Shown in pieces: positions 1 through 64,000 of a stretch of 64,000 nt of DNA. The notes beneath the pieces are model-generated. The model was not told the DNA's origin, ran no database searches, and was given only the letters and a program-made list of their open reading frames with translations. The stretch spans positions 2,666,001 through 2,730,000 of the forward strand of contig NC_015588.1 in assembly GCF_000215105.1 (NCBI RefSeq), given 5' to 3'. The first letter of the stretch is position 1, and every line of letters begins with the position of its first letter. The position numbers were made by a program, and so were the translations under genes. Source of the DNA: Isoptericola variabilis 225 (GTDB taxonomy: Bacteria; Actinomycetota; Actinomycetes; Actinomycetales; Cellulomonadaceae).

Positions 1-1629
1 GCGCCGGGCGGCGCACCCGACGGCACACACGACGGCGGGCCCGACGGTGCGCCGGAGGACCCGCGCGTGCTCGTCGTCGTCGACGGCGTCGAGGAGCTGC
101 GCGCGACGCTGGCCGGCGCCGACCGGTGGGACCCGCTCACGACCGCCCTCGCCGCGGGGCGCGCGGCGTTCGCGCTGAGCGCCGACGGCGCGACGGTCGG
201 CGGCGTCGCGTCGCGGGTCGGTCCCCGCCTCGTGCTGCTGGGGACCGACAAGCACGCCGACGTGGTGCTCGGCGCCCCGTCCGACCTCGCCGGCACGGGC
301 GGCCCGCCCGGCCGCGCGGCGTGGCTCGCCACCGACCGCGCCCTCGTCTGCCAGGCGATCCTGCCCGGCGGCGGCGCCCCGGCGGGAGGCCGGCCCGCGA
401 CCGCGCCGGTGCGGGTCCGGCCGCTGCCGGCCGTGGTCCGGGCGCGCGACCTCGGCGGTCCCCCGGACGCCGCGGCCGAGGTTCTCGTCGGTCTGGGCGG
501 CGACGACGCCGCGCCGGTCGCCCTCGACGTGGGTCGCGGCGCGCTGGTCGTCGGCCCGCGGGGCTCGGGCCGCACGACGGTGCTGCGCCTCCTCGTGCGG
601 CGGCTCGCGGCGACGGGACTGCTGGGCGGCGTCGTCTCCCGCGACGCCGCGCCGCGCGACGAGGCCGGTGCGGGCGGCGCACCGTCGGCGGACCACTCGG
701 GCGCGCGGGTGCGCGAGCTGCTCGCGCGGCTGAGCACGGAACGCGGCGGCGGGCGGGTCCTCGTCGTCGACGACCTGGACGCGCTCTCGCAGACGTCCCC
801 GGTCGAGTGCGAGCAGCTCGCCGCGCTCGCGGAGCAGGGCTGGGCGGTGGTCGCCTCGGCGACGACGACGGGCGCCCTCCTGGCGCACCGCGGCCCGCTC
901 GCCGAGCTGCGCGGGCGGCGCACCGGCGTCGTGCTCGCGCCGGGCGAGCGCGGGTCCGAGGAGGTCTTCGGCACGCCGCTGGTGGACGCCGTCGAACCGG
1001 GCCCGCCGCGACCCGGACGTGGTGCGCTCGTCCGGGCGGGCGCCGTCGTGCCCCTGCAGGTGGCGCTCCCCGGCGAGCAGGCCGGCGAGGACCCGCGGTC
1101 CCCGGCGGACGGCTCCGCGTCAGCCCGTGGTCGCGTCGACGACCCGGCGCGTCATGAGCAGCACGATCACCGCGACCGAGACGACCAGGAGCACGACCCC
1201 GCCGAGGACGGCCCAGGTCGCCCCGGCGCTGAGCAGGGAGACGCCGACGAGAGCCTGGAGGATCTGCCACGTGATGATGGGCGCCCGGCCGCCGCGACGC
1301 CCGGCCCAGACGCTGCGTGCGGCGGCGAGCAGCGCGGCCGCGACGCCGAGGAAGAACAGGACGAGGAAGATGCTCACGGCCACCGAGCCGGAGCCGCCCC
1401 CGACCAGCTCGATGACGACCGCACCGGCGGCGACGCCGAGGAGGACCGCCTCGAGAGCGACGGCGGCCAGGACGAGGCGCAGCGCGACCGGGTGCGACGG
1501 GGAACCGCCGCTCGTACTCTCGGAGGGGGTGACAGAGGGGGCCATCGCACGCCAGGATACGTGCGACCTGGGGTTTCACGACATTGTGACCAAGGCCTCA
1601 CGGTTCACGCCGGAGAAACTTCGGCGTAA
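1..1629 (+). CDS. FtsK/SpoIIIE-type ATPase, C-terminal part (5' end outside window)
   Basis: The frame is open from base 1, so the start lies upstream. A P-loop GPRGSGRT is encoded at 553-576 and a Walker B-like hydrophobic-DD stretch at 757-780. Before them comes a beta-rich segment typical of the second or third ATPase module of FHA/FtsK or EccC-like proteins that act on DNA or secreted substrates at the membrane. The recognisable protein ends near 1100 with the usual closing pattern (GRGALV followed by a VPLQVALP-like strand). No stop occurs there. The frame runs on antisense to the next gene until TAA at 1627. Either the two genes truly overlap, or the sequence has a small indel near 1100. 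Family assignment is fairly sure, subfamily is not. Confidence 0.7.
   Translation, partial: APGGAPDGTHDGGPDGAPEDPRVLVVVDGVEELRATLAGADRWDPLTTALAAGRAAFALSADGATVGGVASRVGPRLVLLGTDKHADVVLGAPSDLAGTGGPPGRAAWLATDRALVCQAILPGGGAPAGGRPATAPVRVRPLPAVVRARDLGGPPDAAAEVLVGLGGDDAAPVALDVGRGALVVGPRGSGRTTVLRLLVRRLAATGLLGGVVSRDAAPRDEAGAGGAPSADHSGARVRELLARLSTERGGGRVLVVDDLDALSQTSPVECEQLAALAEQGWAVVASATTTGALLAHRGPLAELRGRRTGVVLAPGERGSEEVFGTPLVDAVEPGPPRPGRGALVRAGAVVPLQVALPGEQAGEDPRSPADGSASARGRVDDPARHEQHDHRDRDDQEHDPAEDGPGRPGAEQGDADESLEDLPRDDGRPAAATPGPDAACGGEQRGRDAEEEQDEEDAHGHRAGAAPDQLDDDRTGGDAEEDRLESDGGQDEAQRDRVRRGTAARTLGGGDRGGHRTPGYVRPGVSRHCDQGLTVHAGETSA
1120..1545 (-). CDS. small integral membrane protein, function unknown
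   Basis: The 141-residue product begins with a short polar N-terminus and then has four hydrophobic segments (roughly residues 22-48, 55-78, 88-108 and 112-132), so it is probably a four-helix inner-membrane protein. The loop between helices 2 and 3 is Arg-rich, as expected for a cytoplasmic loop. ATG is at 1545. It is convergent with the FtsK-like gene, and that frame runs straight through it on the other strand. It lies divergent from whiB1 with about 220 bases between them. No family was recognised. The membrane topology is seen in the sequence and no function can be given. Confidence 0.7.
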   Translation of the reverse strand: MAPSVTPSESTSGGSPSHPVALRLVLAAVALEAVLLGVAAGAVVIELVGGGSGSVAVSIFLVLFFLGVAAALLAAARSVWAGRRGGRAPIITWQILQALVGVSLLSAGATWAVLGGVVLLVVSVAVIVLLMTRRVVDATTG

Positions 1630-1767
1630 CCCCTTGTGCGCCCCTTCACGAGGCGTCACCCTGGAAGGCAGATTCTGTTCATCCCTGAACGATCCGGCCT
1701 CGGCGGCATGCCCGCGCACGCGCGGCGGCACCGCCTCGAGGTCGGGACGAACACCGAGGAGACTGAC

Positions 1768-2016
1768 ATGGACTGGCGCCACAAGGCCGCCTGCCTCGAC
1801 GAGGACCCGGAGCTCTTCTTCCCGATCGGCAACACGGGCCCTGCCCTGCTCCAGATCGAGGAGGCCAAGGCGGTCTGCCGCCGCTGCGAGGTCGTCGACA
1901 CGTGCCTGAAGTGGGCCATCGAGTCCGGACAGGACGCGGGCGTCTGGGGCGGCATGAGCGAGGACGAGCGCCGCGCGCTCAAGCGCCGCACGGCGCGCGC
2001 CCGCCGCGCCGGCTGA
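1768..2016 (+). CDS. whiB1: WhiB1/WblE-type iron-sulfur transcriptional regulator
   Basis: The 82-residue protein has the four invariant cysteines of the Wbl family at residues 9, 37, 40 and 46 (C-x27-C-x2-C-x5-C), which bind an oxygen- and NO-sensitive [4Fe-4S] cluster. These are followed by the GVWGGM turn and a basic tail (residues 71-80). The compact length and the MDWRHKA start match WhiB1, which binds the housekeeping sigma factor and controls transcription. The ATG at 1768 is preferred over an upstream in-frame start because a GAGGA ribosome site lies at 1756-1760 and family members start here. The divergent-side neighbour downstream, pdtaS, is the same as in mycobacteria (Rv3219/Rv3220c), which supports the assignment. 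Confidence 0.95.
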   Translation: MDWRHKAACLDEDPELFFPIGNTGPALLQIEEAKAVCRRCEVVDTCLKWAIESGQDAGVWGGMSEDERRALKRRTARARRAG

Positions 2017-2033
2017 CACGCCGACCCCGAGGC

Positions 2034-2072
2034 AGAACGCCCCGTCCGCTCACCGAGCGGACGGGGCGTTCT
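2034..2072. terminator. bidirectional terminator between whiB1 and pdtaS
   Basis: A perfect 18-base-pair stem (arms 2034-2051 and 2055-2072) closes on a 3-base loop. It starts 18 bases after the whiB1 stop and 37 bases before the convergent pdtaS stop. Its A-T ends give a short T run on both strands, so it can serve either gene. Confidence 0.85.
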
Positions 2073-2108
2073 CTCGTGTGCCGGCCTTCTCCCTCGGCGC
2101 GTGCGCTC

Positions 2109-3590
2109 CTACCTCGAGGTGGAGGCACCGTCGCGCAGCTCGGCCTCGAGCACGACCTGCGTGCCGCCTCCCTCGCGCGGCTCCCACCGGATCGTCCCGC
2201 CGAGCTCGTTGACCACGAGCGTCTGCACGATCTGCGACCCGAGCCCGCTGCGCGACGCACGCCCCAGCACGTCGATCCCCTCGGCCATCCCCACGCCGTC
2301 GTCGGCCACGACGACGCGCAACGACGACCCCTCGCGCTGCACGTCGATCGAGACGACGCCCGACTCACGGCCCGGGAACCCGTGCTCGACGGCGTTGGTC
2401 ACGAGCTCGGTGAGCACGAGCGCGAGCGGCGTCGCGTCCTGCGCGGGCACGAGGCCGAACGACCCGGTCTGGCGCGTGCTCACGCGCGTCGCGGTCGACG
2501 CGACGTCGGCCGCGAGCCGCAGCGCACGGCGCAGCATGTCGTCGAGCTCGACCTGCTCCTCGAGCGTCTGCGAGAGCGACTCGTGCACGAGCGAGATCGT
2601 CGCGACGCGGCGCATGGCCTCCTCGAGCGCGGCGCGCGCCTCGGGCACGTCCATGCGGCGGGCCTGCAGCCGCAGCAGCGCCGCGACCGTCGCCAGGTTG
2701 TTCTTGACGCGGTGGTGGATCTCGCGGATCGTCGCGTCCTTCGTCATGAGCTCGCGCTCGCGGCGGCGCAGCTCGGACACGTCGCGGCACAGCAGGACGG
2801 CGCCGATGCGCTGCCCGTGGTCGGTCAGCGGCAGCGCACGCAGCGACAGCGCCACTCCCCCGGCCTCGATGTCGGTGCGCCACGGCGCCCGGCCCATGAC
2901 GACGAGCGGCAGCGACTCGTCCACGGTGCTCTGGTGCTCGACGAGGTCCGCGGTGACCTCGACGAGCGACTGGCCCACGAGCGGCCCGATGACCCCGAGC
3001 CGGTGGAAGCACGACAGCGCGTTGGGGCTCGCGTAGAGCACCTCGCCCTCGGAGTTGAGCCGGATGAGGCCGTCGCCGACGCGCGGGGCGCCGCGCCGGG
3101 GACCGGTCGCCGCGTTGGGCGCCGGGTACTCGCCGCGCGCGATCATCGCGAGCAGGTCGTCCGCGGCCTCGACGTAGTTGAGCTCGAGGCGGCTCGGTGT
3201 GCGGCCCGAGCCGAGGTTGGTCTGCCGGGCGACGACGGCGATCGGGCGACCGTCGTGCACCACGGGCACGGCCTCCTCGCGCACCGCGTACGCGCCGAAC
3301 CAGCGCGGCTCGCGCGAGCGCTGCGAGCGACCCTCGGCCATGGCCGCGGCGAGCTGTGGCCGCTGCCCCTCGGGCGCGGACGACCCGACGATGTCGTCGT
3401 AGTGGACGGTCGCTCCCGTGCTCGGCCGGCACTGCGCGATGGCCACGAACGAGCCGTCGGCGGTCGGCAGCCAGAGCACGAGGTCGGCGAACGCGAGGTC
3501 CGAGACCACCTGCCAGTCACCGACGAGCAGGTGCAGCCACTCGACGTCGGAGGGCGACAGGTCGGCGTGCTGGGCGATGAGGTCACTCAT
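2109..3590 (-). CDS. pdtaS: PdtaS-type sensor histidine kinase
   Basis: The 493-residue protein has no membrane segment, so it acts in the cytoplasm. Domains in order are an N-terminal GAF-like domain (about 1-150), a PAS domain (about 165-275), a HisKA_2 dimerisation helix with the phospho-acceptor in IHHRVKNN (291-298) and a C-terminal HATPase with an N-box (ELVTNAVEHG) and G-boxes. PdtaS kinases phosphorylate the ANTAR RNA-binding antiterminator PdtaR, which is not in this window. The ATG at 3590 gives the normal N-terminus; a longer frame reaches 3662 but would overlap the divergent gene. Position beside whiB1 repeats the mycobacterial order. Confidence 0.9.
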   Translation of the reverse strand: MSDLIAQHADLSPSDVEWLHLLVGDWQVVSDLAFADLVLWLPTADGSFVAIAQCRPSTGATVHYDDIVGSSAPEGQRPQLAAAMAEGRSQRSREPRWFGAYAVREEAVPVVHDGRPIAVVARQTNLGSGRTPSRLELNYVEAADDLLAMIARGEYPAPNAATGPRRGAPRVGDGLIRLNSEGEVLYASPNALSCFHRLGVIGPLVGQSLVEVTADLVEHQSTVDESLPLVVMGRAPWRTDIEAGGVALSLRALPLTDHGQRIGAVLLCRDVSELRRRERELMTKDATIREIHHRVKNNLATVAALLRLQARRMDVPEARAALEEAMRRVATISLVHESLSQTLEEQVELDDMLRRALRLAADVASTATRVSTRQTGSFGLVPAQDATPLALVLTELVTNAVEHGFPGRESGVVSIDVQREGSSLRVVVADDGVGMAEGIDVLGRASRSGLGSQIVQTLVVNELGGTIRWEPREGGGTQVVLEAELRDGASTSR

Positions 3591-3639
3591 GGCGGACACG
3601 GCCCCCAGCCTACGGGCGCACGGTCGGTAGTGTTTGCGT

Positions 3640-4149
3640 GTGCACCTGACCGTGGAGCTCACCTATCCGGCCGACGTCGACGCGGTCGCCGCGATGCTCG
3701 CGGACGAGTCCTCCGTGCGCTGGCGGACGGCCCGCAGCACGACGGGCGGCACGCTCGAGGCCGCCGACGTGACCGGCAGCCTCGACTCCGGGTTCACCGT
3801 GGCCGTGCGCCGCACCATGCCGGTCGACACCATCACCGGCCACGTGCGCCATCTCGTGGGCGACCAGGTCGAGGTGCGTCAGGTCGAGGCGTACGAGCCG
3901 CCGTCCGGCGGCCGCATGGTCGGCACCGTCGCGATCGAGATCGTGGGCGCGCCCGTCCGCATCACCGGCACCGTGCGCGTCGAGCCGCTGCCCGACGGCG
4001 GCACCCGCCACGTGTACGACGGGGACGTCCACGCGACGGTCCCCCTCTTCGCCAACGCCGTGGCCGAGGCCGCGGCCGCCGCCGCGCGGCGCACGCTCGA
4101 GGCCGACGCCGATGCGGCCCGCGCCTGGCTCGCCGAGCACGCCGGGTAA
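3640..4149 (+). CDS. DUF2505 family protein
   Basis: The 169-residue product is a small START/SRPBCC-like lipid-binding fold candidate: strand-rich, with an internal hydrophobic pattern and a long Ala-rich C-terminal helix (about 130-160). It matches DUF2505, a family found in actinobacteria with no known reaction. GTG at 3640 is chosen as the start; a TTG six bases upstream (3634) is also possible. It diverges from pdtaS with about 50 bases between starts, so the two promoters must be close or overlap. Family membership is likely and a lipid-transport role is only inference from the fold class. Confidence 0.75.
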   Translation: MHLTVELTYPADVDAVAAMLADESSVRWRTARSTTGGTLEAADVTGSLDSGFTVAVRRTMPVDTITGHVRHLVGDQVEVRQVEAYEPPSGGRMVGTVAIEIVGAPVRITGTVRVEPLPDGGTRHVYDGDVHATVPLFANAVAEAAAAAARRTLEADADAARAWLAEHAG

Positions 4150-4208
4150 CGATCCGGTCACCGCACTTGACGCGCGGACCTCCGCGAGGGAAGCATCGGC
4201 CACGGCTG

Positions 4209-4245
4209 TGGAAGCGCTACCACGATGGAGGTGGAAGCGCTCCCA
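4209..4245 (+). promoter_or_regulatory. two CebR-type operators upstream of cebE
   Basis: Two 14-base inverted repeats occur: TGGAAGCGCTACCA at 4209-4222 and TGGAAGCGCTCCCA at 4232-4245. Their centres are 23 bases apart, about two helix turns. The published CebR operator in Streptomyces is TGGGAGCGCTCCCA, so these differ at two and one positions. They lie 37-74 bases before the cebE start, where a LacI-family repressor would block the promoter. The repressor gene itself is the last of this operon, giving autoregulation. Cellobiose or cellotriose is the expected inducer by analogy. Confidence 0.88.
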
Positions 4246-4282
4246 AGAGTCTTCGACCGATCGACCAGACAAGGGAGTCATC

Positions 4283-5629
4283 GTGCACAGCAGCACCCGA
4301 CCCGCCGGACGGACCCGGCGCCTCGCCGCGGTCACCGGCGGCATCGCCTCCATCTCGCTCGTCCTCACGGCGTGCGGCAGCGGCACCGACGACGGCTCGG
4401 GCACGGGCTCCGACGCGGAGAACGGCTCGGGCGAGGAGATCACCCTCACCGTCGCGACCTTCAACAACTTCGGCTACACCGACGAGCTCCTCGCGCAGTA
4501 CGAGGAGGAGAACCCGGGCGTCACCATCGAGCACGTCACCGCCGCCCGCTCCGAGGACGCCCGCACCAACCTCACGACCAAGCTCGCCGCCGGCGGCGAG
4601 GGCCTCGCCGACATCGAGGCCATCGAGGTCGACTGGCTCCCCGAGCTCATGCAGTACCCCGACCTCTTCACCGACCTGACCGACCCCGAGCTCGAGGGCC
4701 GCTGGGTCGACTGGAAGGTCGAGCAGGCCACCACGCCCGACGGCAAGCTCATCGGCTACGGCACCGACATCGGCCCCGAGGCCATCTGCTACCGGGCCGA
4801 CCTCTTCGAGGCCGCAGGCCTGCCGAGCGACCGCGAGGAGGTCGCCGAGCTCCTCGGCGGCGAGGACGCCACGTGGGAGGAGTACTTCGAGGTCGGCCGC
4901 CAGTTCGTGGCGGCCTCCGACGCCGCGTGGTTCGACGGCGCCACCCCGACCTACCAGGGCATGATCAACCAGGTCATGGACGCCTACGAGGACCCGGCCA
5001 CGGGCGAGCCGAAGGACCTCGCGACGAACACCGTCGTCAAGGACCTCTACGACACGATCGTCCAGGCCGCGGTGACCGACGGCCTGTCCGCCGGGCTCGA
5101 GCAGTGGAGCGGTGACTGGGACGCAGCGTTCCAGAACGACGGCTTCGCGACCATGCTCTGCCCCGCCTGGATGACCGGCCCGATCGAGGAGCGCGCCGGC
5201 GGCATCACCGGCTGGGACGTCGCCGACGTCTTCCCCGGCGGTGGCGGCAACTGGGGCGGCTCGTTCCTGACCGTCCCGGCCTCGGGTGACCACACCGAGG
5301 AGGCGAAGAAGCTCGCCGCGTGGCTGACCGCGCCCGAGCAGCAGATCGCCGCGTTCGAGGCCGCGGGCACGTTCCCGTCGCAGCTCGAGGCGCAGGCCTC
5401 CGAGCAGGTGCAGTCGTTCACCAACGGCTTCTTCAACGAGGCGCCCGTGGGCCAGATCTTCTCCTCGCGCGCCCGGGCGATCGAGGGCGCCCCGTTCAAG
5501 GGCCCGAACTACTTCTCGATCCACCAGTCGGTGCAGAACGCGCTGCTGCGCGTCGACGTGACCAAGGAGCAGGACGCCGAGGCCAGCTGGCAGGGCGCGC
5601 TCGACGAGTTCGCCTCGCTCGGGCTCTGA
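4283..5629 (+). CDS. cebE: cellobiose/cello-oligosaccharide ABC transporter, substrate-binding lipoprotein
   Basis: The 448-residue product has a twin-charged N-terminus, a hydrophobic stretch and a lipobox LTAC with Cys31, so it is a membrane-anchored extracellular binding protein. A Ser/Gly/Asp-rich linker follows, then the two-lobed type-1 sugar-binding fold, with a strand pattern VATFNNFGYTDELL near the mature N-terminus. GTG at 4283 follows an AAGGGA ribosome site at 4271. It is the first gene of the operon and the only one of the import genes separated from the next by hairpins, as is common for abundantly made binding proteins. No ATPase gene is present; Ceb systems use the shared MsiK ATPase encoded elsewhere. 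Substrate is inferred from operators, BglC and CebR. Confidence 0.88.
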   Translation: MHSSTRPAGRTRRLAAVTGGIASISLVLTACGSGTDDGSGTGSDAENGSGEEITLTVATFNNFGYTDELLAQYEEENPGVTIEHVTAARSEDARTNLTTKLAAGGEGLADIEAIEVDWLPELMQYPDLFTDLTDPELEGRWVDWKVEQATTPDGKLIGYGTDIGPEAICYRADLFEAAGLPSDREEVAELLGGEDATWEEYFEVGRQFVAASDAAWFDGATPTYQGMINQVMDAYEDPATGEPKDLATNTVVKDLYDTIVQAAVTDGLSAGLEQWSGDWDAAFQNDGFATMLCPAWMTGPIEERAGGITGWDVADVFPGGGGNWGGSFLTVPASGDHTEEAKKLAAWLTAPEQQIAAFEAAGTFPSQLEAQASEQVQSFTNGFFNEAPVGQIFSSRARAIEGAPFKGPNYFSIHQSVQNALLRVDVTKEQDAEASWQGALDEFASLGL

Positions 5630-5636
5630 CCCAGGC

Positions 5637-5710
5637 GACCGGGGCGCGAGCCCCGGTCACCGCCCGGCCGGGCCGGCCGCCGTCGTGCACGGCGTGCGGC
5701 CCGGCCGGGC
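5637..5710 (+). other. double RNA hairpin between cebE and cebF
   Basis: Two stems follow each other in the 116-base gap. The first has a 9-bp stem with a GCGA tetraloop-like loop (5637-5658). The second has a perfect 14-bp stem with arms 5662-5675 and 5697-5710. No T-run follows, so complete termination is unlikely. Such hairpins usually stabilise the upstream binding-protein message or reduce read-through into the permease genes. Confidence 0.65.
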
Positions 5711-5745
5711 CACCCCGACCGGCGACGACGCACAGGAAGCAGCAC

Positions 5746-6894
5746 ATGGCCGTCCTCTCAACCTCCCAGCCCGCGCCCCCGCGCGGCGCCCCACCGGCCC
5801 GGCCCCCGCGGCGGGTCGGCTTCTCCCAGCGCCTCGGCCGCTGGGACGTGAAGGTCTCCCCCTACCTGTACATCTCGCCGTTCTTCGTCCTGTTCGCCCT
5901 CACGGGCCTGTTCCCGCTCATCTACACGGCGTTCGTCTCGGTCCACCAGTGGAACCTGCTGGGCGGCCAGGGCGACTTCGTCGGCCTGCAGAACTACACG
6001 GACGTGCTGAACCAGCCGATCTTCTGGCGGTCGCTCGTCAACACGGTCTCGATCTTCATCCTGTCGAGCATCCCGCAGGTGCTCCTCGCGATCACGATCG
6101 CCGCCCTGCTCGACCAGAACCTGCGCGCTGCGACCTTCTGGCGCATGGGCGTGCTCGTGCCCTACATCGTGGCCCCTGTCGCGGTGTCGATGATCTTCGG
6201 CCGGATGTTCGCCGACCAGTACGGCTTCATCAACGCGCTGCTCGGGATCGTCGGCATCGACCCCGTGGGCTGGCACTCCGACCGCTTCGCCAGCCACGTG
6301 GCGATCGCGACGATCGTCAACTACAGGTGGACCGGTTACAACGCGCTGATCTTCCTCGCGGCCATGCAGGCCGTGCCGCGCGAGCTCTACGAGGCCGCGG
6401 TGATCGACGGCGCCGGCCGGGTCCGCCAGTTCTTCTCGGTCACGGTGCCGCAGATCCGCGCGACCATCATCTTCGTCGTCATCACCTCGACCATCGGCGG
6501 CCTGCAGATCTTCGACGAGGTCCGCATGTACGACGCCGCGGGCCTCGGCGGCCCGTCGAAGAACTGGATGACCACGGTCCTCTACCTGTACGACGTCGCG
6601 TGGGGCAACCAGAAGAACTTCGGCCGCGCCGCGGCGGTCGCCTGGATCCTGTTCCTGCTCATCATCGCGATCGGCATGATCAACTTCCTGGTCACTCGGC
6701 GGATCTCGACGTCGGGCCCGAGCGCGCCCAAGGTCAGCCGCAAGCACACCAAGGCGCTGCTCGAGCGTGCCCGCGCCGCGGGCTCCTCGACGGCGACCCC
6801 GCCCGCCGCCGGACCGACGCCCGGCACCGGTGCACCGCCGTCGGGCACGCCGGACGCAGGCCGGACGGCCACGACCCGAGGGGAGGACCGATGA
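5746..6894 (+). CDS. cebF: cello-oligosaccharide ABC transporter permease (MalF type)
   Basis: The 382-residue protein carries six hydrophobic segments between about residues 40 and 320, with the permease EAA loop (EAAVIDGAGRVRQF) that docks the ATPase at about residue 215. Family proteins are near 300 residues; here an unusual polar tail of about 50 residues follows the last helix and is rich in Pro, Ala, Gly and Thr. Part of that tail is encoded by a short dispersed repeat (6827-6847). ATG at 5746 is preceded by AGGAAG. Its stop overlaps the cebG start by ATGA, so translation is coupled. Confidence 0.9.
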   Translation: MAVLSTSQPAPPRGAPPARPPRRVGFSQRLGRWDVKVSPYLYISPFFVLFALTGLFPLIYTAFVSVHQWNLLGGQGDFVGLQNYTDVLNQPIFWRSLVNTVSIFILSSIPQVLLAITIAALLDQNLRAATFWRMGVLVPYIVAPVAVSMIFGRMFADQYGFINALLGIVGIDPVGWHSDRFASHVAIATIVNYRWTGYNALIFLAAMQAVPRELYEAAVIDGAGRVRQFFSVTVPQIRATIIFVVITSTIGGLQIFDEVRMYDAAGLGGPSKNWMTTVLYLYDVAWGNQKNFGRAAAVAWILFLLIIAIGMINFLVTRRISTSGPSAPKVSRKHTKALLERARAAGSSTATPPAAGPTPGTGAPPSGTPDAGRTATTRGEDR

Positions 6895-7811
6895 GCTCCG
6901 TCGCCGTCACCGCACAGACCGCGGGCAAGGGCGCGGCACGCGCCGCCGCACGCCGTCGCGACCAGGGCAAGGCCTCGCGCTCCGCGTCGCGCCGCCCCGG
7001 CTGGATCACCTACACGCTGCTCGGGATCGCGCTCGTCATCTCCGCGTTCCCGCTGTACTTCACGCTGCTGCTCGGGTCGTCCGACCCGGTCGCGATCGCG
7101 CAGAACGCGGTGCCGCAGTGGCTGCCGGACGCGAGCCTGTTCCAGCAGTTCGCGACCGTCATCGAGTCGACGCAGATCAACTTCTGGAAGGCGCTGCTCA
7201 ACTCGGTGGTCATCGCGGTCACCGTCTCGACGTCCGTCGTGCTGTTCTCGACGCTCGCGGGGTACTCGTTCGCCAAGCTGAGCTTCCGGGGCCGCGGGCC
7301 TCTGCTCGTGTTCGTCATCGCGACCATGGCCGTGCCCACCCAGCTCGGCGTCATCCCGCTGTACATCCTCATGTCGGAGATCGGCTGGATCGGCAAGGTC
7401 CAGGCCGTCATCATCCCCGGCCTCGTCGCCGCGTTCGGCGTGTTCTGGATGACGCAGTACCTCTCGGAGGCGCTCCCCTACGAGCTCATCGAGGCCGCGC
7501 GCGTCGACGGCGCGTCGATGATCCGCACGTTCTGGTCGGTCGCCCTGCCCGCCGCCCGGCCGGCCGCCGCGATGCTCGGCCTGTTCACGTTCGTCCAGCA
7601 GTGGACCAACTTCTTCTGGCCGTCGATCGTGCTCAACCAGAACAACCCGACGCTGCCGCTCGTGGTGCGCTCGCTGCAGGCGACGTACTTCGTCGACCAC
7701 TCGCTCGTCATGGGCGGCATCTTCCTCGTGACGCTCCCGCTGCTGGTGATCTTCGTGTTCGTCGGCCGGCAGCTCGTCGCGGGGATCATGGCCGGCGCCG
7801 TGAAGGGCTGA
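6891..7811 (+). CDS. cebG: cello-oligosaccharide ABC transporter permease (MalG type)
   Basis: The 306-residue product has a short basic N-terminal stretch and six membrane segments. The EAA motif (EAARVDGASMIRTFW) is near residue 205. A GGAGGA ribosome site lies at 6881-6886, within the end of cebF, and the ATG overlaps the cebF stop. With CebF it forms the channel of the importer, energised by a shared ATPase. It is the second permease in the same order as in Streptomyces ceb operons. Confidence 0.9.
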   Translation: MSSVAVTAQTAGKGAARAAARRRDQGKASRSASRRPGWITYTLLGIALVISAFPLYFTLLLGSSDPVAIAQNAVPQWLPDASLFQQFATVIESTQINFWKALLNSVVIAVTVSTSVVLFSTLAGYSFAKLSFRGRGPLLVFVIATMAVPTQLGVIPLYILMSEIGWIGKVQAVIIPGLVAAFGVFWMTQYLSEALPYELIEAARVDGASMIRTFWSVALPAARPAAAMLGLFTFVQQWTNFFWPSIVLNQNNPTLPLVVRSLQATYFVDHSLVMGGIFLVTLPLLVIFVFVGRQLVAGIMAGAVKG

Positions 7812-7830
7812 CCCCGCCAGACCGCTCCAC

Positions 7831-7857
7831 GCTCCCCCGCCCCCCGGGCGGGGGAGC
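7831..7857 (+). terminator. G+C hairpin between cebG and bglC
   Basis: An 11-bp perfect stem (7831-7841 with 7847-7857) and a 5-base loop lie 20 bases after the cebG stop. There is no T-run. It may be a partial terminator or a processing barrier inside the operon, since bglC and cebR follow on the same strand without an obvious new promoter. Confidence 0.6.
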
Positions 7858-7888
7858 GCCCTCCGACCGCATGGGAAGACCGATCCAC

Positions 7889-9466
7889 ATGACGCTCAGC
7901 ATCCCGGGCCCCGGCCTGCGCCTGCCCGCCCCCGGCACCACCGTGCCCTTCACGCCCACCGCCCCGCTGCCCGCGCCCGCCGACACCGGACGCGTCGCAT
8001 TCCCCGACGGCTTCCTGTGGGGCACCGCGACGGCCGCCTTCCAGATCGAGGGCGCCTCGAGCGAGGGCGGGCGACAGGACTCGATCTGGGACGCGTTCTG
8101 CCGGATCCCCGGCGCCGTGCGGAACGGCGACGACGGCACGGTGGCCTGCGACCACTACCACCGGTACCGCGAGGACGTCGCGCTCATGAAGCGGCTCAAC
8201 CTCGACACCTACCGGTTCTCGACGTCGTGGGCGCGGATCATGCCCGACGGCAAGACCGTCAACGCCGAGGGCCTCGACTTCTACTCGCGCCTCGTCGACG
8301 AGCTGCTCGCCGCCGACGTGCTGCCGTGGCTCACGCTCTACCACTGGGACCTGCCGCAGGCGCTCGAGGAGCTCGGCGGCTGGCCCTCGCGCGACACCGC
8401 GTACCGGTTCGCGGACTACGCGGTCGCGGTGCACGAGGCGCTCGGCGACCGGGTGCGCGTGTGGACGACGCTCAACGAGCCGTGGTGCTCGGCCTTCCTC
8501 GGCTACACCTCGGGCGCCCACGCGCCCGGGAAGAAGTCGCCCGAGCTCGGCCTGGCCGCCGCGCACCACCTCATGCTCGGCCACGGCCTCGCGGTGGAGG
8601 CGCTGCGCGAGCGCGACCCCGAGGCGTCGCTCGGCATCACGCTCAACTTCACGGTCTCCGACCCCGTCGACCCGAGCGACCCGGCCGACGTCGACGCCGC
8701 GCGCCGCGACGACGGCATGTTCAACCGCATCTTCCTCGACCCGATCCTGCGCGGCGCGTACCCGCAGGACCTGCTCGACGACGTCGCGCACCTCGGGTTC
8801 GCCGACGTCGTGCGCGCGGGCGACCTCGAGACCATCTCGACGCCGATCGACGTGCTCGGGGTGAACTACTACAACGGCGGCGCCGTCTCGGCGAGGCCGC
8901 AGCAGGCCCAGGGCACGCCCGAGGGCACCGCCGGGCCGGACGGCGCGCGCGAGACGCCCACCGACGGGCCGGTGTGGGAGACGGGCTCGCCGAACCCGGT
9001 GCCGGACGGCATCCACCACCACAGCCGCGGCCTGCCGACCACGGACATGGGCTGGGAGGTGCAGCCCGAGGGCCTCACGCGCCTGCTCGTGCGCCTCCAG
9101 CAGGACTACACGGGCCCGCGCGGGACCGCGCTGTTCGTCACCGAGAACGGCGCGGCCTACCCCGACGTCGTGCAGCCCGACGGCAGCGTGGACGACCAGG
9201 ACCGCCTCGCGTTCATCGACGCGCACCTGCGCGCGCTCAAGGCCGCGATCGACGCCGGCGCCGACGTGCGCGGCTACTTCGCGTGGTCGCTCATGGACAA
9301 CTTCGAGTGGGCGCTCGGCTACTCCAAGCGGTTCGGGCTCGTGCGCGTCGACTACGAGACGCAGGAGCGCACGGTCAAGGCCTCGGGTCGCTGGTACGCG
9401 CAGGTCGCCCGGGACAACGCTCTCCCGGCCCGGACGGTCGACACGCCCGGCCCCGCGGACAAGTAG
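7889..9466 (+). CDS. bglC: intracellular beta-glucosidase, GH1
   Basis: The 525-residue GH1 enzyme hydrolyses imported cellobiose and cello-oligosaccharides to glucose. The acid/base glutamate is E197 in TLNEPW, and the nucleophile is E419 in VTENGAAY. The FLWGTATAAFQIEG start of the barrel is at about residue 48. No signal peptide is present, so it acts in the cytoplasm. The first 40 residues are a Pro-rich extension not usual for GH1. ATG at 7889 was chosen; an in-frame ATG at 7871 also exists. A segment at about residues 335-385 is Gly/Pro-rich and slightly longer than in the family. It belongs to the ceb operon, 10 bases before cebR. Confidence 0.92.
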   Translation: MTLSIPGPGLRLPAPGTTVPFTPTAPLPAPADTGRVAFPDGFLWGTATAAFQIEGASSEGGRQDSIWDAFCRIPGAVRNGDDGTVACDHYHRYREDVALMKRLNLDTYRFSTSWARIMPDGKTVNAEGLDFYSRLVDELLAADVLPWLTLYHWDLPQALEELGGWPSRDTAYRFADYAVAVHEALGDRVRVWTTLNEPWCSAFLGYTSGAHAPGKKSPELGLAAAHHLMLGHGLAVEALRERDPEASLGITLNFTVSDPVDPSDPADVDAARRDDGMFNRIFLDPILRGAYPQDLLDDVAHLGFADVVRAGDLETISTPIDVLGVNYYNGGAVSARPQQAQGTPEGTAGPDGARETPTDGPVWETGSPNPVPDGIHHHSRGLPTTDMGWEVQPEGLTRLLVRLQQDYTGPRGTALFVTENGAAYPDVVQPDGSVDDQDRLAFIDAHLRALKAAIDAGADVRGYFAWSLMDNFEWALGYSKRFGLVRVDYETQERTVKASGRWYAQVARDNALPARTVDTPGPADK

Positions 9467-9476
9467 TCTCACGCTC

Positions 9477-10490
9477 GTGACCACCGAGCACGGCGCCCCG
9501 ACCCTGGACGACGTCGCCCGCGCCGCGGGCGTGTCGCGGTCGACGGCGTCGCGCGCGATCAACGGCGGCGAGCGCGTCTCGCCCGAGGCGCAGGCCGCCG
9601 TCGACGACGCCGTCGCCCGGCTCGGGTACTCCCCGAACCGGGCGGCGCGCTCGCTCGTCACCCGGCGCACCGACTCCATCGCGCTCGTCGTGCCCGAGCC
9701 CGACGCCCGCATCCTCACCGACCCGTTCCTCGCGGGCGTGCTGCGCGGCGTGAGCGAGGGCCTGACCGGCACCGAGCTGCAGCTCGTGCTGCTGCTGTCG
9801 CGGCCCGACGAGCGGCCCGGGCACATCGCGCGGTACCTGCGCAGCGGGCACGTCGACGGCGCGATCGTCGTCTCGCACCACCGCGACGACCGCCTCGAGC
9901 CCGAGCTGTCGCGCTCGCACCTGCCCGCGGTGTTCGTCGGCCGGCCCTTCAAACCCGAGGGGCTGCACTACGTCGACGTCGACAACGTCGCGGGCGGGCG
10001 CACGGCCACGCACCGGCTCGTCGAGCGCGGCTGCCGCCGCGTCGCCACGATCACCGGCCCGCTCGACATGACGGCGACGCTCGACCGCCTCGAGGGCTGG
10101 CGTGCCGAGCTCGGCGAGGCCGGGCTGCCCGCCGACGTCGTCGCGCACGGCGACTTCACGGCCGCCGGCGGCGCAGCCGCGATGGAGCAGATCCTCGACG
10201 AGCACCCCGACATCGACGGCCTCTTCGCCGCGTCCGACCTCATGGCGACCGGCGCGCTCGAGGTGCTGCGGGCCCGGGGCCGCTCGGTGCCCGACGACGT
10301 CAAGATCGTCGGCTTCGACGCGCTCGGCGTCGCGGAGCGCACCACCCCGCGGCTGACCACCGTCGAGCAGCCGCTCGTCCAGATGGTGTCCGTCGCGACG
10401 TCGACCCTGCTCGACATGCTGGCCGGCGAGCGCGTGGCCGACGAGCCGCGGATCCTCACGCCGCACCTCGTCGAGGGCGAGACCGCGTAG
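9477..10490 (+). CDS. cebR: LacI-family repressor of the cellobiose operon
   Basis: The 337-residue protein has a LacI helix-turn-helix at residues 9-30 (LDDVARAAGVSRSTASRAIN), the hinge helix around 50-60 and a periplasmic-binding-like effector domain to the end. GTG at 9477 begins 10 bases after the bglC stop, so it is probably the last gene of the operon. In Streptomyces cebR is divergent and upstream; here it is downstream in the same direction, so repressor level should follow operon induction. The two operator-like palindromes at 4209-4245 are its expected targets. Effector is inferred. Confidence 0.9.
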   Translation: MTTEHGAPTLDDVARAAGVSRSTASRAINGGERVSPEAQAAVDDAVARLGYSPNRAARSLVTRRTDSIALVVPEPDARILTDPFLAGVLRGVSEGLTGTELQLVLLLSRPDERPGHIARYLRSGHVDGAIVVSHHRDDRLEPELSRSHLPAVFVGRPFKPEGLHYVDVDNVAGGRTATHRLVERGCRRVATITGPLDMTATLDRLEGWRAELGEAGLPADVVAHGDFTAAGGAAAMEQILDEHPDIDGLFAASDLMATGALEVLRARGRSVPDDVKIVGFDALGVAERTTPRLTTVEQPLVQMVSVATSTLLDMLAGERVADEPRILTPHLVEGETA

Positions 10491-10498
10491 CACCGCGC

Positions 10499-10522
10499 CG
10501 AGATAGCGACGCGTCGCTACGT
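10499..10522. repeat. degenerate GAGGTAGCGC unit pair at a convergent junction
   Basis: A 16-base perfect palindrome (10504-10519, TAGCGACGCGTCGCTA) is flanked so that the left half reads as a degenerate forward unit (GAGATAGCGA) and the right half as a reverse unit (TCGCTACGTC). It lies exactly between the cebR stop and the convergent putA stop. It may act as a weak terminator. It looks like the minimal, eroded version of the larger arrays in this window. Confidence 0.5.
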
Positions 10523-13500
10523 CAGGCGCGGTGCACGTGGCCGTACCGGTGGCGCGTGCGGCTCACGGCCTGCTCGCGCAGGAACGTCAGCAGCTCGCGA
10601 CGCCCGGCGGCGAGCACCGGCCGGTCGAGCACCGTGACGGTGCCGAGGCGCCGGGCCGCGGCCTCGTGCAGGCCGGGCGCCTCGCCGATCACGCGGATGC
10701 GGCCGGTGATCCGGCCCTCGGCGACGGCGGCCGCGAAGTCCTCGTGGGAGACGGGCGCCTCGTGCGGCACGCCCCACCCGGCGTCGGACGCCGGCACGAC
10801 GACGGTCGGCACGCCCGCGCGGCGGGCGGCGGCCAGGACACGCTTGACCTCGACCGGCAGCGCGCCGTCGCCGACGCGCACGGTCACCTTCTCGACCGGG
10901 CGGTAGCGGAACGTGTTCTCCTCGACGCGCAGCCCGGTCCGGTCGTGCCCGACGCCGAACTCGGTCTCCCAGGCCGCGGCGTCGGACGCCTCGGCGAACG
11001 CCAGCCACCCCTCCGGGTCGTTGCCGCGCGACGGCACCACGGCCGCGTCGTCGGACCACGCGCCGAGCTGGGCGACGTAGTTGGGGCCGCCGGCCTTGGC
11101 GCCCGGGCCGACCACGGAGGCCTTCCAGCCGCCGAACGACTGCCGCTGCACGATCGCGCCGGTGATGTGCCGGTTGACGTAGACGTTGCCCGCCTCGACG
11201 CGGTCGAGCCACGTGGCGATCTCGTCCTCGTCGAGCGAGTGCAGGCCCGCGGTGAGGCCGAACGAGACCTGGTTCTGCAGGCGGATCGCCTCGTCGAGGT
11301 CCTTCGCGCGCATGATGCCCAGCACCGGACCGAAGACCTCGGTGAGGTGGAAGAACGAGCCCGGCGCGACGCCGTCGCGCAGGCCCGGCGACCACAGCCG
11401 GTCGGGGTCGATGCCCGCGGCGGCCGCGACGTCGTCGAGCCGCCGGGGCTCGACGAGCCACGACTCCCCCGGCTCGAGCGAGGTGAGCGCGCGCAGCAGC
11501 TTGCCCTGCGCCGGCTCGGTGAGCGGGCCCATGACGGTCGACAGCTCGCGCGGGTCGCCGACGGCGAGCGAGCGGACGGCGTCGACGAGCTGGCGGCGGA
11601 ACCGCTCGCCCGTGACGGTCGTCGGGTCGCCGACCGAGCCGACGAGGATGACGAGCGACGCCGCGGAGCACTTCTGGCCGGCGTGCCCGAACGCGCTGCG
11701 CACGAGGTCGGCGACCGCGAGGTCGAGGTCGGCCGACGGCGTCACGACGAGGGCGTTCTTGCCCGACGTCTCGGCGAAGACCGGCCGCTCGGGGCGCCAG
11801 CTCGCGAACAGCTCGGCAGTCTCGATCGAGCCCGTGAGGATGACGCGCGAGACGTCGGCGTGCGTGACGAGGTGCTTGCCGAGCTCGCCGTCGGGCACGC
11901 GGAGGAACTGCACGACGTCGCGCGGGACCTCGGGCGCGAGGCCGATCTGGGGCGCGACCGCGTCGAGCGCGCGGTGCACCGCGTCGACCGCGAGCTCGAA
12001 GCAGCGCGGCGTCGGCGGCGCGGGCTTGGCCAGCACCGGCGAGCCGGCGGCGAGCGACGCGAGCACGCCGCCGATCGGGATCGCGACCGGGAAGTTCCAC
12101 GGCGGGGTCACGAGGGTGACGCCCTCAGGCGCGAACGCGGCGCCCTCGACCTGCGCGAGCGCCTCGGCCGCGCCGGCGTAGTAGTTGGCGAAGTCGATCG
12201 CCTCGCTGACCTCGGGGTCGGCCTCGGCGACGGTCTTGCCGGGCTCGTGCACCGCGGCGGCGACGAGCTCGGTGCGCGCGGCCTCGAGCTCGCGGGCCGC
12301 GGCCCGCAGGACCTTCGCGCGGTCGGCCGGGGCGACGGCCGCCCACGCGTCGCGGACCGCGACGGCGCGCGCCACGGCGGCGTCGATCTCGTCGGTGCTC
12401 GTGACCTCGGGCGCCTGGACCGGGACGAAGCCCGAGTCCGGCCCGGTCACGCGCTTCGCCCACTCGCGGTGCTCCGCGACCGCCGGGTCCGTGTCGACGG
12501 CGTTGCGGAACTCGGGCGCGTCCTCCCACGGCTGGCGCGCGCCGAAGCGCGACCGGCGGCGGGGAGCGACGTCGTCGGGCGTGTAGTGCAGACCGTGCTC
12601 CACGGACGCGCGGAACGCGGCCTCCTGCCGGTCCATCGGGGTGCCCTCGGAGGCGGCACCCGTGCCAGGCGCGCCCGACGGCGCGAACGCGGCGTGCAGG
12701 AAGTTCTGCTCGGCGGCGTTCTCCTCGAGACGCCGCACGAGGTACGCGATCGCGACGTCGAAGTCCTCGTCGCGCACGACCGGCGTGTACAGCACCACGC
12801 GGCCGCCGTCCTTGCCGACCTCCTCGCGCACGAGGCGCGCCTCGATCGGCGCCATGCCCTGGAGCATCTCGATGTCGAGGCCCTCGGTCACGCCGCGCGA
12901 GCGCGCGAGCAGCACCGCGAGCGCCACGTGGAACAGGTTGTGCGACGCGACGCCGAGGCGGACGGCGGCGGTGCGCTCGGCCGTGAGGTGGTGCTCGAGG
13001 ACGCGCACGTAGTTGGCGTCGACCTCGGCCTTGGAGGTGTACGGGGCCTGCGGCCAGTCGTGCAGCTCGGCCTCGACCTGCTCCATGGCGAGGTTGGCGC
13101 CCTTGACGAGCCGGACCTTGATGCGTGCGCCGCCCGCGGCGATGCGCCGCTGGGCCCAGGCGGTGAGCTCGTCGAGCGCGCCGAGCGCGTCGGGCAGGTA
13201 CGCCTGCAGGACGATGCCGGCCTCGAGGTCACGGAACTCCGGCAGGTCGAGGATCTCGGTGAAGACCGCCGTGGTCAGCGCCAGGTCCTTGTACTCCTCC
13301 ATGTCGAGGTTGAGGAACACGCCGTGGTCGCGCGCGGCCCGGTACAGCGGCAGCAGCCGCTCGACGACGCGGCGGCGCGAGCCGTCGAGGTCCCACGTGA
13401 CGAGCTGCGCGGCGACGGACGAGACCTTGATCGACACGTAGTCGACGTCCGGCCGCTTGACCAGGTCGATGGTGCGCTGCAGGCGGGCCTTCGCCTCGTC

Positions 13501-14019
13501 CTCGCCGAGCACGGCCTCGCCGAGGAGGTTGACGTTGAGCGTGTAGCCCTCGGCGCGGGTGCGGGCGAGGTGCTTGCCGAGCCCCGCGCCGGCGTCGGCG
13601 ACGAGGTGGCCGACGAGCTGGCGCAGGCGGACGCGCGCGGCGGGCACGACGACCGACGGCAGCGTCGGGGCCACGGCCGCGCCGACCTTGAACAGCGCGC
13701 GGTCGACGGGGCTGAGGAACGACGCCGAGCCGGCGTCGCGGCCCAGGCGGGACAGGGCCTTGGCGGCGACGCGCACGTCCTGCGGGCGCGCGACGTCGTC
13801 GACGAAGCCGACCGCCAGCTCGAGGCCGGCCGGGTCGGACACGAGGGAGCCGAGGCGCTCGGCGGTCGCACGCGCGCGCCGGTCTGCGCGGGTCGTGGCC
13901 GCGGCGTCGTCGCCGGTGGCGGCGGCGATCCAGGTGCGCGCGAGGGCGACGGCGTCGTCGACGAGGCTCTCGGCACTCACGGGGGGCGCGGGGTGGTGCG
14001 CCGGAACAGAGGTACTCAT
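10522..14019 (-). CDS. putA: bifunctional proline dehydrogenase / delta-1-pyrroline-5-carboxylate dehydrogenase
   Basis: The 1165-residue enzyme oxidises proline to glutamate in two steps. The N-terminal half carries the FAD-dependent proline dehydrogenase barrel (about 140-460, with RLVKGANLAMEQ and the GVASHN turn). The rest is an aldehyde dehydrogenase domain with an ETSGKNA strand near 750 and the catalytic cysteine in GQKCSA near 780. No N-terminal ribbon-helix-helix is present, so unlike enterobacterial PutA it does not regulate itself. A C-terminal extension of about 150 residues follows the ALDH core. ATG at 14019 faces the divergent PAS/AraC regulator, which probably controls it. Confidence 0.93.
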   Translation of the reverse strand: MSTSVPAHHPAPPVSAESLVDDAVALARTWIAAATGDDAAATTRADRRARATAERLGSLVSDPAGLELAVGFVDDVARPQDVRVAAKALSRLGRDAGSASFLSPVDRALFKVGAAVAPTLPSVVVPAARVRLRQLVGHLVADAGAGLGKHLARTRAEGYTLNVNLLGEAVLGEDEAKARLQRTIDLVKRPDVDYVSIKVSSVAAQLVTWDLDGSRRRVVERLLPLYRAARDHGVFLNLDMEEYKDLALTTAVFTEILDLPEFRDLEAGIVLQAYLPDALGALDELTAWAQRRIAAGGARIKVRLVKGANLAMEQVEAELHDWPQAPYTSKAEVDANYVRVLEHHLTAERTAAVRLGVASHNLFHVALAVLLARSRGVTEGLDIEMLQGMAPIEARLVREEVGKDGGRVVLYTPVVRDEDFDVAIAYLVRRLEENAAEQNFLHAAFAPSGAPGTGAASEGTPMDRQEAAFRASVEHGLHYTPDDVAPRRRSRFGARQPWEDAPEFRNAVDTDPAVAEHREWAKRVTGPDSGFVPVQAPEVTSTDEIDAAVARAVAVRDAWAAVAPADRAKVLRAAARELEAARTELVAAAVHEPGKTVAEADPEVSEAIDFANYYAGAAEALAQVEGAAFAPEGVTLVTPPWNFPVAIPIGGVLASLAAGSPVLAKPAPPTPRCFELAVDAVHRALDAVAPQIGLAPEVPRDVVQFLRVPDGELGKHLVTHADVSRVILTGSIETAELFASWRPERPVFAETSGKNALVVTPSADLDLAVADLVRSAFGHAGQKCSAASLVILVGSVGDPTTVTGERFRRQLVDAVRSLAVGDPRELSTVMGPLTEPAQGKLLRALTSLEPGESWLVEPRRLDDVAAAAGIDPDRLWSPGLRDGVAPGSFFHLTEVFGPVLGIMRAKDLDEAIRLQNQVSFGLTAGLHSLDEDEIATWLDRVEAGNVYVNRHITGAIVQRQSFGGWKASVVGPGAKAGGPNYVAQLGAWSDDAAVVPSRGNDPEGWLAFAEASDAAAWETEFGVGHDRTGLRVEENTFRYRPVEKVTVRVGDGALPVEVKRVLAAARRAGVPTVVVPASDAGWGVPHEAPVSHEDFAAAVAEGRITGRIRVIGEAPGLHEAAARRLGTVTVLDRPVLAAGRRELLTFLREQAVSRTRHRYGHVHRA

Positions 14020-14072
14020 GCTCCCAGGGTGCCTCGGACGGCGACGGCTCGTCTTGTACGATCGGGCGCGCG

Positions 14073-14843
14073 ATGGGCGCAGTTTCGGACAAGACCACGT
14101 GGCCCGAGGCGGACGCCCTCCTGGCCGCGATGCCGCCTGCCATGGTCGCCCTCATGGACGAGCTCAGCGGCGTCATGTTCTGCGCCAAGGACACCACGGG
14201 CCGGTACGTGCTCGTCAACCAGGTCTTCGTGCGCCGCACCAACGAGAGCTCGCGCCGCGCGGTCATCGGGCGCCGCGCCGGCGACCTGTTCGTGCCCGAG
14301 CTCGCCGAGCGCTACACGACCCAGGACGACGAGGTGCTGCGCACCGGCAGGCCGCTGCGCAACGAGCTCGAGCTCATCCGCCACGTGGGCGGGGTGCCCG
14401 GCTGGTTCCTCACGTCCAAGCTGCCGGTGCACGACGGCGAGGGTCGCGTCGTGGGGATCGTGTCGGTCTCGCAGGACCTGCGCGAGGACGACGCCGACGA
14501 CGCCGCGATGGACGCCATGGCGCGGCTCGTCGCGGAGGTCGAGCGGCACCTCGACACGTCGCCCGGCGTCTCGCTGACCGTGGCCGACCTCGCGCGGATG
14601 GCCGGGTGCACGACGGCGGTGCTCGACCGGCGCGTGCGGCGCGTCTTCGGCCTGACGCCGCGCCAGCTCGTGCTGCGGGCGCGGGTCGACCGCGCCGCGC
14701 ACCTGCTGTCCTCGACCGCGACGCCCATCGCCGAGATCGCGTCCGTGACGGGCTTCTACGACCAGGCCGCGTTCACGCGCACGTTCGCCCGCCTCACCGG
14801 CGAGACGCCGTCGTCGTTCCGCCGCCGCGCCCGCCGCGCCTGA
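14073..14843 (+). CDS. PAS-domain AraC-type regulator, probable putA regulator
   Basis: The 256-residue protein has an N-terminal PAS domain (about 20-135, with a CAKDTTGRYVLVN strand) and a C-terminal AraC double helix-turn-helix (about 165-250, with GFYDQAAFTRTFARLTG in the second helix pair). ATG at 14073 lies 53 bases from the divergent putA start, so the short gap must hold both promoters. AraC/PAS proteins next to putA in actinobacteria are thought to activate it in response to proline. The ligand is inferred. Confidence 0.8.
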   Translation: MGAVSDKTTWPEADALLAAMPPAMVALMDELSGVMFCAKDTTGRYVLVNQVFVRRTNESSRRAVIGRRAGDLFVPELAERYTTQDDEVLRTGRPLRNELELIRHVGGVPGWFLTSKLPVHDGEGRVVGIVSVSQDLREDDADDAAMDAMARLVAEVERHLDTSPGVSLTVADLARMAGCTTAVLDRRVRRVFGLTPRQLVLRARVDRAAHLLSSTATPIAEIASVTGFYDQAAFTRTFARLTGETPSSFRRRARRA

Positions 14844-14859
14844 CCCCGCCTTCCCCGCC

Positions 14860-14890
14860 GAGGTAGCGCGTTCCGCGCCGAGGTAGCGCG
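14860..14890 (+). repeat. two forward GAGGTAGCGC units
   Basis: GAGGTAGCGCG occurs at 14860-14870 and 14880-14890, exactly 20 bases apart, just after the AraC-type gene. Only forward units are present here and no reverse block follows. The remaining bases up to bioY (14891-15030) hold no gene; short imperfect inverted repeats such as TGTGCGAAGTGCACA (14946-14960) may be part of the bioY promoter, but this is weak. Confidence 0.7.
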
Positions 14891-15030
14891 GTTGCAGGAT
14901 CCCTACAACGATCCGGCCCGGTGTTCACGCCCACCCACCGCGGGGTGTGCGAAGTGCACAAACGCCGGTCCCGTTCTGTTGGTCCGGACAGGTCGTGTCC
15001 GTGCCCGACGCCGGCCCTAGCGTCGTGGCC

Positions 15031-15624
15031 ATGACCTCAGCCGCGCTCCCGCTGCCCACCGCCCGCCCCCGTCGCGTCCTCGCCGACGTGCTGCCCGGCA
15101 CGCTCGTGCGCGACGTCGCGCTCGTCGTCGGCGTCGCCGCCCTGACCGCGCTCACCGCGCAGCTGCGCATCCCGATCCCCGGCCTGCCCGTGCCCGTCAC
15201 CGGCCAGACGTTCGCCGTGCTGCTCGGCGCCGCCGCGCTCGGCCCGCTGCGCGGGTCGCTCGCGCAGGTGCTGTACGTCGGCGTCGGGCTCGCCGGCCTG
15301 CCCGTGTTCACCGGTGGGGCCTCCGGCTGGGAGGCGGTCGCCGGCGCGAGCGGCGGCTACCTGCTCGGGTTCGTCGCGGCGTCGGCCGCCGTCGGCGCGC
15401 TCGCCCGCCGGGGTGCTGACCGCCGCGTGCTGTCGACCGTCGGCGCGTACGCCGTCGGGACCGCGGTGATCTACGCGTGCGGCGTGCCGTGGCTCGCCGC
15501 GGTGGCGGGCATGCCGATCGGCGCGGCGCTCATGGCCGGGGCGGTCGTGTTCCTGCCCGGCGACGCGATCAAGGCCGCCATCGCCGGCGCGCTCCTGCCC
15601 GCCGTCTGGCGCCGCGTCCGCTGA
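15031..15624 (+). CDS. bioY: biotin transporter S component
   Basis: The 197-residue BioY protein has six hydrophobic segments. It contains the family patterns near LPVPVTGQTFAVLLGAA (about 50-66) and LYVGVGLAGLPVFTGG (about 85-100). BioY captures biotin in the membrane and works alone or with an ECF module (bioM/bioN), which is not found beside it. The chosen ATG at 15031 begins the conserved region after a short polar N-terminus. An upstream GTG frame adds 28 residues that look non-coding. The gene stands alone between repeats on both sides. Confidence 0.92.
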   Translation: MTSAALPLPTARPRRVLADVLPGTLVRDVALVVGVAALTALTAQLRIPIPGLPVPVTGQTFAVLLGAAALGPLRGSLAQVLYVGVGLAGLPVFTGGASGWEAVAGASGGYLLGFVAASAAVGALARRGADRRVLSTVGAYAVGTAVIYACGVPWLAAVAGMPIGAALMAGAVVFLPGDAIKAAIAGALLPAVWRRVR

Positions 15625-15641
15625 CCACTCAGCCACCCCCC

Positions 15642-15752
15642 ACGAGTTGTCAGGCCCACGCTCGGGCATAGCCCCGCCTGGGCCTGACAACTCGTCGCGC
15701 TCCGGCGTTGTCAGGCCCACGCCCGGGTACACCGCGGCCTGGGCCTGACAAC
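15642..15752. repeat. two tandem TTGTCAGGCCCA palindromes
   Basis: Two inverted repeats sit in the bioY-aldo/keto reductase gap. The first has 17-bp perfect arms (15642-15658 and 15679-15695). The second has 13-bp arms (15707-15719 and 15740-15752). Loops of about 20 bases share a GGGCATAGCCCC or GGGTACACCGCGG pattern. A third, imperfect copy is inside the methyltransferase gene at 18842-18887. They could terminate bioY, but doubling and the internal copy suggest a repeat family. Confidence 0.8.
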
Positions 15753-15812
15753 TCGCGGGGTGGGAGGGCGCTGGCGCTGCGAGGGCCGGGCGCCCGCCGT
15801 ACGTTGCCTGGC

Positions 15813-16643
15813 ATGACGACCACCGCTCCCACCGTGACCCTGTCCCACGGCACCGAGATGCCGGTCCTCGGCCTGGGCACCGCCGGTTTCGACGACGCCG
15901 AGGCCGCCGAGTGCGTCCGGACCGCGATCGAGGACGGCTACCGCCTCGTCGACACGGCCGAGAACTACGGCAACGAGCGCGGCGTCGGCCAGGGGATCCG
16001 CGACGCCGCAGTCCCGCGCGAGGAGCTCTTCGTCACCACGAAGTTCAACAAGCGCTGGCACAGCGTCGACGGGGCCCGCCAGGCGTGCGAGAACAGCCTC
16101 GAGCGGCTCGGGCTCGAGTACGTCGACCTGCTCCTCATCCACTGGCCCAACCCGGGCCAGAACCGTTACGTCGAGGCCTGGGAGGGCATGATCCGCCTCC
16201 GCGAGGAGGGGCTGGCGCGCGCGATCGGGGTGTCCAACTTCAAGCCGCACCACCTGGACCGGCTCGTCGAGGCCACGGGCGTGACGCCCGAGGTCAACCA
16301 GATCAACCTCAACCCCTATGCCACCCGCGCCTCGACGCACGCCTACCACGTGTCGCACGGCATCGTCACCGAGGCGTGGAGCCCCCTCCAGCCGGCGACG
16401 ATGCTGCAGGACCCCGTGATCACGGAGATCGCCGCGCGCACCGGGTGCAGCCCGGCCCAGGCGGTGCTGCGCTGGCTCACCCAGCGCGGGATCGTCACGG
16501 TGCCCAGGTCGGGCTCCCGGGAGCACCGGCGCCAGAACCTCGCCAGCGTCGACGTCCAGCTCACCCAGAAGGACATCGACGACATCAGCGCGCTCGACCG
16601 GGGCGAGGACCACGTCACCGACTCGGACGAGTTCGGGCACTGA
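15813..16643 (+). CDS. aldo/keto reductase
   Basis: The 276-residue NADPH-dependent oxidoreductase has the AKR tetrad: D47 and Y52 (VDTAENYGNE), K77 (VTTKFN) and H110 (LLIHWP). The barrel ends with the cofactor-binding pattern IVTVPRSGSREHRRQN near 230-245. It is close to the 2,5-diketo-gluconate reductase/AKR5 group. The natural substrate cannot be read from the sequence. ATG at 15813 is taken; a longer frame upstream would translate the palindromic repeats and is rejected. It has no evident operon partner. Confidence 0.88.
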   Translation: MTTTAPTVTLSHGTEMPVLGLGTAGFDDAEAAECVRTAIEDGYRLVDTAENYGNERGVGQGIRDAAVPREELFVTTKFNKRWHSVDGARQACENSLERLGLEYVDLLLIHWPNPGQNRYVEAWEGMIRLREEGLARAIGVSNFKPHHLDRLVEATGVTPEVNQINLNPYATRASTHAYHVSHGIVTEAWSPLQPATMLQDPVITEIAARTGCSPAQAVLRWLTQRGIVTVPRSGSREHRRQNLASVDVQLTQKDIDDISALDRGEDHVTDSDEFGH

Positions 16644-16897
16644 CCGCCGGACGATCGCCCCGGGCCACCGCCGAGCGGTGACCGGCGGGTGGCCCGGCGG
16701 TGGTCGTCGCCGCACCGTCGGTCAGCCGTTGGTCAACCCTCGGTAACCCCTCCACGAGGCGTGCCACGCCGCCTGTTCGCCCGCGTCGTGAGCGCCCCGG
16801 GAGAGGCGTTACGGTGGTGACGAGGCCCACAAACCCGGGCCGCGAAACCCACGCCGACGCCCTCACGAAGGACGCCGGCACGTGTCCTGGAGGACCA

Positions 16898-18199
16898 GTG
16901 ACGACGTCGTCGATCACCACACCCGACCTGCCTGACGCACCCTCCGCTCCCCCGCGCCCCGACGGTCCCCTGGCCACGGCGCACGAGCAGCTCGCCACCG
17001 CCGTCGAGCACCTCGGCTACGACGAGGGCCTGCACCGCATGCTGGCCACCCCGCGCCGTGAGATCCACGTCGCGGTGCCGCTGCGGCGCGACAGCGGCGA
17101 GACGGTGCTCTTCCACGGCTTCCGCGTCCAGCACAACGTCTCGCGCGGGCCCGGCAAGGGCGGCCTGCGCTACCACCCGTCCGTCGACATCGACGAGGTC
17201 CGCGCCCTCGCGATGTGGATGACGTGGAAGTGCGGCGTCGTCGACCTGCCCTACGGCGGCGCCAAGGGCGGCGTCACCATCGACCCGCGCGAGTACTCGC
17301 TGTCGGAGCTCGAGCGCGTCACGCGCCGGTACACGTCCGAGATCATGCCGATGATAGGCCCCGACACCGACATCATGGCGCCCGACATGGGCACCGACTC
17401 CCAGACCATGGCCTGGGTCATGGACACCTACTCGGTCAACCGCGGCTACACGATCCCGGCCGTCGTGACCGGCAAGCCGCTCGCGGTGGGCGGGTCGCTC
17501 GGCCGCGGCACCGCGACGAGCGCGGGCATCGTCCACGTGACGGCCGCGGCGCTCGAGAAGGTCGGCGAGAAGCTCGACGGCGTGTCCGTCGCGGTCCAGG
17601 GCTTCGGCAAGGTCGGCTCCCACGCCGCCGCGATCTTCGCCGCGCGCGGCGCCCGCGTCGTCGCGGTCAGCGACCAGTACGGCGGCATCAAGGCCGACAC
17701 CGGGATCGACGTCGACCGGCTGTTCGCGCACGTCGCCGCGACCGGCTCGGTCGTCGGCTTCGACGGTGCCGACCCGATCTCCAACGCCGAGCTGCTCGCG
17801 CTCGACGTCGACGTGCTCGTCCCGGCGGCCGTCGAGGGCGTGCTCGACGAGGTCACGGCGAGCCAGGTGCGGGCGCGCTACGTCGTCGAGGGCGCCAACG
17901 GCCCGACGACGACCGCGGGCGACCGCATCCTCGCGAAGAACGGCGTGACCGTGGTGCCCGACGTGCTCGCGAACGCGGGCGGCGTCGTCGTCTCCTACTT
18001 CGAGTGGGTCCAGGCGAACCAGACGTACTGGTGGACCGAGCAGGAGATCGCCGAGAAGCTCGAGCACCGCATGACGACCGCCTACCACGAGGTGGCCGCG
18101 ATGGCGCGGAAGCACGGGGTCTCGCTGCGCGACGCCGCGCTCATCATCGGCGTCAAGCGCACCGCCGAGGCGCACGAGATCCGCGGCCTCTACCCCTGA
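16898..18199 (+). CDS. gdhA: glutamate dehydrogenase (Glu/Leu/Phe/Val dehydrogenase family)
   Basis: The 433-residue enzyme interconverts glutamate and 2-oxoglutarate plus ammonia. The substrate domain shows GKGGLRYHP (about 87-95) and LPYGGAKGGV (about 115-124, with the catalytic lysines). The nucleotide domain has VAVQGFGKVGSHAA. Its size fits the hexameric class I/short NAD type. GTG at 16898 has GGAGGA at 16889-16894, slightly close. The 250-base upstream region holds three partial direct repeats of GGTCA-like sequence (16720-16750), but no regulator site was identified with confidence. Confidence 0.93.
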   Translation: MTTSSITTPDLPDAPSAPPRPDGPLATAHEQLATAVEHLGYDEGLHRMLATPRREIHVAVPLRRDSGETVLFHGFRVQHNVSRGPGKGGLRYHPSVDIDEVRALAMWMTWKCGVVDLPYGGAKGGVTIDPREYSLSELERVTRRYTSEIMPMIGPDTDIMAPDMGTDSQTMAWVMDTYSVNRGYTIPAVVTGKPLAVGGSLGRGTATSAGIVHVTAAALEKVGEKLDGVSVAVQGFGKVGSHAAAIFAARGARVVAVSDQYGGIKADTGIDVDRLFAHVAATGSVVGFDGADPISNAELLALDVDVLVPAAVEGVLDEVTASQVRARYVVEGANGPTTTAGDRILAKNGVTVVPDVLANAGGVVVSYFEWVQANQTYWWTEQEIAEKLEHRMTTAYHEVAAMARKHGVSLRDAALIIGVKRTAEAHEIRGLYP

Positions 18200-18213
18200 T
18201 CCGTCCCTGATCC

Positions 18214-18257
18214 GTGTCAGAAGGCTGGTGGGCTCAGGCCCACCAGCCTTCTGACAC
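18214..18257. terminator. GTGTCAGAA-family stem-loop, copy 1
   Basis: A perfect 20-bp stem (18214-18233 with 18238-18257) and a TCAG loop lie 15 bases after the gdhA stop. The same stem recurs at 19469, 44621 and 47447. Here the downstream gene runs in the same direction, so it separates transcription units rather than serving a convergent pair. Confidence 0.9.
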
Positions 18258-18270
18258 GTACGCTGGCGCG

Positions 18271-18576
18271 ATGATCCTCGAGCACGCGCTCCTGCCCGTC
18301 CGCCCCGGTCACGAGGCCGCGTTCGAGGCGGCGCTCGTCGAGGCCCGGCCGCTCATCGAGGCGACGCCCGGCTTCGGCGGGCTGTGGCTGTCCCGGTCCG
18401 TCGAGTCGCCCTCGACCTACCTGCTGCTCGTCGAGTGGGAGTCCGTCGAGGCGCACACCGAGGGCTTCCGCGGCTCGGACCGGTACCCGCGCTGGCGCGA
18501 ACTGCTCCACCACTTCTACGAGCCGTTCCCGACGGTCGAGCACTTCGAGACCGTCGCCGCGTCGGTGGACGCGTGA
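18271..18576 (+). CDS. antibiotic-biosynthesis-monooxygenase-like (ABM) protein
   Basis: The 101-residue product has the alpha+beta dimeric barrel pattern of the ABM superfamily, with the strand LLLVEWESVEAHTEGFRG near 52-68 and a YEPFPTVEHF segment near the end. Such proteins are small cofactor-free monooxygenases or haem-degrading relatives; without further signature its substrate is unknown. It starts 13 bases after a terminator stem. Its stop overlaps the GTG of the methyltransferase (GTGA), so the two are translated together. Confidence 0.8.
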   Translation: MILEHALLPVRPGHEAAFEAALVEARPLIEATPGFGGLWLSRSVESPSTYLLLVEWESVEAHTEGFRGSDRYPRWRELLHHFYEPFPTVEHFETVAASVDA

Positions 18577-19454
18577 CGCTGCTCGACGACGTCGCCGCGC
18601 GCCTTCGGGCCGCCGGCTGCGTCTTCGCCGAGGAGGAGGCCGCGCTGCTGCTCGACGCCGACGGCGTCCGCGGCGGTCAGGCCGGCATGCTGGAGGAGTT
18701 CGTCGCCCGCCGCGTCGCCGGCGAGCCGCTCGAGCACGTGCTCGGCCGGGTCGAGTTCGCGGGGCGGCGCTGGTCGGTCGGGCCGGGCGTGTTCGTGCCG
18801 CGCCGGCGCACGGAGCTCATGGTGCGCACGGCGCTGGCAGAGGTGTCAGGCTCACGCGGCCGTATACCCCGGCGTGGGCCTGACAACTCGGCAGATGCGG
18901 TGGTCGTGGTGGACCTGTGCTGCGGCTGCGGTGCGGTCGGCGGGGCCGTCCTCCTCGGGCTGCGCTCGCACGTGCCCGACGGCGGTACCCCGGCCGGGCG
19001 GTCGCCGCGCGTCACGCTGCACGCGTCCGACGTGGACCCGGCCGCGACGGCGCACGCGCGCGCCAACCTCGAGCCGCTGGGCGCGACCGTCCGCACGGGC
19101 GACCTGCTCGAGCCCTTGCCGACCGAGCTCCGCGGCCGCGTCGACGTGCTGCTGTGCAACGCCCCGTACGTCCCGGCGGACGCGATCGCCACGATGCCGC
19201 CCGAGGCCCGCGACCACGAGCCACCGACGGCCCTCGACGGCGGCCCCGACGGCCTCCACGTCCTCCGCCGCGTCGTCGCCGCCGCGCCCGACTGGCTCCG
19301 CGCCGGCACGGGCAGGCTGCTCTTCGAGATCTCCCCCGGCCAGGCGGCCACGGCCGTCGCGCTCGCCGAGAGAGCGGGGCTTCGCCCCGCCGTCGTGCAC
19401 GACGAGGACGCGGACGGCCCCGGCGGCACCGTCGTCGTCGCGACCCTGCCCTGA
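18573..19454 (+). CDS. PrmC/HemK-related protein-glutamine N5 methyltransferase, putative
   Basis: The 293-residue protein has an N-terminal helical domain, a short PRRRTE motif (about 75-80), a SAM-binding DLCCGCGAVG (about 114-123) and a catalytic-type NAPY (about 193-196) where true PrmC has NPPY. NAPY is typical of an actinobacterial PrmC paralogue of unknown target. The protein is longer than usual (about 255-260). Residues about 91-106 are encoded by an imperfect TTGTCAGGCCCA palindrome (18842-18887), and a second insert near 134-142 by the TGCCCGACGGCGG element (18973-18993). Both lie in linkers, so the enzyme may still be active. GTG at 18573 overlaps the preceding stop. Confidence 0.83.
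   Translation: MTLLDDVAARLRAAGCVFAEEEAALLLDADGVRGGQAGMLEEFVARRVAGEPLEHVLGRVEFAGRRWSVGPGVFVPRRRTELMVRTALAEVSGSRGRIPRRGPDNSADAVVVVDLCCGCGAVGGAVLLGLRSHVPDGGTPAGRSPRVTLHASDVDPAATAHARANLEPLGATVRTGDLLEPLPTELRGRVDVLLCNAPYVPADAIATMPPEARDHEPPTALDGGPDGLHVLRRVVAAAPDWLRAGTGRLLFEISPGQAATAVALAERAGLRPAVVHDEDADGPGGTVVVATLP
18842..18887 (+). repeat. TTGTCAGGCCCA palindrome inside a coding region
   Basis: Imperfect 16-base arms (18842-18857 and 18872-18887) enclose a GTATACCCC-like loop, the same plan as the two intergenic copies at 15642-15752. It is translated in frame as a Gly/Arg/Pro-rich stretch in the methyltransferase. Confidence 0.75.
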
Positions 19455-19468
19455 ACCCGACGCCGAAC

Positions 19469-19512
19469 GTGTCAGAATCCTGGTGGGCCAGAGCCCACCA
19501 GGCTTCTGACAC
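19469..19512. terminator. GTGTCAGAA-family stem-loop, copy 2
   Basis: A 20-bp stem with one mismatch (19469-19488 with 19493-19512), 15 bases after the methyltransferase stop and 4 bases before the convergent hemQ stop. It can terminate both genes. Confidence 0.9.
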
Positions 19513-19516
19513 GCGG

Positions 19517-20278
19517 TCAGGCGACGGGCTGACGGTCCGCCCACTCCTGCAGCGTCACGCGCGGGCCGGTGAAGAACGGCACCTCCTCGCGCACGTGGCG
19601 GCGGGCCTCGGTGGCGCGCAGGTCGCGCATGAGGTCGACGATGCGGTGCAGCTCGTCGGCCTCGAACGCGAGCAGCCACTCGTAGTCCGACAGCGCGAAG
19701 GTCGCCATGGTGTTGGCGCGCACGTCCTTGTAGCCCGCCGCGGCCATGCCGTGGTCGCGCAGCATGGTGCGGCGCTCGGCGTCGGGCAGCAGGTACCACT
19801 CGTACGAGCGCACGAACGGGTACACGCACAGGTAGTCGCGCGGGCGCTCGCCCGCGAGGAAGGCCGGGACGTGGCCGCGGTTGAACTCGGCGGCGCGGTG
19901 CAGCGCGACGACGGACCACTCGGGCGCGAGCACCGAGCCGAGCCGCGACGCACGCAGCCGGCGGTACGCGCCCTGCACGGACTCGACCGTCGGCCCGTGC
20001 ACCCAGACCATGAGGTCGGCGTCGGCCCGCAGGCCCGCGACGTCGTAGACGCCGCGCACGACGACGTCGCCGGTGGCGCGCGCCGGGTCGCGGTCGGCCT
20101 CGGCCTGCCCGTCCCACAGCGCGGCCTCGGCCTCGGCCACGATCTCCGCGCGCTCGGCCTCGCCCACGGGCAGGGGCTCGGCGAGCGAGAACACCGACAC
20201 CATCGTGTAGCGGGTCGAGGCGTTGATGGCCTCGGCGTCGACGGCCTCGCCGGTGTCGCCGTGGACGTGCTCGCTCAT
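19517..20278 (-). CDS. hemQ: coproheme decarboxylase
   Basis: The 253-residue chlorite-dismutase-like protein makes haem b from coproheme, the last step of the Gram-positive haem route. Family patterns are seen at [12 protein letters not shown] (about 165-176, with the catalytic-type Tyr) and at [22 protein letters not shown], which holds the proximal histidine region. Start ATG at 20278 overlaps the stop of hemH, so both are translated together. A longer frame in the database-style track extends into hemH and is not real. Confidence 0.93.
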
Positions 20279-21417
20279 CGGTGCATGTCCTCGCTGCAGA
20301 GGGCCGGGATGCCGCTGGGCTCGCCGTGGCGGCGCAGGCAGCAGTCGGGCGGCGTGACGGACGGGAAGGCGGGCAGCGACCCCACGGTCGCCTCCTCCAC
20401 GGACTCGCCGCGCGCGAGCGCCGCGCGCTCGAGCAGCAGGTCCACGAGGCCGCGCACGAACTCGGGGCGCGTGCCGACGGTGCCCGCGCGGACCGCGGTC
20501 ATGCCGAGGTTCGCGGCGGTCTCCATCGCCTCGGTGTCGAGGTCGTAGGCGACCTCCATGTGGTCGGAGACGAACCCGATGGGCGACAGCACGACGTTGC
20601 GCAGGCCCTCGGCCGCACGCTGCTCGAGCAGGTCGTTGACGTCGGGCTCGAGCCAGGGCTGCGACGGCGGGCCCGAGCGCGAGCAGTACGCGAGCTCCCA
20701 CTGGACCGGGTGGCCGCGGCGCTCGGCGATCGCCTCGGCGACGACGGCGGCGACGTCGAGGTGCTGCTCGGAGTACGTCGCGTGCCCGACGCCGGAGGCC
20801 TCCTCCATCGTCGTGGGGATCGAGTGCGTGACGAACACGAGCCGCGCGTGCGCGGGCGAGCCGCCCTTGGCCTCGAGCTCGCGGTACGCGTCGAGCACGG
20901 CCTCGACGTTGGCCTGCACGAAGCCCGGGTGGTTGAAGTACGAGCGGATCTTGTCGAACTGGACGCCCGTCGAGCCGTCGGGGCCGAGCTGGCCGCGCTT
21001 GTCGAGCACGACGGCGAGGTCCTCGCGGTACTGGCGGCAGCCCGAGTACGAGGAGTACGCGGACGTCACGAGCGCGACGGCGCGCTTCGCCCCGAGCCGC
21101 TCGAGCTCGTCGATCGCGTCGTCGGTGTACGGCTCCCAGTTGCGGTTGCCCCACACGACCGGCAGGTCGATGCCCCGCTCGGCGAGCTCGGCCTCGATCG
21201 CGGCCTTGAGCGCGAGGTTCTGCTCGTTGATCGGGCTCTTGCCGCCGAACGCGTAGTAGTGCTCGCCGACCTCCTCGAGCCGCGAGTCCGGGATCCCCTT
21301 GCCGGCCGTCACGTTCCGGAGGAACGGGACCACGTCCTCCGGCTTGTTCGGGCCTCCGAAGGAGTACAGCAGCAGGGCGTCGTACGGGCGGGCGTCGGCC
21401 GCCGACTGGGGGGTCAT
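20275..21417 (-). CDS. hemH: coproporphyrin ferrochelatase
   Basis: The 380-residue enzyme inserts iron into coproporphyrin III. It shows the family start [11 protein letters not shown], a VTHSIPTTM motif holding the catalytic histidine and the [13 protein letters not shown] strand with the conserved glutamate. Cysteines at SGCRQY and in a C-terminal CC-x13-C group fit the [2Fe-2S] ferrochelatases known from Mycobacterium. ATG at 21417 is preferred: GGGGGA lies seven bases before it, whereas ATGs at 21423 and 21432 are too close to that site. It forms an operon with hemQ, overlapping by ATGA. Confidence 0.92.
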
Positions 21418-21532
21418 CGGCATGTCCCCCATCCTGTCATCCGCGCCCCCGCCCACACGCCGGAAACCTGGGCGGACGCGACGTGACGTTGAACGCACAC
21501 GCTGTCATCTCCCTCGGCAACGTCCTGAGGCG

Positions 21533-21610
21533 GGTCCGTCCGACGAGCCTACCGACGGCACGTCCGCCGGGTGCGCCCGCCGCGCCGTCGGTAGGCTCGA
21601 CGGACGGACC
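21533..21610. other. 27-bp stem-loop in the hemH / 21626 intergenic region
   Basis: Arms 21533-21559 and 21584-21610 pair over 27 positions with one mismatch, with a 24-base loop. The right arm ends one base before the ACGGAGGGGG ribosome site of the gene starting at 21626. It could be an operator for a dimeric repressor or a structured leader of that gene. It does not resemble the other hairpin families here. Confidence 0.75.
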
Positions 21611-21625
21611 ACGGAGGGGGGACGC

Positions 21626-23566
21626 GTGACGACGACGAGCGCACCGCCCGCCGCACGGCCGGCCGTGCCGACCGCCGTCGGGCACGTGCGCTCCGAGGCC
21701 GACGCCGCCGGGCTCGCCCGGCACCTGCAAGACCCGGGCCGGTCGTGGCCGGTCGTGGTCGTCTCGACGCCGCGCGACCGCGGTCACCCGTACGTCGACC
21801 CCGCGGCCGTGCTCGAGGAGGTGCGCGGCCTCGCCGAGGTCGTTGTGGTGCACGACGGCGACCCGTCGTGGGCCTTCTCGCACGCGATGCCCCCGGGCAC
21901 CCAGGTCTACGGCGGAGCGTCGCGCGTCTACCCCGTGGGGCTCGCGTGGGTGCACGACCTCGCCCGGTCCCACCTCTGGCTCGCCTACGACGACGTGCGC
22001 GGCGCGCAGGTGCGCGACCGGCTCGTGCAGGACGCGCTCACCGCCGCGGCCGCCGCGGGGCTCGCCGGGTCGTCGGCGTCGGACGCGCCCGCCGCGACGG
22101 TGACCGCCACCGTCCTGGGGACCGTCGGCGCCCGCGCGCTCGTGCAGACCGACGACGGCACGACCCTGCAGGTCGCCGAGGAGCTCACGCTGCCGGGCGT
22201 GCCGCTGTCCCGGCTGCTCGCGCGCGGCATGCGCGTGCGCGGCCGCCTCGACGCCGCGACCGGCCGGCTCGACGTGCGCGGCATGCTGCCCGACGCCGCG
22301 GCGCAGCTGCGGCGCGTGGCCGCGGCGTACCCGGTGGGCGCCGTCGTGCCCGCGCGGGTCGCGGCGGTCGCCGACGACGCCGTGACGCTCGAGCTGGCAC
22401 CCGCCGTGCGCGTGCGCGTCCATCGCGACCACGTGACGGGCAACGACCTCGACCTGCTCGGCGACCTGTTCAGCGTGGGCGAGGTCGTGCTCGCCCGGGT
22501 CGTCGAGGGCAGGCCCGTCCCGGGGCCGGCCGGACCGGTCGTGACGCCGGGCCTGCGGCTCGACGACGTCGACGACGCGCGCGACGAGCCGTTGCCGGCG
22601 CTCGCGCTGCTCGACGGCGGCCCGCCGTGGCTCGAGCCGCCCGTGCACGACGCCGCCGCGGACGACGGCGCGGGGTCGCCCGCCCCGGCGCCGGATCCCG
22701 AGCGCGCCTCGGTGCCGACGACCCCGCCGAACGCGGCCCCGCCGGCCGCGGCGCCGCCGGCCGCGGCGCCCGAGCGGCCGACGCCGGCCGTGCTCGCTCG
22801 GCGCGCGGCGTCCTCGGGCGCGGACTCCCCCGCCCCGGCGGCGCACGACACCGCGCCCGGCGGCGCACCGTCGTCGCGCAAGGGCGCGCTCAACCAGCTG
22901 CGCCTCAGCCTGGACGCCGCGCGGGCGCGCGCGGACGAGGCCGAGCGCGAGCTCGCCCGGCTGCGCACGGCGCACCGCGCGCTCGAGCTCGAGGTCGCCG
23001 GGCTGCGCGACCACGCGCAGGAGCTGCGCGCCCGTCTGGATGACCGCACGGCGCGCGTCGAGCAGCTCAAGACGAGGCTGCGCAAGGCGCAGAAGTCGGA
23101 GCGCGCGCTCGAGAGCCGGCTCGCCGAGGCGGGCGTCGAGGACGGGCCCCGGCGGCTCTTCGCCGACGCCGTCGAGCAGCTGCGCTACGACGTCCACCGC
23201 ACGTGGGCCGAGACGGTCCCCGCCGAGGAGAAGGCGCGCTACCCGCTCGGGCCCTACGCCGTGGGGCCGCAGTTCTGCGCGTCGCTCGCCGAGGTGGGGC
23301 GCGGGCTCGAGGACAAGGTGCTGCGGGCCGTGGTCCTCGTGCTCACGGGGCGCGCGCACGAGGTGCCGGGGCTCGAGCTGCACCGGCTGCGCCGCGGCGA
23401 GGGCGGGGGCGACCCGCACCTGGTGCGCGAGTCCGACGGCGCCGCGGCGTGGCGGCTCGCGCTGCAGGTCAACACCCCGCAGGCCCGGCGGCTGCACTAC
23501 TGGCGGCTGCCGAGCGGCGCCGTCGAGCTGTCCCGCGTCGTCCTGCACGACGACACGGAGCCGTGA
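21626..23566 (+). CDS. multidomain protein with OB/S1-like domains and coiled coil, function unknown
   Basis: The 646-residue product was not recognised as a whole. Residues 1-150 look like an alpha/beta domain (VVVVSTPRDRGHPYVD, then YGGASRVYPVG). About 150-215 and 225-300 are two beta-rich OB or S1-like modules, suggesting nucleic-acid binding. About 310-425 is a Pro/Ala-rich linker. About 425-505 is a heptad-patterned coiled coil (RARADEAERELARL). The last 135 residues form a compact domain ending LHYWRLPSGAVELSRV and HDD, vaguely like RelE-type toxins. GTG at 21626 has a strong GGAGGGGG site. A large stem-loop precedes it. Its role is unknown; an RNA-directed stress or defence function is conjecture. 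Confidence 0.75.
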   Translation: MTTTSAPPAARPAVPTAVGHVRSEADAAGLARHLQDPGRSWPVVVVSTPRDRGHPYVDPAAVLEEVRGLAEVVVVHDGDPSWAFSHAMPPGTQVYGGASRVYPVGLAWVHDLARSHLWLAYDDVRGAQVRDRLVQDALTAAAAAGLAGSSASDAPAATVTATVLGTVGARALVQTDDGTTLQVAEELTLPGVPLSRLLARGMRVRGRLDAATGRLDVRGMLPDAAAQLRRVAAAYPVGAVVPARVAAVADDAVTLELAPAVRVRVHRDHVTGNDLDLLGDLFSVGEVVLARVVEGRPVPGPAGPVVTPGLRLDDVDDARDEPLPALALLDGGPPWLEPPVHDAAADDGAGSPAPAPDPERASVPTTPPNAAPPAAAPPAAAPERPTPAVLARRAASSGADSPAPAAHDTAPGGAPSSRKGALNQLRLSLDAARARADEAERELARLRTAHRALELEVAGLRDHAQELRARLDDRTARVEQLKTRLRKAQKSERALESRLAEAGVEDGPRRLFADAVEQLRYDVHRTWAETVPAEEKARYPLGPYAVGPQFCASLAEVGRGLEDKVLRAVVLVLTGRAHEVPGLELHRLRRGEGGGDPHLVRESDGAAAWRLALQVNTPQARRLHYWRLPSGAVELSRVVLHDDTEP

Positions 23567-23572
23567 GCCGCG

Positions 23573-23986
23573 TCAGGCGGCGATGCCGTACGGGCCGCGG
23601 CCCTCGCGGCGCACGACCGCGCCGTCGGGCACGAGGCTGTCCGGAAGGATGCGCACGCCCGCCTCGACCGTGACGTCCGAGCCGAGCCGCGAGCCGTCCT
23701 CGACGCGCACCCGGGGCCCGAGCGTCGTGCGGGGGCCGACGTGCACGTTGCGGCCCACGACCGCGTCGTGACCCACGACCGCGTCCACGTCGACCCAGCT
23801 GCCCACGCCCACGCGGGCCCGGGCGCCGATCCTGGCGCCCTCCTCGACGTACGCGCCGGTCGCGAGCGTCGCGGTCTCGTCCACCTGGGCGCGCGGGGAC
23901 ACGAGGCCGCCGTCGGGCTGCCGGTGGTACACCACCGGACGCCCGAGGTCGTCCTCGAACTCCACACGTGCCTTGCGCCGCGCCAT
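23573..23986 (-). CDS. left-handed beta-helix (hexapeptide-repeat) protein
   Basis: The 137-residue product has a basic N-terminus and then repeated hexapeptides of the [LIV]-G-x4 kind from about residue 30 to 120 (for example ARIGARARVGVGSWVDVDAVVG), the fold of acyltransferases and gamma-carbonic anhydrases. No acyl-CoA or zinc-binding signature was found. ATG at 23986 is chosen because an AGGA site lies just upstream; the frame could reach 24115, but this stretch lacks coding pattern. Convergent to the gene ending at 23566 with six bases between the stops. Confidence 0.75.
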   Translation of the reverse strand: MARRKARVEFEDDLGRPVVYHRQPDGGLVSPRAQVDETATLATGAYVEEGARIGARARVGVGSWVDVDAVVGHDAVVGRNVHVGPRTTLGPRVRVEDGSRLGSDVTVEAGVRILPDSLVPDGAVVRREGRGPYGIAA

Positions 23987-24118
23987 GCGGTCCTCCGTCC
24001 TGCCTTTCGTGAGACTGCCGTTTCTTGGCGTGTCCTGGGGGAACGGCCTGGACCGCTCCCGGTGCTTGTGAAGAACAACGCAAGACGGGTCCAGGTTGTT
24101 CCTGGACCGCGGCAACGG

Positions 24119-25285
24119 TCAGGCGGGGCGGGCCGCCAGCACGAGGCCCGTGACCGACGTCGCGAGGTCGGTGAGGCGGGCAGCGGTGCGGCCGAGCAGG
24201 TCCTCGAGATCGATGGGGCCCGGCGCGATCGAGAACGCGGCCGCGATCCCGGCGGCGCGCGCCTGGGGTGCGGGCAGCAGCACCTGGCCTGCGAGCACGA
24301 CGACGGGCGGTCGCGCGGGCGACGCCGCCGCGAGCCGGGCCACGCCGTCGGCCACCTTGCCGCGCACTGACTGCGAGTCGAACGACCCCTCGCCCGTGAG
24401 CACGAGCGCCGCGTCCGCGAGCGCCGCGGGCAGGCCGACTGTCTCGGCGACGAGCGTCGCCCCGTGCTCGAGGCCCGCGCCGAGGACGGCGACCAGCGCG
24501 GCGGGCACGCCGCCGGCCGCACCCGCGCCGGGCAGCTCGTGCACGCGCACGCCGGTCTCGCGCTCGAGCAGGTTGGCCCAGCAGGTCAGGGCCTCGTCGA
24601 GGAACGCGACGTCGCCCGGCCGCGCGCCCTTCTGCGGCCCGAAGACGGCCGCGGCGCCCTGCTCTCCCACGAGCGGGTTGGTGACGTCGACGGCGACGCG
24701 CCACCGCACCTCGCGGGCGCGCGGGTGCAGACCGGACAGGTCGAGCGACGCGACGCGCGCGAGCCCCTCGCCGCCGTCGGGCACCTCGGCCCCGTCGGCG
24801 TCGAGCAGCCGCGCGCCGAGACCGGTGAGCAGGCCGGCGCCGCCGTCCGTGGACGCGGACCCGCCGAGGCACACGAGCACCTCCTCGACGCCGGCGTCGA
24901 GCACCGCGGCCGCGAGGTCGCCCGTGCCGCGCGTGTGGGCGCGCAGCGGCTGCAGGGTCCGGTCGGAGACGCGCGGGAGACCGCTCGCCTCGGCGAGCTC
25001 GACGACGCCGACGCGTCCGTCGGGCGACGCCGCCCACCGCGCCGTCGTCGGGCGGCCGATCGCGTCGACCGTCTCGACGGCGCGGACCTCGGTGCGCCAC
25101 GTGCTCAGCAGCGCGTCGAGCGTGCCCTCGCCGCCGTCCGCCATCGCGAGGCACGTGATCCGCGCGTCGGGCGCGGCGACGCGCACGCCGGCGCACACGG
25201 CGTCGGCCACCTCGCGCGCGCTGAGGCTGCCCTTGAAGGAGTCGGGGACGACGACGACGTGCGGGGCGGCTGCGGTGGCGGTCAC
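24119..25285 (-). CDS. glxK: glycerate kinase (GarK/GlxK family)
   Basis: The 388-residue enzyme phosphorylates D-glycerate. The family start VVVPDSFKGSLSA (about 10-22) and the MADGGEGT turn (about 47-54) are present, followed by a CLGGSASTDGGAG loop near 135 and an LTGEGSFDSQSV motif near 300. Size fits the family (370-390). GTG at 25285 overlaps the stop of the FMN-reductase gene. It probably shares a transcript with that gene and its MarR-type regulator. Confidence 0.9.
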   Translation of the reverse strand: MTATAAAPHVVVVPDSFKGSLSAREVADAVCAGVRVAAPDARITCLAMADGGEGTLDALLSTWRTEVRAVETVDAIGRPTTARWAASPDGRVGVVELAEASGLPRVSDRTLQPLRAHTRGTGDLAAAVLDAGVEEVLVCLGGSASTDGGAGLLTGLGARLLDADGAEVPDGGEGLARVASLDLSGLHPRAREVRWRVAVDVTNPLVGEQGAAAVFGPQKGARPGDVAFLDEALTCWANLLERETGVRVHELPGAGAAGGVPAALVAVLGAGLEHGATLVAETVGLPAALADAALVLTGEGSFDSQSVRGKVADGVARLAAASPARPPVVVLAGQVLLPAPQARAAGIAAAFSIAPGPIDLEDLLGRTAARLTDLATSVTGLVLAARPA

Positions 25286-25893
25286 GCGCCCGAGGATAAC
25301 GAGCGCCGCGGGCCCAGCGCCGGGTCGTCCACCAGGCTCGCGAGGCGGGCGAGCTGGGCGCCCGCACGGTCGGCGCGCTCGGCGAGCGCCTCCGTCGGGA
25401 GCCGCTCGACCGTCCAGTCGGCCGTGCTCGCGTAGACGCCGACGGGCACGAGCACCGCTCCCATGAACGCGAAGAGCGGACGCAGCGCCTGGTCGACGAC
25501 GAGCGTGTGGCGCGGGGTGCCGCCCGCGGCGCCGAGCAGGACCGGCGTGCCGGTGACGCGCCGGCCGTCGAGCAGGTCGACGAACGTCTTGAACACCCCG
25601 GAGAAGGTGCCGCGGAAGACCGGCGTCGTCACGACGAGCAGGTGCGCCTCCTCGACCGCCGTCAGCGCCTCGGTGAGCTCGGCGCTGCGGAACCCCAGCA
25701 CGGTCGCGGTCGCGGCGTCCTCGGCGACGTCGCGCGCCTCGACGACGCGCGTCGCGACCGTGCGGCCCGCCGCCTCGAGGTGCGCCGCGGCGCGCGCGAC
25801 GAGCAGGTCGGCCAGCAGGCGCGACGACGACGGGAAGCTGATGCCGCCGGTGAGCGCGACCAGGCGCACGTCCTCGGCGACGGGCGCGCTCAT
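25282..25893 (-). CDS. NAD(P)H-dependent FMN reductase
   Basis: The 203-residue flavodoxin-like protein begins with the LTGGISFPSSSRLLADLL loop (about 13-30), the FMN phosphate site, and has TTPVFRGTFSG near 93, typical of SsuE/CE1759-like reductases that supply reduced flavin to monooxygenases. No partner monooxygenase is next to it. Start ATG at 25893 overlaps the stop of the MarR gene (ATGA), and its stop overlaps the glycerate-kinase GTG, so three genes are coupled. Confidence 0.87.
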   Translation of the reverse strand: MSAPVAEDVRLVALTGGISFPSSSRLLADLLVARAAAHLEAAGRTVATRVVEARDVAEDAATATVLGFRSAELTEALTAVEEAHLLVVTTPVFRGTFSGVFKTFVDLLDGRRVTGTPVLLGAAGGTPRHTLVVDQALRPLFAFMGAVLVPVGVYASTADWTVERLPTEALAERADRAGAQLARLASLVDDPALGPRRSLSSGA

Positions 25894-26444
25894 CGCCGCG
25901 AGCCCGTCGCGGGGATCCGGGCCTGCGCGGCGCGCAGCTTGTCGAGCAGGCGCGCGAGCTCCTCGAGCTCGTCGGGCTCGAGCGCCTCGCCGACGTAGCG
26001 CTCGATCGTGCGCACGTGCGCCCGGCCGGTCGTGCGCTGCAGCTCCCGCCCCTCGTCGGTGAGCGAGACGACGGTGCCGCGCGCGTCGTCGGCCGCGGCC
26101 GAGCGGCGGACGAGACCGCGCTCGGCGAGCCGGTCGACCATCCGCGACAGCGACGACTGGGCGAGCAGCACGTTCTCGTTGAGGTCGCGCAGCCGCATGC
26201 CGTCCGCAGGTCCGGTCGACAGCGTGTAGAGCACGTCGTACTCGCCGATGGTCAGGTCCTGCCAGATGTCGTCCGCGCGGAAGCGGCGCATGAGCGTGAC
26301 CTGGGTGCGGAACAGGGACTCCCACGCCTCGGCGGCCCGGCGCGCGCCGGTCGAGACGGTCCTGTCACGGGCGGGCTCGTGGGTGGTCTCGCCCGGGTTC
26401 TCGCCGGAGGTCACGGTCGCAGTCTCCTTCGTCCCGTCTCGCAC
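25890..26444 (-). CDS. MarR-family transcriptional regulator
   Basis: The 184-residue protein has a winged-helix core (about 60-150) with LRDLNENVLLAQSSLSRMVD as recognition helix and a RGLVRR wing start. The first 30 residues are polar and could be partly untranslated if an internal start is used. It heads the regulator-FMN reductase-glycerate kinase group, so it probably senses a redox-active or phenolic compound and controls the reductase. No palindromic operator stood out upstream. Ligand unknown. Confidence 0.85.
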   Translation of the reverse strand: MRDGTKETATVTSGENPGETTHEPARDRTVSTGARRAAEAWESLFRTQVTLMRRFRADDIWQDLTIGEYDVLYTLSTGPADGMRLRDLNENVLLAQSSLSRMVDRLAERGLVRRSAAADDARGTVVSLTDEGRELQRTTGRAHVRTIERYVGEALEPDELEELARLLDKLRAAQARIPATGSRR

Positions 26445-26462
26445 CGCCCGCCGGACGCGCGG

Positions 26463-27224
26463 TCAGCGCCCGAGCCGGCGCTCGCGGCGCGAGAAGTCGC
26501 GCAGCGCCCGCAGGAAGTCGACCCGCCGGAAGTCGGGCCAGTACGCCTCGCAGAAGTACAGCTCCGAGTGGGCGCTCTGCCACATGAGGAAGCCACCCAC
26601 GCGCAGCTCGCCCGACGTGCGGATGACGAGCTCGGGGTCGGGCTGGCCCTTGGTGTACAGGTGGGCGGCGATGTCGTCGACGTCGATGCGCTCGGCGAGC
26701 TCCTCGAGCGTCGCTCCCCCGGCGGCCTCCTGGCGCAGGTACGAGCGCACGGCGTCGGCGATCTCGTGGCGCCCACCGTAGCCGATCGCCACGTTGACCT
26801 GGAGGCCGTCGACGTCGCACGTACCGTCGGCCGCGGCCTTGAGGGCGGCGGCGAGGTCGTCGGGCAGCAGGTCGAGCCTGCCCATGACGCGCAGCCGCCA
26901 CCGGCCCGTCTCGGCGAGCTCGTCGACCGCGTCGCGGATGATGTCGAGCAGGTTGGCGAGCTCGTCCGCGGGCCGCGCGAGATTGTCGGTCGACAGCATC
27001 CACAGCGTGACGACCTCGATGCCGAGCGGTTCGGCCCAGCCGAGGAACTCGGTGATCTTGTCGGCGCCGCGCCGGTGGCCGGTGTGCGCGGGCTCGCCGA
27101 AGGACTTGGCCCAGCGGCGGTTGCCGTCGAGGATCACGCCGACGTGCCGGGGCATCTGCCGCGCCGGCAGCGACGCGGCGAGACGCCGCTCGTACAGGCC
27201 GTAGAGCAGGTGGGGCAGGCGCAC
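26463..27224 (-). CDS. uppS: short-chain cis-prenyl (isoprenyl) transferase
   Basis: The 253-residue enzyme belongs to the undecaprenyl/Z-farnesyl diphosphate synthase family. The pyrophosphate-binding HVGVILDGNRRWAK has the essential D33, and RTSGELRVGGF near 205 is conserved. Next to trhA it mirrors Rv1085c-Rv1086, where Rv1086 makes Z,E-farnesyl diphosphate for decaprenyl phosphate, so this is probably the short-chain enzyme rather than the main UppS; another long-chain gene is expected elsewhere. ATG at 27224 diverges from trhA. Confidence 0.88.
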   Translation of the reverse strand: MRLPHLLYGLYERRLAASLPARQMPRHVGVILDGNRRWAKSFGEPAHTGHRRGADKITEFLGWAEPLGIEVVTLWMLSTDNLARPADELANLLDIIRDAVDELAETGRWRLRVMGRLDLLPDDLAAALKAAADGTCDVDGLQVNVAIGYGGRHEIADAVRSYLRQEAAGGATLEELAERIDVDDIAAHLYTKGQPDPELVIRTSGELRVGGFLMWQSAHSELYFCEAYWPDFRRVDFLRALRDFSRRERRLGR

Positions 27225-27345
27225 GCGGACAACCGTACCGCCGTCGCGCCCCGCCGCGGACGGGCGGGCCGGTTCGGCGGGCGACCGGACCGACGTCGTC
27301 GCACGATCTTCACACGACGGGGTCGAGACCTCCCGCGCCGTACCC

Positions 27346-27376
27346 TACGCTTGCGTAACCTACGGTTCCGTAGGTT
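27346..27376 (+). promoter_or_regulatory. two adjacent inverted repeats upstream of trhA
   Basis: TACGCTTGCGTA (27346-27357) and the 20-base AACCTACGGTTCCGTAGGTT (27357-27376) share one base and both have a TT centre. The second ends 16 bases before the trhA start. Perfect palindromes of this kind are typical TetR-family operators in actinobacteria. The regulator is not in the window. Confidence 0.75.
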
Positions 27377-27392
27377 GACGAGGAGGAGACAC

Positions 27393-28184
27393 GTGGCAGC
27401 TGCCGCACACCAGCACGGCCGACCGTTCGACCGCGACGGCTCGCGCGACGGCGCCCACGACGTCGTGGCCGACGCCAAGGGCGCGATGCACGAGGCGCGC
27501 GAGGCCGTGTCCGACGTCGTGCAGACCGTCTCCGTGGCCGCCGGGAAGCAGGCCGCCCGCCTCAAGCCGCGTCTGCGCGGGTGGATCCACGCCGTCACGG
27601 CGCCGCTTGCGCTCGTGGCCGCCGTCGTGCTCGTCCTGCTCGCCCCGCCCGTGGCCGGGAAGGTCGCCGCCGCCGTGTTCGGGCTCAGCGCGGTCATGCT
27701 GTTCGGCACGAGCGCCGTCTACCACCGCGGGACGTGGTCCCCGCGCGTCGGCGCCGCCCTGCGCCGGCTCGACCACTCCAACATCTTCCTCATCATCGCG
27801 GGCACGTACACGCCTCTCGCCGTCATGCTGCTCGACCCGCGCACCGCGACGATCCTGCTGTCGATCGTCTGGGGCGGCGCCGTCGTCGGGCTGCTCGCGC
27901 GCGTGCTGTGGATGGACGCGCCGCGGTGGGTCTACGTGCCGGTGTACGTGGCGCTCGGCTGGGTCGCCGTGGCCTACATGGGCCAGTTCGCGGCGTCGGG
28001 CGGGATCGCGGTGGTGTGGCTCGTCGCCGGCGGGGGGCTCGCCTACACGCTCGGCGCGATCGTCTACGGCACCAAGCGGCCCGACCCCTCGCCCCGCTGG
28101 TTCGGGTTCCACGAGATCTTCCACGCGCTCACCGTCGTCGGCTTCGCGTGCCACACCGTCGCGATCTTTCTCGCGACCCTCTGA
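27393..28184 (+). CDS. trhA: hemolysin III / TrhA-family membrane protein
   Basis: The 263-residue protein has seven hydrophobic segments after a polar, charged N-terminus of about 55 residues. Conserved metal-ligand histidines are in SAVYHRG (about 110), LDHSNIF (about 130) and in FHEIFH near the C-terminus. The family is now linked to membrane energetics homeostasis rather than haemolysis. GTG at 27393 follows AGGAGGA at 27381. Divergent from uppS; probably controlled by the palindromes just upstream. Confidence 0.9.
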   Translation: MAAAAHQHGRPFDRDGSRDGAHDVVADAKGAMHEAREAVSDVVQTVSVAAGKQAARLKPRLRGWIHAVTAPLALVAAVVLVLLAPPVAGKVAAAVFGLSAVMLFGTSAVYHRGTWSPRVGAALRRLDHSNIFLIIAGTYTPLAVMLLDPRTATILLSIVWGGAVVGLLARVLWMDAPRWVYVPVYVALGWVAVAYMGQFAASGGIAVVWLVAGGGLAYTLGAIVYGTKRPDPSPRWFGFHEIFHALTVVGFACHTVAIFLATL

Positions 28185-28194
28185 TCCGTCCCGC

Positions 28195-28423
28195 GAGGTA
28201 GCGCGCTTCACCGCGAGGTAGCGCGTTTCACCGCGAGGTAGCGCGTTTCACCGCGAGGTAGCGCGTTTCACCGCGAGGTAGCGCGTTTCACCGCGAGGTA
28301 GCGCCGTCGTGCACTACCTCGCCGGATCGTGCGCTACCTCGCCGGATCGTGGTGCGCTACCTCGCCGGATCGTGCGCTACCTCGCCGGATCGTGCGCTAC
28401 CTCGCCGCGCCCAGCGCTACCTC
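28195..28423. repeat. GAGGTAGCGC array, 6 forward and 6 reverse units
   Basis: Forward units start at 28195, 28215, 28235, 28255, 28275 and 28295. Reverse-complement units start at 28311 (one change), 28331, 28354, 28374, 28394 and 28414. Spacing is 20 bases within each block. Spacers are TTTCACC-like on the left and GCCGGATCGT-like on the right. It lies between convergent trhA and the carbon-nitrogen hydrolase. The last reverse unit supplies the TAG stop of the hydrolase (28417-28419). Confidence 0.95.
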
Positions 28424-29247
28424 GGCGGGGTGTCGCGGGGGACGACGGCGTAGCGGCGGTTGGCGAGCGACGGGTTGCGCTCGCGCACGGCGGCGAGGGC
28501 CTCGGCGTCGAGGTCGACGGTCCGGTACTCGGGTGCCTCGCCGAGCTCGAGGCCGACGACGCCGTCGGGCCCGACGAGCGTCGACCGCCCGGTCACGCCC
28601 GTGCCGGCCATCCCGACGCCGAGGACCACGACAGTGTTCTCGATCGCGCGCGCCTGCAGCAGCGTGCGCCAGTGCTCGGCCTTGAGCGGACCCGCGACCC
28701 AGGCGGCCGGCACCACGATCGCGTCCGCACCGGCGTCGACCACGCGCCGCGCCGACTCGGGGAACCGCAGGTCGTAGCACGTGATGACCCCGAAGGTGAG
28801 GTCGCCGACGCGCAGGGTGAGCGGCGGGGCGTCCGCGGGACCGGGCTCGAGCAGGTCGGACTCGCGGAACCCGAACGCGTCGTACAGGTGGACCTTGCGG
28901 TAGACGCCCGCGAGCGCGCCCGTCGCGTCGACGCCGACGACCGCGTTGACCGCCCGCTGCCGCCCGGTGGGGCCGACCGACCCGCTGCCGGGCAGCGTCG
29001 TGCCCGCGACCACCGCGACGCCGTGCTCGCGCGCGTGCCGGCGCAGCGCCGTGACGAACGGGCCGTCGAGGGGCTCGGCGTGCTCCGAGCCCACACCCTG
29101 ACGGTGGTACCCCGAGGCGTACTCGGGCAGGATCAGCAGGTCCGAGCGCACGCGGGCCGCGGCGCCGAACGCGTCGGCGACCATCGCCAGGTTGGCCGCC
29201 CGGTCGTCGGCGACCGCGACCTGGCCGACCGTGACCCGCACCGTCAT
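28417..29247 (-). CDS. carbon-nitrogen hydrolase (nitrilase superfamily)
   Basis: The 276-residue protein has the full nitrilase triad: E42 (LPEYASG), K118 (YRKVHLYD) and C157 (ITCYDLRFPE), so it should hydrolyse an amide such as omega-amides or N-carbamoyl compounds. The exact substrate cannot be set. Start ATG at 29247 overlaps the upstream gene stop (ATGA). Its stop codon lies inside the last repeat unit of the adjacent array, so the final residues have been set by the repeat. Confidence 0.9.
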   Translation of the reverse strand: MTVRVTVGQVAVADDRAANLAMVADAFGAAARVRSDLLILPEYASGYHRQGVGSEHAEPLDGPFVTALRRHAREHGVAVVAGTTLPGSGSVGPTGRQRAVNAVVGVDATGALAGVYRKVHLYDAFGFRESDLLEPGPADAPPLTLRVGDLTFGVITCYDLRFPESARRVVDAGADAIVVPAAWVAGPLKAEHWRTLLQARAIENTVVVLGVGMAGTGVTGRSTLVGPDGVVGLELGEAPEYRTVDLDAEALAAVRERNPSLANRRYAVVPRDTPPR

Positions 29248-29651
29248 GGGGCCGCGGGCCCCCGGCGGTCGCCCCGCCCGTCGCCGTCGGTGTCGGGTCC
29301 GTCACCGGAGCCCGGCCCGTCGCCGCCGGCGCCCCGCCCGTCGGGCCCGCCCACGGGCCCCACGTCCGGGCTCTGCACCGACCCGGGCTCGTCCGCGCCG
29401 GGCTCGTCCGCGAAGCGGTGGCGCCGCGGCTCCTCGACGGGGATGCCGCGCTCGATCGCGTTGGAGCGCGCGGTGCGCAGGTGGCGCGTGAGCGACAGGA
29501 ACAGCAGCACCGCGGCCGCGGCCACGGCGAAGGTCGCCAGGAAGCCGGACAGGCCCGGCGTGACCTCGAGCTCGTCCGGGACGCGCGACGTCGGGCTCGG
29601 GCTCGGGACGGCCGCGACCACGCCGGCCAGGCCGGTCAGCAGGGCGTTCAC
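29244..29651 (-). CDS. single-pass membrane protein, Rv1083-like position
   Basis: The 135-residue product has one hydrophobic helix (about residues 34-56) after a short Pro/Ser region, then a basic stretch and a long Gly/Pro/Asp-rich disordered tail. GTG at 29651 overlaps the mca stop, and its own stop overlaps the next ATG. In mycobacteria a small membrane protein follows mca in the same place. No function is known. Confidence 0.72.
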
Positions 29652-30589
29652 CGGGCCGCCTCCGTCCCGCGGATGCCCGCGAACAGGTCGTCCTCGGGCG
29701 TGCGCGTCGGCACGTGCGACTCCGCGAGCTCGAACTCCTCCCACGGCCACACCTCGGCCTCGACGTCGCGCGGCACGGCGAAGAAGAAGCCGTTCGGGTC
29801 GATCTGCGACGCGTGGGCGAGCAGGGCGGCGTCGCGCTGCGGGAAGTACTTCGCGCACTCGATCTTCGTGGTGACCGTGCGCTCGGGGATCTCGCGCGCG
29901 GTGCGCGACTCGATCCAGTCGCCGAACGGGGACTCGAGCCCGGCGCCCTGCATGGCCTCGTGCACGGCCCGCATGCGCTCCATCGAGAACCCGTGGTTGT
30001 AGTACAGCTTGAGCGGCTGCCACGGGGCGGCGCCGCCGTCGACCTGGTAGCGCGACGCGTCGCCCGCGGCGTGGAACGCCTCGAACGCGACCTCGTGGCA
30101 CTTGATGTGGTCCGGGTGCGGGTAGCCGCCGGACGGGTCGTACGTCGTCATGACGTGCGGCCGGAACCGGCGCACGAGCTCGACGAGCGGCGCGGCGGCC
30201 TCCTCGAGCGGCACGAGCGCGAAGCACCCCTCCGGAAGCGGCGGCAGCGGGTCGCCCTCCGGCAGACCCGAGTCGACGAACCCGAGCCACGTCTGGCGGA
30301 CGCCGAGCGCCTCGGCCGCGACCTCCATCTCGGCGCGGCGCAGCGCGCGCTTGCCCTCGAGCGTGTCGAACTCGTGCGCCTCCGGCACGACGAACGTGGG
30401 GTTGAGCACGTCGCCCCGCTCGCCGCCGGTGCACGTGACGACGAGCACGTCGACGCCCTCGGCGGCGTAGCGCGCGGTGGTCGCCGCCCCCTTGCTCGAC
30501 TCGTCGTCGGGGTGCGCGTGCACCGCCATGAGGCGCAGCTGCTCGTGCGGGGCGGAGGACAAGGTCGGCTCCCGAGGTCTGGAGGGCAT
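29648..30589 (-). CDS. mca: mycothiol S-conjugate amidase
   Basis: The 313-residue zinc hydrolase cleaves mycothiol conjugates in detoxification, releasing mercapturates. The [18 protein letters not shown] start (about 18-35) carries the zinc ligands His and Asp; a [13 protein letters not shown] motif follows near 168 with the third ligand. These features and the neighbours fit Mca better than MshB, which is the GlcNAc-Ins deacetylase paralogue. ATG at 30589 diverges from the DUF4307 gene by 25 bases. It heads a four-gene overlapping run. Confidence 0.92.
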
Positions 30590-30614
30590 GGGGCGTCAGG
30601 GACAATGGTGCACC

Positions 30615-31043
30615 ATGAGCGACCCGGCCATCCCCACCCCGCCCGCCGACCGCTACGGGACCCGCGGCCCCGGCGGTCAGGGGGCGGACCGCCGGCTCGG
30701 CACGGGCGCGAAGATCGCGATCGGGGCGGCGCTCGCGGCAGGCGTGGCCGGCGCCGCCTGGCTCGCGGCCGAGCAGACGCGCCAGGCCCCGGTGACGGTC
30801 GACGTCGTGGGCTTCACGGTCCCGAGCCCCGAGCAGATCGACGTCACGTTCCAGGTCCACATGCCGCGCGGCACGACGGCGGTGTGCACCGTCGACGCGC
30901 TCTCCCAGAGCTACGCCCAGGTCGGCACGCTCGAGGTGCCGGTCGGCCCCAGCGAGGGCCTCACGAGCCGCCACACCGTGACGGTGCGCACGTCCGAGGA
31001 GGCGACGACCGCCGTCGTCGACCGGTGCGTCGTCACGGAATGA
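30615..31043 (+). CDS. DUF4307 membrane protein
   Basis: The 142-residue protein has one hydrophobic helix (about 33-52) after a Gly/Arg-rich N-terminus, then an extracytoplasmic-type beta-rich domain with two cysteines (about 91 and 138). It matches DUF4307, found next to greA and mca in actinobacteria (Rv1081c position). ATG at 30615. No function known. Confidence 0.82.
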   Translation: MSDPAIPTPPADRYGTRGPGGQGADRRLGTGAKIAIGAALAAGVAGAAWLAAEQTRQAPVTVDVVGFTVPSPEQIDVTFQVHMPRGTTAVCTVDALSQSYAQVGTLEVPVGPSEGLTSRHTVTVRTSEEATTAVVDRCVVTE

Positions 31044-31178
31044 CCGCCGTCGCCCGGGTCACGCTATCCTGAGGGATTCACACGCAGTCCTGCACCAGCC
31101 GACGCGCGTGCCGACGCCCGTCGGCCGTACGAGCGCGGCCGGGACCAGGCCACCGAGCACCACGAAAGGAGAGCCCAC

Positions 31179-31661
31179 GTGACCGAGCCGAACGTCACCT
31201 GGCTCACCCAGGAGGCTCACGACCGGCTGAAGGCCGAGCTGGAGCACCTTTCCGGCCCCGCCCGCACCGAGATCGCCGAGCGCATCGCCGCAGCCCGCGA
31301 CGAGGGTGACCTCAAGGAGAACGGCGGGTACCACGCCGCCCGCGAGGAGCAGGCGAAGAACGAGGCCCGCATCCGCGAGCTGACCGAGAAGCTCCGCAAC
31401 GTCCAGATCAGCAGGCCCGCGGACGACGGCATCATCGAGGCGGGCATGGTCGTCACGGCGGTCGTCGCCGGCGACGAGATGACGTTCCTCCTCGGCTCGC
31501 GCGAGATCGCGGGGACGACGGACCTCGACGTGTACTCCCCGACGTCGCCGCTCGGCGCCGCGATCGACGGCAAGAAGGTCGGTGACTCGACGACGTACAC
31601 CGCGCCGAACGGCCGCGAGATCACGGTCGAGATCACGGCGGCGAAGCCCTTCTCCGGCTGA
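31179..31661 (+). CDS. greA: transcription elongation factor GreA
   Basis: The 160-residue factor rescues backtracked RNA polymerase. The N-terminal coiled coil (about 12-75) carries acidic DEGDLKENGGYHAAR, the conserved tip that reaches the active site, and the C-terminal FKBP-like domain ends at YTAPNGREITVEI. GTG at 31179 has AAAGGAG at 31166-31172. The conserved greA-DUF4307-mca order supports it. A TATCCT hexamer near 31065 may be its promoter -10 box. Confidence 0.95.
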   Translation: MTEPNVTWLTQEAHDRLKAELEHLSGPARTEIAERIAAARDEGDLKENGGYHAAREEQAKNEARIRELTEKLRNVQISRPADDGIIEAGMVVTAVVAGDEMTFLLGSREIAGTTDLDVYSPTSPLGAAIDGKKVGDSTTYTAPNGREITVEITAAKPFSG

Positions 31662-31680
31662 GCCGCACGCGCGCGTCCCG

Positions 31681-31751
31681 CTGTGGGCGTGATTTCTGGC
31701 CCGTTTCGCCCGGATGATCCGGACGAAACGGGCCAGAGATCACGCCCACAG
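31681..31751. terminator. long stem-loop after greA
   Basis: A 28-bp outer stem (31681-31708 with 31724-31751) has one G-T wobble, and a 5-bp inner stem sits in the loop. It lies 20 bases after greA and ends 2 bases before the convergent gene stop, serving both. It is longer than needed for termination. Confidence 0.85.
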
Positions 31752-31753
31752 CG

Positions 31754-32476
31754 CTATCGGGGGGCGGAGCGGTGGAGGCGGGCCCGTGCCGCGGGCAGGA
31801 GCCCCTCGAGGCCGGGCATGCCCTCGAGCTCGTCGAGCGCGACGAGGCCCACCTCGAGCCCGTGCACCATGCCCCGCGCGACGGCGCGCTCGAGCGCGGC
31901 GAGGGGCGACGGCGGCCAGCCGGTGGCCCGCCCGGTGGCCAGGCCGGCCAGCGCGTCGTGCAGCGCGAGGATCTCGTCCCACTCCGTCGCGGCCGCGGTC
32001 GGGGCGTCGTCGTGCAACGCCTCGATCGCCGCGGCGACCAGGTAGGGCCCGGGCCGGCCGTCGGCGAGCGCCCGCTCGAGGACCCGCCGGCCCTCGTCGA
32101 TCTCGTCGCGCCGCCACAGCGACCGGTCCTGGTCCTCGAGGTCGAGCGGCCGCCCGTCGGGCCCGGTGCGCGCGCCGCGGCGGGCGTGGCGCAGCAGCAC
32201 GAGCGCGAGCAGGGCCCGCGCCTCGGGCTCGTCGGGCCGCAGCGCCGCGACGGCGCGCACCAGGTCGACCGCCGCCTCGGCCCGGGCCCGGCGCCCGGCG
32301 ACGCCGGGCGCGTCGTCGGGCTCGGCCCAGGCGTCGTCGCCCGTGACGTGCAGGAGCAGCAGTGCCGCGAGCACGCCCTCGAGCGGCCCGTCGAGGACCG
32401 TCGGCGGGACCCTGGGGTCGGGGGTGCGGACGCGCGCCCCGCCGGGCGCGTCCTCGACCAGCGTTCGCCGTCGCAT
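31754..32476 (-). CDS. orphan DUF6596 domain (ECF sigma factor C-terminal half)
   Basis: The 240-residue product corresponds to the helical tail of SigJ/ECF42-type sigma factors: VLAALLLLHVTGDDAW, then ARALLALVLLRHARR, LEDQDRSLWRRDEIDEG and GPYLVAAAIEALHDDAPTAAATEW. The sigma-2 and sigma-4 DNA-binding regions that precede it in the family are absent. A DGPL start at residue 30 fits the normal domain border. It may be the remnant of a broken sigma gene or a free domain that binds a partner. ATG at 32476 chosen; a GTG at 32551 would add 25 residues with no family match. Convergent with greA. Confidence 0.75.
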   Translation of the reverse strand: MRRRTLVEDAPGGARVRTPDPRVPPTVLDGPLEGVLAALLLLHVTGDDAWAEPDDAPGVAGRRARAEAAVDLVRAVAALRPDEPEARALLALVLLRHARRGARTGPDGRPLDLEDQDRSLWRRDEIDEGRRVLERALADGRPGPYLVAAAIEALHDDAPTAAATEWDEILALHDALAGLATGRATGWPPSPLAALERAVARGMVHGLEVGLVALDELEGMPGLEGLLPAARARLHRSAPR

Positions 32477-32567
32477 GGTGGCCTCGACCCATGGTGCGCA
32501 CAGCCACGCGCTCCCGGAGCGCGCCGGCGTGCATTTCACCCCGACGTTCACCCGGGGTGAGGCGGCG

Positions 32568-33824
32568 TCAGTGCGCGACGACGTCGAGACCCAGGTCCCG
32601 CAGGCGGCGGACGACGGCCTCGCAGTGCTCGGGACCCTTCGTCTCGAGCTGGAGCGTCACGAAGACCTCGGACACCCCCAGAGAGGTGTCGGTGCGGGTG
32701 TGCTCGACGTGCACGATGTTGGCGTCCGCGTCGGCGATGGTGCCGAGCAGGTTCGCGAGCGCGCCCGGCCGGTCGTCGATGCGCAGCCGCAGCTGCAGGT
32801 ACCGGCCCGCGGCCACCAGGCCGTGCTGGACCACCCGCAGCAGGAGCAGCGGGTCGATGTTGCCGCCCGAGAGCACCGGCACGATGGTGCCGGGCAGCTC
32901 GCCGGGGGCGTCCATGACGGCGGCGATCGCCGCGGCGCCGGACGGCTCGACGATGAGCTTGGCGCGCTCGGCCACGAGCAGGAGCGCCCGGGAGATCTGG
33001 TCCTCCGAGACCGTGCGGACCTCGACGCCGAGCCGGCGCAGCACCTCGAACGGGACGTCGCCCGGCGTCCCGACGGCGATGCCGTCGGCCATCGTGGCGC
33101 CCAGGCGGCCCGGCACGGGCCGGCCCGCCGCGAGCGACGCCGGGTACGCCGCGGCCTTGGCGGCCTGCACCCCGACCACCCGGACGTGCGGGGCGGCCTC
33201 GGCGAGCACCGTCGCGATGCCGGCCACGAGCCCGCCGCCGCCGAGCGGCACGACGACCGTGCCGACGTCGGGCACCTGCTCGAGGATCTCCGTGGCGACG
33301 GTGCCCTGGCCGGCGACGACGTCGCGGTGGTCGAACGGGTGGATGAGGACGCGCCCCGAGCGGGCCGCCTCCGCGCGGGCGGCGACGAGGGCCTCGTCGA
33401 CGCTCGTGCCGACCTGGCGCACCTCGGCCCCGTACCCGCGGGTCGCGACGAGCTTGGGCACCGACGCGTCGGTCGGCATGTAGACGACGGCGTGGATGCC
33501 GAGCATCTGCGCCGCGAGCGCGACACCCTGCGCGTGGTTGCCGGCGCTCGCCGCCACGACGCCCGCCGCCTTCTCGGCGTCGCTCAGGCGGCTCATGCGC
33601 GTGTACGCGCCGCGCACCTTGAACGAGCCCGCGCGCTGCAGGTTCTCGCACTTGAGCACGACGTCGGCACCTGCGATCTCGGACAGCGCGCGGAAGGCGT
33701 GGACCGGCGTGCGGGTCACGACGCCGTCGACCAGGCGTGCGGCGTCGCGGACGTCCGCGAGGGTCACGCGGTGCGTCGGATCGTCGCCGAGGGGGTCGGT
33801 GCGGTCCTGGGGGCCAAGGGTCAC
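32568..33824 (-). CDS. ilvA: threonine ammonia-lyase (threonine dehydratase) with ACT domain
   Basis: The 418-residue PLP enzyme converts threonine to 2-oxobutyrate, the first step towards isoleucine. The PLP lysine is K69 (AGSFKVRGAY), the glycine-rich phosphate loop is VPLGGGGLVAG (about 190-200), and an SGGNIDP motif is near 312. A C-terminal ACT-like regulatory domain (about 340-418) follows. Size fits the one-ACT type. GTG at 33824 overlaps the stop of the AI-2E gene. No ilv genes are near, and a catabolic role is possible. Confidence 0.9.
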   Translation of the reverse strand: MTLGPQDRTDPLGDDPTHRVTLADVRDAARLVDGVVTRTPVHAFRALSEIAGADVVLKCENLQRAGSFKVRGAYTRMSRLSDAEKAAGVVAASAGNHAQGVALAAQMLGIHAVVYMPTDASVPKLVATRGYGAEVRQVGTSVDEALVAARAEAARSGRVLIHPFDHRDVVAGQGTVATEILEQVPDVGTVVVPLGGGGLVAGIATVLAEAAPHVRVVGVQAAKAAAYPASLAAGRPVPGRLGATMADGIAVGTPGDVPFEVLRRLGVEVRTVSEDQISRALLLVAERAKLIVEPSGAAAIAAVMDAPGELPGTIVPVLSGGNIDPLLLLRVVQHGLVAAGRYLQLRLRIDDRPGALANLLGTIADADANIVHVEHTRTDTSLGVSEVFVTLQLETKGPEHCEAVVRRLRDLGLDVVAH

Positions 33825-35068
33825 GGCCTGTTCTCTCCTGCTGCGTCACCGGCGACGCGCGGCACGCCCTCGTCGGCTGCCTCAGCTCCGTCGCCGCTCG
33901 TGGTGCCGGCCGTGGTCCGGCCGGGCCAGAGCAGCGTACCGGGCAGCGTGGGCCGTCGACGCAGGAGCGGCACGTGGTCCTCGGTGCCGAGCTCGGGGAA
34001 CTTGTCGTGGCCGTGCAGGTACAGCAGCACGGTGTTGAGCACCGCGGCGAACGGCACCGCGAACAGCGCGCCGACGATGCCCGCCGCGAGCGAGCCCGCC
34101 GCCACGACGAGCACCACGGCGACCGGGTGCAGCGAGACCGCGTGGCCCATGAGGAACGGCTGCAGGATGTGGCTCTCGGCCTGCTGCACGAGCAGGACGA
34201 TGCCGAGCATGACGAGCGCGGACACCCAGCCCTGCGCCACGAGCACGACGACGACCGCGACCGCGCCCGTGACGATCGCGCCGATGATGGGCACGAACGA
34301 GCCGACGAACACGAGGATGCCGATCGGCAGCGCGAGCCCCGGCACGAAGAACGCCGCGCCGATGCCGATGCCGACGCCGTCGACGAGCGCCACGAGGATC
34401 TGCGTGCGCACGTACGCCGCGAGCGTCACGAGCCCGCGACGGCCCGCCTGGTGGACCTTCTCGCGCGCCCCGATCGGCAGGAGGTTGACGAGCCAGGTCC
34501 AGATCGTGCGGCCGTCCGACAGGAAGAAGATCGTGCAGAACAGCGCGATGAGCATGCCGACGAGCACGTGGCCGACTGTCGTCGCGGCACCCAGGGCGCC
34601 CGCGACGATGCTCGAGCTCGCGCTCGTGACCGAGCCCTGCAGCTGGTCGCCGAGCTCGGAGATCCGCGTCGAGTCGAGACCGAGCGGACCGTCGGAGAGC
34701 CAGCGCACGAGCTCCTGGAAGCCCGCGACCGCCTGCTCGCGCAGGTCGGTGAACCCGGTGATGAGCGAGCGGCCGGCCAGCGTGACGAGCGCCGCGACGA
34801 ACACGATGAGCCCGACGACCGCGATCGCGACCGCCAGCCCGCGCGGCACGCCGACGCGCTCCAGGGCCCGCCGCAGCGGGCTCAGCAGGATGGTCAGCAG
34901 CAGCGCGACGGCGACCGGCACGACGATCGTCTTGAGCGCGCCGAGCAGCCACACGAGGCCGGCCACGGCGGCGGCGATGAGCAGCAGCCGCCACGACCAG
35001 GACGCGGCGGACCGCACGCTGAGGGGGACGGTGTCGGAACCCCGCACGGAGGTCGGCTCGGCACTCAC
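33821..35068 (-). CDS. AI-2E family transporter
   Basis: The 415-residue membrane protein has about eight hydrophobic segments and the family pattern near VPIIGAIVTGAVAVVVVLVAQG. Family members export AI-2 (TqsA) or act in osmo-, pH- or siderophore-related traffic; specificity cannot be read. A charged C-terminal tail of about 60 residues follows the last helix. ATG at 35068. Its stop overlaps the ilvA start, so the genes are probably co-transcribed, though no functional link is known. Confidence 0.87.
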   Translation of the reverse strand: MSAEPTSVRGSDTVPLSVRSAASWSWRLLLIAAAVAGLVWLLGALKTIVVPVAVALLLTILLSPLRRALERVGVPRGLAVAIAVVGLIVFVAALVTLAGRSLITGFTDLREQAVAGFQELVRWLSDGPLGLDSTRISELGDQLQGSVTSASSSIVAGALGAATTVGHVLVGMLIALFCTIFFLSDGRTIWTWLVNLLPIGAREKVHQAGRRGLVTLAAYVRTQILVALVDGVGIGIGAAFFVPGLALPIGILVFVGSFVPIIGAIVTGAVAVVVVLVAQGWVSALVMLGIVLLVQQAESHILQPFLMGHAVSLHPVAVVLVVAAGSLAAGIVGALFAVPFAAVLNTVLLYLHGHDKFPELGTEDHVPLLRRRPTLPGTLLWPGRTTAGTTSGDGAEAADEGVPRVAGDAAGENRP

Positions 35069-35114
35069 GGCATCACCCTAAGCGGCGACCGCCCGTCCGG
35101 CCCGGCACGACGCG

Positions 35115-36332
35115 TCAGCCGAGCGCGCGCTCGAGATCGGCGAGCAGGTCCTCGACGTCCTCGATGCCGACCGACAGGCGCACGAGGTCCGACGGGACCT
35201 CGAGCGCCGAGCCCGCGACCGACGCGTGCGTCATGCGCCCCGGGTGCTCGATGAGCGACTCGACGCCGCCGAGCGACTCGGCGAGCGTGAACACGCGCGT
35301 GCGGGAGCACACCTCGAGCGCGGCCTCCTCGCTGCCCACGCGGAACGAGACCATGCCGCCGTAGTCGCGCATCTGCCGGGTCGCGAGCTCGTGGCCCGGG
35401 TGGGACGCGAGGCCCGGGTAGATCACCTGCTCGACCCGCGGGTGCTGCTCGAGCCAGCCGGCGACGGCGTGCGCGTTGGCGCAGTGCCGGTCCATGCGCA
35501 CGCCCAGCGTCCGCAGGCCGCGCAGCGTGAGCCACGCGTCGAACGGGCCCGCCACCGCCCCCGACGAGTTCTGGTGGAACGCGACCGCGTCGGCGACCGA
35601 GGTGCCGCCGTCGGGCGCCTGGAGACCGCCGGGCATCGCGGCGCCGTCGGCCACGACGAGCGCGCCGCCGACGACGTCGGAGTGCCCGCCGACGTACTTC
35701 GTCGTGGAGTGCACGACGACGTCGGCACCGAGCGCGATCGGCTGCTGGAGGTAGGGCGTGGCGAACGTGTTGTCGACGAGCAGGAGCGCGCCGGCGGCGT
35801 GCGCGAGCTCGGCCAGCGCGGCGATGTCGCTGACGCCGAGCAGCGGGTTGGTCGGCGTCTCGACCCACAGCACGCGCGTGCGGCCCTGCACGAGGGCCGC
35901 CTCGACCGCGTCGAGGTCGCTGAGGTCGACCGCGGTGTGGTCGACGCCCCAGGGTCCGAAGACCCGTGCTACAAGGCGGTACGAGCCACCGTAGGCGTCG
36001 TCGGGGATGACCACGTGGTCACCCGGGCGCAGCACGGCGCGCAGGAACGTGTCCTCCGCGGCGAGGCCCGAGGAGAACGCGAAGCCGCGCGCGGGCGCGG
36101 CACCCGACGGCGTCTCGGCGGCCGCGATCGCGGTCTCGAGCGCGGTGCGGGTGGGGTTGGCGGAGCGCGAGTACTCGTAGCCGCCGCGCAGCCCGCCCAC
36201 GCCGTCCTGCTTGTACGTGGACACCTGGTGGATCGGGGGCACGACCGCGCCCGTGGTGGGGTCGGGATCCTGCCCGGCGTGGATGGCACGGGTCGAGAAG
36301 CCGGTCGTGGACCAGTCGTCGTGGTGGGTCAC
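35115..36332 (-). CDS. metB: cystathionine gamma-synthase / gamma-lyase family enzyme
   Basis: The 405-residue PLP enzyme shows the Cys/Met-metabolism patterns GGYEYSRSANPTR (about 50), LLVDNTFATP (about 180) and the PLP lysine in HSTTKYVGGHSD (about 207). In actinobacteria this locus (Rv1079) is annotated MetB; the sequence alone does not separate synthase from lyase. With cbs at 47496 it completes transsulfuration. GTG at 36332 is the start; a longer frame would cross the broken amylase gene. Confidence 0.88.
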   Translation of the reverse strand: MTHHDDWSTTGFSTRAIHAGQDPDPTTGAVVPPIHQVSTYKQDGVGGLRGGYEYSRSANPTRTALETAIAAAETPSGAAPARGFAFSSGLAAEDTFLRAVLRPGDHVVIPDDAYGGSYRLVARVFGPWGVDHTAVDLSDLDAVEAALVQGRTRVLWVETPTNPLLGVSDIAALAELAHAAGALLLVDNTFATPYLQQPIALGADVVVHSTTKYVGGHSDVVGGALVVADGAAMPGGLQAPDGGTSVADAVAFHQNSSGAVAGPFDAWLTLRGLRTLGVRMDRHCANAHAVAGWLEQHPRVEQVIYPGLASHPGHELATRQMRDYGGMVSFRVGSEEAALEVCSRTRVFTLAESLGGVESLIEHPGRMTHASVAGSALEVPSDLVRLSVGIEDVEDLLADLERALG

Positions 36333-36342
36333 GCGGCCCAGC

Positions 36343-37029
36343 CTACGGAGCCGGGTCGGGCGACGCCTTCTGCGGGTACGGCGTCTCGCCGCGCTCCAGC
36401 ATCTCGACGAACCGGGCGGCGTTGCGCTCGCGCGTCTCGGCGCGCTTGGCCGTGACGATCCGGTGGTAGATCGCGAACCGGTTCTGCGAGGTGCGGACCG
36501 CCGGGTTCGTGGTGTCAAGGTCGGGCTCGAACGAGTAGAACCGGTGCCGGTACCAGGCGCCGGCCACGTCGTCGTACGTCCAGATGCCGTTCTCGACGCC
36601 GGGGAACACCTGCCCGTCCGCGGCGTCGCGCGGCTCGTCCTCGGACCACACGTACCAGTCGCGGTACCGGGAGCCGGGGTCAGATCGCGCCTCCTGGAAC
36701 CACGGGTCCTCGTCGCTCGTGTGGTTGACGACGAGGTCCAGGATGACGCGCAGGCCGCGCTCGTCCGCCTCGTCGAGCAGCTGCGCGAAGTCGCCCAGGC
36801 TGCCGAGCCGCGGGTCGACGCCGTAGTGGTCGGTGATGTCGTACCCGCCGTCGCGGCGCGGCGACGGGTGGATCGGGTTGAGCCACAGCGCCGTGATGCC
36901 CAGGCGGTCGAGGTAGTCGAGCCTCGTGATCATGCCCTGGAAGTCCCCGACGCCGTCGCCGTTCGAGTCCTGGAACAGCCCGACGTCGACGGAGTAGACG
37001 GCGGCGTTGCGGTACCAGCGGCGAGACAT
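36343..37029 (-). pseudogene. alpha-amylase (GH13) N-terminal half fused to a YdeI-like tail
   Basis: The 228-residue frame starts as a GH13 enzyme: WYRNAAVYSVDVGLFQDSN, then GDFQGM, ITALWLNPIHPSP and VILDLVVNHTSDEDPWF, as in trehalose synthase and oligo-1,6-glucosidases. It stops matching after LDTTNPAVR (about 183), before the barrel half holding the catalytic Asp, Glu and Asp. The last 45 residues, NRFAIYHRIVTAKRAETRER onward, match the end of the YdeI/OmpD-associated family. The reading frame is kept, so a deletion between two genes is the simplest cause. It cannot be an active amylase. ATG at 37029 is preceded by GAGGGG. Confidence 0.85.
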
Positions 37030-37193
37030 ACCCCTCCTCGGTCGACACACTGCCGCCCCCTGCCCGGACACGATGTCCCGGTGGCCGGTCGCTCGCACGA
37101 CGGCGGCACCCGTGTGACGGAACACGCGTGCGCGGGGCATGGTTGGGATCGGTGGGACCGCCGCGACCGGCGGGCCCGTAAGGAGGAAGCGCG

Positions 37194-37868
37194 ATGATCT
37201 TCGACAGCCTGTTCGGCGGCTCGGCCAAGACGACGATGGTCTCCCCCGAGGAGGCCCTGCCGGGCCGCGAGTCGCCCGTGCTGCCGGCGCCGCGCCCGCA
37301 CACCGTGCTCGGCACGTCGATCACGGGCCCGTGGCCCGAGGGCACGCGGGTGCTCTACCTGGCGATGGGCTGCTTCTGGGGCGCCGAGGAGATCTACTGG
37401 CAGGTCCCCGGCGTGGTGAGCACCGCCGTCGGGTACATGGGCGGCACGACGCCGAACCCCACCTACGAGGAGGTCTGCACCGCGCGCACGGGTCATGCCG
37501 AGACCGTGCTCGTCGCCTACGACCCCGCGCGCGTGAGCGAGGACGAGCTGCTGCGGATCTTCTGGGAGCGGCACGACCCCACCCAGGGCTTCCGCCAGGG
37601 CAACGACGTCGGGACGCAGTACCGGTCGGCGGTCTACTGGACGACGCCCGAGCAGGAGAAGGTGGTGCGCGAGACGGCCGAGGTCTACGGCCGGGTCCTC
37701 GCCGAGAAGGGCTACGACCCCATCACCACCGAGCTGCGGCCCGCGGCCGAGGCCGGCCCGTTCTACTACGCCGAGGACTACCACCAGCAGTACCTGAGCC
37801 CCGCGAAGCACCCGCACGGGTACCGCTGCCACGCGACGACGGGAGTGCCCTACCCGACGGCCGCGTAG
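37194..37868 (+). CDS. msrA: peptide methionine sulfoxide reductase A
   Basis: The 224-residue enzyme reduces S-methionine sulfoxide. The catalytic cysteine is C60 in [26 protein letters not shown] (about 131-148) follows, and the recycling cysteine is near the C-terminus (GYRCHATTG). Start ATG at 37194 has AAGGAGG at 37180-37186. It stands alone between the broken amylase gene and a convergent oxidoreductase. Confidence 0.95.
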
Positions 37869-37881
37869 CCACCATCCCGGC

Positions 37882-37938
37882 CGGTGGTTCGAGGATGTTG
37901 CGTTATCGCCGGCATAGCGCAACGTTCTCGAACCACCG
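37882..37938. terminator. bidirectional stem-loop after msrA
   Basis: Arms 37882-37906 and 37914-37938 pair over 25 positions with one mismatch and two wobbles, loop 7 bases. It lies between convergent msrA and the NAD(P)-binding gene. Confidence 0.8.
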
Positions 37939-37963
37939 CCGGGCGGCGGGCGGCACGACGCCG

Positions 37964-38608
37964 TCAGTAGGCGACGGTGAAGCGCTCGCGACGGTGCGCG
38001 GGGTTGTCGATCTCGTCGACGAGCGCGAGCGCGAAGTCGGCGCCGGAGATGAACGAGGTGCCCTCGGCGTCGGTGAGCAGGACGTCGCCGCCCACGCGGT
38101 AGCGGCCGGTCGCCTCACCGGGCGCGTAGGCGCCGAAGACCGCGGCGGGGCTGAGGTAGAACCAGTCGAGGTCCTCGGGCGCACGGCGGAGGTCCTCGAG
38201 GATGCCGGCGAACTCGAGGGCCTCGGGCTTGTACTCCTCGGGGAAGGAGTCGGTGTCGACGAGGCGCGGCCCGCCCTCCGCCACGAGCAGCGAGCCCGCA
38301 CCACCGACGACGGCGAGCCGCGCGCCCTTGGCCCGCGCCGCCTCCGCCAGCTCCGCGTATGCCGGGGCGACCTTGCCCGCCATGTCGCCGCGGGGCGACA
38401 CCGCGGCGACCACGACGTCGGACTCGCTCGCGGCCGCGACCCGCGTGCCGTCATCGAGCAGCGAACCGGTGGTGTAGCGCACGCCCTCGACGCGCTGCTC
38501 GGGCAGCGAGCGGCTGATCGAGGTGACCTCGTGCCCGCGCGAGGCGGCCTCGCGGACGATGTGGCCGCCGGCGTACCCGGTGCCGCCGATGACGGTGATG
38601 CGAGCCAT
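37964..38608 (-). CDS. NAD(P)-binding Rossmann protein (NmrA/atypical SDR type)
   Basis: The 214-residue protein begins with ITVIGGTGYAGGHIVREA, a dinucleotide-binding loop, and continues as an atypical short-chain dehydrogenase without a clear Tyr-x3-Lys pair (FYLSPAAVFG). It is like the quinone or flavin-reductase-like stress proteins. ATG at 38608 faces a divergent HxlR-type regulator, the common arrangement for regulator-controlled oxidoreductases. Substrate unknown. Confidence 0.85.
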   Translation of the reverse strand: MARITVIGGTGYAGGHIVREAASRGHEVTSISRSLPEQRVEGVRYTTGSLLDDGTRVAAASESDVVVAAVSPRGDMAGKVAPAYAELAEAARAKGARLAVVGGAGSLLVAEGGPRLVDTDSFPEEYKPEALEFAGILEDLRRAPEDLDWFYLSPAAVFGAYAPGEATGRYRVGGDVLLTDAEGTSFISGADFALALVDEIDNPAHRRERFTVAY

Positions 38609-38633
38609 GCTCTGCTCCTCTGCTGGTCCATTT

Positions 38634-38648
38634 CTCTCCATCGGAGAG
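38634..38648. promoter_or_regulatory. inverted repeat between the oxidoreductase and hxlR-type gene
   Basis: CTCTCC-ATC-GGAGAG (38634-38648) is a perfect 6-bp inverted repeat, 26 bases before the oxidoreductase start. It is a candidate operator of the divergent HxlR regulator. The remaining gap also has a CTTA...TAAG pair at 38652-38672. Only the symmetry supports this. Confidence 0.45.
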
Positions 38649-38704
38649 TGACTTACGGACGGGGAGCATAAGGGCTAGACTGCGGAGGCCGCAAGGAGGG
38701 ACCG

Positions 38705-39073
38705 ATGACCGAGCTGCCGTTCGACCCGTACCGGCGCGCGTGCCCGAGCCGCACCGTGCTCGACCGCGTGGCGGACCGCTGGACCGTGCTCGTGGTCGGC
38801 GCGCTCGAGGGCGGTCCGCTGCGGTTCTCGCACCTCACGCAGCGGGTCGACGGCGTCTCGCAGAAGATGCTGACCCAGACGCTGCGCGGCCTCGAGCGCG
38901 ACGGCCTGGTCCGCCGCACCGTGCACGCCGAGGTGCCGCCGCGCGTCGAGTACGAGCTCACCGACGCCGGGCGCGCGGCGCTCGAGCCGCTGCGCGCGCT
39001 CGAGCGGTGGACGCTCGAGCACGCGGGCGAGGTGCTCGCCGCGCGCGAGGCGTACGACGCGCGCAACGGCTGA
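38705..39073 (+). CDS. HxlR-family transcriptional regulator
   Basis: The 122-residue winged-helix protein has the HxlR hallmarks: an N-terminal cysteine (C13 in RACPSRTVLD) followed by WTVLVVGAL, the LRFSHLTQRVDGVSQKML recognition helix and a VEYELTDAGRA wing. Such regulators sense electrophiles or redox through the cysteine. Its divergent neighbour is the likely target. ATG at 38705 has GGAGGGA at 38695. Confidence 0.9.
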   Translation: MTELPFDPYRRACPSRTVLDRVADRWTVLVVGALEGGPLRFSHLTQRVDGVSQKMLTQTLRGLERDGLVRRTVHAEVPPRVEYELTDAGRAALEPLRALERWTLEHAGEVLAAREAYDARNG

Positions 39074-39112
39074 GCACGCGCGGGTGTCGGCGACGGCTGC
39101 GACGATCGGATC

Positions 39113-40651
39113 GTGCTGCTCGCCGAGGTCGTCCGCACCCACGCCGCCGTCGCGGCCACGCGCTCGCGGCTGCGCAAGCGCGAGCTCCTCGCCGACGCGC
39201 TCCGGGCGGCGGAGCCGGGCGAGGAGGTCGAGGTCGTCGCGTCGTTCCTGTCCGGGCGCCCGCGCCAGCGCCGCACGGGCGTGGGCTGGCGCTCGCTCGC
39301 CGAGCTCCCGCCCGCGGCAGTCGAGCCGACCCTCACGCCGCTCGACGTCGACGACGCCCTGGAGGACCTGAGCCGGCTCGCCGGCGCGGGCTCCCAGGCG
39401 GCGCGCGCGGCCGCCGTCGCCGAGCTCTTCACGCTCGCCACGGCCGACGAGCAGGACTTCCTGCGCCGCCTCATGCTCGGCGAGCTGCGCCAGGGCGCGC
39501 TCGACTCGTTGCTGCTCGACGCGATCGCGGCAGCGGCGGACGTGCCGCTGAAGACCGTCCGGCGCGCGGCGATGTTCAGCGCCCTGTCCGGCCCGATCGC
39601 CCGCGCCGCGCTCACCGGCGGCGCCGCAGCGCTCGAGGACTTCCGCCTCGAGGTCGGTCGCCCGGTACGGCCGATGCTCGCCTCGTCGGCGCCCGACGTG
39701 GCGGCCGCGCTCGAGCGCTTCGGCGGCGCGACCGTCGCCGCCGACCTCAAGCTCGACGGCATCCGCGTGCAGGTGCACAAGTCCGGGCGCGACGTCGCGG
39801 TGTTCACGCGCTCGCTCGACGACGTGACCGAGCGGCTGCCCGAGGTGGTCGAGCTCGCGCGCTCGCTCGACGCCGTCCACGCCGTGCTCGACGGGGAGGC
39901 GATCGCGCTCGACGACGCCGGCAGGCCGCGGCCGTTCCAGGAGACGATCGCACGCACCGGCAGCCACGACGCCGAGGCCCACGCCGGCACGACGCCGCTG
40001 ACCGCCTACTTCTTCGACGTGCTCCACCTCGACGGCAGTGACCTCGTCGACGCCCCGGCACGCGAGCGGCTCGAGGCGCTCGAGCGCGCCGTGCCGCCGG
40101 CGGGCGTCGTGCCGCGGCGGGTCACGGCGGACGCGGGCGAGATCGCCGACTTCTTCGCCGAGACCGTCGCCGCCGGGCACGAGGGGCTCGTCATCAAGGA
40201 CCTCGACGCGCCCTACGAGGCCGGACGCCGCGGCGCCGCGTGGGTCAAGGTCAAGCCGCGGCACACCCTGGACCTCGTCGTCCTCGCCGTCGAGCAGGGT
40301 TCCGGGCGCCGTCAGGGATGGCTGTCGAACATCCACCTGGGCGCTCGCGACCCGGCCACGGGCGGCTTCGTCCTGCTCGGCAAGACCTTCAAGGGGATGA
40401 CCGACGAGATGCTCGAGTGGCAGACGAAGCGGTTCACCGAGCTCGAGACGCACCGCTCGCAGGGCGGTCAGGTCGTCCACGTCCGGCCCGAACAGGTGGT
40501 CGAGATCGCGTTCGACGGCATCCAGCGGTCGAGCCGCTACCCCGGCGGCGTGGCGCTCCGGTTCGCCCGGGTGCTGCGCTACCGCGACGACAAGACGGCC
40601 GACGAGGCCGACACGATCGACACCGTCCGCTCGCTCGCCGGGCTCGGCTAG
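39113..40651 (+). CDS. ligB: ATP-dependent DNA ligase (LigB type)
   Basis: The 512-residue ligase seals nicks with ATP. The adenylated lysine is K213 in ADLKLDGIR; motifs at FTRSLDDVTERLPEV, VLDGEAIALD, HEGLVIKD and AWVKVKP follow in order. The N-terminal helical domain (about 1-170) and the C-terminal OB domain fit Mycobacterium LigB (Rv3062), which is dispensable beside the NAD ligase LigA. No Ku or polymerase domain is attached. GTG at 39113. Confidence 0.93.
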   Translation: MLLAEVVRTHAAVAATRSRLRKRELLADALRAAEPGEEVEVVASFLSGRPRQRRTGVGWRSLAELPPAAVEPTLTPLDVDDALEDLSRLAGAGSQAARAAAVAELFTLATADEQDFLRRLMLGELRQGALDSLLLDAIAAAADVPLKTVRRAAMFSALSGPIARAALTGGAAALEDFRLEVGRPVRPMLASSAPDVAAALERFGGATVAADLKLDGIRVQVHKSGRDVAVFTRSLDDVTERLPEVVELARSLDAVHAVLDGEAIALDDAGRPRPFQETIARTGSHDAEAHAGTTPLTAYFFDVLHLDGSDLVDAPARERLEALERAVPPAGVVPRRVTADAGEIADFFAETVAAGHEGLVIKDLDAPYEAGRRGAAWVKVKPRHTLDLVVLAVEQGSGRRQGWLSNIHLGARDPATGGFVLLGKTFKGMTDEMLEWQTKRFTELETHRSQGGQVVHVRPEQVVEIAFDGIQRSSRYPGGVALRFARVLRYRDDKTADEADTIDTVRSLAGLG

Positions 40652-40706
40652 CGCGAGGCCGGGGCGGCGCCGAGCGCACGCCCCGGGCCGGAGTCCGGTC
40701 AGGCCG

Positions 40707-41546
40707 TCAGGCGGACCCGCCGCGGCGGCGCACCAGCACAATCGTCGTCGCGCCCACCGCGACGAGCGCGAGCGCGGCCACGACGAGCGTCGTGACCTGC
40801 GCACCGGTCATCGCCAGGCTGGGCGCGTCGACGGCGCCGGGCGTCGCCTCCACGCCCGGCGCGGCGTCGTCGGACGTGTCGGCCACGAGCTCGACGTCCT
40901 CGGCGTCGACGGCGGTGCCGTCGGTCGGAGCCGGCGTCGCGGTCGGGGTCAGGGTGACCGGCTGCTCGTCGGTGCCCTCGGGGGCCTCGCCCTCGTCGGT
41001 CGTGGCCGGCTCGTCGGCCGACGCGGGTGCGTCCTCCTCGGGGCCGGCGGTCCCGGGCGGCGTGGTCGTCGCCGTCTCGTCGCCCGGCTCCTGCGCCGGC
41101 GCCGCCACGTACGCGACCGCGTAGTGGCTGATCGCCTTGAGCTTGCCGCCGGTCGGGTACGCGATCTCGAGCTCGGCGACCGGCTCGTCGAGGACGACGA
41201 TCTTCGGGCCCTCGCCCCGGCTGGTCGACCCGGCCTTGACGCAGTACGAGGAGATGAGCATGCCGTCCGGCGCGGTGAGGGTGACCGTCGTCTGCTCGCC
41301 CCCGACGTCGGTCTTGGGCACGTCGAGGTCCGGACACACCTGGCCGTCGTAGGAGAAGGTGGCGTCGGGCCAGGAGTAGGTCGTCCCCTCGTGCTCGGCG
41401 GTGCCGCCGTCCCACCGCTCGCCGACCTCCGCGTCCCCCGGTCCCGGCGGCGTGGCCGGCAGCGCCGGCGCGGAGAGTGCCGAGGCCGGCCCCGCCAGGG
41501 CGGCGGTGACCAGCAGGGCGGCGGAGATCAGGGCAGGTCGGCGCAC
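40707..41546 (-). CDS. sortase-anchored (LAxTG) surface protein
   Basis: The 279-residue protein starts with a signal peptide (about 1-27, ending ASALSA). A central domain of about 110 residues has two cysteines and a YSWPDATFSYDGQVC stretch. A Pro/Thr/Glu/Ala linker follows, then LAMTG, a hydrophobic helix and a RRR tail, the sorting signal used by class E sortases in high-GC Gram-positives. GTG at 41546 has GAGGAG upstream and gives a proper signal peptide; the longer frame to 41606 does not. The outer domain was not recognised. Confidence 0.85.
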   Translation of the reverse strand: MRRPALISAALLVTAALAGPASALSAPALPATPPGPGDAEVGERWDGGTAEHEGTTYSWPDATFSYDGQVCPDLDVPKTDVGGEQTTVTLTAPDGMLISSYCVKAGSTSRGEGPKIVVLDEPVAELEIAYPTGGKLKAISHYAVAYVAAPAQEPGDETATTTPPGTAGPEEDAPASADEPATTDEGEAPEGTDEQPVTLTPTATPAPTDGTAVDAEDVELVADTSDDAAPGVEATPGAVDAPSLAMTGAQVTTLVVAALALVAVGATTIVLVRRRGGSA

Positions 41547-41682
41547 GGGCGCTCCTCGGAGGACGAGACGGTGGTGGCGTGCGACGCGGCGTCGCGTGCG
41601 CGGCACGACGGCCGCACCCGGCGATCGTAGCGAATCGGACAGGTGCCGTCATACCCGTGCGGACGGGTGAAAAAGGCGGTGA

Positions 41683-42549
41683 TCAGCGCCGACGCCGGCG
41701 CGCGCCCCTGCCCGACGACGGCCGTCCCGCTCGTGCCCGGGGCTGCGGGGAGCGGCGCTGTCCGCCGCGCCCCGTGCCCCCGTCGGACGCCGCGCGACCG
41801 TCGCCCAGCGCCTCGCGACCGTCTGATGCCTCCTGCGCGCTGCGCGCGCCGCGGCCGCGCGAGCTGTTCGCGGTGCGCCCGCGCACGATCCCGACCATCT
41901 CCTCGACGAGATCGGTCGTGCGGTCGGTGACCCATGCGAGGCCGACGGGCGCCGTCGGCCCTCCGTCGAGCACCCGGTAGGTGACGTCCTTGCGGTGGTG
42001 CAGCCGCGCGAGCGACATCGGCACGATCGTGACGCCCGCGCCGCTCGCGACCCACGCGATCGCGTCGGACGTGGTCGCCGGCGGCTCGGGCTCGACGAGC
42101 GCACCCGACCCGTCGTCGTACGGCTCGGGCGGGCGGCCGGGCAGGTCGGCACCGGCACCGGCACCGGCACCGGCGAACAGCACGTCGTCGCGCGCGAGCC
42201 ACACGACGTCGTCGGCGACGTCGGCGTACGTGACGTGCTCGTCGGGCTCGGTCGCGGCGAGCAGGTGGTCGCGCGAGACCACGACGACGGGCAGCTCCTC
42301 GTAGAGCGGGATCGCGCTGAGGACGGTCTTGTCGACCGGCAGGCGCAGGATCGCTGCATCGGCCGCGCCGTCGTGCAGCGTGGCGACGGCGTCGGCGGCC
42401 TCGACCGGCACGAGCTCGAGCGCGACGTCGGGGAGCCGGTCGCGCCACGTGCGGGCCCACCGGCCGGGCGTCGCGCCGGGCACGTACGCGAGGCGGAAGG
42501 TCTCGCGCTCGGCGTCGGGGCTCGCGGAGGGCGCGGTCGCGTCGGTCAC
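41683..42549 (-). CDS. LysR-type substrate-binding domain protein without DNA-binding domain
   Basis: The 288-residue product begins at a LysR-like ligand-binding domain (FRLAYVPGATPGRWARTW, then AAILRLPVDK and LARDDVLFAG) and has no helix-turn-helix. A Gly/Ala repeat at about 127-135 is encoded by a GGCACC microsatellite. The last 65 residues are Arg/Gly/Ser-rich and disordered. Such proteins sit beside DUF5997 genes in many actinobacteria, as here. Either a free ligand sensor or a regulator that lost its DNA-binding part. GTG at 42549. Confidence 0.8.
   Translation of the reverse strand: MTDATAPSASPDAERETFRLAYVPGATPGRWARTWRDRLPDVALELVPVEAADAVATLHDGAADAAILRLPVDKTVLSAIPLYEELPVVVVSRDHLLAATEPDEHVTYADVADDVVWLARDDVLFAGAGAGAGADLPGRPPEPYDDGSGALVEPEPPATTSDAIAWVASGAGVTIVPMSLARLHHRKDVTYRVLDGGPTAPVGLAWVTDRTTDLVEEMVGIVRGRTANSSRGRGARSAQEASDGREALGDGRAASDGGTGRGGQRRSPQPRARAGRPSSGRGARRRRR
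42148..42174. repeat. GGCACC hexanucleotide microsatellite
   Basis: The hexamer GGCACC is repeated four times plus a partial unit, inside the LysR-like gene, encoding alternating Ala and Gly in a loop. Such tracts can change length by slippage without breaking the frame. Confidence 0.8.
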
Positions 42550-42600
42550 ACCCTCAGGCTACGGGGCTCGTGGGCACCGGGCGCCGACTACGCTGGGCCC

Positions 42601-43020
42601 ATGGCCGGTACCCCGTTCTCGCAGCAGGTCCTCAAGCCGACGAACGCGGCGAAGCGGCTCGGGGTGTACCTCCCCGCGACGCCCCCCGAGTTCCAGGAGC
42701 GCGGCGTCACGCGCGCCGAGCTCGAGGAGCTCGAGAAGAACCCGCCCGAGTGGCTCGCCGACCTGCGCCGCAACGGCCCCCACCCGCGCCCCGTCGTCGC
42801 CGGCCGGCTCGGCATCTCGATCGCCGGCCTCGCGCGCGGCGGCATCACCGAGCCGCTGACGACCGAGGAGATCGACGCCCTGCGCGCCGACCCGCCCGAG
42901 TGGCTCGTGCGCGAGCGCGAGGTCGCGGCCCGCGTGCGCGAGGAGGAGGAGCGGATCGCCGCGAAGGAGGCGGAGCAGGCCGCACGCGCCGAGCGCCGCA
43001 CCCGCCGCTCGGCGACGTAG
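42601..43020 (+). CDS. DUF5997 family protein
   Basis: The 139-residue basic protein starts MAGTPFSQQVLKPTNAAKRL and contains two related PPEWL segments (about 48-52 and 98-102), each after an acidic helix. The end is a charged coiled helix. It matches DUF5997, a family of unknown function found in actinobacteria. Its stop codon TAG (43018-43020) lies within the first unit of a repeat block. The divergent LysR-like domain protein is its usual neighbour. Confidence 0.82.
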   Translation: MAGTPFSQQVLKPTNAAKRLGVYLPATPPEFQERGVTRAELEELEKNPPEWLADLRRNGPHPRPVVAGRLGISIAGLARGGITEPLTTEEIDALRADPPEWLVREREVAARVREEEERIAAKEAEQAARAERRTRRSAT

Positions 43021-43063
43021 CGCTCCCCGCGGCGAGGTAGCGCTCCGCGCGGCGAGGTAGCGC
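43014..43063 (+). repeat. three forward GAGGTAGCGC units
   Basis: Units start at 43014 (GACGTAGCGC), 43034 and 43054 with exact 20-base spacing. The first supplies the stop of the DUF5997 gene. No reverse block follows; the convergent SelT-like gene ends at 43067, leaving no room. Confidence 0.85.
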
Positions 43064-43066
43064 GGT

Positions 43067-43387
43067 CTACGACGACGCGGCGCGGTCCGTGTGCCCGAGC
43101 GACAGGTCGGGCGCGACGGTGTCGCGGATCGCCCGCTTCAGCGGCGGGATCTCGGGGAACCCGCCCTGCTCGGCGCGGTCCCACAGCAGCACGGGCTCGC
43201 GGCCGTCCCCCGGGTCGAGCTCGACGCGGAACACTCCTCCGGTCCCCGGCACGAGCGCGACCTCGCCGAGCCGCGTCCGGAACGTCGTCAGCAGCTCCTG
43301 CGCGACCCACGCCGCCCGCATCAGCCACCGGCACTGCGTGCAGTAGGTGATGGCCACGCGGGCCTGCGACGTCGGCTCGTCCGTCAT
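43067..43387 (-). CDS. SelT/SelW/SelH-family thioredoxin-like protein
   Basis: The 106-residue protein has the family's CxxC at C16 and C19 (ITYCTQCRW), the counterpart of the selenocysteine site in eukaryotic SelW, and a conserved end FPEIPPLKRAIRD. It probably takes part in thiol redox chemistry. ATG at 43387 is divergent from the methyltransferase by 23 bases. Confidence 0.85.
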   Translation of the reverse strand: MTDEPTSQARVAITYCTQCRWLMRAAWVAQELLTTFRTRLGEVALVPGTGGVFRVELDPGDGREPVLLWDRAEQGGFPEIPPLKRAIRDTVAPDLSLGHTDRAASS

Positions 43388-43410
43388 GGGCACAGCGTAC
43401 GGTCGTCGAT

Positions 43411-44619
43411 GTGACAGACCTGTTTCCGCCCGGCGTCGCGGCCGTCCTCGACGCGCTCGTCCCGTGGCCCGACGACGGGACGCGCCCCGAGGGTCCGGTC
43501 GCGGTCGACGCGACGGACCGCCTCCTGCTCGACGAGGCACGTGGCCTGCTCGCCGAGGCGGAGCCGGGCGACGTCGTCGTCGTCGGCGACCGGTTCGGCG
43601 CCCTGACGCTCGGGGCGCTCGCGCTCGGCGCACCCGACGTGCGCGTCCACACCGACGCCGTCGACGCCGAGGCGGCGCTGCTCGTCAACGCCGACCGCAC
43701 CGGCGGCCGCGGCGGCCTCGCCGTGCACGCCGAGCTCGGCGCCGAGCTGCTCGACGGCGCACGGCTCGTCCTGCTGCAGCTGCCGAAGTCGCTCGCGGAG
43801 CTCACGGAGATCGCCGAGCTCGTCGCCCGGCACGCGGCCGACGACGTCACCCTGCTCGCGGGCGGGCGGCTCAAGCACATGTCGCGGTCGATGAACGACG
43901 TGCTCGCGGACTCGTTCACCTGCGTCCGCGCGACGCTCGCGCGGAGCAAGTCGCGTGCGCTCGTGGCCACGGGTCCGCGGCCGGAGCGTCGCGACGCCCC
44001 ACCGAGCTTCCCCGTCACCGCCCGTCTCACGGACCCGGCGCTGCTCGCGGCCGGCGTGCCCGACGGCGGCACCCGCCCGCCGCACGTGACCGTCGTCGCG
44101 CACGGAGCCGTGTTCGCCGGCGCCGGCCTCGACCACGGCACCCGCTTCCTGCTGAGCACCGCCGACCGATGGCCGGCGGCCGAGGCCGTCCGCGACGCGG
44201 TCGACCTCGGCTGCGGCACGGGGCTGCTCGCCGTCGTGCTCGCGCACCGCTACCCGGGCGTGCGCGTCGTCGCGACCGACAGGTCCGCCGCCGCGGTCGC
44301 CTCGGCCCGCGCCACGGCGGCGGCCAACGGCGTCGCGGACCGTGTCCACGCCCGGCGGGGCGACGCCGGAGCCGACCTGCCCGACGCGAGCGCCGACGTC
44401 GTGCTCCTCAACCCGCCGTTCCACGACCGGGCGGCGGTGACGACCGACGCCGCGCACCGCATGTTCGCCGCCGCCGGGCGCGTGCTGCGCCCGGGCGGCG
44501 AGCTGTGGTGCGTGTTCAACACGCCGCTGCGCTACCGCCCGGCGCTCGAGCGCGCCGTCGGGCCGACGGAGCACGTGGCGCAGGACCCGCGGTTCACGGT
44601 GACGCGATCTCGTGCGTGA
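43411..44619 (+). CDS. RsmC/RlmG-like SAM-dependent methyltransferase
   Basis: The 402-residue protein has a degenerate N-terminal MTase-like half and a C-terminal catalytic half with VDLGCGTGLLAVVLA (about 267-281) and NPPF (about 331-334), the arrangement of guanine-N2 rRNA methyltransferases. The region between the halves contains a VPDGGTR stretch encoded by the TGCCCGACGGCGG element (44057). GTG at 43411. The target (16S or 23S rRNA) is not settled. Confidence 0.85.
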   Translation: MTDLFPPGVAAVLDALVPWPDDGTRPEGPVAVDATDRLLLDEARGLLAEAEPGDVVVVGDRFGALTLGALALGAPDVRVHTDAVDAEAALLVNADRTGGRGGLAVHAELGAELLDGARLVLLQLPKSLAELTEIAELVARHAADDVTLLAGGRLKHMSRSMNDVLADSFTCVRATLARSKSRALVATGPRPERRDAPPSFPVTARLTDPALLAAGVPDGGTRPPHVTVVAHGAVFAGAGLDHGTRFLLSTADRWPAAEAVRDAVDLGCGTGLLAVVLAHRYPGVRVVATDRSAAAVASARATAAANGVADRVHARRGDAGADLPDASADVVLLNPPFHDRAAVTTDAAHRMFAAAGRVLRPGGELWCVFNTPLRYRPALERAVGPTEHVAQDPRFTVTRSRA

Positions 44620-44620
44620 A

Positions 44621-44662
44621 TGTCAGAAGCCTGGTGGGACAGGGCCCACCAGGCTTCTGACA
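44621..44662. terminator. GTGTCAGAA-family stem-loop, copy 3
   Basis: An 18-bp perfect stem (44621-44638 with 44645-44662) and a 6-base loop, directly after the methyltransferase stop and 10 bases before the convergent fkbP stop. Confidence 0.9.
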
Positions 44663-44672
44663 CGAGCGAGGG

Positions 44673-45074
44673 TCAGCGCACGCCGACGACGTCGACGACG
44701 AACACGAGCGTGTCCCCGCCGCCGATGCCCGCCTGCGGGACGCCGCGCATGCCGTAGCCGTGCTCCGGCGGGATCGACAGCAGCACGCGGTCGCCGACGT
44801 TGCGGCCCACGAGGCCCTTGTCCCAGCCGCCGATGACGGCGCCGACGCCGATCGGGAAGTCGATGGTCTGGCCGCGGTCGTACGAGTTGTCGAAGACGTG
44901 GCCGCCCCACGTCTGGCCGAGGTAGTTGACGACGATCGTGCGGCCGGCCTCGACGACCGGGCCCGTGCCCTCCTCGAGCACCTGCACCTGCAGGCCGCCG
45001 GGCGCGTCGCCCTCGGGGAAGGTCAGCTGGGGCTTGTCGCCGAACGAGCCGGACGCGGTGGGGAGCGTGCTCAC
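44673..45074 (-). CDS. fkbP: FKBP-type peptidyl-prolyl isomerase
   Basis: The 133-residue protein has the FKBP active-site patterns VVNYLGQTW, FDNSYDRGQ, VIGGWDKGLVG and IPPEHGYGMRG. No signal peptide, so it works in the cytoplasm on proline peptide bonds during folding. GTG at 45074 lies just past the TGA of the LysR remnant upstream, with a GAGG ribosome site. The extended reading frame reaching 45425 has no family match. Confidence 0.92.
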   Translation of the reverse strand: MSTLPTASGSFGDKPQLTFPEGDAPGGLQVQVLEEGTGPVVEAGRTIVVNYLGQTWGGHVFDNSYDRGQTIDFPIGVGAVIGGWDKGLVGRNVGDRVLLSIPPEHGYGMRGVPQAGIGGGDTLVFVVDVVGVR

Positions 45075-45081
45075 TGATGCC

Positions 45082-45410
45082 TCACTTGGTCGGGGAGCCG
45101 ACGGCGGACGGCCGCCGGCGATGCCCGTCCAGCCTACGCGGGGGCACGGCCGGCGCACCTGGGGCGGCGGCCGCGCCCGTGGACGCCTCGCGCTCGCGCC
45201 GCACCGCGTGCGCGACGGCGACGAGCGCGTCGAGCGTGACGCGTGCCGGCGGGGTCTGGGCCGCGGCGTCGCGCACGACGGCGTAGATGGACCGCACGGG
45301 AGTCGGGCGCACGACCGGCACCGCGGTGACGCCGTCGGGCAGGTGCGCGGCCCCGAGGTTTTCCGCAGGTTGCCCGACGGCGGTACCCCGGGCGGGGTGC
45401 TGACGTCCGG
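45082..45410 (-). pseudogene. C-terminal remnant of a LysR-type regulator
   Basis: The frame ending at TGA 45082 reads as the end of a LysR effector domain: LPDGVTAVPVVRPTPVR, then SIYAVVRDAAAQTPPARVTLDALVAVAHAVR. No helix-turn-helix, upstream effector half or start codon is present; upstream the frame becomes low-complexity at a TGCCCGACGGCGG element (45371). This fills most of the 446-base gap between fkbP and the GH15 gene. A deletion that used the repeat as an end is likely. The identification rests on about 60 residues. Confidence 0.5.
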
Positions 45411-45520
45411 GCGGGTGCACGTCACGTCCCGGCGACGGGCGCGTGACGCCGGTGTGAAACCTCGTAAATCGGGCCCTGCGGGCTGGATTCCCGGGCCCCC
45501 GAGGTCTCACCCTGGGACGC

Positions 45521-47437
45521 ATGACGCTCGACGCCTCTGCGCCGTCGGCCCTGCCGGGCCGGAGCCCCTTCCCCTCCATCGCCGAGTACGGCTTCCTGTC
45601 GGACTGCGAGACCAACGCGCTCGTCGCGCCCTCCGGGGCCGTCGAGTGGATGTGCGTGCCCCGCCCGGACTCCCCGAGCGTCTTCTCGGCGATCCTCGAC
45701 CGCGGCGCCGGCCACTTCCGCGTGGGCCCGCACGGGGTGCGCGTCCCCGTCGCGCGCCGGTACGTGCCCGGCACCCTCATCCTCGAGACGACGTGGCAGA
45801 CGTCGACGGGGTGGCTCGTCGTGCGCGACGCGATGGTCATGGGTCCGTGGCACGACGTCGACGAGCGCTCGGGCACCCACCGCCGCACGCCGACCGACCA
45901 CGACGCCGAGCACATCCTGCTGCGCACCGTGAAGTGCGTCTCGGGCACGGTCGACCTCGAGGTCGTGTGCGAGCCGATGCCCGACTACGCCCGCGGCGAG
46001 CCGCGCTGGGAGTACGCGGGGCCGGGGTACTCGGCGGTCGTGGCGCGCACGGGCGGGTCGAACCCCGACCTGCGCCTCACGTCGAGCCTGCGCTTCGGCC
46101 TCGAGGGCCGTCGCGCGAGCGCGCGCACGCGCATGGAGGAGGGCCAGACCCACTTCGTGGCGATGTCCTGGTCCGAGCTGCCCGCGCCGGCGTCGTGGGG
46201 AGACGCCGTCGAGCGCATGTGGCGCACCGAGCAGTTCTGGCGCGACTGGATCACGCAGGGCGTGTTCCCGGACCACCCGTGGCGCATCTACCTGCAGCGC
46301 TCGGCGCTCACGCTCAAGGGCCTCACCTACGCCCCGACGGGCGCCCTGCTCGCCGCGGCGACGACGTCACTGCCCGAGACGCCGGGCGGCGAGCGCAACT
46401 GGGACTACCGGTACGCATGGATCCGCGACTCGACGTTCGCGCTGTGGGGCCTGTACACGCTCGGCCTGGACCGCGAGGCGAACGACTTCTTCGCGTTCAT
46501 CCAGGACGCGTGCTCGGACGACCGGCCGCTGCAGATCATGTACGGCGTCGGCGGCGAGGAACGGCTCGAGGAGCACGAGCTCGACCACCTGTCGGGCTAC
46601 GAGGGCGCGCGGCCCGTGCGCATCGGCAACGCCGCGTACGCGCAGCGCCAGCACGACGTCTGGGGCGCCGTCCTCGACTCGGTCTACCTGCACACCCGCA
46701 ACCGCGAGCAGCTGCCCGAGGCGCTGTGGCCGGTGCTCAAGCGTCAGGTCGAGCAGGCCGCGCTGCACTGGCACGAGCCCGACCGCGGCATCTGGGAGGT
46801 GCGCGGCGAGCCGCAGCACTTCACGTCGAGCAAGCTCATGTGCTGGGTCGCGCTCGACCGTGGCGCCCGGCTCGCGCGTCTCTACGACGAGCACGACTTC
46901 GCCGACCAGTGGCAGAAGCTCGCCGACGAGATCCACGCGGACATCTGCGCCAAGGGCGTCGACGAGCGCGGCGTGTTCGTCCAGCGCTACGGCTCCGAGG
47001 CGCTCGACGCGTCGCTGCTGCTCGTCCCGCTCCTGCGGTTCCTGCCGCCCGACGACGAGCGCGTGCGCGCCACGGTGCTCGCGATCGCCGACGAGCTCAC
47101 CGAGGACGGGCTCGTGCTGCGCTACCGCGTCGAGGAGACCGACGACGGTCTGTCCGGCGAGGAGGGCACGTTCACGATCTGCTCGTTCTGGCTCGTCTCG
47201 GCGCTCGCCGAGATCGGCGAGGTCGAGCGCGCGCGGGCGCTGTGCGAGCGGCTGCTGTCGTTCGCGAGCTCGCTCAACCTCTACGCCGAGGAGATCGACC
47301 CGCGCACCGGCCGGCACCTGGGGAACTTCCCGCAGGCGTTCACGCACCTGGCGCTCATCAACGCGGTCATGCACGTGATCCGCGCCGAGGAGGACGCCGT
47401 CGACCACCGGTCGTTCCGCGCCCCGCGCGGCGCCTGA
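45521..47437 (+). CDS. glycoside hydrolase family 15 (glucoamylase/trehalase type)
   Basis: The 638-residue protein has an N-terminal beta-sandwich (about 15-260) and an (alpha/alpha)6 barrel with RNWDYRYAWIRDSTF (about 297-311), the family general-acid region, and NLYAEEIDPRTGRHLGNFPQAFTH near the end, carrying the catalytic base. No signal peptide, so it acts inside the cell. Mycobacterial relatives hydrolyse trehalose (TreH), others malto-oligosaccharides; the sequence does not decide. ATG at 45521. Confidence 0.9.
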   Translation: MTLDASAPSALPGRSPFPSIAEYGFLSDCETNALVAPSGAVEWMCVPRPDSPSVFSAILDRGAGHFRVGPHGVRVPVARRYVPGTLILETTWQTSTGWLVVRDAMVMGPWHDVDERSGTHRRTPTDHDAEHILLRTVKCVSGTVDLEVVCEPMPDYARGEPRWEYAGPGYSAVVARTGGSNPDLRLTSSLRFGLEGRRASARTRMEEGQTHFVAMSWSELPAPASWGDAVERMWRTEQFWRDWITQGVFPDHPWRIYLQRSALTLKGLTYAPTGALLAAATTSLPETPGGERNWDYRYAWIRDSTFALWGLYTLGLDREANDFFAFIQDACSDDRPLQIMYGVGGEERLEEHELDHLSGYEGARPVRIGNAAYAQRQHDVWGAVLDSVYLHTRNREQLPEALWPVLKRQVEQAALHWHEPDRGIWEVRGEPQHFTSSKLMCWVALDRGARLARLYDEHDFADQWQKLADEIHADICAKGVDERGVFVQRYGSEALDASLLLVPLLRFLPPDDERVRATVLAIADELTEDGLVLRYRVEETDDGLSGEEGTFTICSFWLVSALAEIGEVERARALCERLLSFASSLNLYAEEIDPRTGRHLGNFPQAFTHLALINAVMHVIRAEEDAVDHRSFRAPRGA

Positions 47438-47446
47438 CCCCTTCGC

Positions 47447-47490
47447 GTGTCAGAAACCTGGTGGGCCGGAGCCCACCAGGTTTCTGACAC
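47447..47490. terminator. GTGTCAGAA-family stem-loop, copy 4
   Basis: A perfect 20-bp stem (47447-47466 with 47471-47490) with a CGGA loop, 9 bases after the GH15 gene and 5 bases before the convergent cbs stop. Confidence 0.92.
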
Positions 47491-47495
47491 GGGCG

Positions 47496-48902
47496 TCAGT
47501 GCGCGAGGTAGCCCAGCAGGTCGTGCCGGGTGAGCACGCCGACCGGGTCACCGCCGTCGACCACGAGCAGCGCGTCCGAGGTCTGCAGCGCCGCGCGCAC
47601 GGCGTCGAGCCCCTCGCCGATGCCGACGAGCGGGAACCGCTCGGCCATGTGGTCCGAGACGCGGTCCGCGAGCTGCGCCTTGCCCGAGAAGACCGCGTCG
47701 AGCAGCTCGCGCTCGGTCACGGCGCCCGCGACCTCGCCGATCTTCACGGGCGGCTCCGCCACCACGACGGGCATCTGCGAGACGCCGTACTCGTGCAGGA
47801 TCTCGATCGCGTCGCGCACGGTCTCGTTCGGGTGCGTGTGCACGAGGTCCGGCAGCGCGCCCGTCTTGCCGCGCAGCACGTCGCCCGCGGTGATCTCGGC
47901 GTCGGCGTCGAGGAACCCGTACGAGCGCATCCACGCGTCCGAGAAGATCTTCGACATGTAGCCGCGCCCGGAGTCGGGCAGCAGCACGACGATGACGGCC
48001 TTCGACGCCGCGACCGGGTCCTCGTCCTCGAGCCGCCGGGCCAGGCGCAGGGCGGCCTCGACGGCCATGCCGCACGAGCCGCCCACGAGCAGGCCCTCCT
48101 CGCGCGCGAGGCGGCGCGTCATGGCGAACGAGTCGGCGTCGGTCACGGGGATGACCTCGTCGGGCACGCTCGGGTCGTAGGCGCGCGGCCAGAAGTCCTC
48201 GCCCACGCCCTCCACGAGGTACGGCCGGCCGTCGCCGCCGGAGTACACCGAGCCCGCCGGGTCGGCCCCGACGATCCGCACCGGCCCGCCGTCCTCGGGC
48301 GCCCGGTCCGCGGAGACCTCCTTGAGGTACCGGCCCGTCCCGGTGATGGTGCCGCCCGTGCCGACGCCCGCCACGAAGTGCGTGACCCGGCCGTCGGTGT
48401 CGTCCCACACCTCGGGGCCGGTGGACTCGTAGTGCGACGCCGGACCGTTGGGGTTCGAGTACTGGTCCGGCTTCCACGCGCCCGGCGTCTCCGCGACGAT
48501 GCGGTCGGACACGGAGTAGTACGAGTCGGGGTGGTCCGGCGGCACCGCCGTCGGCGTCACGACGACGCGGGCCCCGTACGCGGCGAGGACGTCGCGCTTG
48601 TCCTTGCTCACCTTGTCGGGGCACACGAAGACGCACTCGTAGCCCTTGCGCTGGGCCACGAGCGCGAGCCCGACGCCGGTGTTGCCGCTCGTCGGCTCGA
48701 CGATCGTGCCGCCGGGCTTCAGCAGGCCCGACTCCTCGGCGGCCTCGACCATCTTGAGCGCGATGCGGTCCTTCACGGAGCCGCCGGGGTTGAAGTACTC
48801 GACCTTCGCGAGGATCGTCGCGGACAGGCCCTCGGTCACCCGGCTCAGGCGGACCAGGGGTGTTCGGCCCACGAGCTCGGAGATGTGCTCGGCATATCGC
48901 AT
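47496..48902 (-). CDS. cbs: cystathionine beta-synthase
   Basis: The 468-residue PLP enzyme condenses homocysteine with serine. The PLP lysine is K44 (FNPGGSVKDRIA), PTSGNTGVGLALV and GVGTGGTITGTGRYLKE follow, and a pair of CBS domains (about 345-468) forms the regulatory part. ATG at 48902 begins the conserved MRYAEHISELVGRTP. It corresponds to Rv1077 and pairs with metB at 35115. The frame can be extended to 49022, into the repeat array, which is not coding. Confidence 0.93.
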   Translation of the reverse strand: MRYAEHISELVGRTPLVRLSRVTEGLSATILAKVEYFNPGGSVKDRIALKMVEAAEESGLLKPGGTIVEPTSGNTGVGLALVAQRKGYECVFVCPDKVSKDKRDVLAAYGARVVVTPTAVPPDHPDSYYSVSDRIVAETPGAWKPDQYSNPNGPASHYESTGPEVWDDTDGRVTHFVAGVGTGGTITGTGRYLKEVSADRAPEDGGPVRIVGADPAGSVYSGGDGRPYLVEGVGEDFWPRAYDPSVPDEVIPVTDADSFAMTRRLAREEGLLVGGSCGMAVEAALRLARRLEDEDPVAASKAVIVVLLPDSGRGYMSKIFSDAWMRSYGFLDADAEITAGDVLRGKTGALPDLVHTHPNETVRDAIEILHEYGVSQMPVVVAEPPVKIGEVAGAVTERELLDAVFSGKAQLADRVSDHMAERFPLVGIGEGLDAVRAALQTSDALLVVDGGDPVGVLTRHDLLGYLAH

Positions 48903-48940
48903 GGCGTCATCCTCCCACCGCGCGGGCCGGGCGCACCCGC

Positions 48941-49200
48941 GAAGTAGCGCGGCACGGCGCGAAGTAGCGCGGCACGGCGCGAAGTAGCGCGGGCACGAAG
49001 CAGAGAACCGGCGAGGTCGCACACTTTCGCGTGCTACCTCGCCGGTTCCCGCGCTACCTCGCCGGTTCCCGCGCTACCTCGCCGGTTGCCGCGCTACCTC
49101 GGCGAATCCCGCGCTACCTCGCCGGTTGCCGCGCTACCTCGCCGGTTCCCGCGCTACCTCGGCGAATCCCGCGCTACCTCGGCGAATGCTTGCGCTACCG
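48941..49200. repeat. GAGGTAGCGC array, 3 forward and 9 reverse units
   Basis: Forward units GAAGTAGCGC start at 48941, 48961 and 48981. Reverse units start at 49031 (GTGCTACCTC), 49051, 49071, 49091, 49111, 49131, 49151, 49171 and a variant at 49191. Spacers alternate between GCCGGTTCCC and GGCGAATCCC. An extra 13-bp inverted pair (49005-49017 with 49036-49048) joins the blocks. It fills the gap between two genes both on the minus strand, so it is not a convergent terminator. Confidence 0.95.
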
Positions 49201-49202
49201 CG

Positions 49203-50063
49203 TCACTCGCTGCTGTTGAAGATCGCGATGAGGCGCAGGAACTCCAGGTACAGCCAGACCAGCGTGACGATCAGGCCGAACGCCGCGGTCCACGCGTAGG
49301 TCGACGGGACGCCCTGCTCGACGCCGCGCTTGATCGCGTCGAAGTCGACGATGAGCGACGCGGCGGCGAGACCGACGGCGACGAGGCCCACGATGATGCC
49401 GAGCGCACCGCTGCGCATGCCCCAGCCCTCGAGCACGCCCGTCCACGTGAGGACCACGTTGATGAGCGAGAAGGCCATGTAGCCCACGAGGGCGATGAGC
49501 AGCCAGCGGGTGAACTTGGGCGTGACCCGCACGCGGCCCGACTTGAAGAGGAACAGCGCGGCGGCGAACGTCGCCATCGTCGCCACGATCGCCTGGAGGA
49601 CGACGCCCACCGCGTTCTCGCCCGCGATGCTGCCGAACAGCAGGCTGACGCCACCGAGGAACACGCCCTCCGCGACCGCGTAGAGCGTGATGAGCACCGG
49701 GCTCGGCTTCTTCTTGAACGCGTTGACCAGACCGAGCACGAGGCCGGCGATCATGCCGACGGGCCACAGGCCCGGGGCGAAGGTCCACGTCGCGGCGGCG
49801 ACCACGACCAGCAGGGCGAGCAGCCCGCCGGTCTTGATGATCACGTCGTCGTACGTGAGGCGCTTGGTGTCCGCCGTCGTCGCCGACGGCGCGTTGTACA
49901 TGTTCTCGAGCGACGCGGCGTCGGCCGCCTGCGCGCCCGCCGTGCCGTACTGGCCGTACTGCGGCTGGCCGTAGGGCGACGGCGCCGTCGCGGCGCCGCC
50001 CCCGCGCGCCGTGCGGCGCGGCTCGCCGAAGACGTCGCTGTTCGAGAAGACGGGGTTGCTCAT
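49203..50063 (-). CDS. Bax inhibitor-1/YccA family membrane protein
   Basis: The 286-residue protein has a Gln/Gly/Tyr-rich cytoplasmic N-terminus (about 1-75) and seven hydrophobic segments with the family end (TYAWTAAFGLIVTLVWLYLE). Members are thought to be calcium or proton leak channels or FtsH partners; bacterial function is unsettled. ATG at 50063 has GGAGGAG just upstream. Confidence 0.9.
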   Translation of the reverse strand: MSNPVFSNSDVFGEPRRTARGGGAATAPSPYGQPQYGQYGTAGAQAADAASLENMYNAPSATTADTKRLTYDDVIIKTGGLLALLVVVAAATWTFAPGLWPVGMIAGLVLGLVNAFKKKPSPVLITLYAVAEGVFLGGVSLLFGSIAGENAVGVVLQAIVATMATFAAALFLFKSGRVRVTPKFTRWLLIALVGYMAFSLINVVLTWTGVLEGWGMRSGALGIIVGLVAVGLAAASLIVDFDAIKRGVEQGVPSTYAWTAAFGLIVTLVWLYLEFLRLIAIFNSSE

Positions 50064-50264
50064 GAACTCCTCCTGGTCGCGGCTGCCGGTTGCCCGACGA
50101 CGGGACGTCGCTCGGGCATCGCCGGGTCGCTGGCCGTGCGATCCATCCTAGGGAACGCCACCGACGCCCGAAAGGTTCCCGACGACCTGCGGGAACTTTC
50201 GTGACGTTCCCGAGACCCTCCCCTACGCTCGGAGGAGCGCGACCACGCACACGGGGGGTGGCGC

Positions 50265-51179
50265 ATGATCGAGGCTCGAGGCCTGTCGAAGCGGTACGGC
50301 GAGAAGCTCGCCGTCGACGACGTGACGTTCACCGTGCGGCCGGGCGTCGTGACCGGCTTCCTCGGCCCGAACGGCGCGGGCAAGTCGACGACGATGCGCA
50401 TGATCCTGGGCCTGGACCGCCCCACCGCGGGGACCGTCACGATCGAGGGCCGCCGCTACGCCGAGCACCGCGCGCCGCTCGCGGAGGTCGGTGCGCTGCT
50501 CGAGGCCAAGGCCGTGCACCCCGGGCGCACCGCGCGCCAGCACCTGCAGGCGCTCGCCGCGACGCACGGCATCCCGACCACGCGGGTGGACGAGGTCATC
50601 GATCTCACGGGCCTGACCGCCGTCGCACGCAAGCGGGTGGGCGGCTTCTCGCTCGGCATGGGCCAGCGGCTCGGCATCGCCGTCGCGCTGCTCGGCGACC
50701 CGCGCACGCTCCTCCTCGACGAGCCGGTCAACGGCCTCGACCCCGAGGGCGTCCTGTGGGTCCGCAACCTCACCCGCTACCTCGCCGAGCAGGGCCGCAC
50801 GGTGTTCCTGTCGAGCCATCTCATGAGCGAGGTCGCGCTCACCGCGGACCACGTGCTCGTCATCGGCCGGGGCCGCATCCTCGCGGACACGCCCGTGCGG
50901 GACCTGGTCGACGGCGCCTCGCGCCGGCACGTGCGCGTGCGGACGCCGCACGGCACCGCGCTGACGGAGGCGGTGCGTCGCGAGGGCGCCGACGTCGAGG
51001 CGTCCGACGACGGCGCTCTGGACGTCGCGGGTCTCGACGCCGCGCGGGTCGGCGAGCTCGCGGCGGCGGCCGGCGTCGTGCTGCACGAGCTCACGCCCGT
51101 GCGGACCACGCTCGAGGACGCCTACATGGGGCTCACCGCCGACGCCGTCGAGTATCACGCCGAGGCGGTGGGGCCGTGA
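50265..51179 (+). CDS. ABC transporter ATP-binding protein (exporter type)
   Basis: The 304-residue ATPase has a Walker A GPNGAGKSTT, signature LGMGQRLGIA, and Walker B LLLDEPVNGLDPEG, with a C-terminal domain of about 90 residues as in DrrA/BcrA-type exporters. The next gene starts inside its stop (GTGA), so they form one unit. Substrate unknown; antibiotics, lipids or peptides are possible. Confidence 0.92.
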   Translation: MIEARGLSKRYGEKLAVDDVTFTVRPGVVTGFLGPNGAGKSTTMRMILGLDRPTAGTVTIEGRRYAEHRAPLAEVGALLEAKAVHPGRTARQHLQALAATHGIPTTRVDEVIDLTGLTAVARKRVGGFSLGMGQRLGIAVALLGDPRTLLLDEPVNGLDPEGVLWVRNLTRYLAEQGRTVFLSSHLMSEVALTADHVLVIGRGRILADTPVRDLVDGASRRHVRVRTPHGTALTEAVRREGADVEASDDGALDVAGLDAARVGELAAAAGVVLHELTPVRTTLEDAYMGLTADAVEYHAEAVGP

Positions 51180-52042
51180 CTGCCGCGACCCGCACGGCCG
51201 GTGCACCGCCGTCGGGCATCCCCGTGCACCACGTGACGTTCTGGCGCGTGCTGCGCTCGGAGTGGATCAAGTTCCGGACGCTGCGCTCGACCCTGTGGAC
51301 GGTCGCGATCACCGCCGTCGTCATGGTCGGCTTCGCGCTGCTCGTGGCGTCGCTCCTCGGGACGGACGACCCGCAGATGCAGCAGGGCATGCAGGAGGAC
51401 CCCGGGCTGCAGGCCATGGGCATGACCGGCACGACGATCGTCACGGTCGGCTACTCGTTCGGGCAGCTCGCGATCGCCGTGCTGGCCGCGCTCGTCGTGA
51501 CGAGCGAGTGGTCGACCGGCATGGTCCGGTCGACGTTCGCCGCCGTGCCGCACCGGCTGCCCGTGCTCTGGGCGAAGCTCGTGGTCATCGTCGCCGCGAC
51601 GATCGTGCTGGTCACCGCCGCGCTCGCCGTCGCGTACGTCGTGACGCGGCCGATCCTCGAGGAGGCGAACCTCGCGGTCGACCTGTCCGAGCCCGCGCAG
51701 GTGCGCGCCCTGCTCGGGTGCGTGCTCTACCTCGCGACCGTGGCCGCGTTCTCGCTCGCCGTGGGGACCCTGATGCGGCACACCGCGGGCACGATCTTCA
51801 CGCTCGTGGCCCTGTTCTTCGTGCTGCCGATCATCTTCCAGATCATCGTCACGACGACGGACGCGCGGTGGACCGACGAGGTCAACATGCGGCTGCCGTC
51901 CGTGGCCGGCGAGCGGATCATCTCGACCGGCACGACGCCGGACACGCTGCTCGAGCCGTGGACCGGCTACGGCGTGCTCGCCGGGTACACGGTCGTGCTG
52001 CTCGTCGCGGCGGCCGTGACGATCCGCCGCCGCGACGCGTGA
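51176..52042 (+). CDS. ABC-2 type transporter permease
   Basis: The 288-residue membrane protein has six hydrophobic segments after a short N-terminus, with the family SEWIKFRTLRSTLWT amphipathic helix (about 28-42). The N-terminal AGAPPSGIP is encoded by a TGCCCGACGGCGG element on the other strand (51198-51218). GTG at 51176 overlaps the ATPase stop. Convergent with the RND gene by four bases. Confidence 0.9.
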   Translation: MTAATRTAGAPPSGIPVHHVTFWRVLRSEWIKFRTLRSTLWTVAITAVVMVGFALLVASLLGTDDPQMQQGMQEDPGLQAMGMTGTTIVTVGYSFGQLAIAVLAALVVTSEWSTGMVRSTFAAVPHRLPVLWAKLVVIVAATIVLVTAALAVAYVVTRPILEEANLAVDLSEPAQVRALLGCVLYLATVAAFSLAVGTLMRHTAGTIFTLVALFFVLPIIFQIIVTTTDARWTDEVNMRLPSVAGERIISTGTTPDTLLEPWTGYGVLAGYTVVLLVAAAVTIRRRDA

Positions 52043-52046
52043 GGGC

Positions 52047-55000
52047 TCAGCCCACGACCGCGGGGTCGGCCGCGTGCCGGGGCCGGCGCACCTCGGCGTC
52101 GTCGTCCCCGGCGCACGCGAGGCGACGACGCTCCTTGCGCCGCTCGACGAGCGTGTAGAGCACGGGCACGACGAGCAGCGTGAGGAGCGTCGAGGACACG
52201 AGGCCGCCGATGACGACGAGCGCGAGCGGCCGGCTGATGAACGCGCCGCCGCCCGTGACGCCGAGCGCCATGGGCGTGAGCGCGAAGATCGTCGCGAGCG
52301 CCGTCATGACGATGGGCCGCAGGCGCTTGCGCGCGCCCTCGCGCACGGCCTCGTCGAGCGACCGGCCGCGGGCGCGGTACTGGTTGATGAGGTCGATGAG
52401 CACGATCGCGTTCGACACGACGATGCCCACGAGCATGAGCACGCCGATGAGCGCCGGGACGCCGAGCGGCGTGCCGGTCGCGAGCAGCGCGACGAGCGCG
52501 CCGGTGGCCGACAGCGGCACCGACACGAGCAGGATGAGGGGCTGCACGAGCGAGCCGAACGTCGCGACCATGATCACGTAGACGATCGCGATCGCCGCGA
52601 CGAGCGCGAGCCCGAGGTCCTCGAACGCCTCGGCCTGGTCGGCCGCGACGCCGCCGATCTCGACCGTGGCGCCCGGCGGGAGGTCGAGGTCGGCCACGGC
52701 GGCCTCCAGGGCACCGGTCAGCGTGCCGAGGTCCTGCGTCCGCGGCGTGGCCGAGACGGTCGCCGACCGCTCCCCGTCGACCCGCGAGATCGCCGTCGGC
52801 GTGCTCACCTCGTCGAGCGACGCGACGTCGGTCAGGGGCACCGGACCGGACGCCGTCGGGACGGTGAGCTCCTCGACCTCCGCTCGGGTCGCGGGCGCGT
52901 CGCCCGTCACGACGACGACCTCGAGCGGCCCCTCGCCGAGGTCGACCTCGCCCACGCTCTGCTCGGGCTCCATGGCCGCGGCCACGACGCCCGCGACCTG
53001 CGTCTCGGTGAGCCCGCGCTCCGCGGCGGCCTGCCGGTCGACGGTCACCTGGAGCAGCGTCTGCGACGACGCGAGGTCGTTGCGGACCTCGGCCACGCCG
53101 TCGAGCCCGGCGGCGGCGTCCTCGACCGCCTCGGCCGCCGCCGCGAGGTCGTCGCGGTCGTGCGCCTGCACCACGACGTCGACGGTCGTGGACCCGAAGC
53201 CGGAGTCGCCGCCCGCGACGCTCACGTCCGTCGTCGGGCCGTCGTCGGTGAGGGGTTCGACGGCGGCACGCACCTCGTCCTGCGCGGCCACGCCGTCGGC
53301 GTCGGGGTCGAGCGTGACCGCGAACGTGGCGCGCGGGGCCGACCCTCCCCCGCCGAACGCGGTCTGCATGGGGTCTCCCGAGCCGACCGTCGTCTGGACG
53401 GTCTCGACCGCGGCGACGCCGGCGAGCGCGTCCTCGAGCTTCCGCGCGGCCGCGTCCTGCGCCTCGAGCGAGGTGCCGTCGGCGAAGGTCTGGGTCACGG
53501 TCAGCGTGTCCTGGCCCGAGTCGCCGATGAAGTTCGTCTCGAGGCGGGGCACGAGCGCGAGCGTGCCGCCGAGGATGCCCGCGGCCACGAGCAGCGACAG
53601 CCAGGGGTGGCGCAGCGCGGCGCCGAGCGTCGGCACGTAGGCGCGCTGCCACAGGCCGCGGCGCTCCCTGGCCTCGGCCTCCGCGCGGAGCGCGGCGCCG
53701 CCGTCGGGCGTCGCGGCCGGCGCCTTGACGAACCAGTACGCGAGCACCGGGACGATCGTGAGCGCGACGAGCAGCGAGGCGAGCATCGCGATCGCGACCG
53801 TGAACGCGAACGGTCGGAAGAGCTCGCCGACCATGCCGGTGACGAAGCCGAGCGGCATGAAGACGGCGACCGTGCAGATCGTCGACGACGCGATGGCGCC
53901 GCCCACCTCGCGGACCGCCGTGAGGATGGCCTCACGCTTGCCCTCGCCGTAAGAGAGGTGGCGCTTGATGTTCTCGATGACGACGATCGCGTCGTCGACC
54001 ACGCGGCCGACCGAGATCGTCAGGGCCGCGAGCGTGAGGATGTTGAGCGTGTAGCCCGTGACGTTCATGACGAGGAACGCCGTCGCGAGCGACAGCGGGA
54101 TCGACACCGCCGAGACGAGCGTCGCACGCACAGAGAGCAGGAACACGAGGATCACGAGGACCGCGAAGACGAGGCCCAGCCCGCCCTCGGTCGCGAGACC
54201 CTCGATCGACTCCTCGATGAACGGCGCCTGGTCGAAGACGACGGCGGTCGTGACGCCCGCGGCCTCGAGCTCGGCCGCGTGCTTCTCGAGCGCGGCGCGG
54301 ACCGCGTGCGAGACCTCGACCGTGTTGCCGTCGGGCGTCTTGGTGATGCCGACGCCGAGCGACGGCTCGCCGTCGAGGCGCGCGTACGACGTCGGGTCGG
54401 TCTCCGCGACCGTGACGGTCGCGACGTCGCCGAGCGCGACGGGCTCGGGCGCCTCCGGCACAGCGGCGCCCTCGGGCAGCTGCGATGGGTCGGCCGCGGC
54501 CGCGTCGTCGGGCACGGCCGGGGGTGAGGGAGCCTGCGGCACGAGCGGGACGGCCTCGAGGTCCTCGACGCTCTCGAGGCGCGACCCGGCCTGCAGCGAG
54601 TACGTGACGTCGCCCTCCGTGAGCGTACCCGCGGGCAGCACGACGCCGTGGTCGTGCAGGACCTCGGTGACCTGGTCGAGCGTGAGCCCGGACGCCGCGA
54701 GCGCCTCGGCGTCGACCTCGACCTGCACCTGCTCGGTCGCACCGCCCGTGACGGCGACCGTCCGGACGTCGGCGACGTCCTCGAGCGCGGGCACGAGGAT
54801 CGTCTCGACGCTCGCCGCGAGGTCGGCGGTGCTCTCGCCGCCCGCCACGGCGAGCTGCACGACCGGCAGGTCGTCGAGCGACCCGGTGACGACCTGCGGC
54901 TCGACGTCCTCCGGCAGCTGTGACTGCGCGCGCGTGATCGCGGTCTGCAGGCGCTGCGTGGCGGCGTCCATGTCGGTGCCGTACGCGAACATCACCGTGG

Positions 55001-55280
55001 TGACGGACATGCCGTTCGTAACGGTCGAGCTGAGCTCCTCGATGCCCTCGACCGTGAGCGCCGCCGCCTCGAGCGGCTCGGTGACACTTTCCTCGACGAC
55101 CTCGGGCGACGTCCCCGGGTAGGCCGCGACGACCGCACCGGCCGGCAGCTGCAGCGACGGGATGAGTTCCTGCTTGAGCGACGTCAGGCTCATCGCGCCG
55201 AACACGAAGATCGCGACCGTCGTCAGCGCGACGACGGCGCGGTTCGCCAAGGACAGGCGGGCAAGGCGGTACACGCTCAC
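52047..55280 (-). CDS. RND-family efflux transporter (AcrB/HAE1-like)
   Basis: The 1077-residue protein has the RND plan: one helix at about 15-35, a large extracytoplasmic domain, six helices, a second such domain and five more helices. Intact proton-relay-type motifs are visible around VGRVVDDAIVVIENIKRH and VGIVVSNAIVLIDLINQY. No periplasmic adaptor gene is next to it, as usual for actinobacterial HAE proteins. GTG at 55280. A longer frame to 55394 enters the repeat array. Substrate unknown; it may work with a divergent regulator, the winged-helix gene at 55911. Confidence 0.9.
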   Translation of the reverse strand: MSVYRLARLSLANRAVVALTTVAIFVFGAMSLTSLKQELIPSLQLPAGAVVAAYPGTSPEVVEESVTEPLEAAALTVEGIEELSSTVTNGMSVTTVMFAYGTDMDAATQRLQTAITRAQSQLPEDVEPQVVTGSLDDLPVVQLAVAGGESTADLAASVETILVPALEDVADVRTVAVTGGATEQVQVEVDAEALAASGLTLDQVTEVLHDHGVVLPAGTLTEGDVTYSLQAGSRLESVEDLEAVPLVPQAPSPPAVPDDAAAADPSQLPEGAAVPEAPEPVALGDVATVTVAETDPTSYARLDGEPSLGVGITKTPDGNTVEVSHAVRAALEKHAAELEAAGVTTAVVFDQAPFIEESIEGLATEGGLGLVFAVLVILVFLLSVRATLVSAVSIPLSLATAFLVMNVTGYTLNILTLAALTISVGRVVDDAIVVIENIKRHLSYGEGKREAILTAVREVGGAIASSTICTVAVFMPLGFVTGMVGELFRPFAFTVAIAMLASLLVALTIVPVLAYWFVKAPAATPDGGAALRAEAEARERRGLWQRAYVPTLGAALRHPWLSLLVAAGILGGTLALVPRLETNFIGDSGQDTLTVTQTFADGTSLEAQDAAARKLEDALAGVAAVETVQTTVGSGDPMQTAFGGGGSAPRATFAVTLDPDADGVAAQDEVRAAVEPLTDDGPTTDVSVAGGDSGFGSTTVDVVVQAHDRDDLAAAAEAVEDAAAGLDGVAEVRNDLASSQTLLQVTVDRQAAAERGLTETQVAGVVAAAMEPEQSVGEVDLGEGPLEVVVVTGDAPATRAEVEELTVPTASGPVPLTDVASLDEVSTPTAISRVDGERSATVSATPRTQDLGTLTGALEAAVADLDLPPGATVEIGGVAADQAEAFEDLGLALVAAIAIVYVIMVATFGSLVQPLILLVSVPLSATGALVALLATGTPLGVPALIGVLMLVGIVVSNAIVLIDLINQYRARGRSLDEAVREGARKRLRPIVMTALATIFALTPMALGVTGGGAFISRPLALVVIGGLVSSTLLTLLVVPVLYTLVERRKERRRLACAGDDDAEVRRPRHAADPAVVG

Positions 55281-55362
55281 TCCAGTCGGCAGGGGGGAGG
55301 GTGCACGACTGCGGCGTCGTACGAGTGCCACAACGGAGCGTACGCCCGCCCGGTTCCCCGCC

Positions 55363-55530
55363 GAGGTAGCGCACTTCTCGCCGAGGTAGCGCACTTCTCG
55401 CCAAGGTAGCGCGTCCCTCGCCGACGTAGCGCGTTTCTCGACGAGGTAGCACCGTCCCGCGCGCTACCTCGCGACGCGCCGCGCTACCTCGCCACCTGCC
55501 GCGCTACGTCGCGACCTGGTGCGCTACCTC
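55363..55530. repeat. GAGGTAGCGC array, 5 forward and 4 reverse units
   Basis: Forward units start at 55363, 55383, 55403 (AAGGTAGCGC), 55423 (GACGTAGCGC) and 55443 (GAGGTAGCAC). Reverse units start at 55461, 55481, 55501 (GCGCTACGTC) and 55521. Spacing is 20 bases. This array lies between divergent genes (RND exporter and the gene at 55634), so it sits in a promoter region rather than at gene ends. The leftmost unit begins about 80 bases from the RND start. Confidence 0.92.
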
Positions 55531-55550
55531 GTCGGTTTTCACCCACACTT

Positions 55551-55586
55551 CTTTGCAAAGAACTTCTTGCAAAGGTCCCTTTGCAT
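55551..55586 (+). promoter_or_regulatory. three TTGCAAAG direct repeats with 14-base period
   Basis: TTGCAAAG occurs at 55553-55560 and 55567-55574, and a third partial copy TTGCATCG at 55581-55588. The first lies within the palindrome CTTTGCAAAG (55551-55560). This AT-richer patch between the array and the start at 55634 stands out from its surroundings and is a likely operator, possibly for the winged-helix regulator at 55911. Confidence 0.65.
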
Positions 55587-55633
55587 CGCTAACCTCGTCG
55601 TATCAGCCCCGGTCTCACCACAGAGGAGTCCCG

Positions 55634-55879
55634 ATGCTCGCCGCCGCCGCTCCGTCGCTCCCCCGCACCGCCGACCTGCGCGGCCTCGACCGCACCGCGG
55701 TCCGGCTCGGGACGCGCCTGGTCGAGATCGGCCGTCGCCGCGCCGCCGCCCGCGCCAACCGCCTCGCCGCCCGCGCGGCCCGTGCCGCGGCCGAGCGCGA
55801 GCTCGACGCCCGGCGTCGTGCCGCCGTCGAGCACCGGGTCGACAACCGTGCTCAGGTCAACCCGCTCGGGCTGCGCTGA
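55634..55879 (+). CDS. small basic Ala/Arg-rich protein, function unknown
   Basis: The 81-residue product is strongly basic and predicted helical (about 30-65, RRRAAARANRLAARAARAAA). ATG at 55634 has GAGGAG at 55623-55628, so it is likely translated. It precedes the winged-helix regulator by 31 bases and lies behind the TTGCAAAG repeats. No family was recognised; a small DNA- or RNA-binding helper is only a guess. Confidence 0.6.
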   Translation: MLAAAAPSLPRTADLRGLDRTAVRLGTRLVEIGRRRAAARANRLAARAARAAAERELDARRRAAVEHRVDNRAQVNPLGLR

Positions 55880-55910
55880 CCCCGCCCGCGCGCTGGGTAA
55901 CGTCAGGTCC

Positions 55911-56720
55911 ATGAGCACCGACCCCGACGACCGTCGTCCGACCGAGGACCAGGAGCAGGAGCCCGGCCGGACGACGTCGTCGCGCCCGGGCCTCGGCGGC
56001 CTCGGCGACGCGCTCCGCGAGTCGATCCGGGACGCCGCCACCGAGAGCGTCTCGGCCGGCCTGTCGGCGGGCGCGGCGGGGTTGTCGAAGCTGGACGGGC
56101 TCGGCGAGCGCATCCGCACGAACGTCGAGGACGCGCTCGGCACCGCGCTCGGCCCGACGGCGCTGCGCGGCCTCTCGCACCCGCTGCGCGTCAAGATCCT
56201 CGACCTGCTCACGACCCACGGGTCGCTCACCGCGAGCCGGCTGGGCGAGCTGCTCGGCGAGTCGAGCGGCTCGACGAGCTACCACCTGCGCCAGCTCGCC
56301 AAGCACGGGTTCGTGCGCGAGGTCGAGGGCAAGGGCACCGCGCGCGAGCGCTGGTGGGAGACCGTCCCGGGCAGCTTCAGCGTCATGCCCGACCCCGCGG
56401 ACGACGCGGGGACGCGCATGGCGAAGGACCTCGTCAACGCGGAGTTCGAGCGCTCGCGCCAGGAGAAGATCTGGGCCCTGCTGCGCCGCATGAACGACAG
56501 GCCCGGCGAGCACCCCGAGTGGGAGCGCGCGGCGACGCTGAGCACGATCAACGTCTGGGCCACGCCCGAGCAGCTCGAACGGCTCGTGGCCGCCGTGCAC
56601 GCCACCCTGCAGGAGCAGACCGAGGCGCTGCGCAACCAGAAGGGCGCCCCCGGCACCCGGCCCGTGCAGATCCACTTCAACGCGTTCCCGGTGGTCGGCG
56701 CCGGCGACGCCGAGCACTGA
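55911..56720 (+). CDS. winged-helix transcriptional regulator (ArsR-like HTH)
   Basis: The 269-residue protein has a disordered acidic N-terminus (about 1-40), an amphipathic region (40-80) and an ArsR-type winged helix (about 85-155, with [22 protein letters not shown]), then a helical effector half ending with a strand NAFPVVG. It probably represses by the TTGCAAAG sites upstream and may control the adjacent RND exporter. ATG at 55911. Ligand unknown. Confidence 0.82.
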
Positions 56721-56819
56721 GGACCGGGCGCCGAGCGCGGGCCGGTCCTCTGCCGTGGGCAGATGCGCTCACGGCAGAGAACCCTCCCGCGCACGCCCCC
56801 GCCGTCGGACCGTGGGGGC

Positions 56820-57431
56820 ATGACGACCACACCAGCACCTCCCACCGCCCCGTTCGACGACCAGCTCGCGTTCCGGCTGCTGCACCAGCGGATCGTCGTG
56901 ATCGGCAGCGAGATCGACGACGCCGTCGCCAACCGCGTCTGCGCCCAGCTGCTCCTGCTCTCGGCCGAGGACGCGGCCTCCGACATCGCGATCTACGTCA
57001 ACTCGCCGGGCGGCTCGGTCACGGCCGGGCTCGCCGTCTACGACACCATGCGGCTGCTGCCCAACGACGTCGCGACGGTCGGCTTCGGCTTCGCCGCGAG
57101 CATGGGCCAGTTCCTGCTCGCCGCCGGGACCAAGGGCAAGCGCTACGCCCTGCCGCACACGCGCATCATGATGCACCAGCCGTCGGCCGGCATCGGCGGC
57201 ACCGCCGTCGACATCGCGATCCAGGCCGAGAACCTCGAGCACACCAAGCGGGTCATGCACGAGCTCCTCGCCCTGCACACCGGGCACACGGTCGAGCAGG
57301 TGGCCGCGGACTCCGACCGCGACCGCTGGTTCACGGCGACCGAGGCGCTCGAGTACGGGATGGTCGACCGCATCGTCGAGTCGGTCGAGGACGTGCGCCC
57401 GTCGGCCACGGGCCGGAAGGCGGGGCTCTGA
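56820..57431 (+). CDS. clpP1: ATP-dependent Clp protease proteolytic subunit 1
   Basis: The 203-residue serine protease subunit has the triad S94 (GFAASMGQ), H119 (MMHQPSAG) and D168. ClpP1 and ClpP2 form a mixed tetradecamer with ClpX or ClpC1 in actinobacteria. ATG at 56820. The stop overlaps the clpP2 start by one base (TGATG), so they are co-translated. The start is 99 bases after the winged-helix gene. Confidence 0.95.
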
Positions 57432-58693
57432 TGGCGAGCTACACGATCCCGACCGTCCTCGAGAAGACCCCGCTCGGCGAGCGCACGTACGACGTCTTCA
57501 GCCGCCTCCTGCGCGAGCGGATCGTCTTCCTCGGCACCGAGATCGACGACGGCGTCGCGAACGTCGTCATGGCGCAGCTGCTGCACCTGGAGTCGGAGGC
57601 GCCCGAGCAGGAGATCGGCCTGTACATCAACTCTCCGGGCGGCTCGGCGACGGCGATGACCGCGATCTACCACACGATGCAGTTCGTGCGCAGCGAGGTC
57701 TCGACGATCTGCATGGGCCAGGCCGCGTCGGCGGCGGCGGTGCTGCTCGCCGCCGGCACGCCGGGCAAGCGGTACGTGCTCGAGCACGCGCGCGTCCTGC
57801 TGCACCAGCCGTCCACCCAGGGTCAGGGCACGATCTCCGACCTGGCGATCCAGGCCCGCGAGATCCTGCGGCTGCGCGGGGAGACCGAGTCGCTGCTCGC
57901 CCGGCACACGGGGCGCAGCGTCGAGCAGCTGCGCGCCGACACGGACCGCGACCTCGTGCTCTCCGCGCGCGAGGCCGTCGAGTACGGGGTCGCGGACGCC
58001 GTCGTGAGCTCGCGCAAGCTCCCGGCGCGCGCCGCTCGAGCGGGACTCGCGGTGCCTCAGGCGGCGACGAGCACCGCGTCCGTCGCGGTCCGGTGCCCGA
58101 CGGCGGTGCTCGCCGCGCGCACGTGCCGCACCGTCGCGGAGCGCTCGCCGGCGGACGTGAGGACCCGCACGCCGGCGCGCTCCGCCTCGACCGCGGCCAG
58201 GGTGGCGTGCGCTTGCGCGACGAGGTCGACGAGCCGGATGCCGAGCGCGTCGCAGACGGCGGCCAGCACCTCGGACGACGCCTCCTTGCGCCCACGCTCG
58301 ACCTCCGAGAGGTACGCGATCGACATGCGGGCGGCGGCCGCGACGTCCTGCAGGGTCCGGCCCTGCCGCAGCCGCGCACGCCGCAGGATCGCACCGACGA
58401 GGTGCCGCAGCAGCGGCTCGCGCACGTGCTCCATGCGCCGACGGTACCCCCGCCCGGTCGGCCTCGACCGCCCGCGGCGGCGACCGCCGTCGTCGTTCCG
58501 CTACGGGCAGAAGCGTGCCCCCGCCCGGGTTCGAACCGGGACTGGGCCGGGTTTAAGCCGGCTGCCTCTGCCAGTTGGGCTACGGGGGCGTCGCGCGGAG
58601 ACGAGCCGGGCGGCCTCGCTGGGCAGCTCCGAACTCGTTCGGCACCTCACGGTACCGACCGAGTCCGAAAGTGCCGAGCGAGACCGCCCTTGA
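57431..58693 (+). CDS. clpP2: ATP-dependent Clp protease proteolytic subunit 2, reading frame extended beyond normal end
   Basis: Residues 1-197 are a complete ClpP with S100 (GQAASAAAV), H125 (LLHQPS) and D174. Normal proteins end at about this point (near base 58022). Here no stop occurs in frame until 58691, giving about 420 residues. The extra part is antisense to the ClgR-like gene and to the tRNA and is Arg/Ser/Thr-rich, so it has no sign of selection. A TGA in another frame lies at 58005, close to the expected end, so a one-base indel near 57990 is the simplest explanation. Otherwise a real long tail would be unique. Confidence 0.85.
58057..58434 (-). CDS. XRE-family regulator, ClgR-like
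   Basis: The 125-residue protein has a helix-turn-helix (about 22-75: [20 protein letters not shown], then [20 protein letters not shown]), like ClgR, the activator of clp genes in actinobacteria. Its position, convergent to clpP2, fits a Clp regulator, though ClgR usually sits elsewhere. ATG at 58434. The C-terminus is a divergent stretch overlapping a TGCCCGACGGCGG element (58094). The clpP2 frame crosses this gene antisense. Confidence 0.8.
58516..58589 (-). tRNA. tRNA with UAA anticodon (tRNA-Leu-like, short variable arm)
   Basis: A complete 74-base cloverleaf: acceptor GCCCCCG pairs with CGGGGGC, a D arm with 3-bp stem, an anticodon stem GCCGG/CCGGC with loop CTTAAAC (anticodon UAA), a 5-base variable arm CCAGT, a T arm CCCGG-TTCGAAC-CCGGG, and discriminator A. 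CCA is not encoded. UAA should mean leucine (codon UUA), but leucine tRNAs normally have a long variable arm. Identity is therefore uncertain. Confidence 0.85.
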
Positions 58694-58710
58694 CGTCGTC
58701 GTGCCGGAGC

Positions 58711-60162
58711 TCAGCCCTTGGCGGCGCGGTCCGCCGAGGACACCGCCTTCTGCTCGACCTTCACGTTCGCGTCCTTCGGCGGCACGGACGCCTTGCGGAA
58801 CTCGTCGCGCGGGTCGTGCAGCGAGCCGAGCGAGACGATCTCGCGACCCATGAGGAACTGACCGATCCAGCCCACGATGATGCGGAACTTGCGGTTGCCG
58901 GTCGGCATCGCCATGACGTGGTAGCCGCGGTGCGCGAGCCACGCGAGCGTGCCGCGCAGCTTGAGGAAGCCGAAAAGCTCGGCGACGCCCTTGTACATGC
59001 CGAGCGACGCCACGACGCCGAGGCTCTTGTGCTTGTACTCCTCGGGCTGGTCGCCCTTGAACACGGCGACCATGTTGTCGGCGAGCTGCCGGGCCTCGCG
59101 GATCGCGTGCTGCGCGTTGGGCGGGCAGAACTGGCCCGGGTTGAGCAGGTCGGGCACGGCGGCGCAGTCGCCCGCGGCCCAGGCGTCGGGGACGATCTCG
59201 CCGTCCTCGGTCGCGACCTGCAGCGTCGGCTTCACGATGACACGGCCCAGCTTGTCGACCGGCAAGTCGGAGGACTCCTTGAGCACGGGGTTCGCCTTGA
59301 CGCCCGCCGTCCACACGATGGTGTCGGAGTCGAACTCGACGCCCGTCGACGTCACGACGTGCCCGTCGACGCACGAGCTGAGGAACGTGTTGAGGTGGAA
59401 CTCGATGCCGCGCTTCTTCAGCTCCTCGAGCGCCCACTGGCCCATCGGCTCGGTGACCTCGGGCAGGATGCGGCCCGAGCCCTCGATCATGACGAAGCGC
59501 AGGTCTTCCGGCTCGATCGTCGGGTAGTTGCGCGTGGCGTACCGCGCCATGTCCTCGATCTCGGCGAGCGCCTCGATGCCGGCGAACCCGCCGCCGATGA
59601 ACGTGAACGTGAGCATGCGCTTGCGCGCCTCGGGGTCCCACGTCGACGACGCGACGTCCATGCGGTTGAGCACGTGGTTGCGGACCGCGATGGCCTCCTC
59701 CACGTTCTTGAACCCGATGGCGTTGTCCGCGAGGCCCGGGATGGGCAGCGTGCGCGAGACCGAGCCGAGGCCGACGACGAGGTGGTCGTACGAGACCTCG
59801 TAGTCCGGCCCCTCCTCCGGGCGGATCGTCACCTTCTTGTCGCCGTGGGCGATGGTGACGACCTTGCCCTGGAGCACGTCGACGCCCTTGAGCGCCAAGC
59901 GGTGCGGCGCGACGACGTCGCGCGCGTCGATCGATCCGGCGCCGGCCTCGGGCAGGAACGGGGCGTACGTCATGTACGGGCGGGGGTCGACGACGACGAT
60001 CGCCGCCTCCTTCTTTCCCAGCTTGCGGCGCAGGCGCCGCGCCACGTACAGGCCGACCGAGCCGCCGCCGAGCACCACGACGCGGGGCACCTTGCGCGGG
60101 CGGGGGCTGCGCGCCGGGGCGTCCTGGGCACGGCTCAGCACGGACACATCGTTCTCAGGCAT
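58711..60162 (-). CDS. ndh: type II NADH dehydrogenase (NADH:quinone oxidoreductase)
   Basis: The 483-residue flavoprotein passes electrons from NADH to menaquinone without pumping. Two dinucleotide folds are seen: VVLGGGSVGLYVARRL (about 28) for FAD and FTFIGGGFAGIEALAEI (about 190) for NADH. AAGDCAAVPDL carries the FAD-binding Asp. A C-terminal amphipathic region binds the membrane. ATG at 60162. It stands alone before the tRNA. Confidence 0.93.
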   Translation of the reverse strand: MPENDVSVLSRAQDAPARSPRPRKVPRVVVLGGGSVGLYVARRLRRKLGKKEAAIVVVDPRPYMTYAPFLPEAGAGSIDARDVVAPHRLALKGVDVLQGKVVTIAHGDKKVTIRPEEGPDYEVSYDHLVVGLGSVSRTLPIPGLADNAIGFKNVEEAIAVRNHVLNRMDVASSTWDPEARKRMLTFTFIGGGFAGIEALAEIEDMARYATRNYPTIEPEDLRFVMIEGSGRILPEVTEPMGQWALEELKKRGIEFHLNTFLSSCVDGHVVTSTGVEFDSDTIVWTAGVKANPVLKESSDLPVDKLGRVIVKPTLQVATEDGEIVPDAWAAGDCAAVPDLLNPGQFCPPNAQHAIREARQLADNMVAVFKGDQPEEYKHKSLGVVASLGMYKGVAELFGFLKLRGTLAWLAHRGYHVMAMPTGNRKFRIIVGWIGQFLMGREIVSLGSLHDPRDEFRKASVPPKDANVKVEQKAVSSADRAAKG

Positions 60163-60240
60163 GCCGACAAGTCTACGACCGTGCCGGATGCCCGCCCCCC
60201 GAGAGGTCGCGGGGCGAGACCGACGTCACGCGAGCACGCG

Positions 60241-61377
60241 TCAGCGGCCTCCGCTCGCGTCGAGCACGGGGGTCGGCGACCCGGCCGGCGACCGCGTCGC
60301 CGGCGGCGTCGTGCCGTCCGCCGGCTCCTCCTCGGGCGGCGTCGTGCCCGACGGCGGAGCCTCCTCGGGACGGACGCCGACGACGGGGGCCCACGTGCCG
60401 TCGTCGGTCCACTCCATGCCCGTCTCGGGCACCGCCCGCAGGGGGTAGACGTTCCAGCGCTCGCGGCCGTCGGTCGACACCGCGGGCCGGAAGTACCGCG
60501 AGCCGTCCACCTCCGGCACGGCCCAGGGCTGCTCGGCACCTGCGTCGGTGATCGTGCGGACCGCGCGGCCGCGGTCGTCGTAGAGCTGGACGTCGCGGAT
60601 CGGGTCGCCGTTCGCGTCGTAGGCGAAGAGGTTGGACAGCTGCATGCCGTCGACCCAGACGCCGTCGTCGCCCGGCATGCCGCCGTAGGAGACGGTGTGC
60701 GCGTCGGAGTAGCCTGCCTGGTAGCCGGCGTCGTAGCCGTTGCCGCCCTGGTACGCGTACGTGCCGCGGACGGCGGACCCGTGCGTCTCGCCGATCGCCG
60801 CCGGGACGAGCAGGACCGCCACGACGCTCGCGAGCACGGCGGCGCGCGGCACCCACGTGCGCGGGAACCAGCGGCCGCGTGCCCACTGGACGCTGACGAG
60901 CGCGGCGCCCGCCATGACCACGGCCTGGCCCGCCGTGAGAGGCACGAGCGACAGCGATCCCGCGCCGAGCCACGCCACGAGCAGCGCGCCGAGGATCCAC
61001 CCGCGCGCGACCCACCACACGGGCCGCAGCTCGCGCCCGAGCTCGCGCAGCGAAGCCCACTGCGGCGTCGACGTCAACGGCCGCCAGCTCTCGGCCCAGC
61101 GCTCGCGCAGGTCGCCCCAGTTGGAGGCGACCGTCGCCCCGAGGTCCGGGCGCCGGTTGCGCGGCGGACCGGCGGGCGGCAGCCCGGCCGCTGACCGCAG
61201 CTCGGCGGCGTAGGCGGCGGCCGGGCCGAAGTGCGCCGCGAGGTCGAGCGCGACGTCGTCGGGCGGCGTGGTGCCGTCGGCGGACGTCGCGGCGCGGCCG
61301 CGGCCGCCGCCTCCTGGACCGCCTCGGCCAGGTCGGCCTCGAGCCCGTCGGTGAGGTCCTCGGTGACCTCCGGTCCG
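60241..61377 (-). CDS. HAAS-type membrane protein, N-terminus truncated and frame-shifted
   Basis: The recognisable part has a HAAS-like segment (VALDLAAHFGPAAAYAAELR), a helix bundle with four hydrophobic segments, then a Gly/Tyr-rich stretch (GGNGYDAGYQAGYSDA) and a Pro/Thr tail. The usual start of HAAS, VTEDLTDGLEADLAEA, is present upstream but in the frame of ppx, directly after the ppx stop and without a start codon. The frame changes in a GC tract near 61275-61295. A start at the GTG near 61008 would give about 255 residues. Either the gene is broken or the sequence has an indel. Function unknown. Confidence 0.6.
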   Translation of the reverse strand, partial: RTGGHRGPHRRARGRPGRGGPGGGGRGRAATSADGTTPPDDVALDLAAHFGPAAAYAAELRSAAGLPPAGPPRNRRPDLGATVASNWGDLRERWAESWRPLTSTPQWASLRELGRELRPVWWVARGWILGALLVAWLGAGSLSLVPLTAGQAVVMAGAALVSVQWARGRWFPRTWVPRAAVLASVVAVLLVPAAIGETHGSAVRGTYAYQGGNGYDAGYQAGYSDAHTVSYGGMPGDDGVWVDGMQLSNLFAYDANGDPIRDVQLYDDRGRAVRTITDAGAEQPWAVPEVDGSRYFRPAVSTDGRERWNVYPLRAVPETGMEWTDDGTWAPVVGVRPEEAPPSGTTPPEEEPADGTTPPATRSPAGSPTPVLDASGGR

Positions 61378-61379
61378 GG

Positions 61380-62339
61380 TCAGGCGATCGACAGCGCGAT
61401 GCCGTCGAGGATGTCGCTCTCGCTCGTCACGACCTCGGCGAGGGCACCGCCGGCCGCGGCGACGTCGTCGCGCACGCGCGCCACCACCTCGGACCACACG
61501 AGCGCACCGGCGCCGATGACGTCGGCACGACCCGGGTGCATGAACCCGAGCGCGAGTCGCTGCTCGCGCGTGCGGTGCAGCAGGTCGTCGCAGGCGGCGA
61601 GGACGGTCCCGGGCGCGAACGTCGCGCCGTGCACGCGCTCACGCCGGTAGCTCGGCAGCCCGAGGGCGTGCGCGGTGACGGTCGTGATCGAGCCGGCGAG
61701 GCCGACGAGCGTCGCCGTCTTGCCCAGCGGCACGACGGCGGCCGCGGCGTCGAGCGCGGCGCGCACGTCCGCGCGGGCGGCGGCGATCTCCGCGTCCGTC
61801 GGCGGGTCGGTGCGCAGGTGGCGCTCAGTGAGCCGCACCGACCCGACGTCGAGCGACAGGGCTGCGTCCGGCGTCGTCGTGCCCAGCACGAGCTCCGTGG
61901 ACCCGCCGCCGAGGTCGACCACGAGGTACGGGCCCGGGTGGTCGGTCGCGGTGCCGCTCGTGGCGCCGGTGAAGGACAGCAGCGCCTCCTCGTCGCCCGA
62001 GACGACCTCGGGCTCGACCCCGACCGCATCCAGCACGCCGTCGCGGAAGACGTCGCGGTTGCGCGCGTCGCGCGTGGCCGACGTCGCGACGAAGCGCACG
62101 CGCTCGGCACCCAGGTCACGGATCGCGCGGGCGTACTCGCGCGCCGTCGTCAGGGTGCGCTCGAGCGCCTCGGGCGCGAGCTCGCCGGTGCGGTCGACGC
62201 CCTGGCCCAGCCGGACGACCTCCGTGCGGCGGTCGACCTCGGTGAGGGTGCCGTCGTCGGAGACGTCGGCGACGAGCAGGCGGATGGAGTTGGTGCCGCA
62301 GTCGATGGCGGCGACGCGGCGGGTGGAGCTCGATGTCAC
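61380..62339 (-). CDS. ppx: exopolyphosphatase / pppGpp phosphatase family
   Basis: The 319-residue actin-like ATPase-fold protein has VAAIDCGTNSIRLLVADV (about 8-25), the phosphate-1 loop, and VVDLGGGSTELVLG near 142, the second. It fits the short actinobacterial Ppx/GppA (Rv0496/Rv1026 type) that hydrolyses polyphosphate or pppGpp. GTG at 62339. It follows the DUF501 gene as in Rv1025-Rv1026. Confidence 0.92.
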   Translation of the reverse strand: MTSSSTRRVAAIDCGTNSIRLLVADVSDDGTLTEVDRRTEVVRLGQGVDRTGELAPEALERTLTTAREYARAIRDLGAERVRFVATSATRDARNRDVFRDGVLDAVGVEPEVVSGDEEALLSFTGATSGTATDHPGPYLVVDLGGGSTELVLGTTTPDAALSLDVGSVRLTERHLRTDPPTDAEIAAARADVRAALDAAAAVVPLGKTATLVGLAGSITTVTAHALGLPSYRRERVHGATFAPGTVLAACDDLLHRTREQRLALGFMHPGRADVIGAGALVWSEVVARVRDDVAAAGGALAEVVTSESDILDGIALSIA

Positions 62340-62377
62340 GGGGCCCACCCTCTCATCGGGAGCCGACACCCCGCGCG

Positions 62378-62896
62378 TCAGCAGGTGCAGCGGTCGGGGC
62401 GCCACTCGTCGCGGACCATCGCGAGCGCCTCGTCGCCGAGTGGGTTGACGCACGGGCCGGCGGCGAGCGCGTGCGCCATGAGGACGTGGATGCACTTCAC
62501 GCGCGTGGGCATGCCGCCCGCCGAGATGCCGGCGATCTCCTCCACGTGGCCGAGCTCCTCCCGCTGCGCGAGGTAGTGCTCGTGGGCCTTGCGGTACGCG
62601 GCCGCGAGCTCGGGGTCCTCGGCGAGCCGCGCCGTCATGTCCTTCATCACGCCCTGCGCCTCGAGCCGCGACGCCGCAGCCACGGCACCCGGGTGCGTGA
62701 GGTAGTACGTGGTCGGGAACGGCGTGCCGTCGGGCAGGCGCGGGGCGGTGCGCACCACGAGCGGGCGGCCGCACACGCACCGGGCGGCGATGCCGACGAC
62801 CCCGCGCGGGGTGCGGCCGAGCTGCTCGGCGAGCACCTCCAGGTCGCGGTCCGTGACGGCGGTGGGGTCGTCGGTCGTGTCGTTCACGGGGACCAT
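62378..62896 (-). CDS. DUF501 family protein
   Basis: The 172-residue product has several cysteines (CVCGRP near 40, VKCIHVL near 138, a final CTC) and the conserved MPTRVKCIHVLMAHALAAG. It matches DUF501, whose role is unknown but whose place between ftsB and ppx is constant in actinobacteria (Rv1025). ATG at 62896; an in-frame ATG/GTG slightly downstream is possible. Confidence 0.88.
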   Translation of the reverse strand: MVPVNDTTDDPTAVTDRDLEVLAEQLGRTPRGVVGIAARCVCGRPLVVRTAPRLPDGTPFPTTYYLTHPGAVAAASRLEAQGVMKDMTARLAEDPELAAAYRKAHEHYLAQREELGHVEEIAGISAGGMPTRVKCIHVLMAHALAAGPCVNPLGDEALAMVRDEWRPDRCTC

Positions 62897-62930
62897 TGTC
62901 CCCGATCGGCTCCCGGGTCCGGCCCGCCCG

Positions 62931-63650
62931 TCACGGGGAGGGCGACGGTGAGGACGACGGCGAGGGTGACGGGGACGGGCCCGACGACGGGTCGGCTGCC
63001 GGGTCGGACGGCTCGGGCGACGGCGTCGGACCGTCCGCGACCTGCACCGACTCCCACACGGACTGGTACCAGGGCACGTCGGCGGTCGGGTCGGTGCCGA
63101 CCGGTCCCGGCTCGACGGCGCGCCCCGTGAGCGGGTCGATGTCCTCGACGACGGTGTCGGCGTCGAGCGTGCGCCACACCTTGTCGCCGGGGAACACGTA
63201 CTGCAGCCGCGAGCGCGCCTGCTCGATGACGTAGGTGCGGTCCTCCCAGCGCGCGAGCTCGAGCTCGAGCCGGTCCCGCTCGGCCTCGTGACGCGCGAGC
63301 TCGGCGCGCAGCCGGTCGATCTCCGCCGACTGCTGGACCGCGCCGCGCACCGTCGGCAGCAGCAGCACCAGCGCGAGCAGCACGACGACCGACAGGACGA
63401 TGAGCCGCACCGTCAGCACCTCGGGCAGCACGAGCCCGTACCGGCTGCGACGTCGCTCCTCGCGCGCGGGCCCGCTCGGCCGGCGCGTGGCCGGTCGTCT
63501 CGTGCCCGACGTCGTACCCCCGGTCGCGCTCGACGCCTTCGTCGCGGCAGGCTTCGGGGCCGAGCCGCGCGCCGTCGTCGTGCCGCGCGAGCCCGACGGA
63601 CGGGGCGCGGGGCGGCGGGACGACGGCGTGGGGGGTCGGCGGGACGGCAC
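62931..63650 (-). CDS. ftsB: FtsB/DivIC-like septum formation initiator
   Basis: The 239-residue bitopic protein has a long basic, disordered N-terminus (about 1-75), one membrane helix (about 83-105), and a coiled coil (IDRLRAELARHEAERDRLEL, about 115-135) followed by the conserved Tyr-Val-Ile-Glu-x-Ala-Arg block (about 143-152). The C-terminus is Pro/Ser-rich. It acts in the divisome. GTG at 63650 begins a plausible start; the frame is open upstream into the repeat array. It corresponds to Rv1024 next to eno. Confidence 0.87.
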   Translation of the reverse strand: MPSRRPPTPSSRRPAPRPSGSRGTTTARGSAPKPAATKASSATGGTTSGTRRPATRRPSGPAREERRRSRYGLVLPEVLTVRLIVLSVVVLLALVLLLPTVRGAVQQSAEIDRLRAELARHEAERDRLELELARWEDRTYVIEQARSRLQYVFPGDKVWRTLDADTVVEDIDPLTGRAVEPGPVGTDPTADVPWYQSVWESVQVADGPTPSPEPSDPAADPSSGPSPSPSPSSSPSPSP

Positions 63651-63707
63651 GTCCCGATTGTGCCGAGTCGGGCGGCCCGCGTCGTGGACCGGCGTCGGCG
63701 CGCCCGC

Positions 63708-63978
63708 GAGGTAGCGCCGCGCCTCGCGAGGTAGCGCGTTCGCGCGCGAAGTAGCGCCGCGCCTCGCGAGGTAGCGCCGCGCTCCGCGAAGTAGCGCCGC
63801 GAGGTAGCGCGTTCGCGAGCGAGGTAGCACGACGTCGGCCGCTCACCTCCGTGAAGGTGAGCGGCCGACGTCGGGCCGGGTAGCACCCGCGCTACCTCGT
63901 GGCAGAACGCGCTACCTTGGCGAGAAACGCGCTACCTCGCGGAGCGAAGCGCTACCTCGCGGCAGAACGCGCTACCTG
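63708..63978. repeat. GAGGTAGCGC array, 7 forward and 5 reverse units around a hairpin
   Basis: Forward units start at 63708, 63728, 63748 (GAAGTAGCGC), 63768, 63788 (GAAGTAGCGC), 63801 and 63821 (GAGGTAGCAC). Reverse units start at 63889, 63909 (GCGCTACCTT), 63929, 63949 and 63969 (GCGCTACCTG). Spacing is 20 bases except one 13-base step. A separate stem-loop stands at the turn between the blocks. The array fills the gap between ftsB and eno. Confidence 0.95.
63830..63873. terminator. 18-bp stem-loop at the centre of the eno-ftsB array
   Basis: Perfect arms 63830-63847 and 63856-63873 with an 8-base loop. Placed downstream of eno and upstream of ftsB, it can end eno transcripts. The two array blocks flank it. 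Confidence 0.8.
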
Positions 63979-63986
63979 GCGGGGGC

Positions 63987-64000
63987 TCAGCCCTGGAAGC
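63987..64000 (-). CDS. eno: enolase, last codons (partial)
   Basis: Only the final codons are in the window: they read Arg-Phe-Gln-Gly and a TGA at 63989-63987, matching the FPRFQG-type end of actinobacterial enolases. The place directly upstream of ftsB, DUF501 and ppx is that of eno in mycobacteria. The rest is outside the window. Confidence 0.55.

Follow-up and report, generated by a model that had tools for sequence, protein, structure and literature searches.

Arrays of a 10-bp word, GAGGTAGCGC, repeated at a 20-bp phase and often arranged as two arms facing each other, are found between genes of Isoptericola variabilis 225, preferentially where genes end. We tentatively interpret these arrays as polar binding sites for a putative factor, acting as two-way transcription stops, a reading which is drawn from sequence comparison and to which we give somewhat less than an even chance. 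A literature search over open-access papers returned no description of such arrays.

Arrays in the window and anatomy of the unit

The window, i.e. the whole 64,000-nt stretch of DNA that was analysed, covers bases 2,666,001-2,730,000 of a single-contig genome of 3,307,740 bp (G000 in what follows). It holds 34 exact copies of the 10-mer (16 forward, 18 reverse) and 68 matches with at most one mismatch, where shuffles predict 9.8. All of the arrays reported in a first-pass annotation exist, namely those at 28195, 48941 (3+9 units), 55363 (5+4), and 63708 (7+5), the forward-only blocks at 14860 and 43014, and the pair at 10499. The features referred to below are:

10499..10523, no strand: degenerate facing pair CGAGATAGCGA...TCGCTACGTC, from the sequence
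14860..14889, plus strand: one-armed array of 2 units, 16 bp past the stop of the plus-strand gene 14073-14843
27393..28184, plus strand: left convergent gene, hemolysin III / TrhA family, by an NCBIfam match inside the ORF 26016-28184
28195..28304, plus strand: forward arm, six copies of GAGGTAGCGC at 20 bp, beginning 10 bp past the stop of the TrhA/hemolysin-III-family gene
28311..28423, minus strand: reverse arm of 6 units, unit 1 with one mismatch, including one 23-bp step
28417..29247, minus strand: right convergent gene, nitrilase/amidase-like, scoring under the curated cut-offs of the families matched
43014..43063, plus strand: one-armed array of 3 units, the TAG of units 1 and 2 terminating plus-strand ORFs
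48941..48990, plus strand: forward arm, three copies of GAAGTAGCGC, by word matching
49031..49201, minus strand: reverse arm of 9 units, separated by 1 bp from the stop codon of gene 49203-50063 (minus strand)
55363..55452, plus strand: forward arm of 5 units, in a gap called divergent
55461..55530, minus strand: reverse arm of 4 units, by word matching, in a gap called divergent
63708..63830, plus strand: forward arm of 7 units, by word matching
63831..63872, no strand: GC-rich hairpin with an 18-bp stem separating both arms, read by eye
63889..63978, minus strand: reverse arm of 5 units, by word matching

The first-pass annotation counted about fifty units in the window, all of them between genes. 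The count stands (approximately 52 units in the seven named places), but many arrays begin within a stop codon; the amidase-like gene 28417-29247, for example, takes its TAG stop from the outermost unit of the reverse arm 28311..28423. The array at 48941-49201 is flanked by two minus-strand genes, while that at 43014-43063, which was called tandem, probably ends a missed plus-strand ORF. Likewise, the 20-bp spacing is predominant but not invariable, steps of 23 bp (28331-28354) and 13 bp (63788-63801) occurring in the window. At gathering cut-offs, the single Rfam match in the window was a tRNA.

The phase holds elsewhere in the genome. Pairs of the form GAGGTAGCGC-N10-GAGGTAGCGC number 144 forward and 124 reverse across the whole 3.31 Mb, against none for the control. 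Further counts were taken from an 864-kb sample consisting of the window and 40 stretches, 20 of which were chosen mostly for arrays while the other 20, like the window, were not. This sample contained 236 exact 10-mers where an order-3 Markov model expects 5.8; isolated exact copies, 10 against the same expectation, were near chance. Same-strand pair distances of up to 200 bp were multiples of 20 in 335 of 353 cases. Between neighbouring units on one strand of this genome, spacings of 10-35 bp equalled 20 in 232 of 246 cases.

The unit in G000 reads C-GAGGTAG-CGC followed by a 9-nt spacer. The C at position -1 and positions 8-10, neither of which was used in choosing units, show 97-100% conservation. 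Positions 11-16, by contrast, vary almost at random, and the spacer as a whole is close to random except for the G and C at its end. The proposal that selection acts on the word and its spacing is therefore supported in this genome; the core is indeed constant, but the conserved word extends by a base to the left of the proposed 10-mer and, over relatives, contracts to the pattern given below. Each 20-bp unit is a non-palindromic direct repeat without dyad, and symmetry exists only between arms. Inner cores of facing arms are mostly 20 or 21 bp apart (12 of the 19 lying within 45 bp in this genome), so the phase is kept from one arm to the other. Spacers are often alike inside one arm and unlike between arms, as tandem duplication would give. 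By eye, a GC-rich hairpin stands between the arms in some arrays (63831-63872 of the window, L060, and L074). Two loci, L092:8485-8559 and L066:9465-9539, have a similar inner element of approximately 50 bp (GCGCGAGAGCAGAGGGAGCGCAGCGACCGATTCAT...) in opposite orientation. The arrays are unlikely to be assembly artefacts, a possibility raised with their first description, because arrays of the same kind, with different core variants, are present in sister genomes.

Placement and polarity at gene ends

Genes were called by a purpose-written caller, and gaps above 600 bp were omitted from the counts by gap class. Among gaps of 150-600 bp, arrays occurred in 12 of the 20 between convergent genes, in 10 of the 75 between tandem genes, and in 1 of the 71 between divergent genes; half of the stretches had been chosen for arrays, which inflates these rates, and only the contrast between classes counts (convergent versus divergent, p = 5e-9; tandem versus divergent, p = 0.009). 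Although the sample was enriched for arrays, no more than 19 of the 57 convergent gaps between 80 and 600 bp long bore one. A sense unit lay within 60 bp of 42 gene ends, and in 23 of these the stop codon was the unit's own TAG, so that arrays reach coding ends; among all called genes, 130 of 778 stop at TAG. The supply of stop codons was considered as a purpose of the arrays and rejected, since one lineage spells its unit CGAGTCAG, the TC dialect described below, which has no stop in the sense direction.

Polarity was tallied by hand over sampled loci of G000, G003, G007, G016, G017, and seven Cellulosimicrobium genomes. The loci of G003, G016, and Cellulosimicrobium had been chosen for pair matches, those of G017 and G009 had not, and those of G007 had in part. 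In convergent and tandem gaps, two-armed arrays ran forward-reverse in 82 cases and reverse-forward in 2, and one-armed arrays after tandem genes were sense in 20 cases and antisense in 6 (p = 0.009), in a tally which omits divergent gaps and L337, a locus of mixed pattern, and which includes several mutually orthologous Cellulosimicrobium loci. In two-armed arrays, then, forward units lie to the left in all but a few cases (L056:4411, L305); the claim that they always do so fails for one-armed arrays, which are common in either orientation. A single arm was present in 26 of 75 convergent arrays and in 8 of the 10 arrays sampled from G007. In G003, 3 of 15 arrays were called divergent, on short stretches and with a borrowed codon model.

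In tandem gaps of G000, 27 of 41 antisense units were exact, against 55 of 66 sense units. The lower exactness of antisense units would suit a word read in RNA, and counts against a protein that blocks polymerase. In several places, one or a few genes are bracketed by two arms, forward on one side and reverse on the other (L057:1378-2790, L071:633-1640, L072:9309-9934, and L337:10455-12429), an arrangement suggestive of genes inserted into the interior of an array; by eye, one bracketed gene is accessory-like and another nagB-like. Such a bracket explains some of the antisense-only arrays, which form its second half (L071; L057 and L072 have similar brackets).

Dialects and orthologous gene ends

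The exact CGC form was found in 5 of 58 genomes searched, G000 included. Freed of its suffix, the pattern GAGGTAG-N13-GAGGTAG matched 37 of 221 family genomes, the bulk of the matches lying in the own genus, g8 (Cellulosimicrobium), and G028 of g12; an order-wide sample gave matches in 11 of 396 genomes, with strong counts in the own genus only. Over these relatives, only CGAG-NN-AG is constant, while NN and the suffix vary by lineage, giving what we call dialects. Within some species the three bases following GAGGTAG hardly vary, but they are unlike between species, reading CGC in G000, GC(A/G) in G016 and G017, T(T/C)C in G003, A(A/G)C in Cellulosimicrobium, and a mixture in G007; the suffix dialect is identical in both arms. 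G001, G009, and G012, with none or hardly any GAGGTAG arrays, possess 20-bp arrays of CGAGTCAG, in which TC replaces GT, and were thus rejected as array-negative sister species.

Matches to the CGAGNNAG pair numbered 17-294 in 14 of 18 genus members (controls 0-4), and 0 or 1 in G002, G004, G008, and G013. G239 was left out of this count on account of its control matches (33+42 versus 122+112), and control matches also arose in G081, G099, G106, and G126, since the reversed pattern is likewise matched by the word CGAGCGAGC. On a tree of two linked proteins, suffix dialects are distributed roughly by clade, and array-poor species stand among array-rich ones. Dispersed CGAGCGAGCAACCGACACGTCGAGCGAG-like pairs at 20 bp, some of them facing, were observed in g41 (G081, G099, G106, G126, and G132); they are a possible further dialect in another genus, although the pattern control matches the same word. 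In G019 (g3), CGAGACAG/CGAGATAG pairs spaced by 20 bp, with 5 matches and none in the control, possibly constitute an AC dialect.

In Cellulosimicrobium, where genomes have between a few and a few tens of pair matches, the repeat takes the form of a compact palindrome of 2+2 units, 69 bp long, with a common consensus. In arms unused for detection, its core is no better conserved than its spacer. The element there thus looks like a fixed 69-bp palindromic repeat, and a constraint on core over spacer was dropped for this genus. A second class of element was seen at L260, L274, L309, and L310 of Cellulosimicrobium, consisting of a hairpin, GAGGTAGAGGCGTGGTC...GACCACGCCTCTACCTC, with units running outwards at 20-21 bp, compared with a nearly strict 20 in the genome of the window.

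Two junctions of the window were followed through the genus. The junction of the amidase and TrhA genes was compared in 17 of the 18 genomes; in G007 the reading extended beyond the gene. It carries CGC units in G000 and G006, AA units in G014, and GC units in both arms in G016; no array was seen there in 13 of the 17, and the comparison of orthologous ends shows none in G007. At the 3' end of gene 49203-50063, inspected by eye, a GC-rich hairpin is present in 14 of 18 genomes. It is accompanied by GAGGTAG arrays in G016, G017, and G007, and by CGAGTCAG-type arrays in G012 and G001, while G000, G006, and G014 have arrays without such a hairpin (G015 is partly N). Given that most relatives are without an array at these two junctions, and that 4 of 18 members have 0-1 pair matches, the element is dispensable.

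Orthologous 3' ends of G000 and G007 bore arrays in both genomes in 5 cases, in one only in 7, and in neither in 72 (p = 1.5e-4); here and in the two comparisons that follow, a convergent junction with both genes orthologous enters twice. Co-occurrence with G009, whose dialect differs, was weak (both 2, one only 7, neither 55; p = 0.065), and none was found with G017 (both 0, G000 only 3, neither 62). Some orthologous ends that share arrays have different downstream neighbours.

Proposed mechanism and alternative readings

We infer a polar two-way stop from placement at 3' ends, sense polarity, inward arms, a tendency to exclude hairpins, the keeping of the word, and co-occurrence at the ends shared by G000 and G007. 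With respect to hairpins, GC-rich ones were detected in 23 of 38 array-free versus 5 of 19 array-bearing convergent gaps of at least 80 bp (p = 0.024), with unit masking lowering detection in the latter; arrays and GC hairpins in convergent gaps tend to be alternatives. A candidate sequence-specific protein would bind the arrays and stop RNA polymerase arriving from either side. It would read CGAG-NN-AG plus the suffix in double-stranded DNA. A spacing of 20 bp approximates two turns of B-DNA, and neighbouring units would be bound cooperatively on one face of the helix. The block would be polar, stronger against polymerase approaching from the GAGG side, such that two facing arms would form a two-way stop. 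Dialects would record shifts in the specificity of the factor, with its sites following, and arrays probably grow via unit-length slippage, which would explain the like spacers within an arm.

Comparable systems are known in eukaryotes. The Sal-box arrays bound by TTF-I place several polymerase-stopping sites in a row. The yeast factors Reb1 and Rap1, as portrayed in passages of PMC10310618, are roadblock terminators whose sequence-specific sites stop polymerase, Rap1p doing so in an orientation-dependent manner. Our arrays have in common with protein roadblock terminators that sequence-specific sites recur at gene 3' ends. In contrast to the eukaryotic systems, the sites described here face each other between convergent genes, and the protein is putative. 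Intrinsic bidirectional terminators resemble the arrays in their location at convergent 3' ends, in their inverted symmetry, and in that an array replaces a GC hairpin at one gene end, but the arrays are often one-armed at convergent ends, and it is the unit sequence that is kept in G000, with spacers unpaired.

Several results count against polar sites that block polymerase. These include the six antisense one-armed arrays, the divergent arrays of G003, and the convergent gaps of which no more than 19 in 57 are occupied, as well as the dispensability of the element, the lack of co-occurrence between G000 and G017, its weakness with G009, and the equal conservation of core and spacer in Cellulosimicrobium. 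Avoidance of the terminus, discussed below, is not predicted by such a roadblock either.

It is possible, if somewhat unlikely, that the arrays are instead self-spreading and self-amplifying extragenic repeats, tolerated at gene 3' ends, with dialects as repeat lineages. The REP/BIME of enterobacteria are multi-copy and intergenic, are located at gene 3' ends in opposed orientations, and can undergo tandem amplification; the arrays are alike in each of these respects. The strong tandem amplification, the compact Cellulosimicrobium palindrome, and the patchy occurrence among sister species speak for such repeats, and their placement would largely follow if they avoided promoters. REP/RAYT units are themselves palindromic and headed by GTAG, whereas here only the whole Cellulosimicrobium element is a palindrome, and the G000 unit is a direct repeat of constant phase with arms directed inward. 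Neither the sense polarity nor a change of dialect at orthologous ends would be expected of them, and the scarcity of isolated units argues likewise. The hypothesis is weakened further by the absence of RAYT (Y1_Tnp, PF01797) from all 61 family genomes searched (G000 included, 4 being of its genus), when 5 of 14 control genomes were positive. An origin in phages or plasmids was rejected: no GAGGTAGCGC pair occurs in the viral contigs, and the array at 28190-28430 had no blastn match among phages and plasmids with the low-complexity filter on, a setting which removes simple repeats.

Pairing of the arms in the transcript, yielding a two-way intrinsic terminator or a shield for the mRNA 3' end, appears unlikely as the shared function. 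The long foldback RNA suggested in the first-pass annotation is feasible for two-armed arrays, whose folds are much more stable than those of mononucleotide shuffles (mean z -9.2 to -10.5), and the use of one suffix dialect across both arms would be in keeping with it. Beyond the consensus, arms match in Cellulosimicrobium (0.77 versus 0.68, p = 0.0005); in members of the genus other than G000 the match is weak (0.57 versus 0.43, n = 9, p = 0.028), and the spacers of G000 do not match (0.485 for own arms versus 0.444 crossed, p = 0.15). When orthologous elements of Cellulosimicrobium were compared outside the core, one member was broken in 58 pairs and both sides had changed in 12, compared with 1-9 for a shifted-pairing control whose range was counted slightly differently; covariation is thus weak as proof of a stem. 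The prevalence of single arms, above all in G007, is at odds with pairing, and arms in reverse-forward order would fold equally well yet almost never occur. One-armed arrays, unmatched spacers in G000, and the keeping of the word rather than the spacer favour recognition unit by unit over simple pairing.

Of the earlier suggestion of a binding platform for a chromosome-organising protein, we retain the platform; its placement, by 3' ends and sense polarity, points first to the ends of transcription. Chromosome-organising or nucleoid-occlusion-like sites excluded from the replication terminus strike us as quite improbable. The origin was placed by parB, because GC skew was too weak and noisy for placing origin and terminus. 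In G000, only 2 of the 61 exact-pair clusters listed fall within 1.20-2.05 Mb, opposite parB (p = 5e-6, for an interval which, like the other terminus intervals, was picked after looking at the data), with one further degenerate array at 1.35 Mb. In G017, 1 of the 34 clusters listed falls within 1.4-2.4 Mb, and none of the 12 loci of G166 falls within 1.53-3.56 Mb. G170 and G175, on the other hand, have elements near the point opposite parB (for G170, among the 18 of 24 listed), so that avoidance holds in three of the five chromosomes examined. Terminus-side convergent gaps of G000 and G017 are about as frequent as elsewhere and mostly empty; younger gene content at the terminus may account for the gap. 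Noc and SlmA bind many sites which are scarce near the terminus, a trait that the arrays share where avoidance holds, and head-to-head arrays on one helix face would suit a bridging protein. Noc/SlmA sites are, however, single palindromes without the 3'-end polarity of the arrays, which this explanation would not account for. No Noc-like ParB paralogue scored over the cut-off in 21 genomes, each of which has one ParB above it; second, sub-cut-off matches exist in G005, G012, and G014.

That a DNA-transfer system uses the units as words for uptake or recognition is very improbable, for although the DUS of Neisseriaceae, as described in passages of PMC3630211, have a short invariant core, lineage dialects, and inverted pairs associated with terminators much as the arrays do, they number thousands per genome, are commonly intragenic, and do not figure in those passages as 20-bp arrays, while our units are near chance outside arrays.

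Returning to polar binding sites as two-way stops, one may imagine a bacterial "gene-end code", in which a fast-evolving factor, cooperative on phased inward arrays, would impose a polar two-way stop in place of hairpin terminators, the word drifting together with the factor and hundreds of sites, and the arrays also setting chromosome domains away from the terminus; we regard this extended scheme as speculative and rather doubtful. To our knowledge, the ending of genes in high-GC actinobacteria is poorly understood. If factor-bound arrays do stop transcription, they would represent bacterial roadblock termination akin to that of yeast, in tractable non-model strains. Under any mechanism, up to hundreds of sites per genome have been respelled together between sister species, and this joint respelling is a natural experiment on the genome-wide change of a recognition word.
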